IMG/VR virus record: IMGVR_UViG_3300043411_002742
Location: 1-44,918 of that record
Strand: one strand, 5' to 3'
DNA from: a virus
DNA length: 44,918 bases
Part shown: one piece after another, positions 1 through 44,918 of the stretch
Numbering within the stretch: position 1 is the stretch's first letter
Layout: every line of letters starts with the position of its first letter
Position numbers and translations under genes: made by a program
Notes under the pieces: generated by a model
Told to the model about the DNA's origin: nothing
Seen by the model: the letters and a program-made list of their open reading frames with translations, nothing else
The model's database searches: none

Positions 1-873
1 AGACTATTTGGTCTTGGCCAAAAAGACGATGAAGAAAAAACTTCATTCTTATTAGGTGTCTCCTCAGACGCCGAAGACCAAGCGCAAATGGCAAAATGGA
101 AATTAGAAAAAATAAGAACAGATCTTCGAAATGAAAATGCCAAAGACTTTGCAACTTCATTGCAGTCTTATTTAAAAGTTGAAAATATAGTTGTTAAGGT
201 TCGCCCAGGCAAAGAATATAAACTATCTGAAAAAATGCCAAATGTGGGTGAGTCTCTTGGAATTGCTTTCGCAGGTGTAGGCTCAAAAGGAAAATCATAT
301 ACAGAAAGACTTTTGAAATCTTGTGTAGTTAAAAATGTTGTGCTTACAGAGAACGGTTACTTCGAAGTTACAATAAATGATAATACAAATGTGATATTAA
401 ATAATAAAAAAATTCTTGTCACACGAGATGATTTGCTTGTCATGATAACTGACATAAAGAGTGCAGCGTCACTTCCTGCAGATGCTACTACAATTGAAGA
501 AAACAACGCCTCATTTAGCTCGAATAAGTTACTCGATTTTATGGGTAGTAAAAACGCTATTGTTCGTTCGTTCGAAGAAGCAGGTGGGAAAGGTCTTGCA
601 TGCACAATTGATTCGCTAAGCTTTAATTGGTTTGATCAACGTTGGGAAACCAGCGAAGAAAACTCTAAAGCACCAATGGGTTGTGATATTTCTATTTCAC
701 TTACACCAATACATGATATTGCGCCAGGTCTTGATTCAGATAACTTTAATCGTGCTCCAATATATAATGTTGGAAATATAATTGGGAAACTTACAGGTAA
801 AGAAACTCCTTCTCCCACAACTGAAGAACAAGTAAAAAAAGCAACAGATTCTGCTAAACGAAATGAAAAATAA
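1..873 (+). CDS. Putative tail-tube-initiator/baseplate protein (5' truncated)
   Basis: The reading frame is open from base 1 with no stop, so the gene starts outside the window; the ATG at 88 is probably an internal methionine. About 290 C-terminal residues are visible. I do not recognise a catalytic motif. The C-terminal half has a segment ending SLTPIHDIAPGLD, followed by a short charged tail, a pattern I associate with phage tail-tube or tube-initiator (gp48/gp54-like) proteins. Context supports this: the next two genes look like a LysM/gp53-type protein and a gp27-like hub, the usual order in contractile tails. The stop overlaps the next start (TAATG). The structural role is fairly likely; the specific assignment is inference. 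Confidence 0.5.
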   Translation, partial: RLFGLGQKDDEEKTSFLLGVSSDAEDQAQMAKWKLEKIRTDLRNENAKDFATSLQSYLKVENIVVKVRPGKEYKLSEKMPNVGESLGIAFAGVGSKGKSYTERLLKSCVVKNVVLTENGYFEVTINDNTNVILNNKKILVTRDDLLVMITDIKSAASLPADATTIEENNASFSSNKLLDFMGSKNAIVRSFEEAGGKGLACTIDSLSFNWFDQRWETSEENSKAPMGCDISISLTPIHDIAPGLDSDNFNRAPIYNVGNIIGKLTGKETPSPTTEEQVKKATDSAKRNEK

Positions 874-1163
874 TGGCTAAAAATCGATACTCAGATACAC
901 AGCTTGTCTCAAACCCAACAAGGCTTGGAACGAGCCGTATTCACCTTGCTGTCAAAGATGCTGTAACAAACAACCTTGTCTCTACAGAAACATACATTCT
1001 TAAAGGTTTTGAACGACTTGACACAATCGCAGGAAGAGTTTACGGTGACTCTGGATATTGGTGGATCATCGCAGCTGCAAGTGATATTGGATGGGGACTG
1101 CAGGTGCCTCCAGGAACAGTTCTTACAATTCCAAATTTTGAAGAAATTAAACAATTAATATGA
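873..1163 (+). CDS. LysM-domain baseplate wedge protein (gp53-like)
   Basis: This small 96-residue protein resembles T4 gp53 and P2 gpX-type tail proteins. Residues about 45-90 form a LysM-like module: the ERLDTIAGRVYGDSGYWW segment matches the 'D-x-I-A-x-x-x-Y-G-x-x-x-x-W-W' signature, followed by PPGTVLTIPN, the usual LysM end strand. In contractile tails such proteins bridge wedge or tube initiator and hub in the baseplate. The gene overlaps its upstream neighbour by one base and the next gene by four (ATGA), so translational coupling is likely. The LysM fold is confident; the gp53 equivalence is inferred from size and position. Confidence 0.7.
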   Translation: MAKNRYSDTQLVSNPTRLGTSRIHLAVKDAVTNNLVSTETYILKGFERLDTIAGRVYGDSGYWWIIAAASDIGWGLQVPPGTVLTIPNFEEIKQLI

Positions 1164-4042
1164 AAGATATTTTTACTCCAAGATCTTTAGAGGAAATTTA
1201 TAAAGTCGTCAGAGCAAAAGATTTTGAATCTGGACTTAAGTTTGTGACGCGTCCAGAAAAAGATATTTCAATTTACACAAAAGCACTAGAAGCAATTATT
1301 AATGATACGAATAATGGAACAAGATCAGCAGCACAAATCATAAGTCTTCTTTCAAATTTTCCTGAAGTTGCTAAAGTTCTAAGAGTATTTCCTTATATCG
1401 GCTCTGGAATTGCAAATGGAAATGTGTCTGTTAAAGAAGTATTGTGTCTTGATGATAATGATCCCGAAGGTACAAAGCTTGCAGTAATACAGAGTAATAC
1501 AGTTAAGCTTCATACAAATGTTCGTAATGCCAATGACGTTGCTTTGTTTTTAAGTGTAATTCCTACACTTGAACTGTCAAGAGCCGTTCCTTATCTTGAT
1601 GTTCAATTTCAAATAAAACGAAATTTCGGAAATGAAGCTGACAGACATTTTGCAACTGCACCATCGACATTGCGTTTTCTTGAAGGCGCAATTAGCTTAG
1701 GAAAAGACACAAAAAATCCTGATTATATAATGGGTAATGCATTGCAACAACGAAAAGGCGAAATAGGCGGAAAGTACGAAAAAAAAATAGATGATGTTGA
1801 TTTTACTGATATGAGTATTTTCACATCACCGCAAACGCTAGTTCCTTCGAATACAGCAAAAGGTGAAGGTAGAGCAGCTGAAGTAATAGACAGATTTAGA
1901 CCATTTATGTCACTTGAAGGTGTAGATATCACAGTCGTTCCAACGCCAGTTTATTCTACTGCTTATAAGACGATGAAGATGAGTTTGATTCTTCATGATC
2001 GTTCACGCTTGTCTGAAATATCAGACTTCATTCGTCCTGCCGTATATTCAGGTACATCAATTGAGATTGAGTATGGATGGAGTCATCCGGATGAAAATAA
2101 CGAAAATAATGTTTATGGACAGCTAATAAAGAAAATGAGGCTAACTGAGATTTATGGAATCACCAATTCATCATTTCAGTTTGATGCTTCAGGGCAAGTA
2201 AAGATTACGCTTGATCTTCATATGAAAGGTCACAATGAACTGATCACAAGTAAAATATCTGAGAGTGATAAATTTACATCACCTCAAAAAGCAATTGATG
2301 AAATTTCAGAAAAGATTTCGACACTTGTTTCTGCGATGCCTGCGAATGAAAAAGATCCTCGTGCATTTCAGGTTCTTAGTTCATTTGAAAGCGGTGAATT
2401 TCCTGATACAGAAAAATTCAAAAAAGATCTTAAAGGTTTTATTAAAGATCTTTCAGCAAGAACGCTAGATGAGTCATCACAAAAATTAAGCAAATTATTA
2501 AAAGATCAAAGTGAGAAAAATGGAATTAAAGGATTTTTAGAACAGCAGAATAAATCAAAGCAAGCTCATATAGATGACAAATTTTTGAAGATCAATTTTA
2601 TAAAAGGTGCAACAGGAAAAAGTGAAACTGATTTAGCAAAGAAAGATCCATTTTTACCAAGTGCATCAGAGCTCATAAATGAAGAATCACTAAGAGATGA
2701 TCTAGGTCTTGAAAAACAATTAGGGCAATTGAAACGCATGCACAGTGAGATTGCTAATACAATTTCAGAGGCAAAAGGAAATAAGAAAAACAGTGTTGTT
2801 TCACTTGCAAAAACAATGTTGATCTTTGTTGGCGAATCTCTTAAAGCAACAGGTAAATGGAGTGAAATTCAGTTTATCTATTATCCAATGAATGATTATG
2901 CAGGACTCTTTGGTGGCGTGAATATTGGGTCTTTTATGCTAGAGACTGCACATCTGCGGACAAAGATTTCTGAAGAGATGAAGTCCAAGAAATCAATCGA
3001 TATGTCACTTGGTGAATTTGTTACAACTGTTTTAAACGCATTTGTAGCAAATCCTAGATCAATCAACTATGGTCTAAGAGACATATACAAATCACCTGAT
3101 GGTGATTTTTTTAAAGAACCCAGGCTTCCTGAAAAAGTAGGTGAAGGAACTATTGCAAATCGTATGGATGCAATCCTCAAAGTTCGAGGTAAAGGTGCTG
3201 GTGTTTGGAAACAACCAACACTTTCAACATTCATTGAAACGCTTCCTCAAATGTCAGATGTAAATCCTTCAACTACAGGTGATGCGAATCGTGATGGAAA
3301 ATTGAAAAAAGGATCTGACATATTGCGAATTCATGTCTATGATCAGCAGTCATCATCATATGATGCGTTTGCAATTCTTAAAAATGCGCAAACACTTCTT
3401 CAAAATGCTTATGATTCAAAAGATAAAACATCAACACTTAAAGAAATAGAGAATCTAAAACAGCTTTTAAAAGCATCAGGAACAGGAATCATTATTGATG
3501 ATAAAGACGGAATTTTAAAAATCAGTGCAACACCTGAAGATATAAAGAAATTTGTAACGCAAACTGTTCCAACACTAACATATGGTTCAAACAACACAGG
3601 GATTATTAATGCGACACTTCAGTCGATTCAAGACCCTAGTCTCAATTCAATAAACATCATCCGAAATAACGATTTGAAAACCACGCAGCCTAACGGGTCA
3701 GGAATTGGTAATTTGCCATTGCGACTCATTCCTTCTAAAGTTGATGTCAACTTATTTGGCTGTCCGCTAATTCATATGCATCAGCAATTCTTTATCGATT
3801 TTGGAACAAACACATCAGTTGACAATTTTTACAACGTGAACCAAGTTACACATAAATTAGCTCCTGGAAAATTTGAAACCCACGCGCAATTGATTCCAAC
3901 AGATGCTTATGGTGTATATGAAAATCTTACACAGCGTCTCAAAATGCTTAATAAACGCATTGGTGTGCTAGGTGACACTCCTCCTTCATCTAATACACCA
4001 ATTAAATCAAGTAAAAAATCTAAAACGATTAAAAGAAAATAA
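1160..4042 (+). CDS. Large baseplate hub-like structural protein
   Basis: This 960-residue protein has no enzymatic motif that I recognise. A central segment (about residues 250-360) contains SLILHDRSRLSEISDFIRP and IEIEYGWSHPDEN, a pattern seen in hub proteins of large phages. The C-terminal part (about 850-930) reads PLIHMHQQFFIDFGTNTS, then a 'VNQVTHKLAPGKFET' strand, resembling the last domain of gp27-type hubs, where a tube-like beta barrel ends the protein. The middle (about 420-560) is lysine-rich and probably helical. It is coupled to the LysM gene by a 4-base overlap and closes the structural module before replication genes begin. The hub assignment is an inference from motif style, size and order. 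Confidence 0.5.
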   Translation: MKDIFTPRSLEEIYKVVRAKDFESGLKFVTRPEKDISIYTKALEAIINDTNNGTRSAAQIISLLSNFPEVAKVLRVFPYIGSGIANGNVSVKEVLCLDDNDPEGTKLAVIQSNTVKLHTNVRNANDVALFLSVIPTLELSRAVPYLDVQFQIKRNFGNEADRHFATAPSTLRFLEGAISLGKDTKNPDYIMGNALQQRKGEIGGKYEKKIDDVDFTDMSIFTSPQTLVPSNTAKGEGRAAEVIDRFRPFMSLEGVDITVVPTPVYSTAYKTMKMSLILHDRSRLSEISDFIRPAVYSGTSIEIEYGWSHPDENNENNVYGQLIKKMRLTEIYGITNSSFQFDASGQVKITLDLHMKGHNELITSKISESDKFTSPQKAIDEISEKISTLVSAMPANEKDPRAFQVLSSFESGEFPDTEKFKKDLKGFIKDLSARTLDESSQKLSKLLKDQSEKNGIKGFLEQQNKSKQAHIDDKFLKINFIKGATGKSETDLAKKDPFLPSASELINEESLRDDLGLEKQLGQLKRMHSEIANTISEAKGNKKNSVVSLAKTMLIFVGESLKATGKWSEIQFIYYPMNDYAGLFGGVNIGSFMLETAHLRTKISEEMKSKKSIDMSLGEFVTTVLNAFVANPRSINYGLRDIYKSPDGDFFKEPRLPEKVGEGTIANRMDAILKVRGKGAGVWKQPTLSTFIETLPQMSDVNPSTTGDANRDGKLKKGSDILRIHVYDQQSSSYDAFAILKNAQTLLQNAYDSKDKTSTLKEIENLKQLLKASGTGIIIDDKDGILKISATPEDIKKFVTQTVPTLTYGSNNTGIINATLQSIQDPSLNSINIIRNNDLKTTQPNGSGIGNLPLRLIPSKVDVNLFGCPLIHMHQQFFIDFGTNTSVDNFYNVNQVTHKLAPGKFETHAQLIPTDAYGVYENLTQRLKMLNKRIGVLGDTPPSSNTPIKSSKKSKTIKRK

Positions 4043-4083
4043 TCATTCTGCACAGTGTGAATAGATTAATATAGTTTTTCTGT

Positions 4084-5298
4084 ATGTTATGTGTGTCCAA
4101 AAATATTGTTGGAGCTACAAAACATTTGTTAATTAATGACAATAACGATCTAAGTTTTGTCAACGAACCTCCGCAAGATGTGTATTTTTATGATGAAAAT
4201 TTTGCAAAAACGAAATGTTTAAGAACATTGTTTTCATTAGAAAAAAAACAGTTTACAGCCCAAATTCCTGAACAATATAAAAAAGCATATAGTCAGCTTA
4301 CAAAAAATTCAGATAACAAAATACCTCCTTGGTTTCGATGTATTCCACAATCACAATATAAAGCTTTCCTAGATAATGCAAAAAACGAAATAACAAATCA
4401 GTTTCAAAAATGTAATGTTCAATATTACGAAAACACATTTTCTAAGCATACAATCGTATTTGATTCGCTGCAGCCATCAAAGATATCATTTGATGCAATA
4501 AAATCACATTCAAAATCCGAACAGTCATCTCCTGAAGCTGTGCTGAATACATTCATGCCATCAAGAGATGGTGTCACATCACCAATCGTTTATGATCGCC
4601 TTGGTTCGCGAACAGGACGGCTTAAGATCGCTTCAGGTCCGAATATTATGACTCTGAAAAAAGAATTTCGTAATGTTCTATGCTCAAGGTTTATAGGTGG
4701 AAAAATATTGTCAATCGACTATTCAGCTCTTGAAGCAAGAATAATGCTCTATTCAGTTGGTCGTGCAACATCGAATGGCGACCTATATGAGCTTATTGTA
4801 AATGAAGTTTTCGATGGTAAGTTAACACGTAACCAAGTTAAGGTTGCAGTTCTGTCACTTATTTTTGGTAGTGGAGAAGCTTACATAGCACATTCACTTG
4901 GAATTGAGAGAGTAGAAGCTAGAAGAATTTCAAAAGAAATAAGGAAATATTTTTGTGTGTCTATTCTTGAAAAGAAACTTATAGAGTCTATGGTTGATGG
5001 TCACATTCGAAATCATTATGGAAGACTTGTTGAAGTACCAGAAAATAACTTAATTGTAAATTCTTTTATACAATCAACAGGCGTTGATGTTGCACTTCAC
5101 GGGTTTACAAAGATTGTTGAATTTATTTCATCTATAAAATCAAAAATAAAACCTGTGCCTTTGTTTATTCAAACAGACGCAATAATTTTAGACATCCCTC
5201 CAGAGTTCACAGATTTGCCGATCTTGCTCAAAGCTGCTGAGTCAATTCCTGGATTTGTTCAAAGATTTCCTGTACATGTTGATCTGTTTGCGAAATAA
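4084..5298 (+). CDS. Family-A DNA polymerase-like protein, polymerase domain only
   Basis: The C-terminal 240 residues carry the family-A (Pol I) palm/fingers motifs. A TGRL segment (about residue 178) precedes motif A DYSALEARI (D212, E216). Motif B is R249-x3-K253-x7-F261-G, with Leu and Phe where Pol I has Phe762 and Tyr766. Motif C is QTDAIIL, so the usual H-D-E is T-D365-A. Both metal-binding aspartates remain, but the third acidic residue is lost. At 404 residues there is no 3'-5' exonuclease domain; the N-terminal 150 residues are unrecognised. A full polymerase III alpha subunit is encoded at 18334-23082, so this is probably an accessory or repair polymerase. No clear Shine-Dalgarno precedes the ATG. 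Confidence 0.75.
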   Translation: MLCVSKNIVGATKHLLINDNNDLSFVNEPPQDVYFYDENFAKTKCLRTLFSLEKKQFTAQIPEQYKKAYSQLTKNSDNKIPPWFRCIPQSQYKAFLDNAKNEITNQFQKCNVQYYENTFSKHTIVFDSLQPSKISFDAIKSHSKSEQSSPEAVLNTFMPSRDGVTSPIVYDRLGSRTGRLKIASGPNIMTLKKEFRNVLCSRFIGGKILSIDYSALEARIMLYSVGRATSNGDLYELIVNEVFDGKLTRNQVKVAVLSLIFGSGEAYIAHSLGIERVEARRISKEIRKYFCVSILEKKLIESMVDGHIRNHYGRLVEVPENNLIVNSFIQSTGVDVALHGFTKIVEFISSIKSKIKPVPLFIQTDAIILDIPPEFTDLPILLKAAESIPGFVQRFPVHVDLFAK

Positions 5299-5315
5299 TA
5301 CGAAAGGAGATAAAA

Positions 5316-5924
5316 ATGTACGAACTCACACCAGAAAAAATAACTGAAAATTATAATAAATTTGAATCGCTTTGCGAAAAACTGGGTGATAGAAGTGAAC
5401 CAATAAAGAAAATGCTTACAGATCTTGGAGATCGTTTGGCACTTTGTCCTGCGTCTGGTAAAATTGAGTTTCATAGTTGTTTTCCTGGTGGCCTTGTAGA
5501 TCATTCACTTCGTGTACTTCAAAATGCATATAAGCTTATGAAAGTATACGATTTAGATTTTCCTAAAGAAAGCATTATTCTTTCATGTTTGTTTCATGAT
5601 CTTGGAAAAGTTGGCGATATGACACAAGATTATTATGTTCCACAATCAAGTGATTGGCATAAGAGCAAAGGAATGCTGTATGAACATAATTCACATCTAA
5701 AATATATGTCTGTCCCACATCGTTCAATCTTTCTTCTTCAGCATTATGGAGTTCGACTTACGCATGATGAGACATTGGCAATTTTGCTGAATGACGGGCA
5801 ATACGTTCCAGAGAATAAAGCATATGCAATGCGTGAACCTTATATGTCAATGATCGTGCATCAAGCTGATGCTTTTTCGACACTTTGGGAGAAACATAAT
5901 CTAGTTTCTAACCCATCAAAGTAA
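5316..5924 (+). CDS. HD-domain phosphohydrolase
   Basis: This is a metal-dependent phosphohydrolase of the HD superfamily, 202 residues long. Visible metal ligands are the histidine in GGLVDHSLRV (about residue 66), the HD doublet in LFHDLGKVGD (H94-D95), further histidines in the 130-160 region, and a late IVHQADAFS aspartate. Family members hydrolyse nucleotides, cyclic nucleotides or oligonucleotides; the substrate cannot be read here. Position between a polymerase and the ssDNA-binding protein suggests nucleotide metabolism during replication. A strong AAAGGAG ribosome-binding site lies 8 bases before the ATG. Confidence 0.75.
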   Translation: MYELTPEKITENYNKFESLCEKLGDRSEPIKKMLTDLGDRLALCPASGKIEFHSCFPGGLVDHSLRVLQNAYKLMKVYDLDFPKESIILSCLFHDLGKVGDMTQDYYVPQSSDWHKSKGMLYEHNSHLKYMSVPHRSIFLLQHYGVRLTHDETLAILLNDGQYVPENKAYAMREPYMSMIVHQADAFSTLWEKHNLVSNPSK

Positions 5925-5932
5925 TATTTATA
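5925..5932 (+). promoter_or_regulatory. TATTTATA box before a gene lacking a Shine-Dalgarno
   Basis: The octamer TATTTATA lies 10 bases before the ATG at 5935, in place of a ribosome-binding site. Similar TAYTTA boxes precede several other small genes in the window. Its reverse complement equals the T4 late-promoter consensus TATAAATA, but the orientation is opposite to the genes, so promoter function is only a hypothesis. Confidence 0.3.
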
Positions 5933-5934
5933 GC

Positions 5935-6132
5935 ATGTCAAATTCACTCTTGAAACTGTATATTAAGCTTATCAGCGAATCACTAGTGACATCTGACAAG
6001 AGAGAAATAGAAAGAGAAGACGAAGAAACCGTTGATGAATTTAGCGGTGTCGGTGGTATCACTGGCGTAGTCTTGCCTCTTGGTGCTGAACCAAGTAACT
6101 CCCCTCGACCGAAATTAAAACGTAAGAAGTAA
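5935..6132 (+). CDS. Small protein with capsid-targeting-like N-terminus
   Basis: This 65-residue protein is of unknown function. Its N-terminus, MSNSLLKLYIKLISESLV, is an amphipathic helix ending in I-S-E. A charged linker, a glycine-rich GVGGITGVVLPLG segment and a basic tail (RPKLKRKK) follow. The N-terminal pattern recurs in other small proteins of this window and recalls T4 internal-protein targeting signals cut by the prohead protease at [I/L]-x-E. If cut there, the mature product would be a short peptide with a basic end, plausible for something packaged with DNA. No Shine-Dalgarno is visible; a TATTTATA box sits 10 bases upstream. Confidence 0.6.
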   Translation: MSNSLLKLYIKLISESLVTSDKREIEREDEETVDEFSGVGGITGVVLPLGAEPSNSPRPKLKRKK

Positions 6133-6227
6133 TTGTCTTGTACAGTTACAAATTATGTCATAATTTCTATTATCAAAGTAGACAAAAATACTTTTTAAAT
6201 TAATAAACAGAATAAAGGAATAATAAA

Positions 6228-7124
6228 ATGCCAATCGATTTAGAAGCAATTAGAAACAAAGTAAATCAACTTAGCGGTAATCTTAAGAGCAAATCAAATT
6301 TACAGTTTTGGAATCCAGATGTCGGAGATTATGTAATTCGTGTTCTTCCCTGGAAAGCAAATATCGATAATCAACCATTCAAAGAGCGATGGTTCTATTA
6401 TGGTATTGGCAAAAGAGGAATTCTTGCTCCTACGCAATTTCAAAAGCCTGATCCAATTCAAGAATTGATCAACAAACTTCATAATTCTGGAAAGAAAGAA
6501 GATAAAGAATTTGCAAAGAGACTTTATCCAAAAATGAGAGCGTATGCTCCTGTTATTATCAGAGGTGCTGAAGACAAGGGCGTCCATGTTTGGTCTTTCA
6601 ATAAAGCAATTTATTCACGTCTTCTTAATTTCTTTCTAGAAGGTGATGATATTCTTGATCAAACAGAAGGATTTGATCTTAAGGTAAAAGTTGCACGATC
6701 TGGAAAGATGTTCAACGGAAAAGCAAATCTTGAAATGACAGTTGATCTTGCACGTAAGGCTTCACCTGTTCTTGCAGACGAAACAAAAGCTGTTGCAATT
6801 CTTGATTCAGTTCCAAATCTTGATGAATATTATAAGCAACAGTCCTATGATGAAATCAAAGCAACGCTAACTGAATGGATGAATGCAGGTTCTCCTGACA
6901 AGGATGCACCTTCTACAACTGAAGCTACTGTAACTGCAGAGAGTGATGAACTTGATCAGTTAGCAAAAGACATAAGTGCTAAAACTGAAGTGTCTTCTGA
7001 AAAGAAAGAAGTTGCCAAGGCTAAGCCTGTGAAGAAAGATGCAGACGAAACGCCACCCGCATCAAAAGAATCAAAAAAGAAAATTGATGCAGCATTTGAC
7101 GAACTTGATTCGCTTTTAGATTAA
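6228..7124 (+). CDS. Single-stranded DNA-binding protein (T4 gp32-like)
   Basis: This 298-residue protein resembles phage gp32. The core contains GDYVIRVLPWK, PFKERWFYYGIG and VHVWSFNKAIYSRLLNFF, segments typical of gp32-type OB folds in T4-related and cyanophage genomes. The C-terminal 70 residues are low-complexity, lysine- and acid-rich, and end in an acidic FDELDSLLD tail, the expected docking site for replication partners. It coats ssDNA and organises the helicase, recombinase and polymerase encoded nearby. The AAAGGA ribosome-binding site is 8 bases upstream. The 95-base gap before it is AT-rich and may hold a promoter, but no convincing -35/-10 pair is visible. The classical gp32 zinc ligands are not obvious. 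Confidence 0.8.
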   Translation: MPIDLEAIRNKVNQLSGNLKSKSNLQFWNPDVGDYVIRVLPWKANIDNQPFKERWFYYGIGKRGILAPTQFQKPDPIQELINKLHNSGKKEDKEFAKRLYPKMRAYAPVIIRGAEDKGVHVWSFNKAIYSRLLNFFLEGDDILDQTEGFDLKVKVARSGKMFNGKANLEMTVDLARKASPVLADETKAVAILDSVPNLDEYYKQQSYDEIKATLTEWMNAGSPDKDAPSTTEATVTAESDELDQLAKDISAKTEVSSEKKEVAKAKPVKKDADETPPASKESKKKIDAAFDELDSLLD

Positions 7125-7144
7125 TATATTAAGGAAACAATCAT

Positions 7145-8818
7145 ATGAATAAGCCTTCGAAAAAGGATAAAGCTGAGTTGTCTTCACAGCAAAATGCAGA
7201 TGTCGATAATTTTACAAGTGATCTTATCAAAGATCTCAATAGAGAGCACGGACAAAAAATTGCTTTTAATTTGAGTACAGATGATGCACCAACTGTAATA
7301 AAGCGTTGGATATCTACTGGTTCAAGGCTCCTAGATTATATGATTGCAAATAGGCGCAATGGAGGTTTACCGGAAGGACGAATTATTGAAATTTATGGTT
7401 CACCCTCAACCGGTAAATCTCACATTGCTTTACAAATATGTAAATCAACACAAAAGCTTGGAGGGATTGTTGTTTATATCGATACCGAAAATGCAACATC
7501 ACTCGAAAAGCTTCATCAAATGGGAATTGATGTCTCAAAGAGATTCGTGTTTATTGAAACTTCATGTACAGAAGAAGTCTTTTCCGTCATTGAAAATACA
7601 ATTCTTAAAGCAAAAGTAATTAATAAAGATTTGCCAATTACGATTGTTTGGGATTCTGTTGCTGCAACATCTCCAAAGCAAGAATTGTTGAACGGTTATG
7701 ACAAGGATACAATTGGTCTTCAAGCTCGTGTAATTTCAAAAGCTATGCGAAAGATTACAGGACTAATTGGAAGCACAAACACAACGTTGATATGTCTAAA
7801 TCAGACAAGAACAAAGGTTGGTGTAATGTTTGGAGATCCTACATGTGTAGATCCTGAAACTACTAAAGTGACGATAAAACAACCGATTCAAAAAATGGAT
7901 TTTAAAACAGCGGTATCAAAATATGATTTGACACCAAGACCAGAACTTGACAAATATAAAGTTGATGTTACTGTTGACATAACACCATACAAAATAACAT
8001 TAGCTGAATTATCTAAAAGATTTCTAAAAAATTCTGACCTATCAACTCCAAAAGTTTATGATATGTCAGAGCACGAATTAGAAATTTTGAGTGCAGATGA
8101 AAATGGTGATGAGGTGTTCAAGCCACTTACGCACTTTGTTGTAAAAGATGAAGTTGTTGAACACTATCAATTAGGCGAGCTTAAAGGAACAGCAGATCAT
8201 CGAGTCCTTGTAGGAAAAGAATACATTACTCTCAAAGATCATCCAGAAGCGAAATTAGTTCAAAGCCCTATAAATGTTGTTGATGTTTCTGTTGACGAAA
8301 CACAATGTTATGTTGCTAATGGACACATCAATCATAATACAACACCCGGTGGAATGGCAATTCCTTTTCATGCAAGTGTTCGATTAGCTCTCACAGGTGG
8401 GTCGAAAATTATGTCCAAGGATGGTGAAACTGCTCTTGGTATTAATGTGATTGCTCGTACAGCAAAAAACAAGGTGGCAATGCCATTTCGAAAATCTGAA
8501 TTTGAGATTCATTTTGGCAAAGGCATTGTTGAGCATGAACAAATCTTTGATATTATGCGAGACAAAGGAGCGCAAATCGTTGATGGGAAAAAAATTCTTA
8601 TTGATGGTAAAGGTGCTTGGAAGCAAATGAAAGTTAATGACGAAAAGACAGGTGAAGTTCTTTATGAAAAGAGTTTTTACAAGAATGAATTTGATAAACT
8701 CTTTATAGATCCTGAAGCAGGTCCATATCTTGAAGCCGCATTTGAAAAAATTATGGTAAAAGACGCGTCAAATATGTTATCAGATCTTGATGAATCGAAA
8801 GATGAAGAAGAAAAATGA
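7145..8818 (+). CDS. RecA/UvsX-family recombinase interrupted by an intein
   Basis: This is a strand-exchange recombinase for replication restart and repair. Walker A is GSPSTGKS (residues 85-92). The IVWDSVAATSPKQE segment provides Walker B and L1, and NQTRTKVGVMFGDPT leads into the L2 loop. The 557-residue product contains a 165-residue intein (residues 234-398). Removing it joins FGDPT to TTPGGMAI, rebuilding the RecA L2 signature (compare FGNPETTTGG of bacterial RecA) and leaving a 392-residue protein. The C-terminus is acidic. An AAGGA ribosome-binding site lies 10 bases upstream. It follows the ssDNA-binding protein, as expected for partners, and overlaps dUTPase by 4 bases. It is closer to RecA than T4 UvsX at L2. 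Confidence 0.88.
   Translation: MNKPSKKDKAELSSQQNADVDNFTSDLIKDLNREHGQKIAFNLSTDDAPTVIKRWISTGSRLLDYMIANRRNGGLPEGRIIEIYGSPSTGKSHIALQICKSTQKLGGIVVYIDTENATSLEKLHQMGIDVSKRFVFIETSCTEEVFSVIENTILKAKVINKDLPITIVWDSVAATSPKQELLNGYDKDTIGLQARVISKAMRKITGLIGSTNTTLICLNQTRTKVGVMFGDPTCVDPETTKVTIKQPIQKMDFKTAVSKYDLTPRPELDKYKVDVTVDITPYKITLAELSKRFLKNSDLSTPKVYDMSEHELEILSADENGDEVFKPLTHFVVKDEVVEHYQLGELKGTADHRVLVGKEYITLKDHPEAKLVQSPINVVDVSVDETQCYVANGHINHNTTPGGMAIPFHASVRLALTGGSKIMSKDGETALGINVIARTAKNKVAMPFRKSEFEIHFGKGIVEHEQIFDIMRDKGAQIVDGKKILIDGKGAWKQMKVNDEKTGEVLYEKSFYKNEFDKLFIDPEAGPYLEAAFEKIMVKDASNMLSDLDESKDEEEK
7844..8338 (+). mobile_element. Mini-intein in the RecA-like recombinase
   Basis: The protein element runs from Cys234 to Asn398 of the host protein (165 residues). 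It starts CVDPETTKVTI (block A), contains block B as KGTADHRVLV with the T-x-D-H signature, and ends VANGHINHN, followed by Thr as the +1 nucleophile. These are all residues needed for standard class 1 splicing: Cys1, block B Thr/His, penultimate His, terminal Asn and +1 Thr. No LAGLIDADG, HNH or other endonuclease motif is present, so it is a mini-intein that cannot home by itself. The roughly 100 residues between blocks A and B are charged and probably a residual insertion. Insertion in the DNA-binding L2 loop makes recombinase activity depend on splicing. Confidence 0.9.
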
Positions 8819-9291
8819 GTAGTCTAAAAATTGTTCGCCTTGTTTATGTAAAGAAGCTTCATCCTGATGCTGTACTTCCAACACCAAAACCGGGTGATGT
8901 AGGTTTTGATCTTTCTTCAGTTGAAGATGTAATATGTTGTCATCCAGGAAGAGTTGCAAAAATTCCAACAGGACTTGCATTAGCAAAACCAATGATAACG
9001 CAAGATAATAATTCACTCTTTTTTAAAGTTGAAGGACGTAGTGGATTAGCATCTAAAGGATTATTTCCTGTTGGAGGAATAATCGATCCCTCTTACAGAG
9101 GAGAAATAGTCGTGCTACTTTTCAATTCAACTGATGCACCATATGTTATCTCGAAGGGTGATCGTATTGCTCAGCTTGTTTGCTATAATGTTCTTGCACC
9201 GAATGAAAATATTGGTGTTAAGTTTATTGAAACAGAAGAACTTCAGGCTTCTGAAAGAGCAGATTCAGGATTTGGTTCAAGTGGAAAATAA
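8815..9291 (+). CDS. dut: dUTPase (trimeric type)
   Basis: It hydrolyses dUTP to dUMP and pyrophosphate, keeping uracil out of DNA and feeding thymidylate synthesis. All five motifs are visible in 158 residues: I around PGDVGFDL, II EGRSGLASKG, III GIIDPSYRGEIVV, IV GDRIAQLV and V RADSGFGSSG, the C-terminal P-loop-like arm. Motif II has Gly where many enzymes have Ser. The length is normal for the homotrimeric family. The start overlaps the recombinase stop by 4 bases (ATGA). A second, unrelated all-alpha NTP pyrophosphatase is encoded at 16583. Confidence 0.93.
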   Translation: MSSLKIVRLVYVKKLHPDAVLPTPKPGDVGFDLSSVEDVICCHPGRVAKIPTGLALAKPMITQDNNSLFFKVEGRSGLASKGLFPVGGIIDPSYRGEIVVLLFNSTDAPYVISKGDRIAQLVCYNVLAPNENIGVKFIETEELQASERADSGFGSSGK

Positions 9292-9312
9292 TACTTTGGT
9301 GCCAAATTATTA

Positions 9313-10263
9313 ATGGAAGACAATAGACCAATTCTTCTAATTGATTGTCTAAATCTTTTCTTTAGAAGTTATGCCGCGTTTCCAACAATGTCTGCTCATG
9401 GTTATCAAATGGGCGGAACTATTGGGTTTCTAAAGACACTTCGAAAACTTGTGAATGAAAACAGTCCTAAAGCAATTTATCTTGCTTGGGAAGGCGGCGG
9501 CTCTGTTCGTCGCAGAACTTTATTCAAAGAATATAAGCAGAATCGAAAGCCTGAAAAACTTAATCGTTTCTATGAAGATGATATTCCTGAATCTGAAGAA
9601 AATAAGATTCATCAAATGAAGACGCTTGTATCGCTTCTTAAATGTGTGCCTGTATGCCAAATCTATGTTTCAGACTGTGAAGGTGACGATGTTATTGCAT
9701 ATCTTAGCAAATACAAGTTTCCAAATGAAAAGAAAATAATTGTATCATCAGATAAAGACTTTTATCAATTGCTAAATGATGACACAAGAATTTTTAGTCC
9801 TCATATGAAAAATTTTGTCACAGCAGAAGATGTTTCAAAGAAATTCAACATAACACCTATCAATTTTGCATTAGCAAAGAGCCTATGCGGAGATCCCTCA
9901 GATAATATTCCAGGAATCAAAGGATTTGGATTCAAGACAATTACGAAAAGATTTCCTATCATATCTGATGTTGTTCCAATTGCACTTGATGAATTGCTTC
10001 AATATGCACAATCACACAAGGATGAGAGTAAGCAATATGAACGTGTTATAAATGAATTTGACACAGTTCGTCGCAATTGGCAATTGGTGTATTTAGATGC
10101 GATTGGATTAGCGTCTTATCAAACACAAAAAATAGATTATTCAGTTAGTACATTCCAACCTAAGATGGATAAGATGTCTTTTATAAAGAAACTTATATCT
10201 GAGGGAATCACAGATTTTGATGTAGAAACATTTTTCTATACTTTCTCTCGTTGTATGTTTTAG
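9313..10263 (+). CDS. 5'-3' exonuclease / flap endonuclease (T4 RNase H-like)
   Basis: This is a FEN/PIN-type nuclease that removes RNA primers and 5' flaps during lagging-strand synthesis. Acidic metal ligands are visible in order: LLIDCLNLFFRSY near the start, the SDCEGDDVIAYL segment (about residue 125), VSSDKDFYQLL (about residue 148) and CGDPSDNIPGIKGFG, the helix-hairpin-helix after the last aspartates. The RRRTLFKEYKQNRKPE basic patch is the usual helical arch. At 316 residues it matches T4 RNase H and stand-alone 5' exonucleases. It sits directly before the replicative helicase. No Shine-Dalgarno is apparent upstream; a short TTTGGTGCCAAA near-palindrome lies in the spacer. Confidence 0.88.
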   Translation: MEDNRPILLIDCLNLFFRSYAAFPTMSAHGYQMGGTIGFLKTLRKLVNENSPKAIYLAWEGGGSVRRRTLFKEYKQNRKPEKLNRFYEDDIPESEENKIHQMKTLVSLLKCVPVCQIYVSDCEGDDVIAYLSKYKFPNEKKIIVSSDKDFYQLLNDDTRIFSPHMKNFVTAEDVSKKFNITPINFALAKSLCGDPSDNIPGIKGFGFKTITKRFPIISDVVPIALDELLQYAQSHKDESKQYERVINEFDTVRRNWQLVYLDAIGLASYQTQKIDYSVSTFQPKMDKMSFIKKLISEGITDFDVETFFYTFSRCMF

Positions 10264-10270
10264 AGGATTA

Positions 10271-11707
10271 ATGAGCCAAGAACAACAAATAACAGTTACA
10301 GCGTCGACACCAACATTTGGAACTTACGGTAAACAGTTTCAAGAAAAAATTATGCAAGCTCTTCTCTCTGATAAGAGATGGGCAGAGCAAATGACAGAAG
10401 TTTTAGATGTGTCATATTTCGATCTTAACTATCTTCATTATCTTGCAGAGAAATATTTTTCATATTCAAAAAAATATAAAGAATTTCCGACATTGCAATT
10501 GCTTGTTACAATTATCAAAGACGATTTGAAGAATGGTACGGATATTCTTCTTCGTGATCAAGTGATTGATTATCTTCAACGAGTCAGACTAAATCCAGAC
10601 CCAGGTGATCTTCCATTTGTGAAAGAAAATTCACTTGATTTTTGTAGAAAACAAGCATTGAAAGTTGCTCTCGAAGAAGCAATTGATCTTGCATCAACAG
10701 CAAAATATGAAAATATTGTTGATGTGATTCGTAAAGCTGTAAGTGTTGGCACAGCTCCTTCATTAGGACATGATTTTACAGAAGATTTAGAATCTCGTTT
10801 TATTAGAATTAAGAGAGACTGTGTTCCAACTGGAATTGAAGAACTTGATAGACGCGATATCTTAAATGGTGGTCTCGGTCGGGGTGAGCTTGGAGTTGTC
10901 TGTGCGGCGACAGGCGTTGGCAAGTCACATTTTCTTATTCAAATGGGATCATCAGCAATAAAAGCTGGAAAGAATGTTCTTCACTATACGTTTGAGCTTT
11001 CAGAAGCATTAGTTGGAACTCGTTATGATTCACACTTATGTGATACTGCATTCAATGATGTAATGGACAGAAAAGCAGACATCATCGAAAAATATAAAAA
11101 TATGAAAATTGGAAAACTTATTATTAAAGAATTTCCAATGAATACATGCACAGTTCAAACAATCCGGGCGCACATTGAAAGATTATCTTTAAAAGGATTT
11201 GTACCCGATCTTATCGTTATTGACTACGCTGACATTATGAGATCATCAAGACAGTTTGATTCTCTTCGTCATGAATTAAAACTTATTTATGAAGAACTTC
11301 GATCTTATGCAACTGAATTACAGTTGCCTATCTGGACAGCATCTCAAACAAATAGAGATGCATCACAAAGTGATGTTGTTGGTCTTGAATCGATGGCTGA
11401 AGCATATGGTAAAGCAATGGTTGCTGATGTTGTTATAACAATTTCAAGAAAAAGTATGGAAAAGTCTCTTGGTTATGGACGATTATTTGTTGCAAAAAAT
11501 AGAGCAGGCCGTGACGGATTAGTATATCCTTTAAAGATAGATACTTCAAAATCTATGTTTTCTATTACTGGTGAAGTTTCAACACCTCAAGAAGAAATAC
11601 AGCAAAATGAAGCATCATATAAACAAAGAATAAAAGAAAAGTTTAGAGAGTGTGAACTTGATAAACTTCAAGAAAAACAAGCAGAAAATAAAGTTGTTGG
11701 TGATTAA
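10271..11707 (+). CDS. Replicative DNA helicase (DnaB/gp41 family)
   Basis: This hexameric RecA-fold helicase unwinds DNA ahead of the replisome. The N-terminal 160 residues form the helical collar domain. The ATPase domain begins near GGLGRGELGVVCAATGVGKS (Walker A, K218). VLHYTFELSEALVGTRYD is the H1a segment. LIVIDYADIMRSS is Walker B, PIWTASQTNRDA is motif H3, and AKNRAGRDGLVYPLKID carries the arginine finger and DNA-binding region. At 478 residues it is typical of T4 gp41-type helicases. No intein is present, although gp41-type phage helicases are known split-intein hosts. An AGAGGA ribosome-binding site overlaps the end of the exonuclease gene. Confidence 0.92.
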   Translation: MSQEQQITVTASTPTFGTYGKQFQEKIMQALLSDKRWAEQMTEVLDVSYFDLNYLHYLAEKYFSYSKKYKEFPTLQLLVTIIKDDLKNGTDILLRDQVIDYLQRVRLNPDPGDLPFVKENSLDFCRKQALKVALEEAIDLASTAKYENIVDVIRKAVSVGTAPSLGHDFTEDLESRFIRIKRDCVPTGIEELDRRDILNGGLGRGELGVVCAATGVGKSHFLIQMGSSAIKAGKNVLHYTFELSEALVGTRYDSHLCDTAFNDVMDRKADIIEKYKNMKIGKLIIKEFPMNTCTVQTIRAHIERLSLKGFVPDLIVIDYADIMRSSRQFDSLRHELKLIYEELRSYATELQLPIWTASQTNRDASQSDVVGLESMAEAYGKAMVADVVITISRKSMEKSLGYGRLFVAKNRAGRDGLVYPLKIDTSKSMFSITGEVSTPQEEIQQNEASYKQRIKEKFRECELDKLQEKQAENKVVGD

Positions 11708-11725
11708 TTATTTTTGGAGATCTGA

Positions 11726-14233
11726 ATGAGTGACGGAAAAAAGACGTATACAGAAGAAGAAGTAAAAGAATCAACAATAAAATATTTTTCTGGAGATGAA
11801 CTAGCATCAGATGTCTGGGTATCGAAATATGCCCTTCGCAATGCAGATGGTGAATTTCTTGAAAAAGAGCCGTCTCAAATGCATAGAAGGCTAGCTAAAG
11901 AATTTGCTCGTATAGAAAAAAAATACCCAAATTCATTAAGTGAAGACGAAATCTATTCATTGTTTGAAGAATTCAAGTATGTGATTCCCCAAGGTTCTCC
12001 AATGAGTGGTATTGGAAACGAATATCAGTTGCAATCTCTTGCTAACTGCTTTGTTATTCCAAGTCCAGGCGATTCAATTGGTTCAATTGCAAGAACAGAT
12101 GAAGAAGAGTCACAAATCATGAAACGCCGTGGCGGCGTTGGGCTTGATATTTCAAATATACGTCCAAGAGGAATGACAACTGCAAATGCTGCTCGTACAA
12201 CAGACGGAATTTCAGCATTCATGGAAAAGTTTTCAAATACTTGTAGGGGTATAGCCCAAGGCGGAAGACGAGGAGCGTTGATGCTGAGCATAATTGACTC
12301 ACATCCAGAGCTTGAAACTTTTATTAATATTAAAAAAGATTTAACAAAAGTTACTGGTGCGAATATTTCTGTAAAAGTTACAGATGAGTTTATGAATGCT
12401 GTTGAGTCAGATTCAGATTTTATTTTGCGCTATCCTGTCACTTCAACACCCGAAACAGCATTGTATACAAAAACAGTAAAAGCAAAAAATGTGTGGGACC
12501 AAATGATGGTTGCAGCTCATACATCAGCTGAGCCAGGAATTCTTTTTTGGGATACAATTCTTCGAGAATCACCATCAGACTGTTATACATCTAAAGGATT
12601 TGGAACTGTTTCAACAAATCCGTGTTCAGAAATTCCGCTGAGTGCAAACTACGATTCATGTCGTTTAATTGTTGTTAATGCATTATCTTATGTAAGAAAT
12701 TCTTTTAAAAAATCATCTAATTTTGATTTTGACTTATTCGCTAACCATGTTAAAAAAGCACAGCGTTTAATGGATGATCTTGTTGATCTTGAAATTGAAT
12801 GTATCGAGAGAATAATAAAGAAAATTGAAAGTGATCCTGAAACAGACAGTATCAAGTCAGTTGAAATGAATTTATGGAAATCAGTTATAAAAGCTGGTCA
12901 ACAAGGTCGACGAACTGGGCTTGGCCTAACAGGTATTGGTGACACTGTTGCAGCATTGTGTATGCAATATGGTTCAACAGAATCAATTGAGTTTGTTGAA
13001 AAATTGTATGCTGCATTAGCTGTCGCCACAGAAACATCTAGCACAGAACTTGCAGAAGAACGCGGTGTATTTCAAGTTTATGATTATGAACTTGAAAAAG
13101 CAAACCCATATCTTTTACGTGTTGCTGCATTAGACAAGAACTTTGCAGCACGTTGGAAAAAATTTGGAAGAAGAAATATTTCAACGACAACAACAGCACC
13201 ATGCGGAAGTATTTCGCTTTGCGCAAAAACGACAAGCGGAATTGAACCTGCATTCCTTTTACAATATAAACGTCGTAAGAAAATCAATACACAAGATGCA
13301 AATTCTAAAGTTGATTTTGTAGATCAGCTTGGAGATAAATGGCAAGAATACGAAGTGTATCATCATGGCGTAAAAGCTTGGATGGAAGCAACAGGAAAAA
13401 CTGATATTACACAGTCACCTTATTGGAACTCAACTGCTGATAAGATTGATTGGGAAAAATCTGTAGATCTTCAAGCTGCAGCACAAAAATATATTTCACA
13501 TGCTATTTCTAAAACTTGTAATTTGCCAAATACAGTAACAGTAGAGACTGTTTCAAACATTTATATGAAAGCTTGGAAAACTGGCTGCAAAGGTTTTACA
13601 ATTTACAGAGACGGATCAAGATCTGGTGTTCTTGTCTCTTCAGAAAAGAAATATGAAGATGTCGAAGCACAACCAGCAAAAGTTATAGAAACTCACGCTC
13701 CAAAGCGGCCGCTTCAGCTTCCTTGTGATATTCATCGTGTCAAAGTAAAGGGAGAGTCATATCTTGCATTTGTAGGACTTCTAAATGATAAACCATATGA
13801 GTTGTTCTGTGGGTTGTCAGAACATGTTGAAGTTCCAAAGAAGATTAAAAGAGGGTTTCTTGTAAAGAACAGCAAAAGCGCAGGGTTGTCAACATACAAC
13901 CTAAAGATTCCTCTCGGCGATGATGATGAGGTAACATTCAAAGATGTTGTTACAATGTTTGAAAATCAAACAAATGGAGCATTTACACGTACATTATCCT
14001 TAGCTCTACGCCATGGAACGCCTATCCAGTATATCTGTGAACAATTAGGTAAGGATAAACATTCAGATATGCAAAGTTTTTCTACAGTGATCGCTAGGGT
14101 CCTTAAAACCTATATCAAAGACGGTACAGAAGTTGCAAGTGAAAAAAGTTGTCCTACATGTAGTAATACCGGTCTCATTTATCAAGAAGGATGTATCACA
14201 TGTCCTGCATGTGGATATAGCAAATGTGGTTGA
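11726..14233 (+). CDS. nrdJ: Adenosylcobalamin-dependent (class II) ribonucleotide reductase
   Basis: It reduces ribonucleotides to deoxyribonucleotides with a B12-generated thiyl radical. The active-site block is N298-P-C300-S-E302, with Cys300 as the thiyl radical residue. RRGGVGLDISNIRPRG and AQGGRRGALMLSI are substrate-binding segments, and GRRTGLGLTGIGDTVA is a conserved barrel motif. The C-terminal cysteine cluster (CPTCSNTG, CITCPACGYSKCG) matches the zinc/redox tail of NrdJ rather than class I NrdA, and no NrdB partner gene is in the window. At 835 residues it is a normal length for a monomeric/dimeric NrdJ. A GGAGA ribosome-binding site is about 8 bases upstream. NrdJ activity would depend on host corrinoid supply. 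Confidence 0.92.
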   Translation: MSDGKKTYTEEEVKESTIKYFSGDELASDVWVSKYALRNADGEFLEKEPSQMHRRLAKEFARIEKKYPNSLSEDEIYSLFEEFKYVIPQGSPMSGIGNEYQLQSLANCFVIPSPGDSIGSIARTDEEESQIMKRRGGVGLDISNIRPRGMTTANAARTTDGISAFMEKFSNTCRGIAQGGRRGALMLSIIDSHPELETFINIKKDLTKVTGANISVKVTDEFMNAVESDSDFILRYPVTSTPETALYTKTVKAKNVWDQMMVAAHTSAEPGILFWDTILRESPSDCYTSKGFGTVSTNPCSEIPLSANYDSCRLIVVNALSYVRNSFKKSSNFDFDLFANHVKKAQRLMDDLVDLEIECIERIIKKIESDPETDSIKSVEMNLWKSVIKAGQQGRRTGLGLTGIGDTVAALCMQYGSTESIEFVEKLYAALAVATETSSTELAEERGVFQVYDYELEKANPYLLRVAALDKNFAARWKKFGRRNISTTTTAPCGSISLCAKTTSGIEPAFLLQYKRRKKINTQDANSKVDFVDQLGDKWQEYEVYHHGVKAWMEATGKTDITQSPYWNSTADKIDWEKSVDLQAAAQKYISHAISKTCNLPNTVTVETVSNIYMKAWKTGCKGFTIYRDGSRSGVLVSSEKKYEDVEAQPAKVIETHAPKRPLQLPCDIHRVKVKGESYLAFVGLLNDKPYELFCGLSEHVEVPKKIKRGFLVKNSKSAGLSTYNLKIPLGDDDEVTFKDVVTMFENQTNGAFTRTLSLALRHGTPIQYICEQLGKDKHSDMQSFSTVIARVLKTYIKDGTEVASEKSCPTCSNTGLIYQEGCITCPACGYSKCG

Positions 14234-14240
14234 TACTGTA

Positions 14241-14248
14241 TATTTAAG
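14241..14248 (+). promoter_or_regulatory. TATTTAAG box before a gene lacking a Shine-Dalgarno
   Basis: A TATTTA box lies 11 bases before the ATG at 14252 in the 18-base gap after nrdJ. There is no purine-rich ribosome-binding site. It belongs to the same recurring box class as the element at 5925. The function is hypothetical. Confidence 0.27.
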
Positions 14249-14251
14249 ATT

Positions 14252-14524
14252 ATGAAAATCACTGTTTCTGCACTTCGTAAAATCATCAAAGAAGAATTAA
14301 AGCACAAAACTCCTGAAGATGAGGCTTCTTATAAGAAGATTATGGACTTAATTCATTCTGTTCTTGGAGATACGCCAAAAACAAAAGAAATAGCTGGCGA
14401 ACTTGAAATTGCAATGTCAGAACCAGAAGAAGATCGGCCACAGACGATTTCTATGAAATCAATTGCACAAAAAAAATCTCCTCCATCGTCTGGTGATGAA
14501 ATCACGATGAAGAGTATTAAATAA
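14252..14524 (+). CDS. Small acidic protein with capsid-targeting-like N-terminus
   Basis: This 90-residue protein is of unknown function. It begins MKITVSALRKIIKEELKH, an amphipathic helix containing I-K-E. The rest is charged and low in hydrophobic residues, ending with two copies of a short TISMKSI/EITMKSI element (near residues 67 and 85). This direct repeat inside the protein is visible by eye. The N-terminal helix matches those of genes at 24721, 25013, 5935 and 42627. A packaged internal protein or scaffold-like role is inference from the shared motif only. The start is set by the ATG after the TATTTA box; no Shine-Dalgarno is seen. Confidence 0.6.
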   Translation: MKITVSALRKIIKEELKHKTPEDEASYKKIMDLIHSVLGDTPKTKEIAGELEIAMSEPEEDRPQTISMKSIAQKKSPPSSGDEITMKSIK

Positions 14525-14551
14525 GCATAAAACAAGCTTATAAAATAGACT

Positions 14552-14557
14552 TATAAT
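14552..14557 (+). promoter_or_regulatory. Possible -10 box upstream of thyX
   Basis: A perfect TATAAT occurs in the 61-base gap before thyX, within two direct copies of CTTATAA (14537 and 14550). No good -35 hexamer is visible at the usual distance, so this is a weak promoter call. Confidence 0.3.
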
Positions 14558-14566
14558 AATAAGCAA

Positions 14567-14580
14567 TCCTGTTCGCAGGA
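14567..14580 (+). promoter_or_regulatory. UUCG hairpin overlapping the thyX ribosome-binding site
   Basis: TCCTG (14567-14571), loop TTCG, CAGGA (14576-14580) form a 5-bp hairpin closed by a stable UUCG tetraloop. The right arm contains AGGA, the only Shine-Dalgarno candidate for the ATG at 14586. The fold would hide the ribosome-binding site, so translational control of thyX is possible. No poly-T follows, so it is not a terminator. Confidence 0.5.
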
Positions 14581-14585
14581 CTTAA

Positions 14586-15599
14586 ATGGGATTGCTTAAA
14601 TTTAGCATATGGTGTCGTCACTCGCCTGAGTTACTTTTAAAAGTGCTAGATGATCCAGCATCACAAATTTCTGATAAGCTCGACGCACTTTCATTTGTTC
14701 CTCTTCTTGATGAGAAGTTTAGAGAAACAGCAATTATTAATTCGCTAAACAGCAATCACGAAAAGGTTGCTGTTTTTGCTTGTGAAATTGCAAGTCAATG
14801 TATGTCGCACACAGTTTTTAAAATTCTTAGAGATTTATCTGCGAAAAGCAATATTGCACTTTCTTTAGCTGCAAATGATACATTGTCATTTTTGAAAGAA
14901 GAATATAATGAAAGGTACACACAAATGGATAATGTCTTGTTTGGTCTTAACGAAGATCATGAAAATAAAGTTGAACTGATTCAACAAATGGGAACAGATG
15001 AGGATCATGCTCTAAGCGCATGGACATCTACGAGTCGTGAACTTAATGACTCAAAAAGAAGTCGAATTCCTTCTCTTCTTAAAATGCTTGCTGAAAATGG
15101 GCATCACACCCCGTTTGAAAAATCATATATTAGATTTCTTGTAACATCCGATATTGCTTCGCATATTCATTTGCTTAAACATCGTGTTGGTGTATCAATC
15201 AATGCTGAATCAGCAAGATATAAAGAACTAAAAGACGACAAGTATTATGTTCCAAATGACTGGAGTGAAGGTGAGCGTATGAAGTATATTGAGCACATGC
15301 AAACTTGCATTGAAAAATATCACGAAACACTTGAGCGTCTTGTTTCTTCTGGAATGTCTCGAAAAAGAGCAAAGGAAAGTGCACGTTTTTATCTTCCATA
15401 TGGAAATCAAATTGTGTCTGATATATCATTCAATTTTCGTTCTTTTATGCATTTTCAAGGACTTCGAAATAAACCAGAAGCACAAATAGAGATATCACAA
15501 ATTGCCAAAAAAATGCTTCAATGTGTTTGGGAATCTGGAACGCTCAAGGATTCGCTTGCAGCATTTGGATGGACAGAGGAAAAAATATATGAAAAGTAA
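14586..15599 (+). CDS. thyX: Flavin-dependent thymidylate synthase with N-terminal extension
   Basis: It methylates dUMP to dTMP using FAD, NADPH and methylenetetrahydrofolate. The catalytic domain starts near residue 115. It carries NGHHTPFEKSYIRF, the ThyX signature variant KHRVGVSINAESARY (RHR-x-S-x-R-Y type, first Arg replaced by Lys), and the distal YGNQIVSDISFNFRSFMHF helix. At 337 residues it is about 110 longer than a usual phage ThyX. The extra N-terminus is all-helical, with repeated ~35-residue blocks resembling HEAT repeats, an unusual fusion. An internal ATG at 14925 could give a minimal ThyX. The UUCG hairpin covers its ribosome-binding site. The 3' end overlaps the next kinase by 11 bases. 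Confidence 0.9.
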   Translation: MGLLKFSIWCRHSPELLLKVLDDPASQISDKLDALSFVPLLDEKFRETAIINSLNSNHEKVAVFACEIASQCMSHTVFKILRDLSAKSNIALSLAANDTLSFLKEEYNERYTQMDNVLFGLNEDHENKVELIQQMGTDEDHALSAWTSTSRELNDSKRSRIPSLLKMLAENGHHTPFEKSYIRFLVTSDIASHIHLLKHRVGVSINAESARYKELKDDKYYVPNDWSEGERMKYIEHMQTCIEKYHETLERLVSSGMSRKRAKESARFYLPYGNQIVSDISFNFRSFMHFQGLRNKPEAQIEISQIAKKMLQCVWESGTLKDSLAAFGWTEEKIYEK

Positions 15600-16173
15600 A
15601 CTAATCGCAATCGAAGGCTCTGATAGAGTTGGAAAACAAACACAGTCTATTATGCTAAATGCATATATCAAGTCAATTAATCGATCATCTCAAAAAGTTG
15701 AAGTTCCATATAATGATAGCTTTACACATAAGCTTATTTACTGGATGCTCAAAAATGGAGCCGCAAAATCTTTTCCGTTATTGTTTCAGGTAATCCAAGT
15801 TCTAAACAGAATTATTTTTCAGATATTTGTGTTACCAAAATATTCAGATTGTGAATATATTGTTCTTGATCGATGGCTAGCAAGTACATGGGTATATGGA
15901 TCAGCAGAAGGGTTGTCACCAAGAGTGCTTCGATTTCTTTGTTCATTTGTAAAACGTCCAGATTTTACTGTTGTTCTGTACGGCACCCCACACGTACAAG
16001 AAGTTCGTGATGTATATGAAGCTGATCTAGCTTTACAAGCATCAGTTCGACTAAAATATCTTGAATGGTCTCAAGCACATCCTTGTTGTTCGACTGTTAT
16101 TGATGCAAATCAAGATATGCAAACAGTTTTTTCAAAGATAATTGAAACTTTACAAAAAAATAGTGTTTTATAA
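15589..16173 (+). CDS. Thymidylate kinase-like P-loop kinase
   Basis: It is predicted to phosphorylate dTMP or another deoxynucleoside monophosphate. The P-loop is EGSDRVGKQTQ (about residues 8-18), where classical Tmk has G-x-D-G-x-G-K-S/T. The YIVLDRWLASTWVYG segment gives the DR motif of the family. At 194 residues it is somewhat short. I chose ATG 15589 because AGAGGA lies 8 bases upstream and it gives the P-loop at the normal place; an upstream in-frame ATG at 15502 lies deep in thyX. A second kinase of this type is at 30546. Substrate preference cannot be told from sequence. Confidence 0.75.
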   Translation: MKSKLIAIEGSDRVGKQTQSIMLNAYIKSINRSSQKVEVPYNDSFTHKLIYWMLKNGAAKSFPLLFQVIQVLNRIIFQIFVLPKYSDCEYIVLDRWLASTWVYGSAEGLSPRVLRFLCSFVKRPDFTVVLYGTPHVQEVRDVYEADLALQASVRLKYLEWSQAHPCCSTVIDANQDMQTVFSKIIETLQKNSVL

Positions 16174-16193
16174 TAATAGTGAGGAATGACAAA

Positions 16194-16457
16194 ATGAATT
16201 CAAATTTAAAATTAGATGACAGTGTACTAGCAAATTTTGTTCGACTTGTTCAGCTTGGTATTTTGACTGGAACTGATGTAACAGATTGGATGAGAATGAT
16301 AAGACTTGAACCGTCAGTAGAAGATTCTAATGTTCTTGTTATGACAGAAGAATACACAAAAAATTCTGATGCTCATGTTGAAAAACTCCTCGCAGATGTA
16401 GAAAAGATTCAAGCTGAAATGGAAGCACAAGCTTCCGGCCAATCTGATGCCGGTTGA
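16194..16457 (+). CDS. Small conserved-looking hypothetical protein
   Basis: This 87-residue protein is of unknown function. The N-terminal half is a globular helical segment (FVRLVQLGILTGTDVTDWMRMI). The C-terminal half is acidic and probably coiled-coil (HVEKLLADVEKIQAEMEAQ). I chose ATG 16194 because TGAGGA ends 8 bases upstream; an alternative GTG at 16179 overlaps that Shine-Dalgarno. It sits between a dNMP kinase and a tiny membrane protein. Confidence 0.6.
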   Translation: MNSNLKLDDSVLANFVRLVQLGILTGTDVTDWMRMIRLEPSVEDSNVLVMTEEYTKNSDAHVEKLLADVEKIQAEMEAQASGQSDAG

Positions 16458-16590
16458 AGATTTAATTTTATTTGAAAGACTAGGACTACTATCAAAACTT
16501 AATAGTGATGATTATTTTAAAATGTTAAGCATTGCACTTGTTTTCATAGTAGTTTTTTATTTTTATAGTAAAGAAAAAAATAATGAGTGA
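16447..16590 (+). CDS. Tiny membrane protein, 47 residues
   Basis: This short gene starts inside the end of the previous gene and stops eight bases into the next one. It encodes MPVEDLILFERLGLLS..., then one transmembrane segment (LSIALVFIVVFYFY, about residues 27-40) and a short charged tail (SKEKNNE). The arrangement suggests a cytoplasmic or periplasmic N-terminal helix and one membrane anchor. No Shine-Dalgarno is clear; translation is probably coupled to the upstream gene. The function is unknown; a lysis-related or membrane-modifying role is possible. Overlap at both ends and a clean hydrophobic segment argue it is real. Confidence 0.5.
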   Translation: MPVEDLILFERLGLLSKLNSDDYFKMLSIALVFIVVFYFYSKEKNNE

Positions 16591-16951
16591 TAAATTAGAG
16601 CTGATGCTTGAACAACAATTAGAGTTTATGAATCTTCTTAAAGAAGCGAGAGGGTTTCCTAGTTTCCCTGTTGATCTAACATCAAAGGATGGACAAAAAC
16701 TTTTAAAAACAATTTCATTTGAAGCGATGGGTGAATTATTTGAAGCCGTTCAGCACCTTAAGAATAGTAAGGGTCATCGTGCAACAGACGTTTCTGAATT
16801 GAATAGAGAAGAATATCTTGAAGAACTAACTGATTGTCTTCATTATTTTTTTGAAATTGTTCTTGCATCAGGTATTAGCTCTGATGAGCTATTCGATGCT
16901 TATATGAAAAAAGGTCAGATCAATTTTGAAAGAATAAAAAAAGGATATTAA
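16583..16951 (+). CDS. All-alpha NTP pyrophosphatase (dUTPase type 2/MazG-like)
   Basis: This 122-residue protein of the all-alpha NTP pyrophosphatase superfamily hydrolyses (d)NTP to (d)NMP and PPi. The metal-binding pattern is visible: an E-x2-E helix in EAMGELFEAVQHL (about residues 49-60), then E-E-x-x-D in EEYLEELTDCLHYFFE (about residues 78-92). This matches dimeric dUTPase/dCTPase more than MazG proper. Because a trimeric dUTPase is also encoded, this enzyme may act on dCTP, as T4 gp56 does, which would fit a cytosine-modifying phage; that is inference. The start overlaps the tiny membrane gene. Confidence 0.72.
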   Translation: MSDKLELMLEQQLEFMNLLKEARGFPSFPVDLTSKDGQKLLKTISFEAMGELFEAVQHLKNSKGHRATDVSELNREEYLEELTDCLHYFFEIVLASGISSDELFDAYMKKGQINFERIKKGY

Positions 16952-17020
16952 AAGCCTTTACAATCAAAAGCGAATGCTTAATTTCATTTCAGCCCTAATG
17001 AGGCAAAAGGAGAAATGAAA

Positions 17021-17404
17021 ATGTTAGCAAGACTAGACAATGTATTTGATGATTTATTTTACCCTTTTTCACAAAATTCATGGGTTCATCAGCGAGAATC
17101 TAAATTATCAAAGAGTGCAAATTTGTTTCCAAGAATAAAAACCCTTGAAGACAAACTGCAGCTATCATATGATGTCCCAGGCGCAAAATTGGACAATTTA
17201 GAAATCTTATCAGAAGATCGACTGCTTACCGTAAAAGCTACTAGAAAAGACTTTGATGAAACAGTCACATATCATTATTCACTTTCATCAAAATATGATG
17301 GATCTTTAGCGACTGCATCTCTTCAAAATGGCGTCTTAGTGCTTGATGTTCCTCAAAGAGAAGAAAGTAAATCTAGAAAAATAAAAATTATTGCAAAAGA
17401 ATAA
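17021..17404 (+). CDS. Small heat-shock protein (Hsp20/alpha-crystallin)
   Basis: This ATP-independent chaperone holds unfolding proteins. The alpha-crystallin domain covers about residues 40-125. It has strand LQLSYDVPGAKLDNLEI, LLTVKATRK and the family's A-x-x-x-N-G-V-L signature as ATASLQNGVLVLDVP, then a C-terminal tail with RKIKI in place of the I-x-I anchor. At 127 residues its size is normal. I chose ATG 17021 because AAGGAG lies 8 bases upstream; the ATG at 17015 is too close. Hsp20 genes are common in cyanophages and other large marine phages. A strong terminator follows. Confidence 0.88.
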   Translation: MLARLDNVFDDLFYPFSQNSWVHQRESKLSKSANLFPRIKTLEDKLQLSYDVPGAKLDNLEILSEDRLLTVKATRKDFDETVTYHYSLSSKYDGSLATASLQNGVLVLDVPQREESKSRKIKIIAKE

Positions 17405-17427
17405 ATTCTGAACTGTAATATTGTTTG

Positions 17428-17455
17428 AAAGGGACTTCGGTCCCTTTCTTTTTTT
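17428..17455 (+). terminator. Rho-independent terminator after hsp20
   Basis: AAAGGGAC (17428-17435), loop TTCG, GTCCCTTT (17440-17447) form a perfect 8-bp stem with a UUCG tetraloop. It is followed by C and a run of seven or more T. This is the clearest terminator in the window and separates the hsp20 unit from the phosphoesterase-polymerase unit. Confidence 0.92.
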
Positions 17456-17494
17456 AATATGTAATGTGACATGTTTATATGGTAAAGTTAAAAT

Positions 17495-18337
17495 GTGAAA
17501 TTAGCAATCGCAACAGATATTCATTTAAATTTTGTATATGAAGCTGGAACATCTGAGTTTATTAGAAGAGTAAACTTGTCTGGATGTGATGCCATTCTTT
17601 TGACAGGTGATATTGCAGAGGGAAATAATCTGGAAAAATATTTCCAAATATTTGTTAGAGAATGTAATCTGCCTGTTTATTTTGTTCTTGGAAACCACGA
17701 TTACTGGGGTACGTCAGTTAGCGGAATTCGAGATGATATGAATAAGTTCTGTGCAGAAAATAAAGGGTTTACATATCTGAGAAGTTCAGATCCTGTTATT
17801 TTGACACCTGGCACTTCGCTTATTGGAATTGATGGTTGGTATGATGCAGGCTATGGAGATGCTAAAAAATCAACGCTGATTATGAACGATTGGTTCAAGA
17901 TTTCAGACTTTTCTGATTATGTTGTGCCAAATTTTGCAAATTCGTATTATGGATATGAAAATACGATCAACAAAGCTGGTATAGTGTCATATTGCAAAAA
18001 ACTTGCAATTCTTGATGCTGAGTTGTTGTCTAGAAAAATTGACGAGGCTGCGAAGGTAAGCAACACAATTTTAATTGCAAGTCATTTTCCGGGATGGCTG
18101 GATGTCTCTAAATACAGAGGAAAACCAACAGACAAGAATTCACAGCCGTATTACATTTCAAAAATTCTTGGTGATACAATCAATGAAGCAGCAGGAAAAC
18201 ATCCGGATAAAGAATTCAAAGTATTTTCAGGACATACACATGCTGCAGCAACAACAAGGCTTGCACCAAATTTAGAAGCAACAGTTGGACATTCAGATTA
18301 CGGAAACCCTCAGATTTATAAGATAATTGAACTATGA
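17495..18337 (+). CDS. Calcineurin-like metallophosphoesterase
   Basis: This is a dinuclear-metal phosphoesterase of 280 residues. The full motif set is present: D8-x-H10 in IATDIHLN, GD39 in LLTGDIAEGN, GNHD (about 68-71), the histidine of IASHFPGW (about 195) and GHTH (about 248). The substrate may be a nucleotide, nucleic acid or phosphoprotein; it lacks extra domains typical of SbcD/Mre11. The start is GTG, with only a poor ribosome-binding site. It is the first gene after the terminator and overlaps dnaE-N by 4 bases (ATGA), so it is probably co-transcribed with the polymerase. Confidence 0.85.
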   Translation: MKLAIATDIHLNFVYEAGTSEFIRRVNLSGCDAILLTGDIAEGNNLEKYFQIFVRECNLPVYFVLGNHDYWGTSVSGIRDDMNKFCAENKGFTYLRSSDPVILTPGTSLIGIDGWYDAGYGDAKKSTLIMNDWFKISDFSDYVVPNFANSYYGYENTINKAGIVSYCKKLAILDAELLSRKIDEAAKVSNTILIASHFPGWLDVSKYRGKPTDKNSQPYYISKILGDTINEAAGKHPDKEFKVFSGHTHAAATTRLAPNLEATVGHSDYGNPQIYKIIEL

Positions 18338-21213
18338 CTAAACCAAAACAATTCGTCGGTCTTCACGCTCATACAGGATTTAGTACATTCGATGGTCTTG
18401 GTTCTCCAGAAGAACATATCGATTATGCTGTAGAAAATGGTATGGATGCTATGGCGTTTACTGAACATGGGAACATGGCTTCGTTTCCTCAAGCAACTCT
18501 TCATGCAAAAGAACTTCGCAAAAAAGGAATTAACTTTAAGCATATCGCCGGTGTTGAAGCATATTACCATCCTGATCTTGCTCAATGGGAACGAGAAAAG
18601 TTTGAATATGAAGAATCTAAAAAAGAATCAAAAAAACATATTGCAGCAGACGTAGAAGAATCGGGGGCAGAAAATGAAGATGAGACCAAGAATGTTTCTA
18701 AGTGGTTTAATCCAATTAATAGACGTCATCACTTGGTGCTTCTTGCAAAGTCGAACAAAGGATTAGAAAATTTATTCCAGCTTGTTTCAAAATCTTTTAA
18801 AGATGGGTTCTATAAGTTTCCTCGCATTGATAGAAAAATGTTGAAGGAATTCGGTGAAGATATTGTCATTACGACAAGTTGTGTTGGTGGGCCCTTGGCA
18901 TATTCGGCATTAACCCATTTTCCTGGAGTGCCGTTTGACGATCTGAAACCTGAACTGATGAATGATAAATCAGTATTTGATTCGATTATGTCAAAAGCAG
19001 AAAATGTCTGTGATGAGCTAATTGATGCAGTTGGAAGAGACAATTTTTTTGCTGAGCTGCAGTTCAACAAACTTGCTCCACAACACCTTGTTAATCGATC
19101 TATTCTTGAACTAGGAAAACGAGGAATCAACCTAATAGCAGCTGCCGATTCACATTATTGCCGTCCTGAACTTTGGGCAGAGAGAGAAATTTATAAGAAG
19201 CTTGGAAGACTAAATTACGATCAAATTAATGCTGATTTGCTTCCAAAAGACAAGTCTGCATTGAAGTGTGAATTGTATCCGAAAAATGCAACTCAAATGT
19301 GGGATGCATACAAAGAATATTGCGGTGATTATTCATTCTATGATGATGCTGTTGTGTCAAAAGCAATTGAGAGCACATGGCATATTGCACATGACGTAAT
19401 TGGAAATTTTGAACTTGATTCTAAAATGAAACTTCCGTCATTTGTTGTTCCAAAAGGAATGACTGCATTTCACGCACTTGTTGAAGCGTGTAAAGACGGT
19501 ATGCGAATCCGCGGCTTAATGGGAAAGCCTGAATATGTTCAGAGACTAAAGCATGAACTAAAGATTATTAAGGATAAAGAATTCGCTCAGTATTTTCTTA
19601 CAATGAAAGCAATCATTGATATTGCACATTCATCCATGTTAGTAGGTGCCGGGAGAGGATCGGGGGTTGGAAGTTTAGTTAATTATGTTCTTGGAATTAC
19701 ACAACTTGATCCAATCAAGTATGGATTGATTTTTGAAAGATTCATTTCACCTTCACGCGTCGATGAACCCGACGTTGATTCTGACGTCGCCGACCGCGAT
19801 TCATTAGTGAATCAGATGAAAACAAGTTTTGGAGAAGAGAACGTAATTCCAATTACAAATTTCAACACATTTCAGCTCAAGTCTCTTGTGAAAGATATTT
19901 CAAGACTTCACGGAATTCCATTTGAAGAATCAAATGAAGTTACAAAAAATCTTGATGACGATGTTAAGCATAAAGCTAATGCTGCAGGTGAAAATAAGTC
20001 ATTATTTCAATTAAAATATGACGACTGCATGAAACACTCAGAGAGATTTAGAAATTTTATTGAAAAATATCCTCATGTTGGTCAACATATTAAAGTTTTG
20101 TATAAACAGCAAAAAACGCTTGGTAGACATGCCGGCGGCGTTGTTGTAATTGAAGATGCTTCGAAGCATATGCCGCTTATTGCTGTGCGAAAAGAAATTC
20201 AGACACCTTGGCCTGAAGGGATGCATATTAAGTCTCTTTCACCATTTGGAATTATCAAGTTTGACATTCTTGGACTTGAAACTTTGCGAATGATTCAACG
20301 TGCTATTGAATTGATTTTACAGCGCCATGAAGGAATTTCAAACCCTACTTGGAATGATGTGAATGACTGGTATCAGAAACATTTGTCACCAGATGTAATT
20401 GACGAAGCTGACCCAAAAGTTTTTAATCGTGTTTTTAAAGAAAAGCGCTTCGCAGGAATATTTCAATTCACAGCAAAGCATACACAAAAGTTTATTCATG
20501 AATTTGATCCTGAAAATGTGAATGATCTTGCAGCAGCTACAGCGATATATCGTCCTGGTCCTTTAGCAGCAAAAGTTGATAAACTGTATATTGAAGCAAA
20601 ACGTGATAGAAGCAAAATTCATTATGATCATCCTGCAAAGAAAAAAGTGTTTGAACCAACTTTGGGATTTTGTCTGTTTCAGGAACAGCTAATGCAGATC
20701 GCACATGAATTGGGTGGGCTTTCACTTGATGAGTGTGATAAACTCCGCAAATCGATTCTTAAAAGATCAGTTTCGGGATTGAGTAAAAACAAATCTGAAT
20801 CAGAAATACTAGAAGAGAAATTTATTGATGGTGCGGAGAAAAATGGATATCCTCGAGATAAAGCAAAATCTTTCTTTGACGAACTGGCCAAATGGAGTTC
20901 ATATGGGTTTAATAAAACTTTGTATCATTATGAAATGATTGATGTTTTTGATGAAAGTGGGAAATTCATTGTCCCGAAAAAAATATGTGATATTTTGCCT
21001 GGTGAATATGTCAAGTCAAGAGATGAAAACACAAAGGAAGATATTTTTATTAAAGTTCTTGATATACATGATCATGGTGAACTTGAACTAGTTGAAATAG
21101 AATTAGACGATGGAAGAAAAGTAAGATGCACATTAGACCACAAATTCAGAACGAAATGCAATCAGATGTTACCACTTCATCAAATACTATCGGAAAACCT
21201 GGAATTGGTTTAG
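18334..21213 (+). CDS. dnaE: DNA polymerase III alpha subunit, N-terminal part fused to split-intein N half
   Basis: This is the N-terminal 861 residues of a bacterial-type replicative polymerase, then a 98-residue intein N half. The PHP domain opens with GLHAHTGFSTFDG (H-x-H) and AFTEHGN. The palm has GAGRGSGVGSLVNY (about 436) and the metal aspartates D480 and D482 in PDVDSDV, with the third, D644, in IKFDILGL. The fingers segment includes AATAIYRPGP. The extein stops at YGFNK861; the next residue, Thr862, begins intein block A. The missing C-terminus is encoded at 22063-23082. Joined exteins give about 1163 residues, equal to E. coli DnaE. An ATGA overlap links it to the phosphoesterase gene. 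Confidence 0.92.
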   Translation: MTKPKQFVGLHAHTGFSTFDGLGSPEEHIDYAVENGMDAMAFTEHGNMASFPQATLHAKELRKKGINFKHIAGVEAYYHPDLAQWEREKFEYEESKKESKKHIAADVEESGAENEDETKNVSKWFNPINRRHHLVLLAKSNKGLENLFQLVSKSFKDGFYKFPRIDRKMLKEFGEDIVITTSCVGGPLAYSALTHFPGVPFDDLKPELMNDKSVFDSIMSKAENVCDELIDAVGRDNFFAELQFNKLAPQHLVNRSILELGKRGINLIAAADSHYCRPELWAEREIYKKLGRLNYDQINADLLPKDKSALKCELYPKNATQMWDAYKEYCGDYSFYDDAVVSKAIESTWHIAHDVIGNFELDSKMKLPSFVVPKGMTAFHALVEACKDGMRIRGLMGKPEYVQRLKHELKIIKDKEFAQYFLTMKAIIDIAHSSMLVGAGRGSGVGSLVNYVLGITQLDPIKYGLIFERFISPSRVDEPDVDSDVADRDSLVNQMKTSFGEENVIPITNFNTFQLKSLVKDISRLHGIPFEESNEVTKNLDDDVKHKANAAGENKSLFQLKYDDCMKHSERFRNFIEKYPHVGQHIKVLYKQQKTLGRHAGGVVVIEDASKHMPLIAVRKEIQTPWPEGMHIKSLSPFGIIKFDILGLETLRMIQRAIELILQRHEGISNPTWNDVNDWYQKHLSPDVIDEADPKVFNRVFKEKRFAGIFQFTAKHTQKFIHEFDPENVNDLAAATAIYRPGPLAAKVDKLYIEAKRDRSKIHYDHPAKKKVFEPTLGFCLFQEQLMQIAHELGGLSLDECDKLRKSILKRSVSGLSKNKSESEILEEKFIDGAEKNGYPRDKAKSFFDELAKWSSYGFNKTLYHYEMIDVFDESGKFIVPKKICDILPGEYVKSRDENTKEDIFIKVLDIHDHGELELVEIELDDGRKVRCTLDHKFRTKCNQMLPLHQILSENLELV
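20917..21210 (+). other. Split intein N half (IntN)
   Basis: IntN is the last 98 residues of the dnaE-N product. Block A reads TLYHYEMIDVF, aligning with the usual C-L-x-x-D-T-x-V/I pattern but with Thr at position 1. Block B is RCTLDHKFRT, with the required T-x-x-H. DILPGEYVKSRDE and VEIELDDGRKV are typical of the horseshoe fold. A stop TAG follows directly after SENLELV. Thr at position 1 is unusual for inteins, where Cys or Ser is the norm. Confidence 0.88.
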
Positions 21214-22085
21214 AGTGTCGTCTTTGTGGAATTTTTTTGAAAAGACTTCATATGCATATTCGAAACGTGCATGATCTAGAAAAAGATGAATATCTTAAAC
21301 AGTTTCCAAATGAAGATCCAACTTTGACATGTCCAACATTAAGAAAGTCATATTCAAAAGCTGGAATTGTAGGTGGTAATAACTGTAAGCCAAAAATGGT
21401 CGCAGAAGGTAGATGGGATGCAATACAAGTATCACGTAGTATTGCTATGAAAAAGTGTATTGCTGAAGACCCACGCCAGCAAGAGCTTCGCAGACAAAAT
21501 ATGATTCGTCTTAATAAAACTGACGAACAACGAAAGCGTTCAAGTGAAACAGCAATAAAAACTTCTGCAAGACCTGAAATCTTAGAAAAAAGAACCAAGA
21601 ATTTAAAAAATTGGAGAGACAATAATTACGACGATTTTTATAATAACTGTTGCCACAAAATGCTTAGTTCATGGCATTCAAAACCTGAACTTGCTTTATT
21701 CAAAGCAATTAGTGAAAAATACATAGACTTTCAACACAACAAGATTATTACATCACATTTGTTTAAAAGCAAATCAGGCCGTCGTCAAATTGATATTTTG
21801 TGTGAAAATAAAAAAATAGCTGTTCTGTACGATGGACCAGCACATTTCATATCGATTCATGGTAGTAAAACATTACAAAATGTAAAAATTTCTGATGAAG
21901 ATGTTAACACAGCACTTCCAATTCTCGGTTATACACTGATTAGAATATCAGACAGCGAATACACAAATAGAAAATTTGAAATATTCACGCAAAAATGTTT
22001 AGACAAACTATTTTTGCTTATTGATGAAAATAAACCTGGACTTTATAGATTAGGAGATGAATATGGCGAAAATAATATCCTGTAA
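21126..22085 (+). CDS. Vsr-like (EDxHD-type) homing endonuclease inside the split intein
   Basis: The 319-residue product starts inside the intein N coding sequence (88-base overlap, different frame) and ends inside the C half. Residues about 31-63 form a MucR/C2H2-like zinc finger (ECRLCG, then H-x3-H in HMHIRNVHD, then YLKQFP). The middle is basic and helical, probably DNA-contacting. The C-terminal domain (about 185-300) has SKPELALFKAI, RRQIDILCENKKIAVLYDG and PAHF, consistent with the E...D...x-H...D nuclease core related to very-short-patch-repair endonucleases. It would cut intein-less dnaE alleles to spread the element. The ATG at 21126 has GGAAG 9 bases upstream. Confidence 0.82.
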   Translation: MHIRPQIQNEMQSDVTTSSNTIGKPGIGLECRLCGIFLKRLHMHIRNVHDLEKDEYLKQFPNEDPTLTCPTLRKSYSKAGIVGGNNCKPKMVAEGRWDAIQVSRSIAMKKCIAEDPRQQELRRQNMIRLNKTDEQRKRSSETAIKTSARPEILEKRTKNLKNWRDNNYDDFYNNCCHKMLSSWHSKPELALFKAISEKYIDFQHNKIITSHLFKSKSGRRQIDILCENKKIAVLYDGPAHFISIHGSKTLQNVKISDEDVNTALPILGYTLIRISDSEYTNRKFEIFTQKCLDKLFLLIDENKPGLYRLGDEYGENNIL

Positions 22086-22173
22086 ACCAATTGGGAAGCA
22101 TCCCACACGTGATCTTGAAGTTGATCATGCTGATCATCAGTTTTATCTTTCAAACGGTGTGTTGACATCTAAT
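22063..22173 (+). other. Split intein C half (IntC)
   Basis: IntC is 37 residues, MAKIISCKPIGK... then block F/G as DLEVDHADHQFYL and NGVLTSN. The terminal Asn is followed by Ser (+1) of the extein. The penultimate residue is Ser rather than His, as also seen in cyanobacterial DnaE inteins. There is no Cys at block F position 4, so it does not look like a class 3 intein. Confidence 0.9.
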
Positions 22174-23082
22174 TCACATTCTGTCGCTTATGCATTCTGC
22201 TCTTATCAAACAGCGTGGCTTATGACATATTTTGAACCTGAATGGCTCTGCGCGTATATTGAATCAATGATTGACGATCCGGATTCACGTTCTCAAGCAA
22301 TATCTGAACTTAAGTCATTTGGATATAAAATTGGAAAAGTTGATATTAATAAATCAAGCTTCAAGTGGATTATCGGCGATGACAACAAAACTTTTGTTCC
22401 TTCATTTAAAACCGTAAAAGGTGTTGGTGATGTTGCAATTGAAGAAATCGTTAGACTGAGACCTTATAATGACATAAATGATTTGCTTTGGAATGATGAC
22501 GGAAGTTGGAAACATTCTAAATTTAATAAACGTGTTTTTGATAATTTGACAAAAGTTGAAGCATTTGACTCGATGAACATTGCTGGGCAAGGATGTAAAT
22601 TTGAAAATTATAGGCAGATGAATAAATGCATAATAGAAAATGTTCCTCTGCTGAAAAAGAAAAATGGAAAGGAGACACTTGAAAAGTTAATTAGTGATTC
22701 AAATCTTGAAGCGGATTGGTCAACATTTGAAAAGATTGCAATGTATAAAGAGCTTATGGGAGAAATTAACGTTGACTTGATTATCTCTCCAGAAATTCAG
22801 CGTAATCTTGCAAAGAAAGATGTAAAGTGTATTGATCAGCATGATGAAGGAAAAGATGTTGTATGGTTCATTCCTGTAAGAGCCATCAAGAAGACATCCA
22901 AGAATGGCAAAGAATATTTGTTGCTTACTGTAATAGATCAATCAGCAAAAGAACACAGAATTTTTATATGGGGAGCAGATGACGATTCATCGATTATGAT
23001 GAACACACCTTATGTAGCCGAAGTAGAGAAGACAGGTTTTGGTTTTTCTTCTCGATTAACAAAAATGAAGCAACTTACATGA
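22063..23082 (+). CDS. dnaE: Split-intein C half fused to the C-terminal part of DNA polymerase III alpha
   Basis: The product is 37 residues of intein C half followed by about 302 residues of polymerase. The extein starts SHSVAYAFCSYQTAWLMTYF, the conserved segment after YGFNK in DnaE. A helix-hairpin-helix region (VKGVGDVAIEEIVRLRP) and a C-terminal OB fold (VWFIPVRAIKKTSKNGKEY) follow. I chose ATG 22063 because TAGGAG lies 6 bases before it; the ATG at 22057 abuts the Shine-Dalgarno. With its own ribosome-binding site it is translated separately and joined post-translationally to the N part. It overlaps the endonuclease gene by 23 bases and the next gene by 4. Confidence 0.9.
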   Translation: MAKIISCKPIGKHPTRDLEVDHADHQFYLSNGVLTSNSHSVAYAFCSYQTAWLMTYFEPEWLCAYIESMIDDPDSRSQAISELKSFGYKIGKVDINKSSFKWIIGDDNKTFVPSFKTVKGVGDVAIEEIVRLRPYNDINDLLWNDDGSWKHSKFNKRVFDNLTKVEAFDSMNIAGQGCKFENYRQMNKCIIENVPLLKKKNGKETLEKLISDSNLEADWSTFEKIAMYKELMGEINVDLIISPEIQRNLAKKDVKCIDQHDEGKDVVWFIPVRAIKKTSKNGKEYLLLTVIDQSAKEHRIFIWGADDDSSIMMNTPYVAEVEKTGFGFSSRLTKMKQLT

Positions 23083-23339
23083 AAAAGAAACCAGATCCAG
23101 ATGTTATAATTTCACATCGATCTGAAGAAGCTCTTAAAATTCTTCATAAGATTATTAATGAAACTCGAGAATTTGATGTTGAAATAATTTCAAAAGGAAG
23201 AAAGTATTTCATTGTTTGTGAGTCAAAGTTTATTGATGAATATGAACTTGCCGAAACAAGGGAATATTGTGAAACTTGGATTAATGGTTGGGATTGTGCA
23301 ATTGAAATAAAGAATGAACGTGATACTACTACATGGTGA
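23079..23339 (+). CDS. Hypothetical protein, 86 residues
   Basis: I do not recognise this protein. It has an alternating helix/strand pattern (EEALKILHKIINETREFDVE, then KYFIVCESKF, then ETWINGWDCAIEIKN), suggesting a small compact alpha/beta domain. It overlaps the polymerase C-part by four bases (ATGA), so it is coupled to it and may be a small accessory or regulatory factor; that is inference from position only. Confidence 0.6.
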   Translation: MKKKPDPDVIISHRSEEALKILHKIINETREFDVEIISKGRKYFIVCESKFIDEYELAETREYCETWINGWDCAIEIKNERDTTTW

Positions 23340-23348
23340 TGAATTAAT

Positions 23349-23753
23349 ATGAATACTAAAATGGTTATAGTTGTCAGAAAAGATTTGAATATGCGAAAAG
23401 GCAAGATTGCAGCTCAGGCTGCTCATGCAGCAAATGCATTTCTTACACGACAACTAGAATCTGCTGCAAACAAAAACATTTATCGAACATCACTGACACA
23501 AAGTGTTTCACTTTCATCATATGAAATTCAGTGGATTGCAGAATCAAATGCAAAAATTGTTGTAGGTGTGAATTCTGAATCTGAGCTTCGTGAACTTATT
23601 GAATGTGCAAGAAAATTAAGAATACCCACAAATCAAATAATAGATGCTGGAAAAACTGAGTTTAATGGTGTTCCAACACTTACATGCGCTGCATTTGGTC
23701 CATATTCATGTGAAGAACTAGATAAAGTAACAGGTCACCTTAGTTTGCTATAA
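23349..23753 (+). CDS. Peptidyl-tRNA hydrolase, Pth2 type
   Basis: It is predicted to cleave peptidyl-tRNA, recycling tRNA after stalled translation. The Pth2 signature is clear: KMVIVVRKDLNMRKGKIAAQAAHAA (residues 4-28; catalytic Lys in the GKIAAQ loop), IVVGVNSESELREL (about 75-88), IIDAGKTEF and PTLTCAAFGP. The length of 134 residues is normal. Pth2 is the archaeal/eukaryotic form, not the bacterial Pth, but is found in some phages. It sits in a cluster of small accessory genes after dnaE. Confidence 0.88.
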   Translation: MNTKMVIVVRKDLNMRKGKIAAQAAHAANAFLTRQLESAANKNIYRTSLTQSVSLSSYEIQWIAESNAKIVVGVNSESELRELIECARKLRIPTNQIIDAGKTEFNGVPTLTCAAFGPYSCEELDKVTGHLSLL

Positions 23754-23765
23754 AGGAGAGTTTAA

Positions 23766-24161
23766 ATGAGAAAACAAAAAGATCCAAAATGGCAAAATAT
23801 TATAGACGAATGTCCAAATTTGTATGCAGGCTGTGATCAATATGTTTTTGGTGTAGATGATGGATGGTATTCTCTTATTAGAGATCTTTCAATTAAATTA
23901 GAACCTTTGATTCTTGCAGCAAATGCTATTGCCGTAGAAGACTATGAGCAATTTCGAGTTTTACAAATTAAAGAAAAATTTGGCGGACTGAGATTCTATA
24001 TGAGCTATACATCAGATGAAATGAACAAATTTATTTCTGATGCAGAATCAAAATCATATGAAGTTTGTGAACAGTGTGGTGATCCTGGAACGCCTACGAC
24101 AACAAGCTGGATAAAAACTCTGTGTGAGTATCATAAAGTTAATCGATATAAAAATAGCTAA
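23766..24161 (+). CDS. Conserved phage protein with C-terminal zinc-ribbon-like cysteines
   Basis: This 131-residue protein is of unknown function. The pattern DDGWYSLIRDLSIKLEP, then VLQIKEKFGGLRFYM, then C-x2-C in VCEQCGDPG and LCEYH near the end is one I associate with a widespread but uncharacterised phage family. The four Cys/His residues probably bind zinc. An AAAGGAG ribosome-binding site is 7 bases upstream. It may act on host functions, as many small genes near this position do in large phages. Confidence 0.65.
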   Translation: MRKQKDPKWQNIIDECPNLYAGCDQYVFGVDDGWYSLIRDLSIKLEPLILAANAIAVEDYEQFRVLQIKEKFGGLRFYMSYTSDEMNKFISDAESKSYEVCEQCGDPGTPTTTSWIKTLCEYHKVNRYKNS

Positions 24162-24179
24162 ACGAGAAAGGCTGCTTTT

Positions 24180-24710
24180 TTGAGTCAAACGTTTTTAAAG
24201 CGAACATTACTTGTTAATTCATCGTGGGAACCACTGAATTTTCTTGATGATCGAAGAGCAATTTCGCTTCTTATAAATGAAAAAGTTGAAGTAATTTCAA
24301 TTTGGGATGGTGAAATGCTTATTCCTTCTCTTGGACAAGAATTGCCAGCCGTTCTTCGTCTTAGAAAACAAATAAAGAAACCATTTAAAATGCCAAAATT
24401 CCGTCGTAAAGTTGTCTTTACACGTGATAGTTGGTCTTGTCAATATTGTGGAATTCAACTTTCTACAAAAGAAGCAACAATTGACCATGTTATTCCAAAA
24501 TTTAATGGTGGCAAAACTGATTGGAAAAATTGTGTAACTGCATGTGTTATTTGCAATCGTCGTAAAGGATGTAAGCGATTAGAGTTTGCAAGAATGTCAC
24601 TTATTAAACAACCCGAAATTCCTAACGTGATTCACTTTTGGGATCTTCGAAAAGGAAATATTGAATGGCACCCTATGTGGGACAGTCTTATAATTCATCG
24701 TATGAAATGA
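24180..24710 (+). CDS. HNH endonuclease
   Basis: This 176-residue protein has an HNH nuclease core: SCQYCGIQLSTKEATIDHVI (zinc C-x2-C, catalytic D-H), then GGKTDWKNCVTACVICNRRKG (Asn and second C-x2-C). The N-terminal domain (LLVNSSWEPLNFLDDRRAI) is the usual partner in bacterial and phage HNH proteins of this type. It could be a free-standing homing endonuclease or a host-DNA nuclease. It does not interrupt a recognisable gene. I take TTG as start, with AGAAAGG 9 bases upstream. Confidence 0.82.
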   Translation: MSQTFLKRTLLVNSSWEPLNFLDDRRAISLLINEKVEVISIWDGEMLIPSLGQELPAVLRLRKQIKKPFKMPKFRRKVVFTRDSWSCQYCGIQLSTKEATIDHVIPKFNGGKTDWKNCVTACVICNRRKGCKRLEFARMSLIKQPEIPNVIHFWDLRKGNIEWHPMWDSLIIHRMK

Positions 24711-24718
24711 TATTTATC
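24711..24718 (+). promoter_or_regulatory. TATTTATC box before a gene lacking a Shine-Dalgarno
   Basis: The whole 10-base intergenic spacer is TATTTATCAT, leaving no room for a ribosome-binding site before ATG 24721. It is the same box class and spacing (10 bases) as at 5925. Confidence 0.3.
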
Positions 24719-24720
24719 AT

Positions 24721-24993
24721 ATGAAAATTTTAAAAGAATATCTGAGGGCAGTTTTGAGTGAGTATTGGGGTGAACCAATTGGAGGAGTTCGACCACAACT
24801 AACAAAAGCTGATCCAACAATGCCTGACAACAGATCTGATGTGAAAAGTCCAGGCTCTGAAGCAAAAGAAGATCTTTTAATGCTTGATGAACCAGGAGTG
24901 ATTGTTGAACCAGATGTTCGAAAGAAAATAAAGGCTTATTTTTCAGCAATGAAACTCGTTCCAGGTGATAAACCTGGTAAAACATACAAATAA
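24721..24993 (+). CDS. Small protein with capsid-targeting-like N-terminus
   Basis: This 90-residue protein is of unknown function. It begins MKILKEYLRAVLSEYWGEPI: an amphipathic helix with L-S-E at residues 12-14, very close in style to the T4 internal-protein signal MKTYQEFIAE. The rest is charged and proline-rich, with no hydrophobic core, ending in a short GDKPGKTYK tail. The role of the helix (targeting and prohead-protease cleavage) is inference. The start is leaderless-like, directly after a TATTTATC box. Confidence 0.62.
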   Translation: MKILKEYLRAVLSEYWGEPIGGVRPQLTKADPTMPDNRSDVKSPGSEAKEDLLMLDEPGVIVEPDVRKKIKAYFSAMKLVPGDKPGKTYK

Positions 24994-24998
24994 GACAA

Positions 24999-25006
24999 TA
25001 CTTAAT
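24999..25006 (+). promoter_or_regulatory. TACTTAAT box before a gene lacking a Shine-Dalgarno
   Basis: The spacer between two capsid-targeting-like genes contains TACTTAAT 14 bases before ATG 25013. There is no purine-rich ribosome-binding site. It belongs to the recurring TAYTTA set. Confidence 0.25.
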
Positions 25007-25012
25007 AATAGC

Positions 25013-25336
25013 ATGAAAATAAAGTTTTCTAAATTACGTTCTCTTATTGCAGAAGTTCTTACATCTGATCTGAAAGGTAAAGATGCTGAACGTGCTGAAA
25101 ATGTTGAAAAATCGATGACTGATGTGCAATATTCATCTATCGCACGTCGTATTGTTGATCTATATGATGCGGCTCTTGAAACGAATTGGAGCAGAGCGAT
25201 TGATAACCAAATTAATGCTATGAAGGCTACGAATGGTGTTTCTCTTAGTAAAGAAAAGCTCCAAGCCGCTGTTGATGATGAAATTTCTCTTCGTCAAGAA
25301 TTGTTCTTTGGAAAAGGATTAAGTTCTGATGAATAA
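25013..25336 (+). CDS. Small helical protein with capsid-targeting-like N-terminus
   Basis: This 107-residue protein is of unknown function. It starts MKIKFSKLRSLIAEVLTSD, again a helix with I-A-E. It continues as an all-helical charged domain (VQYSSIARRIVDLYDAALET, then LSKEKLQAAVDDEISLRQEL). I chose ATG 25013 because it gives the shared N-terminus; a GTG at 24965 would lie inside the previous gene. It overlaps the Dps-like gene by 8 bases. Confidence 0.62.
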   Translation: MKIKFSKLRSLIAEVLTSDLKGKDAERAENVEKSMTDVQYSSIARRIVDLYDAALETNWSRAIDNQINAMKATNGVSLSKEKLQAAVDDEISLRQELFFGKGLSSDE

Positions 25337-25946
25337 CCATAATTTTGGAGCAAAGTTTCCATCTCCTCTTTCACCTATTGAAAGTCCGCCAACAATAGTT
25401 CAACAAAGTTCTGGAATGGTACCTTTGGTTATTTCTGCTCCTGTTGTTTCTACAGAGTCTGTTTTTCATCAACTGTGTAATGACTGGCAAGGAATTCCGT
25501 TTGCAGAACTTTCAGTTTTGTTATCATGGACAAAAGCACTTGCACATCTTCATCAAGCACATCATTGGCAATCAATGGGTGATCCATTTTATGGTGATCA
25601 TTTGCTGTATGATAGACTGCATGTCGCAGTTTCTTCAGAGACTGATGTGATTGGTGAAAAAGCTGTCGGTGTTGGATGCACAGAGTTAATTGATCCAAAA
25701 ACTGTTCTAAAAAACATGGTTGAAATTGTTGACTCACTTTATCTTGAGCGACCTGGAATCCCTCAACCAAACGATTTATGTCAGAAATCACTTGATCTGG
25801 AACTTGGTTATCTAAAAGTACTTGATCTCTGTAAGAAACATTTAGAGCATGGACAACGGCTTACACAAGGTGTTGAAAATATGCTAAATGATATTTATGA
25901 TAAACATGAAGGCCATGTTTATTTGCTTAAACAACGCTGTAAGTAA
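25329..25946 (+). CDS. Ferritin-like/Dps-like protein
   Basis: This 205-residue protein probably has a four-helix ferritin-like fold. The core begins near residue 60. It contains LAHLHQAHHWQSMGDPFYGDHLLYDRL, resembling the Dps helix A pattern (L-H-W...G..F...H...D), then AVSSETDVIGEKAVGVG, equivalent to the E-x-x-D-x-x-A-E-R helix. The first 40 residues are proline/serine-rich and disordered. Dps proteins bind DNA and store or oxidise iron; ligand conservation is partial, so activity is uncertain. The neighbouring capsid-targeting-like genes and the SOD-like protein at 35790 suggest a virion or stress-protection role. Confidence 0.65.
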   Translation: MNNHNFGAKFPSPLSPIESPPTIVQQSSGMVPLVISAPVVSTESVFHQLCNDWQGIPFAELSVLLSWTKALAHLHQAHHWQSMGDPFYGDHLLYDRLHVAVSSETDVIGEKAVGVGCTELIDPKTVLKNMVEIVDSLYLERPGIPQPNDLCQKSLDLELGYLKVLDLCKKHLEHGQRLTQGVENMLNDIYDKHEGHVYLLKQRCK

Positions 25947-25949
25947 TTT

Positions 25950-25970
25950 TTAAAGTCCATGTGACTTTAA
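25950..25970 (+). promoter_or_regulatory. Perfect 8-bp hairpin without poly-T
   Basis: TTAAAGTC (25950-25957), loop CATGT, GACTTTAA (25963-25970). The stem is AT-rich and no T-run follows on either strand, so a simple rho-independent terminator is unlikely. It lies just after the Dps-like gene and may be an mRNA-end stabiliser or protein-binding site. Confidence 0.4.
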
Positions 25971-25984
25971 CTGCTGTACGTGAG

Positions 25985-26004
25985 ACAATTTTATAATAAA
26001 TTGT
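25985..26004 (+). promoter_or_regulatory. TATAAT -10 box enclosed in a 7-bp inverted repeat
   Basis: ACAATTT (25985-25991), TATAAT, AAATTGT (25998-26004): the spacer of a perfect inverted repeat is exactly the sigma-70 -10 consensus. Initiation would fall about 10 bases before the ATG at 26014. No strong -35 is visible. The symmetry suggests an operator where a dimeric regulator could block the -10 region. Confidence 0.45.
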
Positions 26005-26013
26005 TAATAAATC

Positions 26014-26544
26014 ATGAGCATGACAGCAGAGCAATTTAGAGAAGAAGCGTGGAAATGTTATTATCGTCTCAATGGTGACAAATATGCTAAAGCCCGCGCA
26101 ATTCTTCCGCGTGTCGATCGTCTTCTTGAAAGAAACCATTATTCAAGAACTGGTCAGATAAATTGGAAAAAAGCTGAACAAATATTCAAAGCTGAATTTG
26201 AGTCCTGTATTGAAGGCTCTGAATTTGAATGCCGTATTGACACACCTGAGAATCGTTATGCTTTAGCATATAAAATTGCTGAATATCTTGGTATTGAAGG
26301 ACATTTAGCAAAAAGATATTTTGCTGATAACATTATGTGTCCGCTATGGGTAGTTGAACCATTGATTTGTAGTTATAAAATAAAAACAGGAAAAAAGAAG
26401 AAATTTTTATTTTTCTTTAATATTGATGAATGGAGACCACTAACTTTTGAAGAGGCACGTGAAATAATAAAATCAGATCGTGATTCACTTCATCGTCAAA
26501 TCAAAAGGTTGAGCAGTAATTATTATCCGGATGTCGATGACTAA
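26014..26544 (+). CDS. Hypothetical protein, 176 residues
   Basis: I do not recognise a family. The N-terminus (AEQFREEAWKCYYRLNGDKYAKAR) and the RYALAYKIAEYLGIEG helix look like compact helical domains. The C-terminal 40 residues (NIDEWRPLTFEEAREIIKSDR) are charged. It lacks signal peptide and membrane segments. It starts just after the TATAAT/inverted-repeat element and has no evident Shine-Dalgarno, so a short-leader transcript is possible. Confidence 0.58.
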   Translation: MSMTAEQFREEAWKCYYRLNGDKYAKARAILPRVDRLLERNHYSRTGQINWKKAEQIFKAEFESCIEGSEFECRIDTPENRYALAYKIAEYLGIEGHLAKRYFADNIMCPLWVVEPLICSYKIKTGKKKKFLFFFNIDEWRPLTFEEAREIIKSDRDSLHRQIKRLSSNYYPDVDD

Positions 26545-26555
26545 AAGGAGATAAA

Positions 26556-26831
26556 ATGGTAGACTACAAAAAAGAATTGTCTGAATTTTTATACAATGAA
26601 GATCCGCTTGTTTTAAAATCACCACACAAATCTGAATATGACTGTGAAGCAATTGAAATTTTAAAGCTTCTTGAACATACGAGAAATTCAACAAAGATTC
26701 CTTTGATTCTTGCAAACGTTTTTGAAAAATCATTTTCTGCAATTTTTACAAAAAATGTTAATTGGAGAGCATTAGCACGAAAACTTGAAGAACATCCAGT
26801 TCTTAAAGATGCGATTGGAAGAAAACTTTGA
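26556..26831 (+). CDS. Hypothetical protein, 91 residues
   Basis: This small acidic helical protein is of unknown function. Segments such as CEAIEILKLLEHTRNST and NWRALARKLEEHPVLKDAI suggest a helical bundle. A strong AAAGGAG ribosome-binding site is 6 bases upstream. Its stop overlaps the TTG start of the sugar-nucleotide gene, so it is translationally coupled to it. Confidence 0.58.
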   Translation: MVDYKKELSEFLYNEDPLVLKSPHKSEYDCEAIEILKLLEHTRNSTKIPLILANVFEKSFSAIFTKNVNWRALARKLEEHPVLKDAIGRKL

Positions 26832-27814
26832 AAATACTTGTAACAGGTGGAGCAGGATTCTTAGGGTCAAATTTAGTTGATTCACTTCTTAGTTTGGGTC
26901 ATCATGTTGCTGTAGTTGATAATCTTCAAACAGGTAGAGTTTCAAATCTTTCACTTGCAATGAAGTCACATCGATTTCTTGGATTTGTAAAAGAAGACGT
27001 AATAAATTTAGGGTCTCATATAGACCCTTCAACATCTCTTATTTTCAATACAAAATGGGATGTGATTTATAATTTTGCTTGTGCTGCCTCACCTCCTGCA
27101 TATCAGGCTGACCCAATTCACACAATGAAAACTTGCACTTTAGGCACACTTAATATGCTTGAAATTGCAAAAGAAAATGGGTCAGTTTTTATTCAGGCAT
27201 CCACGAGCGAAATCTATGGCGATCCAGAAGTATCACCGCAAAAAGAATCGTACAAAGGATCTGTTAACACAGTTGGACCAAGATCATGTTATGATGAAGG
27301 TAAGAGAGCCGCAGAAACACTTTGCAGAGATTACAGAGAAACATATGGCCTGCCAACAAAAATTGTTCGTATCTTCAATACATATGGCCCGCGTATGGAT
27401 GTTGATGATGGCCGTGTTGTTACAAATTTTGTTAAGCAAGCTCTTCTTGGTCAGCAAATGACCATTTATGGTGATGGTCTTCAAACACGCAGTTTTTGTT
27501 ATGTTGATGATCTTATTGATGGGTTTGTAAAGTTGCTTGGAACTGACTTATCTTATATGGGACCTGTTAATCTTGGTAACCCTATTGAGTTTACGATTAT
27601 GGAGCTTGCATTTCTTATTGCAGATAAGTTAAAACTTCAAGGAACGCTATTTCAGAAAAATCCTCTTCCACAAGACGATCCAAAACAACGAAAACCTGAT
27701 ATATCTGAAGCTATGAGAGTTTTGGGCTGGTATCCAAATGTAAAAATTGCAGATGGATTAGATAAAATTATTTCATATATTAAATCTGAATTAACGGATC
27801 AAAAGCGAATATGA
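26828..27814 (+). CDS. UDP-glucuronate decarboxylase-like (UDP-xylose synthase) SDR enzyme
   Basis: This is an extended short-chain dehydrogenase that would convert UDP-glucuronate to UDP-xylose. The NAD site is TGGAGFLGSN near residue 7 and the catalytic pair is Y155-x3-K159 in SCYDEGKRAAE. The segments FACAASPPAYQADPIHT, RIFNTYGPRMDVDDGRVV and YGDGLQTRSFCYVDDL are specific hallmarks of UXS rather than of galE-type epimerases. The 328-residue length is normal for the soluble enzyme. It begins with TTG (GGAAG 6 bases upstream) and overlaps its neighbours at both ends. A glycosyltransferase follows directly and a 4-epimerase lies at 31135, suggesting a phage UDP-pentose pathway. UDP-glucose dehydrogenase is not in the window. 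Confidence 0.85.
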   Translation: MKILVTGGAGFLGSNLVDSLLSLGHHVAVVDNLQTGRVSNLSLAMKSHRFLGFVKEDVINLGSHIDPSTSLIFNTKWDVIYNFACAASPPAYQADPIHTMKTCTLGTLNMLEIAKENGSVFIQASTSEIYGDPEVSPQKESYKGSVNTVGPRSCYDEGKRAAETLCRDYRETYGLPTKIVRIFNTYGPRMDVDDGRVVTNFVKQALLGQQMTIYGDGLQTRSFCYVDDLIDGFVKLLGTDLSYMGPVNLGNPIEFTIMELAFLIADKLKLQGTLFQKNPLPQDDPKQRKPDISEAMRVLGWYPNVKIADGLDKIISYIKSELTDQKRI

Positions 27815-28857
27815 AAATTTGTTTTTCATTTTGGGGATTCCTTGAAGCGCCTGAAGCTTCAAGTGTTGTTGAAACACCTGACGGAATGAGAGGTGAGCGA
27901 TATCTTATCGTTGACGAAATGCTCAGAAGAGGACATCAAGTTTTTTGTGTTCAAAAAAGACGAGAAGAGTTACCATATCCAGGTGTTGTATACACAGATA
28001 AAATTCCAGATGTTGATGTTGCATTTTTTGAATGGCGCTGGAAGACTTGGAAGAACAGCGATAAAAATTCTCAAGAGACTGATTGGAATAGACAGTGCGA
28101 GTTGCTTGATGAATATTCTAAGCGTGGAATACCTTGCTTAGCACATGATGCTGATTGCAAGTTGCTTCCTGAAGATGAACTTCGATGGCCTAAATTAGTG
28201 ATTGGTGAATCATCATTGTCGCCTGTCCATCATCACCGAAAAAGAATTCAAATGCCTCTTTGCACAGACTGGCGTCAGTATCATAAGCCTGCTGAGTACT
28301 CATACAATTATGCATATCTTGGAAACAATTATGAGCGTGACGAACAGTTTTCAAAATATTATGCTATTTCTGCAGGTGTTCTAAGGGTCTCGGGAATTCA
28401 AACATCAGTTCATGGAAACTGGCTTAATCGTTCACCTGAAAGAGCTGATCCAAAACAAATTTTAAAACAATGGCCAAATATTTCATTTGGTGCAAGACTT
28501 TCATATAGAGACGGAATGCAAATGTTGAGTAAGTCGATTTGCACAACAAACATTTCAAAGAAGAGTTTTTCTGATCACGGATTTATAACACTTCGTTCAT
28601 TTGAATCAATTCAGTGCGGTGCACCATTTTTGATTCCTCAAGAGCATAAATTTCTTAAATCAGTTGGACTTGGAAGATATGTTGTAAATTCACCTGAGGA
28701 TGTTGTGAAAAGTGTAATTGAAATTCAAGGAATGAACTTGGCAACCCGCGCTGAAATTGTTCAAGCTCAAAAAGAAGCACTTTGTAAACTTGCTGATTTT
28801 ACACCATCAAATAAAGTAAACATTATAGAAGCTGTTTCAAAACGAGAAATTACATAA
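27811..28857 (+). CDS. Glycosyltransferase-like protein (CgeB-type)
   Basis: This 348-residue protein resembles GT-B/CgeB-like glycosyltransferases. The N-terminal Rossmann half has GERYLIVDEMLRRGHQVF, then DVDVAFFEWRWKTW. The C-terminal half has FGARLSYRDGMQMLSKSIC, then FSDHGFITLRSFESIQCGAP with FLIPQEH, the usual donor-binding 'R.fE..acGap.i' region. It overlaps the UXS gene by four bases (ATGA), so it probably uses the sugar nucleotide made by that enzyme. The acceptor could be modified DNA bases, a virion protein or a host glycan; DNA is favoured here because of the hydroxymethylase-like enzyme at 32079. Confidence 0.7.
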   Translation: MKICFSFWGFLEAPEASSVVETPDGMRGERYLIVDEMLRRGHQVFCVQKRREELPYPGVVYTDKIPDVDVAFFEWRWKTWKNSDKNSQETDWNRQCELLDEYSKRGIPCLAHDADCKLLPEDELRWPKLVIGESSLSPVHHHRKRIQMPLCTDWRQYHKPAEYSYNYAYLGNNYERDEQFSKYYAISAGVLRVSGIQTSVHGNWLNRSPERADPKQILKQWPNISFGARLSYRDGMQMLSKSICTTNISKKSFSDHGFITLRSFESIQCGAPFLIPQEHKFLKSVGLGRYVVNSPEDVVKSVIEIQGMNLATRAEIVQAQKEALCKLADFTPSNKVNIIEAVSKREIT

Positions 28858-28866
28858 AGGCATATT

Positions 28867-30531
28867 TTGACGCTTGACATTAAGAATTGGAAAAACTGTT
28901 TTCCGTTTCCAGAACCACGTGAAGATCAAGAAAAATGTATCCAATTTGCGTTGGAGCAATTTTTTATTCATGACAAAGATTATGTTGTGATTGAAGCTGG
29001 CCTTGGAATTGGAAAGAGCGCAATTGGAATGACGATTGCAAATTTCTTTAATTCTCACTTACAAGAAGTTGAGCAATTACCCACAGCTGATCCAGAAGAA
29101 TTCGCTGCAGGTAGTTACACACTTACATCTCAAAAAATTCTTCAAGAACAATACCTTAGAGATTTTTCTGATGCTCCATGTGAATTAAGAACAATTATTT
29201 CATCAGCAAATTTTTCATGTTCAGGGCGCCCAGGAAGCACTTGCGCTGATTCACTTCGTGTTTATTCAGCACTTAAAGGAAAATTTCCTGCTGCTCCACA
29301 AAAGCATTGTAAGCAATTTTGTCCATATAAGCAACAAAAGCGTGAGTTTCTTCAAGGATTAAATGGTATAACAAATTATCCTTATTTTCTTGCTGAGACG
29401 ATGTATGCTGGACAGCTTAAACCTAGAAATCTTCTCATCGTCGACGAAAGTCATAATATCGAAAGCAGCTGCGCAAAATTTGTTGAGCTTCGTATAACAG
29501 AGAAGTTTGCAAAATCAGTTTTGAATCTCACTATCCCATCGACAAAAAAAATTGATGATATGTTTGAATGGCTCTCAAAGAAATATGAGCCTGCACTTCA
29601 AAAATGTATTAAGAAACTTGTAAAAGATATTGAAAAAGCAGATGAATCAAAAGCTGTTGAGTATTCTAAAAAATTAGAAACTTTAGATAAACATATTTGC
29701 AAAATTCATCGACTTCAAAAAACTTGGAGTCCACTAAACTGGATTATTAATGTCGATGATTCATCAGGATTATTTTGGGATTTTAAGCCTGTAGATGTTT
29801 CACTTTGGACAGAAGATTTGCTTTTTCGTTTTGGAAAAAAGAAATTGCTTCTTTCAGCAACGATTCTTGATTATGATTATTATTGCAAATCAACAGGAAT
29901 TCCGAAAGACAAAACAGCATTTATATCAATTGATTCACCATTTAAGCCTGCGAACAAACCTATTATCTATGTTCCAACAGGAAAAATGTCATATGCTGAA
30001 ATTGACAAAACACTTCCTCACCTTGCTGATATGGTAAGGGAAATTCTAAAGTCACATCAAGGTGAAAAAGGTATTATTCATTCTGTCAATTTTAGAATAG
30101 CAGAATATATTATGAATAATGTTAAAGACTCACGTCTGCTTGTTCAAAAGAAGGGAATGGACAGAAATGAACTTCTTCAAAAACATGTTTCATCTTCAGA
30201 ACCAACTGTAATCGTATCACCTTCAATGACAGAAGGTGTAGATCTCAAAGACGATCTTAGCCGTTTTCAAGTTTTTTGTAAAATCCCATTTCCTGTTTTG
30301 ACTGATGAAGTCGTAAAGAGGAAAATGGCTGCAAGAAAAGAGTTTTATGGTTATACGACAGCACAGTCAATAATACAAGCAGTAGGTCGTAGTGTACGAT
30401 CTGAAAGTGATTGGGCTGTGACATATATACTTGATTCTTGTGCGAAGGATTTTTTCAGAAATAATTCACATTATTTTCCTCCAAGTTTTTCAAATTCTGT
30501 TATGAATCTTGGAAATGAAAAATTGTTTTAA
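28867..30531 (+). CDS. DinG/XPD-family superfamily 2 DNA helicase
   Basis: This 554-residue Rad3-related 5'-3' helicase is probably involved in repair, R-loop removal or replication-fork processing. Motif I is EAGLGIGKSAIG (about 40-50). Four cysteines in CSGRPGSTC and HCKQFC (about 117-155) are placed like the iron-sulfur cluster ligands. Motif II is VDESH, a D-E-x-H variant, and later motifs include LLLSATIL, SPSMTEGVDLKDDLSRF and QAVGRSVRSESD (motif VI). The start is TTG with AAAGG 6 bases upstream. It lies between sugar-modification genes and a kinase without obvious functional link. Confidence 0.87.
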   Translation: MTLDIKNWKNCFPFPEPREDQEKCIQFALEQFFIHDKDYVVIEAGLGIGKSAIGMTIANFFNSHLQEVEQLPTADPEEFAAGSYTLTSQKILQEQYLRDFSDAPCELRTIISSANFSCSGRPGSTCADSLRVYSALKGKFPAAPQKHCKQFCPYKQQKREFLQGLNGITNYPYFLAETMYAGQLKPRNLLIVDESHNIESSCAKFVELRITEKFAKSVLNLTIPSTKKIDDMFEWLSKKYEPALQKCIKKLVKDIEKADESKAVEYSKKLETLDKHICKIHRLQKTWSPLNWIINVDDSSGLFWDFKPVDVSLWTEDLLFRFGKKKLLLSATILDYDYYCKSTGIPKDKTAFISIDSPFKPANKPIIYVPTGKMSYAEIDKTLPHLADMVREILKSHQGEKGIIHSVNFRIAEYIMNNVKDSRLLVQKKGMDRNELLQKHVSSSEPTVIVSPSMTEGVDLKDDLSRFQVFCKIPFPVLTDEVVKRKMAARKEFYGYTTAQSIIQAVGRSVRSESDWAVTYILDSCAKDFFRNNSHYFPPSFSNSVMNLGNEKLF

Positions 30532-30545
30532 TAAAAGGACAAAAT

Positions 30546-31106
30546 ATGCTTGGAAAGAAAAAGAAGTTTGCAAATCAAAGAATCATAATCCTTGAAGGTT
30601 GTGATAAAGTTGGCAAATCAGAAATTGCTCGTGCAATATCAAAAAAATATGGAATTCCATATATCAAAAATACTTCTGAGTGGTCCGCAGGACTTCGAAA
30701 TCCAGATTATTTTGTGAATACATTACGTTACGCTGAACCATATTTTCTTTCATATTTAAAACAATCAGGTGCGTCTGTTGTTCTTGATCGAAGTTATCCG
30801 TCTGAATGGGTGTATTCAGAAGCTTTTGGACGAACAACAGATCACGATGCTTTAAAATTTGTTGATGAAGAATATTCAAAATTAGGTGCACAAATTATTG
30901 TTTGCCATCGAAGTTCATATGAAGGAATCAAAGATGATTTATTTCCAGATGATATAGAAGAAATTAAGTTATCTGAGCTCGATGGGTTATATACAAAGTT
31001 TTCATCACAAACACGATGCAAAACATTGCGATTAAATGTTGATGATGAAAACCTCTCGCGTGAACTTGAAGATATATCATTGTTTTTAGAGTGTCAAGAA
31101 GATTAA
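30546..31106 (+). CDS. Deoxynucleoside monophosphate kinase-like P-loop protein
   Basis: This is a P-loop kinase of the thymidylate kinase class, 186 residues. The P-loop is EGCDKVGKSEIA (about residues 17-28), and VVLDRSYPSEWVYSEAFG gives the DR-S motif. It differs clearly from the kinase at 15589, so the phage has two. One may serve dTMP and the other a modified or different nucleotide such as hydroxymethyl-dCMP; the sequence cannot decide. An AAAGGA ribosome-binding site is 7 bases upstream. Confidence 0.72.
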   Translation: MLGKKKKFANQRIIILEGCDKVGKSEIARAISKKYGIPYIKNTSEWSAGLRNPDYFVNTLRYAEPYFLSYLKQSGASVVLDRSYPSEWVYSEAFGRTTDHDALKFVDEEYSKLGAQIIVCHRSSYEGIKDDLFPDDIEEIKLSELDGLYTKFSSQTRCKTLRLNVDDENLSRELEDISLFLECQED

Positions 31107-31134
31107 CTAAAGAAAGAAAAAGTATAAAGTTCAT

Positions 31135-32076
31135 ATGATGAATAAACGTGCTTTGATTACTGGTGGTGCGGGATTTATCGGATCTAATTTAGCACACAGA
31201 CTTCTAAATGAAGGATGGGAAGTATCAGTTGTCGATGATCTTTCATCTGGAAAAACTGACTTTGTTGATATACGAGCTGCGATGTATATTGCTGATTTCG
31301 CTGATCCAAGTCTTCTACAGTTAATTAAGAATAAAAATTATGATGTTGTATTTCATCTTGCAGCAAAGCCTCGTGTGTCGTATTCAGTAGAATATCCTGC
31401 TGAAACAAATGATATCAATGTTCAGCGATTCGTTGCTCTTCTTGAAGCTTGCAAAGGTAATGTTAGAAGATTTATCAATACATCGTCATCATCTGTTTAT
31501 GGTGGCGCAAATATTCTTCCAACTCCTGAATCGCATGAGCATAACCCACGTTCGCCATATGCACTTCAAAAATCTATAACTGAACAATACTGTAAATTAT
31601 TTTATGATTTATATGGACTTGATTCTGTATCAGTTAGACCATTCAATGTTTTTGGTCCGCATCAATTAGGTGATAATCCTTATGCATGTGCTGTGAGTGC
31701 TTGGCTATACGCAGTAAAACACGGACTGCCATTACGTTCTGATGGTGACGGGACTCAGTCACGTGATATTACATTTGTTGACAATGTTGTTGATATATTT
31801 GTACGATGTGCTGAATCATCATTGCGATTTACGGGTAAAGAAGCATTCAATGCCGGAACAGGATTTAGCATTACAAATAACGAAGTACTTCAATGGTTCA
31901 AAAAAGAATATCCTAAAACTGAGATAAATCATGCAAATTGGCGATTAGGCGATGTAATGAAAACGCAAGCTGATATAGATCTTTCAGAAAAACTTTTAGG
32001 ATATAAACCGCTAGTAACATTTTGGGATGGTTTAGAAAAAACTGTGAAGTGGGCATTTGAAAGCGAGCTTTTTTAA
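31135..32076 (+). CDS. NAD-dependent sugar-nucleotide epimerase (UDP-sugar 4-epimerase-like)
   Basis: This 313-residue extended SDR enzyme has the NAD motif TGGAGFIGSN near residue 10, STSSSVYGG-like STSS/SSVYGG around 125-130 and the catalytic Y142-x3-K146 in SPYALQKS. VRPFNVFGPHQ and DGTQSRDITFVDNVVDI are typical of GalE/Gne/UDP-xylose 4-epimerase-like proteins. With the UXS-type enzyme at 26828 it could convert UDP-xylose to UDP-arabinose, but a UDP-glucose/galactose activity is equally possible from sequence. ATG 31135 and 31138 are both possible starts. The next gene starts two bases after its stop. Confidence 0.78.
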   Translation: MMNKRALITGGAGFIGSNLAHRLLNEGWEVSVVDDLSSGKTDFVDIRAAMYIADFADPSLLQLIKNKNYDVVFHLAAKPRVSYSVEYPAETNDINVQRFVALLEACKGNVRRFINTSSSSVYGGANILPTPESHEHNPRSPYALQKSITEQYCKLFYDLYGLDSVSVRPFNVFGPHQLGDNPYACAVSAWLYAVKHGLPLRSDGDGTQSRDITFVDNVVDIFVRCAESSLRFTGKEAFNAGTGFSITNNEVLQWFKKEYPKTEINHANWRLGDVMKTQADIDLSEKLLGYKPLVTFWDGLEKTVKWAFESELF

Positions 32077-32078
32077 TA

Positions 32079-33059
32079 ATGAAAGAATATGAAGATTTTA
32101 CAGAGTGCTATTATGATCTTGTTAAGCAAGTTTATCTTAATAATGAACATGAATCAGCACCAAGAGGATTGAGAATCAAAGAAACACTTGGCGTTACATT
32201 TGCAATAAAGAATCCACTAAATAGACTTCTTTATATTCCAGAACGAGGGTTTTCGCTTACATACGCAATTGCTGAAATTCTTTGGTATTCGTTAGGCGAA
32301 AATTCTACAAAGTGGATTTCGAATTATTCTAATTTTTGGTCAAATATTTCTGATGACGGATTGACCGCTAATTCAGCTTATGGTGCAAGAATGTTTAAGC
32401 CGCATTTTGCAATTGCAAGAAATCGAATTGTGCAATGGGACTATGTTTATGAAGAGCTAAAGAGAGATCCAGATTCACGAAGAGCTGTGATTCATATTCG
32501 AACACCAGATGATTCTGTTGACGCAAAGCTAGATGTTCCTTGCACACTTTCGATGCAGTTCTTTATTAGAAATGGTAAACTTGATATGGTTGTGAATATG
32601 AGATCATCAGATTTGATATTTGGCATTTCATACGACATTCCAGCATTTACATATTTTCAAGAACTTCTTGCTTTGCGTTTAGGAATTCAGGTTGGAAAAT
32701 ATATGCATATGAGTAATTCACTTCACATATATGAAAGACATTTTGATATGTGTGAAAAAATACTTGCAGGTGAATCTCAAAATAAACTAAACAGACTTCC
32801 AATGCCTCAAATGAAAGAGACACCAAATTTTGATATGCTAAACAAACTTCAAAATCTTTCATTACATATGGATACTCAAGAAAAGCTTGAAGCACTTATA
32901 AATTATTCAAAATTATTTTTTACGAATATGAATTTACCAATTGAAAATGATTGGATATCGATCTTGCTTTCAAATCAAGCAAAAAAATTAAAACTTCAAG
33001 CATTAAAAACTAAACTTATTACTGAAACGACTTTCGAAGGATTCCATGCATTCACGTGA
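32079..33059 (+). CDS. ThyA-family enzyme, probable dCMP hydroxymethylase
   Basis: This thymidylate synthase-fold protein has 326 residues. The nucleophile is C155 in DVPCTLSMQF. The phosphate/base region is R175-S-S-D178-L-I-F-G-I-S-Y-D186, aligned with RSCDVFLGLPFN of E. coli ThyA. The usual Asn177 of dUMP-specific enzymes is Asp186 here. Asp at this site is the known hallmark of dCMP specificity, as in T4 gp42 dCMP hydroxymethylase. LHIYERH supplies the H-x-Y pair. With ThyX also encoded, dTMP supply does not need this gene, supporting a cytosine-hydroxymethylating role. It overlaps the next gene by 14 bases. Confidence 0.82.
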   Translation: MKEYEDFTECYYDLVKQVYLNNEHESAPRGLRIKETLGVTFAIKNPLNRLLYIPERGFSLTYAIAEILWYSLGENSTKWISNYSNFWSNISDDGLTANSAYGARMFKPHFAIARNRIVQWDYVYEELKRDPDSRRAVIHIRTPDDSVDAKLDVPCTLSMQFFIRNGKLDMVVNMRSSDLIFGISYDIPAFTYFQELLALRLGIQVGKYMHMSNSLHIYERHFDMCEKILAGESQNKLNRLPMPQMKETPNFDMLNKLQNLSLHMDTQEKLEALINYSKLFFTNMNLPIENDWISILLSNQAKKLKLQALKTKLITETTFEGFHAFT

Positions 33060-34107
33060 AACTGCTTTAAGTTATGATGATGTGATTCTTATTCCAAAAT
33101 ATTCTCAAATTGAATCTCGATTTGATCCTGATACGCATGGATTTATTAAATCTCGACAAGGAAAAGAATTTGCATCATTTACAACACCAATTATTTCAGC
33201 GAATATGGACACTGTCACAGAAGCTCATATGGCAATCGAAATTGCAAAATATGGTGCAATTGGCTCTCTGCATCGTTTTATGAGTGTAGAAGAAGAAGTT
33301 AGACAGTTTAAACTTGTTAAAAACTCAAACTTCGGCGCTCCTGTAGATTGTTTCGTGACAGTTGGAATTAAAGACTGGAAAGAACGTACACGCGCACTTG
33401 TTGATGTAGGTGCAACAATGTTTATTGTTGATATTGCTCACGGCCATTCTTCGCTTATGAAAGATGCTGTTATGGGAATGAGGCGCGAGTGGGGTCAAGA
33501 TATTCTTATTATGGCAGGAAATGTTTGCACTGGTAAAGCTGTAGAAGATTTATCTGAGTGGGGCGCAGATATCATCAAAGCAGGCGTCGGCGCAGGTGCA
33601 ATATGTAAAACACGCATGGTGACCGGGCATGGTTACCCAAGCTTTAGTTCACTTCTTGAATGTTCACAAGTTGCAGATAAAATTGGTGTGCAATTGATTG
33701 CTGACGGAGGTATTCGAACATCAGGCGATATTGTTAAGTCTCTTGTTGCAGGAGCTGATCTTGTTATGCTTGGTTCATTACTCGCTGGGACAGATGAGTC
33801 TCCAGGAGAAATTGTTGAAGAAGCACATGGTAAAAGATTCAAGGTATATCGAGGCATGGCTTCACATGAAGCTCGTGTCAAATCAAACAATAATGTAAAA
33901 GCTGCAAGTGAAGGTGTTAGTTCTGTTGTGCCATACAAAGGTTCAGTTCGAGATATAATTCATGAATTGACGATGGGAATTAAAAGCGGAATGTCATATT
34001 GTAATGCTTCAAAGCTAAGTGAAATTTCAGCAAAAGCAGAATGGAAAATGCAAACATATTCTGCGTATATTGAAGGGACACCTCATATTTTACGGAGTGG
34101 TGAATGA
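33046..34107 (+). CDS. IMP dehydrogenase/GMP reductase family protein
   Basis: This is a TIM-barrel purine enzyme of 353 residues. Visible are [13 protein letters not shown] at the start, [12 protein letters not shown], the substrate loop [17 protein letters not shown] with the catalytic cysteine, [31 protein letters not shown] and VYRGMAS. No CBS domains are present, and the length and GYP after the cysteine loop favour GMP reductase; the VPYKGSV segment is shared with IMPDH. The IMPDH flap Arg-Tyr pair is not evident. It could rebalance IMP/GMP pools during infection. Uninterrupted here, although phage IMPDH genes are known split-intein hosts. Confidence 0.78.
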
Positions 34108-34679
34108 GTGGGAATCAGTTTATTGTTTATTGTGGACCTATGTTTTCGTCAAAAACGACGAAACTTTTAACTTCATTAGAAAAATTCAAATATCAGAATA
34201 AAAAGGTCGTCGCGTTCAAGCCAAAAATTGACGACAGATATTCAAAAACCGATATTGTGACACATTCAACATGGAGCTATCCTGCAGTTCTTGTTTCAGA
34301 AGGAAAAGATATTCTAAGTTATTTAGCAAGCACAGACGACATTTATGATGTTATTGCAGTTGATGAACTGTTTATGATTTCTGGTGCGTCAGAAATTCTC
34401 ATATGGCTTTTCAAAAGAGGAATGACGATTGTTGTTTCATCTCTCGATCTTTCAGCTGCAGCAAAACCATTTCATGAAGTAGAAAAAATATTACCATTTG
34501 CAACTGTTGTTGAAAAGTGCAGTGCAGTATGCACAGTTTGTGGTAATGATGCACATTACACATACAAAAAAGCTGATGATATTCGAAATGTAGAAATTTC
34601 TGTTGGCGGATCTGAAATGTATGAACCACGCTGTTTTAAACATTGTGCTGCAATGAAAGACCTTGAAGACCTAATATGA
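34104..34679 (+). CDS. tdk: Thymidine kinase (type II)
   Basis: It phosphorylates thymidine/deoxyuridine, the salvage entry to dTTP. The P-loop is GPMFSSKTT (residues 11-19); VIAVDELFMIS carries the Walker B-like D-E; SSLDLSAAAKPF corresponds to the conserved G-L-D-x-D/F region. Zinc ligands C-x2-C (CTVCGNDA) and a second pair near the C-terminus (CFKHC) match the lasso domain. The 191-residue length is normal. ATGA overlaps occur at both ends, placing it in one operon with the purine enzyme and dCMP deaminase. Confidence 0.88.
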   Translation: MSGNQFIVYCGPMFSSKTTKLLTSLEKFKYQNKKVVAFKPKIDDRYSKTDIVTHSTWSYPAVLVSEGKDILSYLASTDDIYDVIAVDELFMISGASEILIWLFKRGMTIVVSSLDLSAAAKPFHEVEKILPFATVVEKCSAVCTVCGNDAHYTYKKADDIRNVEISVGGSEMYEPRCFKHCAAMKDLEDLI

Positions 34680-35512
34680 GTTCAGGAATTTACATCACTA
34701 GCAGTTCGGAAAAAGTTGAGTATCATTCTCTTTATGAACTTAAAAGAATGGTTGAGCTTGATAGTGATGATGATGTTTTGTCATGGTCACGATGCACAAT
34801 TGAAATTCAGTTTTGCGGTCCTCAAGGAGAAGTTTGCAAATTTACACCAACGTTGTCTGTCTATAGAAAGAATAACATAACAACACTTGAAGATATAAAA
34901 TGCAAACTAACCGATTATGATGTTTTGAAATTAAAGGCTGCTGTTGATTGGTGTAAAGAGCGAGTAGGTTTTAAATATCAAATAATTCAATATGAAAATG
35001 CTCCTGCTTTACCTACAGTAAAATTAGCAAATTATTCAAACGAATATGGAAAATTTGTTCGTCCAACAAGTGAATGGGTTTATATTTCAATGGCATGCAT
35101 GGTTGCTGCACAGTCTACCTGCCTGCGCAAAAAGGTTGCCGCTGTTTTTACAGATTCAAAACTTCAACGTATTCTGTGCCTTGGGTATAATGGAAATGTT
35201 GCTGGTGGACCAAACTGTTGTGACTCTTTAAATGCGGGTGCATGCGGTTGTACACATGCAGAAATAAATGCTCTTACAAAGAATGTTGAAGGGTTAGAAG
35301 GTTCGACATGCTTTCTTACGTTATCACCGTGTATAGCTTGCGCCAAGGTTCTTATTAATAGAGGAATCAAAAGAATTGTTTATTACGAATCCTACAGAGA
35401 TACATCTGGAATTGATTTGTGCCAGAAGTATGGTATTCATATAACAAAATTTGATAATCATTCAGAGTATGAAACAGGTGTAGCTAATTCAGCAATTCCG
35501 ACTATTTATTGA
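34676..35512 (+). CDS. dCMP deaminase-like protein with N-terminal extension
   Basis: It is predicted to deaminate dCMP to dUMP, the substrate of ThyX. The zinc site is H194-A-E196 in THAEINAL and P218-C219-I-A-C222, and CGCTHAE resembles the second zinc-type region of phage dCMP deaminases. The catalytic domain begins near residue 125 (EWVYISMACMVAAQSTC). The N-terminal 120 residues (starting MSSGIYITSSSEKVEYHSL) are unrecognised and make the protein about 100 residues longer than T4 Cd. The extension could be an allosteric or partner-binding domain. It overlaps the thymidine kinase gene by four bases. Confidence 0.85.
   Translation: MSSGIYITSSSEKVEYHSLYELKRMVELDSDDDVLSWSRCTIEIQFCGPQGEVCKFTPTLSVYRKNNITTLEDIKCKLTDYDVLKLKAAVDWCKERVGFKYQIIQYENAPALPTVKLANYSNEYGKFVRPTSEWVYISMACMVAAQSTCLRKKVAAVFTDSKLQRILCLGYNGNVAGGPNCCDSLNAGACGCTHAEINALTKNVEGLEGSTCFLTLSPCIACAKVLINRGIKRIVYYESYRDTSGIDLCQKYGIHITKFDNHSEYETGVANSAIPTIY
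35503..35510 (+). promoter_or_regulatory. TATTTATT box at end of the deaminase gene
   Basis: TATTTATT lies 19 bases before ATG 35522, overlapping the last codons of the deaminase gene. It belongs to the recurring TAYTTA set; the following gene again has an acidic-helix N-terminus. Confidence 0.25.
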
Positions 35513-35521
35513 TTGGATTTT

Positions 35522-35803
35522 ATGAAAATTCTTACTGAATCTGAAATTTTAAATCTATTTCGAGAAGAACAAGCTTTGAAAAACAAGGCTCTGGTTAAAG
35601 AAGTGGATATGTATTTTAAAAATGCAGCAAATAAAGATGAGCTAACTATTGTTAGTCCAGACCTTAAGGTGAAACACAAGAAGTCTGGTTATCGTTATAC
35701 TGTTGATTCTGTTTCTGCAAGAGATGTTACGCTTAAGACACCAGAGGGTGAATTATTTGACGTTGACCAAAAATCATTGGAGAGTGAATATGAGCTTGAC
35801 TAA
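35522..35803 (+). CDS. Small hypothetical protein with SH3-like C-terminal half
   Basis: This 93-residue protein is of unknown function. It begins MKILTESEILNLFREEQAL, a charged amphipathic helix similar to the other capsid-targeting-like starts. The C-terminal half (VSPDLKVKHKKSGYRYTVDS, then DVTLKTPEGELFDVDQ) looks like a small beta-barrel or KOW/SH3-type module. I chose ATG 35522; an in-frame TTG at 35513 would add MDF. It overlaps the SOD-like gene by 14 bases. Confidence 0.58.
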   Translation: MKILTESEILNLFREEQALKNKALVKEVDMYFKNAANKDELTIVSPDLKVKHKKSGYRYTVDSVSARDVTLKTPEGELFDVDQKSLESEYELD

Positions 35804-36509
35804 AAAATTGGATCTTATTAAGATCGTAAAAGATTCACTTACAGCTGCAGGTGTTCCTGGTCCTGAAGTTTCTAAACCAGAAACTAAACAGATCGAAGAA
35901 GCATACGTTACACAGCAAAAACAGTATTCACAAGTATCTGAGTTTGTTTCTCAAAAAACAAAGGATTCACATACAGAGTTATATAAAGGGTATATCTCAA
36001 AACTAAACAACATTTCTGCTAAATTAGATTCTGTTTCAAAAGATGCTGATTCGAATTCAAGTGATTATCGGTCACTTAAAATTGATGAATCATATAACTT
36101 AAATGCTGTATGGCTTCATGAGCTTTATTTTGCAAACTGTTTTGATCCACATTCAGAAGTGTATATGGATTCTCTTGCATTTCTAAGACTTCAACGTGAT
36201 TTTGGAACATTCGAAGACTGGCAAAAACATTTTGTTGCAGCTGGTGTCTCAGCTCGCGAAGGCTGGCTAGTTTTGGCATATAACACATTTTTGAAGAAAT
36301 ATGTTGTTGCTCTTATTGATGGCCATAACCAAAATGTAATGTTAGGACTTCATCCTGTGCTTGTTATCGATATGTGGTCACATTCATATTACAGAGACTA
36401 CTTAAACGATAAACAAAGTTATCTTGTTGCACAAATGAGAGAAATTAATTGGGGCGTCGTTGAAGAACGTTTCAAGAGAACTGAAAAAATAGCTGAGGCA
36501 TTAAAATGA
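35790..36509 (+). CDS. Iron/manganese superoxide dismutase-family protein
   Basis: The C-terminal 150 residues align along their length with Fe/Mn-SOD. NAVWLHELYFANCF corresponds to the Q-V-W-N-H-T-F-Y-W-N segment (ligand H110); FGTFEDWQKHFVAAGVS follows; and IDMWSHSYYRDY has the D194-x3-H198 ligand pair, then INWGVVEERF. The first ligand is probably H61 in DSHTELYKGYISKLN, although spacing to the conserved Tyr is one residue short. The N-terminal 55 residues are extra and charged. It lies between small virion-like genes, so it may be packaged. A GGAGAG ribosome-binding site sets the ATG at 35790. Confidence 0.8.
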   Translation: MSLTKKLDLIKIVKDSLTAAGVPGPEVSKPETKQIEEAYVTQQKQYSQVSEFVSQKTKDSHTELYKGYISKLNNISAKLDSVSKDADSNSSDYRSLKIDESYNLNAVWLHELYFANCFDPHSEVYMDSLAFLRLQRDFGTFEDWQKHFVAAGVSAREGWLVLAYNTFLKKYVVALIDGHNQNVMLGLHPVLVIDMWSHSYYRDYLNDKQSYLVAQMREINWGVVEERFKRTEKIAEALK

Positions 36510-37030
36510 AGCATAAAAGTAATATTGACAATATTAATGATGAAATATTGCTTGAAGCTCGCGATGGTCAAGATATGCCTACAGAGCTTAGTGATATACT
36601 CGATCTTGTGCCTAATCTAAAATTGTCTAATACACCTCAAGGCTGGTTTGCGACAGTTAAAATCACTGAACGTGATCAACGTGGTCAAAATGCACAAGAG
36701 CGTGCTTGGTCTAATATTAAGTCAGTATTGTCAAAAAAGCCATGGAAATTACTTGACACGACTAAAGGTGGGTGGGATGCGCAGACAGATACAGGCTCAG
36801 CAAATCATACCTCACGAGGACAAACATACGTCAGTTCTTCAGGTCTGGTTGTAAAATTGTCATCAGCAACAAATTTTCGCACTGGCACAAAGACTTGGTC
36901 TTTATCAGCCGAGAATATGAGCACAAACGAATCACTTACGCGTAAAGATGTTAATGAGTTCGATAAATTTATGGACAAAATTTTGATTTCTGAAGCTCAC
37001 TCAAACCGCTCGAATAAAAAGGGTTATTAG
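36506..37030 (+). CDS. Hypothetical protein, 174 residues
   Basis: This protein is unrecognised. Its N-terminus has an amphipathic stretch (NINDEILLEARDGQDMP) with L-L-E, resembling the other [I/L]-x-E starts. The body contains GWFATVKITERDQRG and RAWSNIKSVLSKKPWKLLD, suggesting a small alpha/beta domain, then a Ser/Thr/Gly-rich segment. The start overlaps the SOD-like stop by 4 bases. A structural role is inference from the neighbourhood. Confidence 0.55.
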   Translation: MKHKSNIDNINDEILLEARDGQDMPTELSDILDLVPNLKLSNTPQGWFATVKITERDQRGQNAQERAWSNIKSVLSKKPWKLLDTTKGGWDAQTDTGSANHTSRGQTYVSSSGLVVKLSSATNFRTGTKTWSLSAENMSTNESLTRKDVNEFDKFMDKILISEAHSNRSNKKGY

Positions 37031-37031
37031 A

Positions 37032-37625
37032 ATGAATATCAAAATGAAAATGTCAGCTCTTCGGACGCTTCTTGAAACTGCAGCTTCAGAAGATTGGTCA
37101 GATCTTGATGTTCGGCGCACGATTAAGAACCTTGTTTCAGAAGCGGATGAACAGCAAGTTGCTATCTATGAACCTTTAGAAAAAGACTCATTGGATGCAA
37201 AAGTAGATTCATTTCTTATCAAGGCAGAAAATCCTGATTCAGACATGATGGAATCTAGGTATATAAGTTTTGATAAATTTTTACGTGAGGCTCCAGAGGA
37301 TGAAGCACCTGCTGAAGAAGATCCGGCTCCTGAGCAATTAGTTACTGATGATGATGCACAAACACCTGATGTTAAGCTTGATGTGCATCAATTTGCAAAT
37401 GAAGTTGCACGTTTGACAGAAAACTTTGAAAATCTTGTTGACATTAGAGGATCGATCTTGCGAAGAAGTTTGAATTATGTTGGTAAGAACCACGGCACTG
37501 CTATTGCAAAACAAGTTGAAGATATACTAGAGCAAAATTTTAATATATCTTTAAAGAAGAAGGATCTGGATTATGACACGGTTCCTCCTCCTGCTGCAGG
37601 GGCAGGTCCTGGATCAGCTGACTAA
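37032..37625 (+). CDS. Acidic protein with capsid-targeting-like helix
   Basis: This 197-residue protein is of unknown function. It begins MNIKMKMSALRTLLETAASE, similar to the 14252 product (S-A-L-R core). A second related helix, DVRRTIKNLVSEADE, occurs near residue 30. The central part is an acidic, alanine/proline-rich linker (EAPEDEAPAEEDPAPEQ). A helical domain (FANEVARLTENFENLVDIRG) and a proline/glycine tail follow. This composition is common in internal or scaffold-type virion proteins. It is followed with one-base overlap by the next gene. Confidence 0.58.
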   Translation: MNIKMKMSALRTLLETAASEDWSDLDVRRTIKNLVSEADEQQVAIYEPLEKDSLDAKVDSFLIKAENPDSDMMESRYISFDKFLREAPEDEAPAEEDPAPEQLVTDDDAQTPDVKLDVHQFANEVARLTENFENLVDIRGSILRRSLNYVGKNHGTAIAKQVEDILEQNFNISLKKKDLDYDTVPPPAAGAGPGSAD

Positions 37626-37975
37626 TGAAAAAATATGAAATATTCTCAAATGTAAGAGATGTTCATCTAAAGTTCAAAAGAGAAACACATGTGCTTTTGA
37701 AACATGTTAGTTTTGACAGAAAATTGACAATAACAGAAATTGTTGAAGAACTTTGTTCACAGTTTGTGAATGGCCATCCTGAATTAGAAAAGATAATTGA
37801 TTCGTATATCGTAAGAAAGACTAAATCAAAAATTTCTGAAATCGATCGCAAAATTCAACGTGATGTTAATTATGCTAAAAAAGAAATTCCAAAAGATGGT
37901 GAGGATGTTCTTTATCGCATGATCGATGAAGAAAGTCCATTTAATAGGACCAAAAATGATAATGAAGATGATTGA
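37625..37975 (+). CDS. Possible ribbon-helix-helix-type small protein
   Basis: This 116-residue, lysine-rich protein is of unknown function. The segment VLLKHVSFDRKLTITEIVEE followed by LCSQFVNGH resembles the strand-helix-helix arrangement of RHH/MetJ-Arc DNA-binding proteins. The C-terminus is highly charged and ends acidic (KNDNEDD). If the RHH reading is right it could be a DNA-binding regulator; the match is weak. It starts at the ATG overlapping the preceding stop. Confidence 0.5.
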   Translation: MKKYEIFSNVRDVHLKFKRETHVLLKHVSFDRKLTITEIVEELCSQFVNGHPELEKIIDSYIVRKTKSKISEIDRKIQRDVNYAKKEIPKDGEDVLYRMIDEESPFNRTKNDNEDD

Positions 37976-38237
37976 ATATCTTCTTAGAAAGATTCCTGCG
38001 ATTAAGCGTGTTTTAGATAGTCAAAAACTGCTTGATGAAAGCGCTGCATCATTTATAGCAATTACAAAATTGCATCTTGAAATTCTTGAAAAACTAAAGT
38101 CTCAAGAAGTTTTGATTGATCAATTAACAGAAAATTACTTGGATGTACTTGAATGTTTGACTTATCCAAATGACGAAATAATCACTGTTGATGAACTTGA
38201 AGAAATTCCTCCAAAAAATAAAAAGGATTTAAACTAA
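37956..38237 (+). CDS. Small helical hypothetical protein
   Basis: This protein of about 93 residues is of unknown function. It is nearly all helical with leucine/isoleucine repeats (TKLHLEILEKLKSQEVLIDQ), consistent with a coiled coil. Three ATG codons (37956, 37962, 37968) lie in frame; 37956 is 5 bases after AGGAC and 37962 is 11 bases after it, so I take 37956. The start overlaps the end of the previous gene and the stop overlaps the next ATG. Confidence 0.52.
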   Translation: MIMKMIEYLLRKIPAIKRVLDSQKLLDESAASFIAITKLHLEILEKLKSQEVLIDQLTENYLDVLECLTYPNDEIITVDELEEIPPKNKKDLN

Positions 38238-38644
38238 TGTCATTTATGTTGCTAATGAACCAAGCATGGATTTTTATTAAAAAATACTGGTATATCTTTA
38301 CTGCAGTAATTGGATTTCTAATTGTTAGCGTTGTTTTTAGATCAAATGGTGTGATCGAGCTTTCTGATCTTCTTCAGAAGATTCGAAAACGACATGATGA
38401 TGAACTAAAAGCTGTTCAAAAAGCAAATGATGTTGAAGCAGAAAAAAAAGCTGCAGCTGAGCTTAAGTTGAAAGAGACACTTGCAAATATTGAAAAGAAA
38501 TATGAGGAATCAAATCAAGAACTTGATTCAAAAAAGAAAAAAGAAATTATCAAGATCGTAAAGGAAACGCAAGATTCTCCTATGGAGTTGGCAAAAAAAT
38601 TGCAAGAATCAACAGGATTTAATATAATTCTTCCAGAGGAATAA
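38237..38644 (+). CDS. Membrane-anchored coiled-coil protein
   Basis: This 135-residue protein has one transmembrane segment near the N-terminus (YIFTAVIGFLIVSVVF, about residues 18-33). A long charged coiled coil rich in Lys, Glu and Ala (about 50-115) follows. This is the layout of an inner-membrane spanin (Rz-type) or other periplasm-spanning protein. The next gene encodes an exported protein, as outer spanin partners are, but that one has a C-terminal transmembrane helix and no lipobox, so the pair is not a classical spanin. The lysis role is a hypothesis. Confidence 0.6.
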   Translation: MSFMLLMNQAWIFIKKYWYIFTAVIGFLIVSVVFRSNGVIELSDLLQKIRKRHDDELKAVQKANDVEAEKKAAAELKLKETLANIEKKYEESNQELDSKKKKEIIKIVKETQDSPMELAKKLQESTGFNIILPEE

Positions 38645-39172
38645 ATGAAAATTAAAAATTTGCTGATTTGTTTGTCGATTTTGTCGACAAACGTTGCTAT
38701 CGCTGATGATACACCAAGAAATGCAACTGCTATTTCGTCCATCGCATCATTGCCATCACCAGCATCTTCTGATGAAGGTGAACTTGCTGCTCCAACAATT
38801 TCGCCGATGCTTAAAGGACAAAAAGCACCATTCAATGGAATTTTGTTAAATGCTCCAGCTGTTGCAACAATAAAGGTTGAGCTTGATACTGCAAAAGAGA
38901 AATGTGCTATTGAAATTACAAAACAAGCATCAGTTTGTCAAGCAAATTGTGACCTAAAGCTTGCTGTGAGTGCTGCTGCATTAGAAAAAGAAAAAGCAAT
39001 TTCGAGTGTTTTGATTAAATCTCGTGATCAAACAATTATCGATATTTCAAAAAAGCTTGAAGATTCAGAGAAGTCTCGTCCAAATCCTGTTGTTTGGGCA
39101 GGTGTTGGTATTGTCACAGGAGTTGTAGTAACACTTGCTTCTGTACTTGTTGTGTCCTTGGCTACTAAATAA
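38645..39172 (+). CDS. Secreted protein with C-terminal membrane anchor
   Basis: This 175-residue protein has a signal peptide (MKIKNLLICLSILSTNVAIA, predicted cut before DDTPR). A Ser/Pro/Ala-rich linker follows, then a KGQKAPFNGILLNAPAVATI segment seen in phage membrane proteins of this layout. After that come a helical stretch with three cysteines (CAIE, CQANC) and a C-terminal transmembrane helix (GVGIVTGVVVTLASVLVVSL). The topology would place the middle in the periplasm, attached to the inner membrane. It follows the coiled-coil membrane protein without a gap, suggesting joint function, perhaps in lysis or envelope remodelling. Confidence 0.62.
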   Translation: MKIKNLLICLSILSTNVAIADDTPRNATAISSIASLPSPASSDEGELAAPTISPMLKGQKAPFNGILLNAPAVATIKVELDTAKEKCAIEITKQASVCQANCDLKLAVSAAALEKEKAISSVLIKSRDQTIIDISKKLEDSEKSRPNPVVWAGVGIVTGVVVTLASVLVVSLATK

Positions 39173-39200
39173 TGAGCAAGATTTATTTCTTGTTTCTTAC

Positions 39201-39208
39201 TATTTAAT
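39201..39208 (+). promoter_or_regulatory. TATTTAAT box upstream of an acidic protein gene
   Basis: TATTTAAT occurs in the 55-base gap, 27 bases before ATG 39228. No good Shine-Dalgarno is visible. It is the same recurring box class. Confidence 0.27.
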
Positions 39209-39227
39209 ATGGACAATTAAGTTGAAA

Positions 39228-40106
39228 ATGAAGACTTCTACAAAGATATCAAAAAATGCTCTAAGAGAATTTGTTAGAGATATGCTTGACAACAAGGCTA
39301 ATGCTCCTGCAGTGAATAATGAGCCTGTTACAAACGTAAACCCTGTTCTTGATGTACAGCAACAAATGAAAGGTGATGGTACACAAGCTATTAATCCTTC
39401 ATTTGTCCCACAAACAACTGCTGAGTTAGCTGACGGTATTAAGCACTTGGTAGATAATGTCGATGAACTAGATATTCCCGGTGTTTATACTACAGTAAAA
39501 AATGCCATAGAAGATCAACTTAATAAAGATAGCGAGATATCTCAAATGAAAAAAACTAATAAAGATGATGTAAAAGAATCACTTCGTTTAATGATTAGAA
39601 AAATTATTGCCGAGACTGAGACAAAGCCTTGGGATGATGCTTTTGATGATAAGTCTTTGGAAAAAGATGAAAAACAACCGCGGCCATATACTGCTGTAGC
39701 AGACGAAGATGAAAATGAAGATGATGAATATGAACGCAATGGTTACCAGCAAACTGAAGATGGTGGTGAGACGCTTGATACAATTGCAAAAGAGCTAGGA
39801 TATGCAAATACACAAGGTGTTCGTGCTGCTGTTATTTCAGCACTTAAATCTGCGGCATATATGATTAATCTTGACCCAGATGAGCGCGAGACTCTAACGC
39901 TGATTGCAATGGATGATTATATTAAATATCTCAAGAGCTCAGGTGAACTTACAGAAGAAGACGTTATGTTGCTACGAGCTCATCCTAATATGGTTGTTGA
40001 ACTCGATGGTTTCCGCGAGCATATGGCAAAATTCATTAAAGCAGGTATTCGTAACGCAGGTGAAAAATCACTTGAACGACGTGATGATGGTGATGAGGTT
40101 TACTAA
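39228..40106 (+). CDS. Acidic protein with two targeting-like helices and an HTH-like segment
   Basis: This 292-residue protein has no recognised function. Its N-terminus is MKTSTKISKNALREFVRDML. A second helix of the same type, ESLRLMIRKIIAETE (with I-A-E), lies near residue 118. A very acidic linker (DEDENEDDEYE) follows. Residues about 180-215 read ETLDTIAKELGYANTQGVRA, then AVISALKSA, which resembles the helix-turn-helix of sigma-factor region 4. The C-terminal part is a helical bundle (EEDVMLLRAHPNMVVELDG). I chose ATG 39228; the upstream open frame runs through the previous gene's end. Confidence 0.58.
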   Translation: MKTSTKISKNALREFVRDMLDNKANAPAVNNEPVTNVNPVLDVQQQMKGDGTQAINPSFVPQTTAELADGIKHLVDNVDELDIPGVYTTVKNAIEDQLNKDSEISQMKKTNKDDVKESLRLMIRKIIAETETKPWDDAFDDKSLEKDEKQPRPYTAVADEDENEDDEYERNGYQQTEDGGETLDTIAKELGYANTQGVRAAVISALKSAAYMINLDPDERETLTLIAMDDYIKYLKSSGELTEEDVMLLRAHPNMVVELDGFREHMAKFIKAGIRNAGEKSLERRDDGDEVY

Positions 40107-40108
40107 TA

Positions 40109-40870
40109 ATGATATATCCACCTGTAGCAGCAGCAATTCAATATTCACCTGTTTCGTGTGATATTCAAAAAAATATTGCAGTTGCACAACAAATGGTTTT
40201 TGAAGCTGCAGCAAAGGGAGCACATGTCATTGTGCTTCCAGAGCTTTCTTTAACAGGAAATAAAATTGCTAGTAAACATGAAGCCGGATTACTAGCCCAA
40301 GACCGCTCTGGATATCAATCAGCTGCCTTCTATGAAATTGCAAGAAAATATAAGTGTTATATTGCATTAGGGTATGTTGAATTATCTGAGGGTAAACTAT
40401 ACAACTCAGCTGTTTTGATTGGTGAGAATGGTATCCTTGCAAATGCTAGAAAACGTCATCTTGAGGGATCTGATTTTCTTTGGGCAGAAAAAGGACGAGA
40501 AACATTTCAACCAAGTATTGTTACACCAGAAGGCAGAATTGGTTTGCTTCTTACAGGTGATGTTGTAAATGAACATATCGGCATTCGTCCGAGAGGTTTA
40601 GAATATCATAAAAAGCTATATAACAAAGGTGCTGTAGACACAATTTGTTTGCTTGGTAATTGGCCAGGAATTGCTCAAATGCCACAATCACAATGGGTGA
40701 ATCTTGCTGAAGATGTTGGTTGCAACGTTATTGTTTCAAATCGTATTGGGTCAGAAGCAGGCGTAACGTATAACGGTGGTTCGTGCATTATTGATAAAAG
40801 TTTACAAGTTTGGACTCATGGTTCAAGTTTTACAGAAGCAGCAGTCGTAGGTGGTTCACTTATTCTATGA
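40109..40870 (+). CDS. Nitrilase-superfamily protein with catalytic Cys replaced by Thr
   Basis: This 253-residue protein has the carbon-nitrogen hydrolase fold. E45 in VIVLPELSLTG and K115 in NARKRHL match two members of the E-K-C triad. Where active enzymes have the C of I-C-Y-D, this one reads LLLTGD, with T149. The segment GAVDTICLLGNWPG and a conserved VIVSNRIGSEAG follow as in amidases. Loss of the cysteine implies it does not hydrolyse amides by the usual route; it may bind a ligand or be structural. The related motif order is otherwise intact, so this is a clear homologue. It overlaps the next gene by 4 bases. Confidence 0.78.
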   Translation: MIYPPVAAAIQYSPVSCDIQKNIAVAQQMVFEAAAKGAHVIVLPELSLTGNKIASKHEAGLLAQDRSGYQSAAFYEIARKYKCYIALGYVELSEGKLYNSAVLIGENGILANARKRHLEGSDFLWAEKGRETFQPSIVTPEGRIGLLLTGDVVNEHIGIRPRGLEYHKKLYNKGAVDTICLLGNWPGIAQMPQSQWVNLAEDVGCNVIVSNRIGSEAGVTYNGGSCIIDKSLQVWTHGSSFTEAAVVGGSLIL

Positions 40871-41241
40871 AAAGTATAAAAGAAGAAATGAGTGATTATC
40901 TTCGAGGAGCTGACGGTACAGTAGTGTCATCAAATGGCGGATTCATTAAAATAAAGAAAACATCATCACAAACTCCATTACTCCCTACATCAAAATGGGA
41001 ATATTCAGATGACAAATCTTTAATTCGAAAACTATATGAATTTAGAACAACTGATATGAGAAATCGTTTTGTTTCTCAATTGCTTGAATACGAAACCAGC
41101 ATTGGACATTTTGCAGATATCACGATCAACCAAGATTCAGTAAAACTTGAAGTTCAGTCTGAAAATAGAGTTACAAATTTAGATAAAGAATACGCAAGAT
41201 GGTCTGATAGCCTATATCGTGATATTGTTTATGAGGTATAA
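40867..41241 (+). CDS. Possible pterin-4a-carbinolamine dehydratase-like fold
   Basis: This 124-residue protein is of uncertain family. Residues about 55-118 read LIRKLYEFRTTDMRNRFVSQ, then YETSIGHFADITINQDSVKL, then NLDKEYARWSD. The order (R-x-F, A..F-type helix, H-x-x-D, strand, D..A helix) resembles PCD/DCoH proteins, but the conserved H-H-P is H-F-A. If the fold is right, the enzyme site is probably lost. The start ATG overlaps the nitrilase-like stop (ATGA). Confidence 0.42.
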   Translation: MKSIKEEMSDYLRGADGTVVSSNGGFIKIKKTSSQTPLLPTSKWEYSDDKSLIRKLYEFRTTDMRNRFVSQLLEYETSIGHFADITINQDSVKLEVQSENRVTNLDKEYARWSDSLYRDIVYEV

Positions 41242-41628
41242 ATGTTTGGTCTTGGAAAAGATAAAGTTTATATTAGTGAATCGCTAAAAGGTGTGCTTGA
41301 CGAATCGAAACTTGAAGCCGCAGATATAGAAGATTTGTCAAAAACTGACAAGTCAAACATCCCAAAATGTGCACTTGTGATAAATGACAAAACACTGTTT
41401 TCATCACAAAACTTATTGTCATTTAAAGCAAACAATAAAATTGCCATTTTTGTTATTGACATGTCTAATCAAAAAACTTTACAGTTTCAATTTGTTGATT
41501 GGATAGGTAAGTTTCCAACAGGTTCAATTTCAATATTCGGAAACGGAACATTGAAAAAAATACAATTCGTAGCAATGAATTTTTTTAGTTTTGAAAACAA
41601 TCAATTAGAAATTGAGCTTGCAATTTGA
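41242..41628 (+). CDS. Hypothetical protein, 128 residues
   Basis: This protein is unrecognised. It has a charged helical N-terminal third (ESLKGVLDESKLEAADIEDL) and a beta-rich remainder (NKIAIFVIDMSN, then TLQFQFVDWIGKFPTG and SISIFGNG). It directly follows the previous stop. No membrane segment or signal peptide is present. Confidence 0.55.
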   Translation: MFGLGKDKVYISESLKGVLDESKLEAADIEDLSKTDKSNIPKCALVINDKTLFSSQNLLSFKANNKIAIFVIDMSNQKTLQFQFVDWIGKFPTGSISIFGNGTLKKIQFVAMNFFSFENNQLEIELAI

Positions 41629-41636
41629 TACTTATC
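41629..41636 (+). promoter_or_regulatory. TACTTATC box
   Basis: TACTTATC lies 24 bases before ATG 41653 and is followed by an AGGTG ribosome-binding site. It is very similar to the TATTTATC box at 24711. Confidence 0.27.
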
Positions 41637-41652
41637 ATATAGGTGAATTTCG

Positions 41653-41820
41653 ATGTCTGAAGAAGAAAATAGTTATTTTGATAAATTTATGAAAGAAATT
41701 GTTGATTCTGAGAAGAAGAAGCAGGTTTATGATGAAGCTATTGAAGATGAAAGTCCCAATAGAAAATATGCAAAACGATATCGCGAACTTCCACAAAACA
41801 AAATAATCTTTAACAAGTAA
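41653..41820 (+). CDS. Very small charged protein, 55 residues
   Basis: This short gene encodes MSEEENSYFDKFMKEIVDSE..., entirely charged and helical, ending in RYRELPQNKIIFNK. AGGTG lies 8 bases before its ATG and it fits exactly between neighbours (six bases before the next ATG), so it is likely real. No function can be assigned. Confidence 0.55.
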   Translation: MSEEENSYFDKFMKEIVDSEKKKQVYDEAIEDESPNRKYAKRYRELPQNKIIFNK

Positions 41821-41825
41821 TTCAA

Positions 41826-42428
41826 ATGAAGAAGCAAAAAAGTTCACCAGATAGCTTAGAGTACAATAAGTTAGTTGAAACCATTCGCAAGAGTGTTCGA
41901 AGCTTCCTTTCTGAAAATTCATTTATTAATGAAAAAGAGAAACAGGATGATTTAACTGCTGATTTATTTGGTGATGAAGAGCATGCACCAGAAGCGGCAC
42001 CTGAAGCTACGGAAGCAGAATCACCTGCACCTTCGGCTCCTCCTGTTGATGATTCTGATGAAGTACAAAAAGAAATTACAGTTGATAGTGTAATTGAACG
42101 TCTTAATGCAATTCGAGCAGGTAAATCGTTTAAAGACGATGCCGTATATGCACAAATGGAAAAATATTTTGCTGAACTAAAAGAACCTGAAAGAGCTGCA
42201 CTAGATGCATTCCTCAAAGGAATTTCACAAATTATTACAGGAGCTGTTGAAGGAGAAGCTGCAGCTGAACCAAAAGATCCGCCTGTAAACGTGCAAATGA
42301 CAAAAACAGATAAAGTCAAGCACGTAAAGCCAAATGTGATTAGTAAAGGTGAACCAAGTTCTTCTGAACCGAATTCAAATAAAGAAGATACTTCTGCTCC
42401 TGCACCTGTAATCGCTAAAAAACGCTGA
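41826..42428 (+). CDS. Acidic low-complexity protein with targeting-like helix
   Basis: This 200-residue protein is of unknown function. The N-terminal helix reads YNKLVETIRKSVRSFLSENS, with L-S-E (about residues 14-33). A long acidic/alanine/proline region follows (HAPEAAPEATEAESPAPSAP), then a helical domain (ERLNAIRAGKSFKDDAVYAQ) and a basic Ser-rich tail. The layout copies the 37032 and 39228 products: targeting-like helix, acidic linker, helical domain. An internal virion role is inference. Confidence 0.58.
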   Translation: MKKQKSSPDSLEYNKLVETIRKSVRSFLSENSFINEKEKQDDLTADLFGDEEHAPEAAPEATEAESPAPSAPPVDDSDEVQKEITVDSVIERLNAIRAGKSFKDDAVYAQMEKYFAELKEPERAALDAFLKGISQIITGAVEGEAAAEPKDPPVNVQMTKTDKVKHVKPNVISKGEPSSSEPNSNKEDTSAPAPVIAKKR

Positions 42429-42442
42429 GTATAATTTCCTTT

Positions 42443-42652
42443 ATGGAAAAAAGACTTGTTTCGCTTCCTAATGGAGAGTCGTTAGAGCTTGAATTTACGC
42501 CAGCATTTTACGATAAAGTGAGAAGCCATTTTGGTTTATCGTTTGATGTCATTCCTGATGATAATTATATCAGAATGTTTGTTTGGGGTGCCTTACAGAC
42601 AGCAATGACGAAAGCGGAAACAGAAAATGTCGAACTCAAATCAGAATCTTGA
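42443..42652 (+). CDS. Small hypothetical protein, 69 residues
   Basis: This small protein has a beta-hairpin start (RLVSLPNGESLELEFTPAFY) and a helical end (NYIRMFVWGALQTAMTKAET). I do not recognise it. There is no Shine-Dalgarno; TATAATTT lies about 12 bases upstream. It overlaps the next gene by 26 bases. Confidence 0.5.
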   Translation: MEKRLVSLPNGESLELEFTPAFYDKVRSHFGLSFDVIPDDNYIRMFVWGALQTAMTKAETENVELKSES

Positions 42653-42938
42653 TGAATTGCTAAAACACTATGTTTCACTTATGATTAGTGAAGCAAAAGT
42701 TAGAGAAGCTGATCTTTCTGGTGACCGTAAAAGTAAATGGGGCTCTAAAGAGCACATTTCAGATCTTGAAAAGCGTATTGAAGAGCTCACTTATTGGAGA
42801 AATAAGCAAAAAAAAGGTTCTGATGCACGTGCAAATTATTCAAGAATTATTACACGACTCAAAGGTGATTTATCGTCTGCAAAGAAAAAACTTGCACAGA
42901 TTTCATTAAAAGAACAAAATAAGAAAAAGAAGGTTTAA
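42627..42938 (+). CDS. Small coiled-coil protein with targeting-like N-terminus
   Basis: This 103-residue protein is of unknown function. It begins NLDELLKHYVSLMISEAKV, with I-S-E near residue 21. A basic, helical coiled-coil region follows (SDLEKRIEELTYWRNKQKK; GDLSSAKKKLAQIS) and a lysine-rich end. The start lies inside the previous gene. It is the basic counterpart of the acidic targeting-like proteins, so it might bind DNA; that is inference. Confidence 0.55.
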   Translation: MSNSNQNLDELLKHYVSLMISEAKVREADLSGDRKSKWGSKEHISDLEKRIEELTYWRNKQKKGSDARANYSRIITRLKGDLSSAKKKLAQISLKEQNKKKKV

Positions 42939-42940
42939 AT

Positions 42941-44212
42941 ATGTCTGGTGCAGCTGGTCATTTGATGCATTTGTATGACAATCGTCAACTAACATTTGCA
43001 GATATAAAAGAAATAATTCACACAGCTGCTTCTGGAAAACTAGAACAGGTTGTTGAAAAACTTGATGGTGCAAATCTTGTTTTTACGTGGGATCAATCTT
43101 CAGATAGGTTGCTCGTTGCAAGAAATTCTCGAGACATAAAAGAGGGTGGACGCAACTCTGAAGAACTAGCAGCAAAGTTTGAATCAAGAGGAAATCTTTC
43201 TCAAATGTTTTCTGAGGCATTTGATATTCTTGAAAGTGCGATTGGTGTAATGACACCTGCTGCAAGAACAATGGCATTTGGTACTGAAGCACAACGCTGG
43301 TATTCTCTTGAAATTGTTTATTCAACTGCACCAATTACAATTAATTACGATTCAAACAATATCATATTTCATTCTTGGCCTGTTTTTGAACATTCAAATG
43401 GTGTGATTAAACGACTTGAGTCTCATCGAGGTTCTCTTATAATTGAGAGATGTATTAATCAGATGCAAATGGCCGTTGCAAATAAAAAATGGCAAGTGCA
43501 TGGAAAAATATTCGTTAATCTAAATGAGTTATCGACAAACGTTCCTCAAAAACTTTTAGCTAAACTTGATGAAGTAATTGCGAATGCAGGAATCGATGAT
43601 TTCTCTACACTTGAAGATTACGTCAGATCTTGCATGCGCGAAGAAGTTTACAAATTGCGACTACCTCAAACGTTGAGCGAAAAATTAATTGAGCGCTCGT
43701 TAAAAACAGAAGGTTGTTTAACACTTACACAATTAAAAAAGATTGCTCCACAAAACAAAGTAACTGTTGTTAGTGAGTTTGTTAAAACGTCTGAAAAGCT
43801 AATTAAAAAATTTATTTCACCTATTGAAAGAATTGTAAACGATTTAGCGCTTGAAGTTCTAAAAGGTGTTAATTCAGCTCTAATTTCAAACCCTTCAAAT
43901 GAAATTTGTAGACTTCAAAATAATCTAAGAGAAGCTGTTCAAATTATCGAATCATCAGGAGATGAAGAAACACTTCTTATTCTTCGTGAAGAGCTAAACA
44001 GACTTGGCTCTATTGACAATATTGCTTCAGCAATAGAAGGAATTGTCTTTCGATATAAAGGTAATTCATATAAGCTTACAGGTGCGTTTGCACCAATGCA
44101 TCAAATCATGCGCTTACTAAAGAATGAAAATTTAAAAAGTAAAAGTGAAATTGTGACAAGTAAGTCTGATATCGAAATTCTATTGAAGGCTCATCTAATC
44201 AATAGACGATGA
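42941..44212 (+). CDS. Ligase/nucleotidyltransferase-superfamily protein
   Basis: This 423-residue protein carries covalent nucleotidyltransferase motifs of the DNA/RNA ligase superfamily. Motif I is E-K40-L-D-G, with K40 the expected lysine-AMP site; a following RNSRDIKEGG resembles motif Ia; YSLEIVYS fits motif III; E366-G-I-V-F-R-Y is motif IV; and SYKLTG (K378) is motif V. Motifs III and IV are separated by about 230 residues of mostly helical sequence, unlike compact ligases, so a large insertion is present. It may be an RNA/DNA ligase or a virion nucleotidyltransferase. It overlaps the downstream nuclease-like gene by four bases. Confidence 0.7.
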   Translation: MSGAAGHLMHLYDNRQLTFADIKEIIHTAASGKLEQVVEKLDGANLVFTWDQSSDRLLVARNSRDIKEGGRNSEELAAKFESRGNLSQMFSEAFDILESAIGVMTPAARTMAFGTEAQRWYSLEIVYSTAPITINYDSNNIIFHSWPVFEHSNGVIKRLESHRGSLIIERCINQMQMAVANKKWQVHGKIFVNLNELSTNVPQKLLAKLDEVIANAGIDDFSTLEDYVRSCMREEVYKLRLPQTLSEKLIERSLKTEGCLTLTQLKKIAPQNKVTVVSEFVKTSEKLIKKFISPIERIVNDLALEVLKGVNSALISNPSNEICRLQNNLREAVQIIESSGDEETLLILREELNRLGSIDNIASAIEGIVFRYKGNSYKLTGAFAPMHQIMRLLKNENLKSKSEIVTSKSDIEILLKAHLINRR

Positions 44213-44918
44213 AATTTCTAAAAAGACATATTCCTGATCAAGTTTGGGAACGCTATAAGGATGTTTCACTTCATTGTGTAAAGCAATGTAGAAATAAGTT
44301 TATCCCTCCGCTTGCCGATGGGTCTTCACATTTGCAACCAATGGTTTTGCATAAATGGCCTGAGTCATCATTACACATTCAGTATGAGAAATGTGTAACT
44401 GGACCTGGGAATGGCGAAGCAAGGTTGGCATACATCCTAGGTGGAAGAATTGCAGGAAACGGAACATCATATGATATCATTATTCAAACGCCATTTGGTG
44501 AAACAAAAATAGAAGTGAAATCTGTAAAGTCATATTCGAATAATGTTCTTGCAGGAATTATGGGAATTATGTCGATGCAAGATATTAGAGCAAAAACATC
44601 ATATGTCTTGAATAAAATTTCAGCAGCATTAGAGCGAAAACAAATATTTGATAGTTTTGATGAAGTTGACAGTCAGCTGTTGAACTATTTTCTTTCAAAT
44701 ACGATGCAATCACTTTCTAATGGAAGTTTTAAACTTTATACGACAGCAGAATTTGAATTAGTTCTTCGTTTGATAAATGAAAAAAAAGTGCAATTAAGCA
44801 ACCAAAATTATTTTCATTTGAGAAAAGAAAAGTTTTGCGGAGAAGATATCGAGCTCACTTCAAGAGAGCATATCAAGATCACAAAAGTCATTGGAAATAA
44901 ATTGAAAACTCAATATGA
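44209..44918 (+). CDS. PD-(D/E)xK nuclease-like protein (3' truncated)
   Basis: The frame stays open to the last base, so the gene continues past the window; 236 residues are visible. The segment YEKCVTGPGNGEARLAYILG is followed by D89 in SYDIIIQ and E102-V-K104 in KIEVKSVKS, the spacing of a PD-(D/E)xK nuclease core. The glutamate in NGEARLA could supply the helical acidic residue. The rest is helical. The ATGA overlap with the ligase-like gene suggests a nuclease-ligase pair acting on the same nucleic acid. Confidence 0.68.
   Translation, partial: MKFLKRHIPDQVWERYKDVSLHCVKQCRNKFIPPLADGSSHLQPMVLHKWPESSLHIQYEKCVTGPGNGEARLAYILGGRIAGNGTSYDIIIQTPFGETKIEVKSVKSYSNNVLAGIMGIMSMQDIRAKTSYVLNKISAALERKQIFDSFDEVDSQLLNYFLSNTMQSLSNGSFKLYTTAEFELVLRLINEKKVQLSNQNYFHLRKEKFCGEDIELTSREHIKITKVIGNKLKTQY

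Follow-up and report, generated by a model that had tools for sequence, protein, structure and literature searches.

Split inteins are known from the DnaE of cyanobacteria (Npu, Ssp), where the two polymerase halves are encoded far apart in the genome with no nuclease gene between them and the intein insertion precedes CFNKSHS, which places it three residues ahead of the YGFNK/SHS site considered here. A more compact arrangement was reportedly described by Dassa et al. in NAR in 2009 as fractured genes with split inteins, comprising eight enzyme types. In these, the enzyme gene is interrupted by an intein split at its usual point, a free-standing nuclease gene of EDxHD/Vsr type lies between the halves and the context is that of phages. 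The AceL NrdHF split intein (PMC7891396) likewise belongs to a fractured phage-like gene, with an IntN of 98 aa and an intervening homing nuclease gene.

The window, which is the whole stretch of 44,918 nucleotides analysed and a linear virus record, possibly a fragment, shows the arrangement ascribed to Dassa et al.: an enzyme gene in two ORFs, split-intein halves of 98 and 37 aa, and a free-standing nuclease gene. It appears to differ from those fractured genes in its host gene, dnaE, and in having Thr as residue 1. The AceL intein, in contrast to that of the window, has a GIY-YIG nuclease, a class 3 mechanism with Ala1 and NrdHF as host gene (PMC7891396). The Npu/Ssp inteins share the host enzyme and recognisable sequence homology with the window but carry Cys1, and the DnaE mini-inteins of NiceHouse and Grayson have the identical insertion site but are unsplit, carry Cys1, lack a nuclease and fall on a distant branch of the intein tree. 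Fractured genes as such are already known; the DnaE/Thr1 form, and an overprinted sister state of the same lineage, look new. With high confidence we read the locus as a mobile element made up of a split intein with trans-splicing halves and a homing nuclease, its insertion point being exactly between the Lys and Ser of the conserved YGFNK/SHS motif in a phage DnaE. Its features, all on the plus strand, are as follows.

18334..20916, plus strand: DnaE (Pol III alpha) N-extein, 861 aa, with PHP, NTPase/palm and finger domains and the motifs PDVDSD and KFDILGL
20917..21213, plus strand: intein-N, 98 aa and stop; Thr1 is ACT at 20917-20919
21073..21075, plus strand: codon of His53 (HDHG stretch)
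21130-21141, plus strand: block B TxxH of intein-N, Thr72/His75
21126..22085, plus strand: putative homing endonuclease with zinc finger and EDxHD (Vsr-fold) core, 319 aa
21216..21272, plus strand: Ros/MucR-like zinc finger, C31-C34-H44-H49
21678..21950, plus strand: Vsr-like core with E188, D223, D236, H240 and D257
22051..22056, plus strand: TAGGAG Shine-Dalgarno of the intein-C gene, 6 nt before ATG 22063
22063..22173, plus strand: intein-C, 37 aa (MAKII...GVLTSN), ending in Ser-Asn
22174..23082, plus strand: DnaE C-extein, 302 aa, beginning with Ser+1 (SHSVAY), with stop

An initial annotation made from the DNA letters had broken dnaE at YGFNK/SHSVAY into exteins of 861 and 302 residues, and both the break and the lengths hold. 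The ORF 18334-21213 is DnaE (NCBIfam TIGR00594, E=1e-149) and reads ...KWSSYGFNK before the 98-residue intein-N and its stop, and the ORF 22057/22063-23082 reads intein-C ...GVLTSN/SHSVAY and then DnaE-C. Within 18334-23082 the three genes overlap, the nuclease ORF sharing 88 nt with IntN (21126-21213) and 23 nt with IntC (22063-22085), so the annotated gene between the halves does overlap both. The TAGGAG assigned to intein-C was recovered where listed; ATG 22063 is the likely start of this gene, ATG 22057 being without usable spacing to TAGGAG. The block A, block B and stop described for intein-N are present, with the correction that block A begins with Thr rather than the usual Cys. Thr1, the His that accompanies it, the signs of movement of the whole unit and the overprinted sister form were not part of that annotation. 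When IntN and IntC were joined as one query they matched the Npu DnaE split intein with E=5e-14, a value that rules out chance as the source of the sequence resemblance. Across the window nuclease the intein frame has 17 stops against 15.7 expected from permuting synonymous codons; on this count, read-through and overprinting were both rejected for the window, which with no stop depletion is genuinely split. An Rfam search of the window gave no match to a group I/II intron and no known RNA intron, and a promoter scan gave scores no better than those of shuffles.

Uninterrupted dnaE relatives with the junction YGFNKSHAVAY, 44% identical to that of the window, were found in L002-L005. In the L002 alignment the N-extein of the window ends at base 8658 and the C-extein starts at 8659, with nothing gained or lost. 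The initial annotation had staked its reading on homologous phages carrying this junction in an unbroken dnaE, and the L002 gene is unbroken at YGFNK/SHAVAY. The search it had proposed, for dnaE homologues with and without the element, turned up both, as fractured phage contigs and as the uninterrupted L002-L005. The exact empty site in L002, together with the same fracture and nuclease family in other phage contigs, supports its assignment to the fractured genes. Contiguous Cys1 mini-inteins occupy the same site in the Rhodococcus phages NiceHouse and Grayson (SFNK/SHAVAY and SFNK/SHSVAY), as do Cys1 inteins in the dnaE of many bacteria (Thermus, Omnitrophota, Gemmatimonas), and YGFNK/SHS is thus a recurrent insertion site.

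In the proposed working of the element, the three overlapping genes would be translated as DnaE-N::IntN, the nuclease and IntC::DnaE-C, and IntN and IntC would associate and splice in trans. Thr1 would attack the upstream bond (N-O shift), aided by Thr72/His75 of block B and probably by His53, the ester would pass to Ser+1, the terminal Asn would cyclise, and ligation of the exteins would give a single polymerase of 1163 aa. The separately made zinc-finger/Vsr-fold nuclease would cut an uninterrupted dnaE at the empty site or close to it, and during repair the whole IntN-nuclease-IntC unit would be copied into the cut allele. The sequence itself shows the anatomy, the exact empty site and the retention of catalytic residues; it also shows that other phages have this unit, that dS is lower within it and that the nuclease evolves under purifying selection in its relatives. 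Splicing, cleavage and homing we infer.

The sister state was found in contiguous, open dnaE inteins of 371-413 codons in Venteria (L048), Beggiatoa (L075), Thiomargarita (L079), a Thiotrichaceae MAG (L090) and a viral contig (L015, 5112-6350 as oriented, stored on the minus strand), and in L075 and L015 the frame is that of a full DnaE (NCBIfam). All five hold a complete zinc-finger nuclease of the window's family, 299-357 codons long, in the +1 frame, and the linker of the intein and a whole nuclease would thus be encoded by one stretch of DNA. Each of the five has 0 stops in the intein frame against 14-21 expected when the synonymous codons of the nuclease are permuted (P <= ~3e-4 each, a bound set by the permutation count), whereas in the fractured nucleases, that of the window included, intein-frame stops are not depleted. 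In the four bacterial members omega is 0.13-0.21 in the nuclease frame and 1.1-1.7 in the intein-frame linker, and GGAG stands directly upstream of the nuclease ATG; the overprinted linker is read as free to vary provided that its frame stays open. Eroded forms (L056, L058, L093, L011) keep the intein frame open with the nuclease in fragments. It is probable, and we hold it with good confidence, that in this DnaE intein lineage the nuclease is a separate gene in another frame and that the lineage has two stable states, one fractured in phages and one overprinted and contiguous in giant sulfur bacteria as well as some viral contigs. If true, a selfish nuclease could ride an intein without domain fusion, and the overprinted form would be a second route for the association of nuclease and intein.

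We know of no earlier description of an overprinted nuclease inside an intein. The nearest precedent found for the overprinted form is the out-of-frame HNH gene of ShiLan-type insertions (PMC11855218), where an open insertion, itself in frame, likewise holds a nuclease gene in a different frame, but with no intein or self-splicing domain, an HNH nuclease and a methylase host gene. Of four inteins reported in Thiomargarita nelsonii, the dnaE intein alone was described as having no nuclease domain (PMC4853749), and overprinting may explain that report.

On the intein tree the overprinted clade has support 100/99 and the fractured group 90/92, the latter also containing the contiguous Ser1 intein L016; the two join in one branch (98/95) with Npu just outside. 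That these are neighbouring clades with homologous nucleases would suit an origin of the window state from an overprinted contiguous intein, of the sulfur-bacterial or L015 type, after stops had accumulated in the intein frame. The nuclease frame relative to the intein is, however, +1 in the overprinted and +2 in the fractured state, so that neither state is the other plus stops and at least one indel or separate nuclease insertions would be needed, and we consider this origin rather unlikely.

The zinc finger and EDxHD/Vsr-like core of the initial annotation were both recognised in the window nuclease, the core with the backing of a structure search and the finger as a weak Ros/MucR-like match. 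The AlphaFold model has a mean pLDDT of 76, above 90 in the core, and its only PDB matches below E=0.001 are to Vsr, 1cw0 (E=3e-4) and 1vsr (E=4e-4). E188, D223, D236, H240 and D257 are invariant in an alignment of 15 sequences, the window nuclease and 14 relatives. Pfam matches across the family are to DUF559, MTES_1575, Vsr and Ros/MucR or C2H2 fingers, and are mostly weak. The window nuclease gave zero tblastn matches in 50,697 annotated phage records, and a scan of viral contigs with this single protein gave no match. A broader alignment including L015 was too diverse to serve as a query. With a profile of the family, 11 loci were found in viral contigs, 11/11 in a dnaE fractured at this exact site. 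With the window counted and apparent duplicates removed, these amount to about ten distinct fractured loci.

Mobility of the unit is inferred from these other members, as the searches yielded no near relative of the window. For L014-L042, dS is 0.09/0.21/0.11 in IntN/nuclease/IntC against 0.78/0.91 in the N-/C-extein; for L040-L041 it is 0.48/0.42/0.31 against 2.2 and saturation in the exteins; and for L027-L033 it is 0.39/0.56 in IntN/nuclease against 1.6/1.9 in the exteins, the short IntC being an exception at 1.28. DNA identity along the genes agrees with the dS pattern in close pairs. Because dS inside the unit is mostly far below that of the flanking dnaE in the three close pairs, these values support a transfer of IntN, nuclease and IntC together. 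For the window itself, the intein is 57% and the exteins 30% identical to L036, compared with 50% and 46% for L014, and from these diverging ratios the histories of intein and exteins differ. The locus would thereby belong to a set of several members in which the joint movement of a split intein and its nuclease into a replicative polymerase can be tested directly.

The nuclease could nevertheless have ceased to act in homing in this phage while splicing is real, the element being fixed or degenerate, or the nuclease domesticated. In the VEFDG stretch the window has Leu at the E234 column, which is Glu in relatives and more than 90% conserved, so that lowered activity of the window nuclease is possible, and the nuclease is about 35% identical to its fractured relatives compared with 47-58% for the intein. 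Yet the window ORF is intact and retains all five core residues, and in relatives the unit has been transferred and the nuclease is under purifying selection (omega 0.12-0.34 in the compared pairs). A loss of homing in this phage is on balance unlikely, and a homing role for the nuclease is retained in the preferred reading.

At the same dnaE fracture, other proteins were also encountered between the halves: a LAGLIDADG protein in L009, a distinct Vsr/MTES_1575-like protein in L022, and in L010 (2699-3853, minus strand) and equivalently in L026 a reverse-strand ORF of 384 aa in place of the nuclease. The L010 ORF (GDLYGPGLYTW...EAAEYYGD) had no Pfam match. A second intein lies upstream in the same dnaE in L027 (...DFVLTHN/TSWPDIDTD), similarly in L042, and in L041 (...GLAVHN/SSAGSLVA). 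In L011 a RecA-like ORF (3-683) seems to run into an intein start (NPET/CVSPSTKITWRKMHK).

Thr1, though rare, is permitted in class 1 inteins, whose definition requires Cys1, Ser1 or Thr1 (PMC5222942). The window intein has the class 1 set of Thr1, block B TxxH (T72/H75), terminal Asn and Ser+1. A class 3 mechanism was considered and rejected: the WCT signature is absent, block F is RDLEVDHADHQFYL without Cys, and B:12 is Phe. At the YGFNK/SHS site Thr1 is found also in L017 (split), L011, L015 and the Thiotrichaceae contig L090, with Ser1 and Cys1 in other members. The intein tree has at least 7 changes of residue 1, none of them outside Cys, Ser and Thr; the split inteins compared at this site always have one of these three and keep the block B His and terminal Asn.

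Residue 1 was found to vary together with the position of His53. Among 36 inteins, 35 of them at this site and comprising 20 Ser1/Thr1 and 16 Cys1 inteins including the reference Npu, His occupies this position in 20/20 with Ser1/Thr1 and 0/16 with Cys1 (Fisher P=1e-10, ignoring relatedness). Since all Ser1/Thr1 and no Cys1 inteins compared have this His, the window Thr1 probably acts by oxyester chemistry. L036/L037, within the fractured Ser/Thr clade, have Cys1; their N-junction reads FNH and the His is replaced by Asn, nucleophile and His position thus differing together, and the Cys1 L036 without His is a natural experiment on nucleophile choice. Split DnaE inteins that naturally use Thr1 or Ser1 are rare, and such inteins are sought for protein ligation without thiols.

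A His restricted to one group of inteins has a possible parallel in the motif NX His of Pasch et al. (PMC10189870), which is confined to cysteine-less inteins, adjoins residue 1 and is essential for splicing. Hydroxyl nucleophiles at 1 and +1 are common to those inteins and the window, although they use Ser1 and the window Thr1. The motif NX His is preceded by Lys/Arg, whereas the His at the His53 position is preceded by Asp (in the window), Tyr or Asn, and the two may not be equivalent positions.

The unusual Thr1 could alternatively mark an inactive intein with decaying halves, and the polymerase halves, being translated separately, would then function as two subunits associated non-covalently. 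The recurrence of Thr1 in four other inteins and the restriction of residue 1 to Cys, Ser and Thr speak against this, as do the perfect association with His and the low omega that IntN and IntC have in relatives (mostly 0.01-0.39), which argue against decay, and we regard such a polymerase as very unlikely compared with one joined by trans-splicing. An assembly or sequencing artefact, suggested by a single metagenomic record without a close relative, can be dismissed: about ten distinct contigs share the architecture, their frames are open, the overlaps are conserved and the sequences evolve under constraint.

The genes neighbouring the fractured dnaE in the window include those for a DnaB-like helicase, SSB, a UvsX-like recombinase, dUTPase, ribonucleotide reductase and thymidylate synthases. 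An ORF of 960 aa at 1160-4042 had no family match and precedes one of 404 aa at 4084-5298 with a partial match to family A polymerase (PF00476, E=7e-8, below cut-off). A free-standing HNH endonuclease gene lies at 24180-24710, about 1 kb downstream of dnaE.
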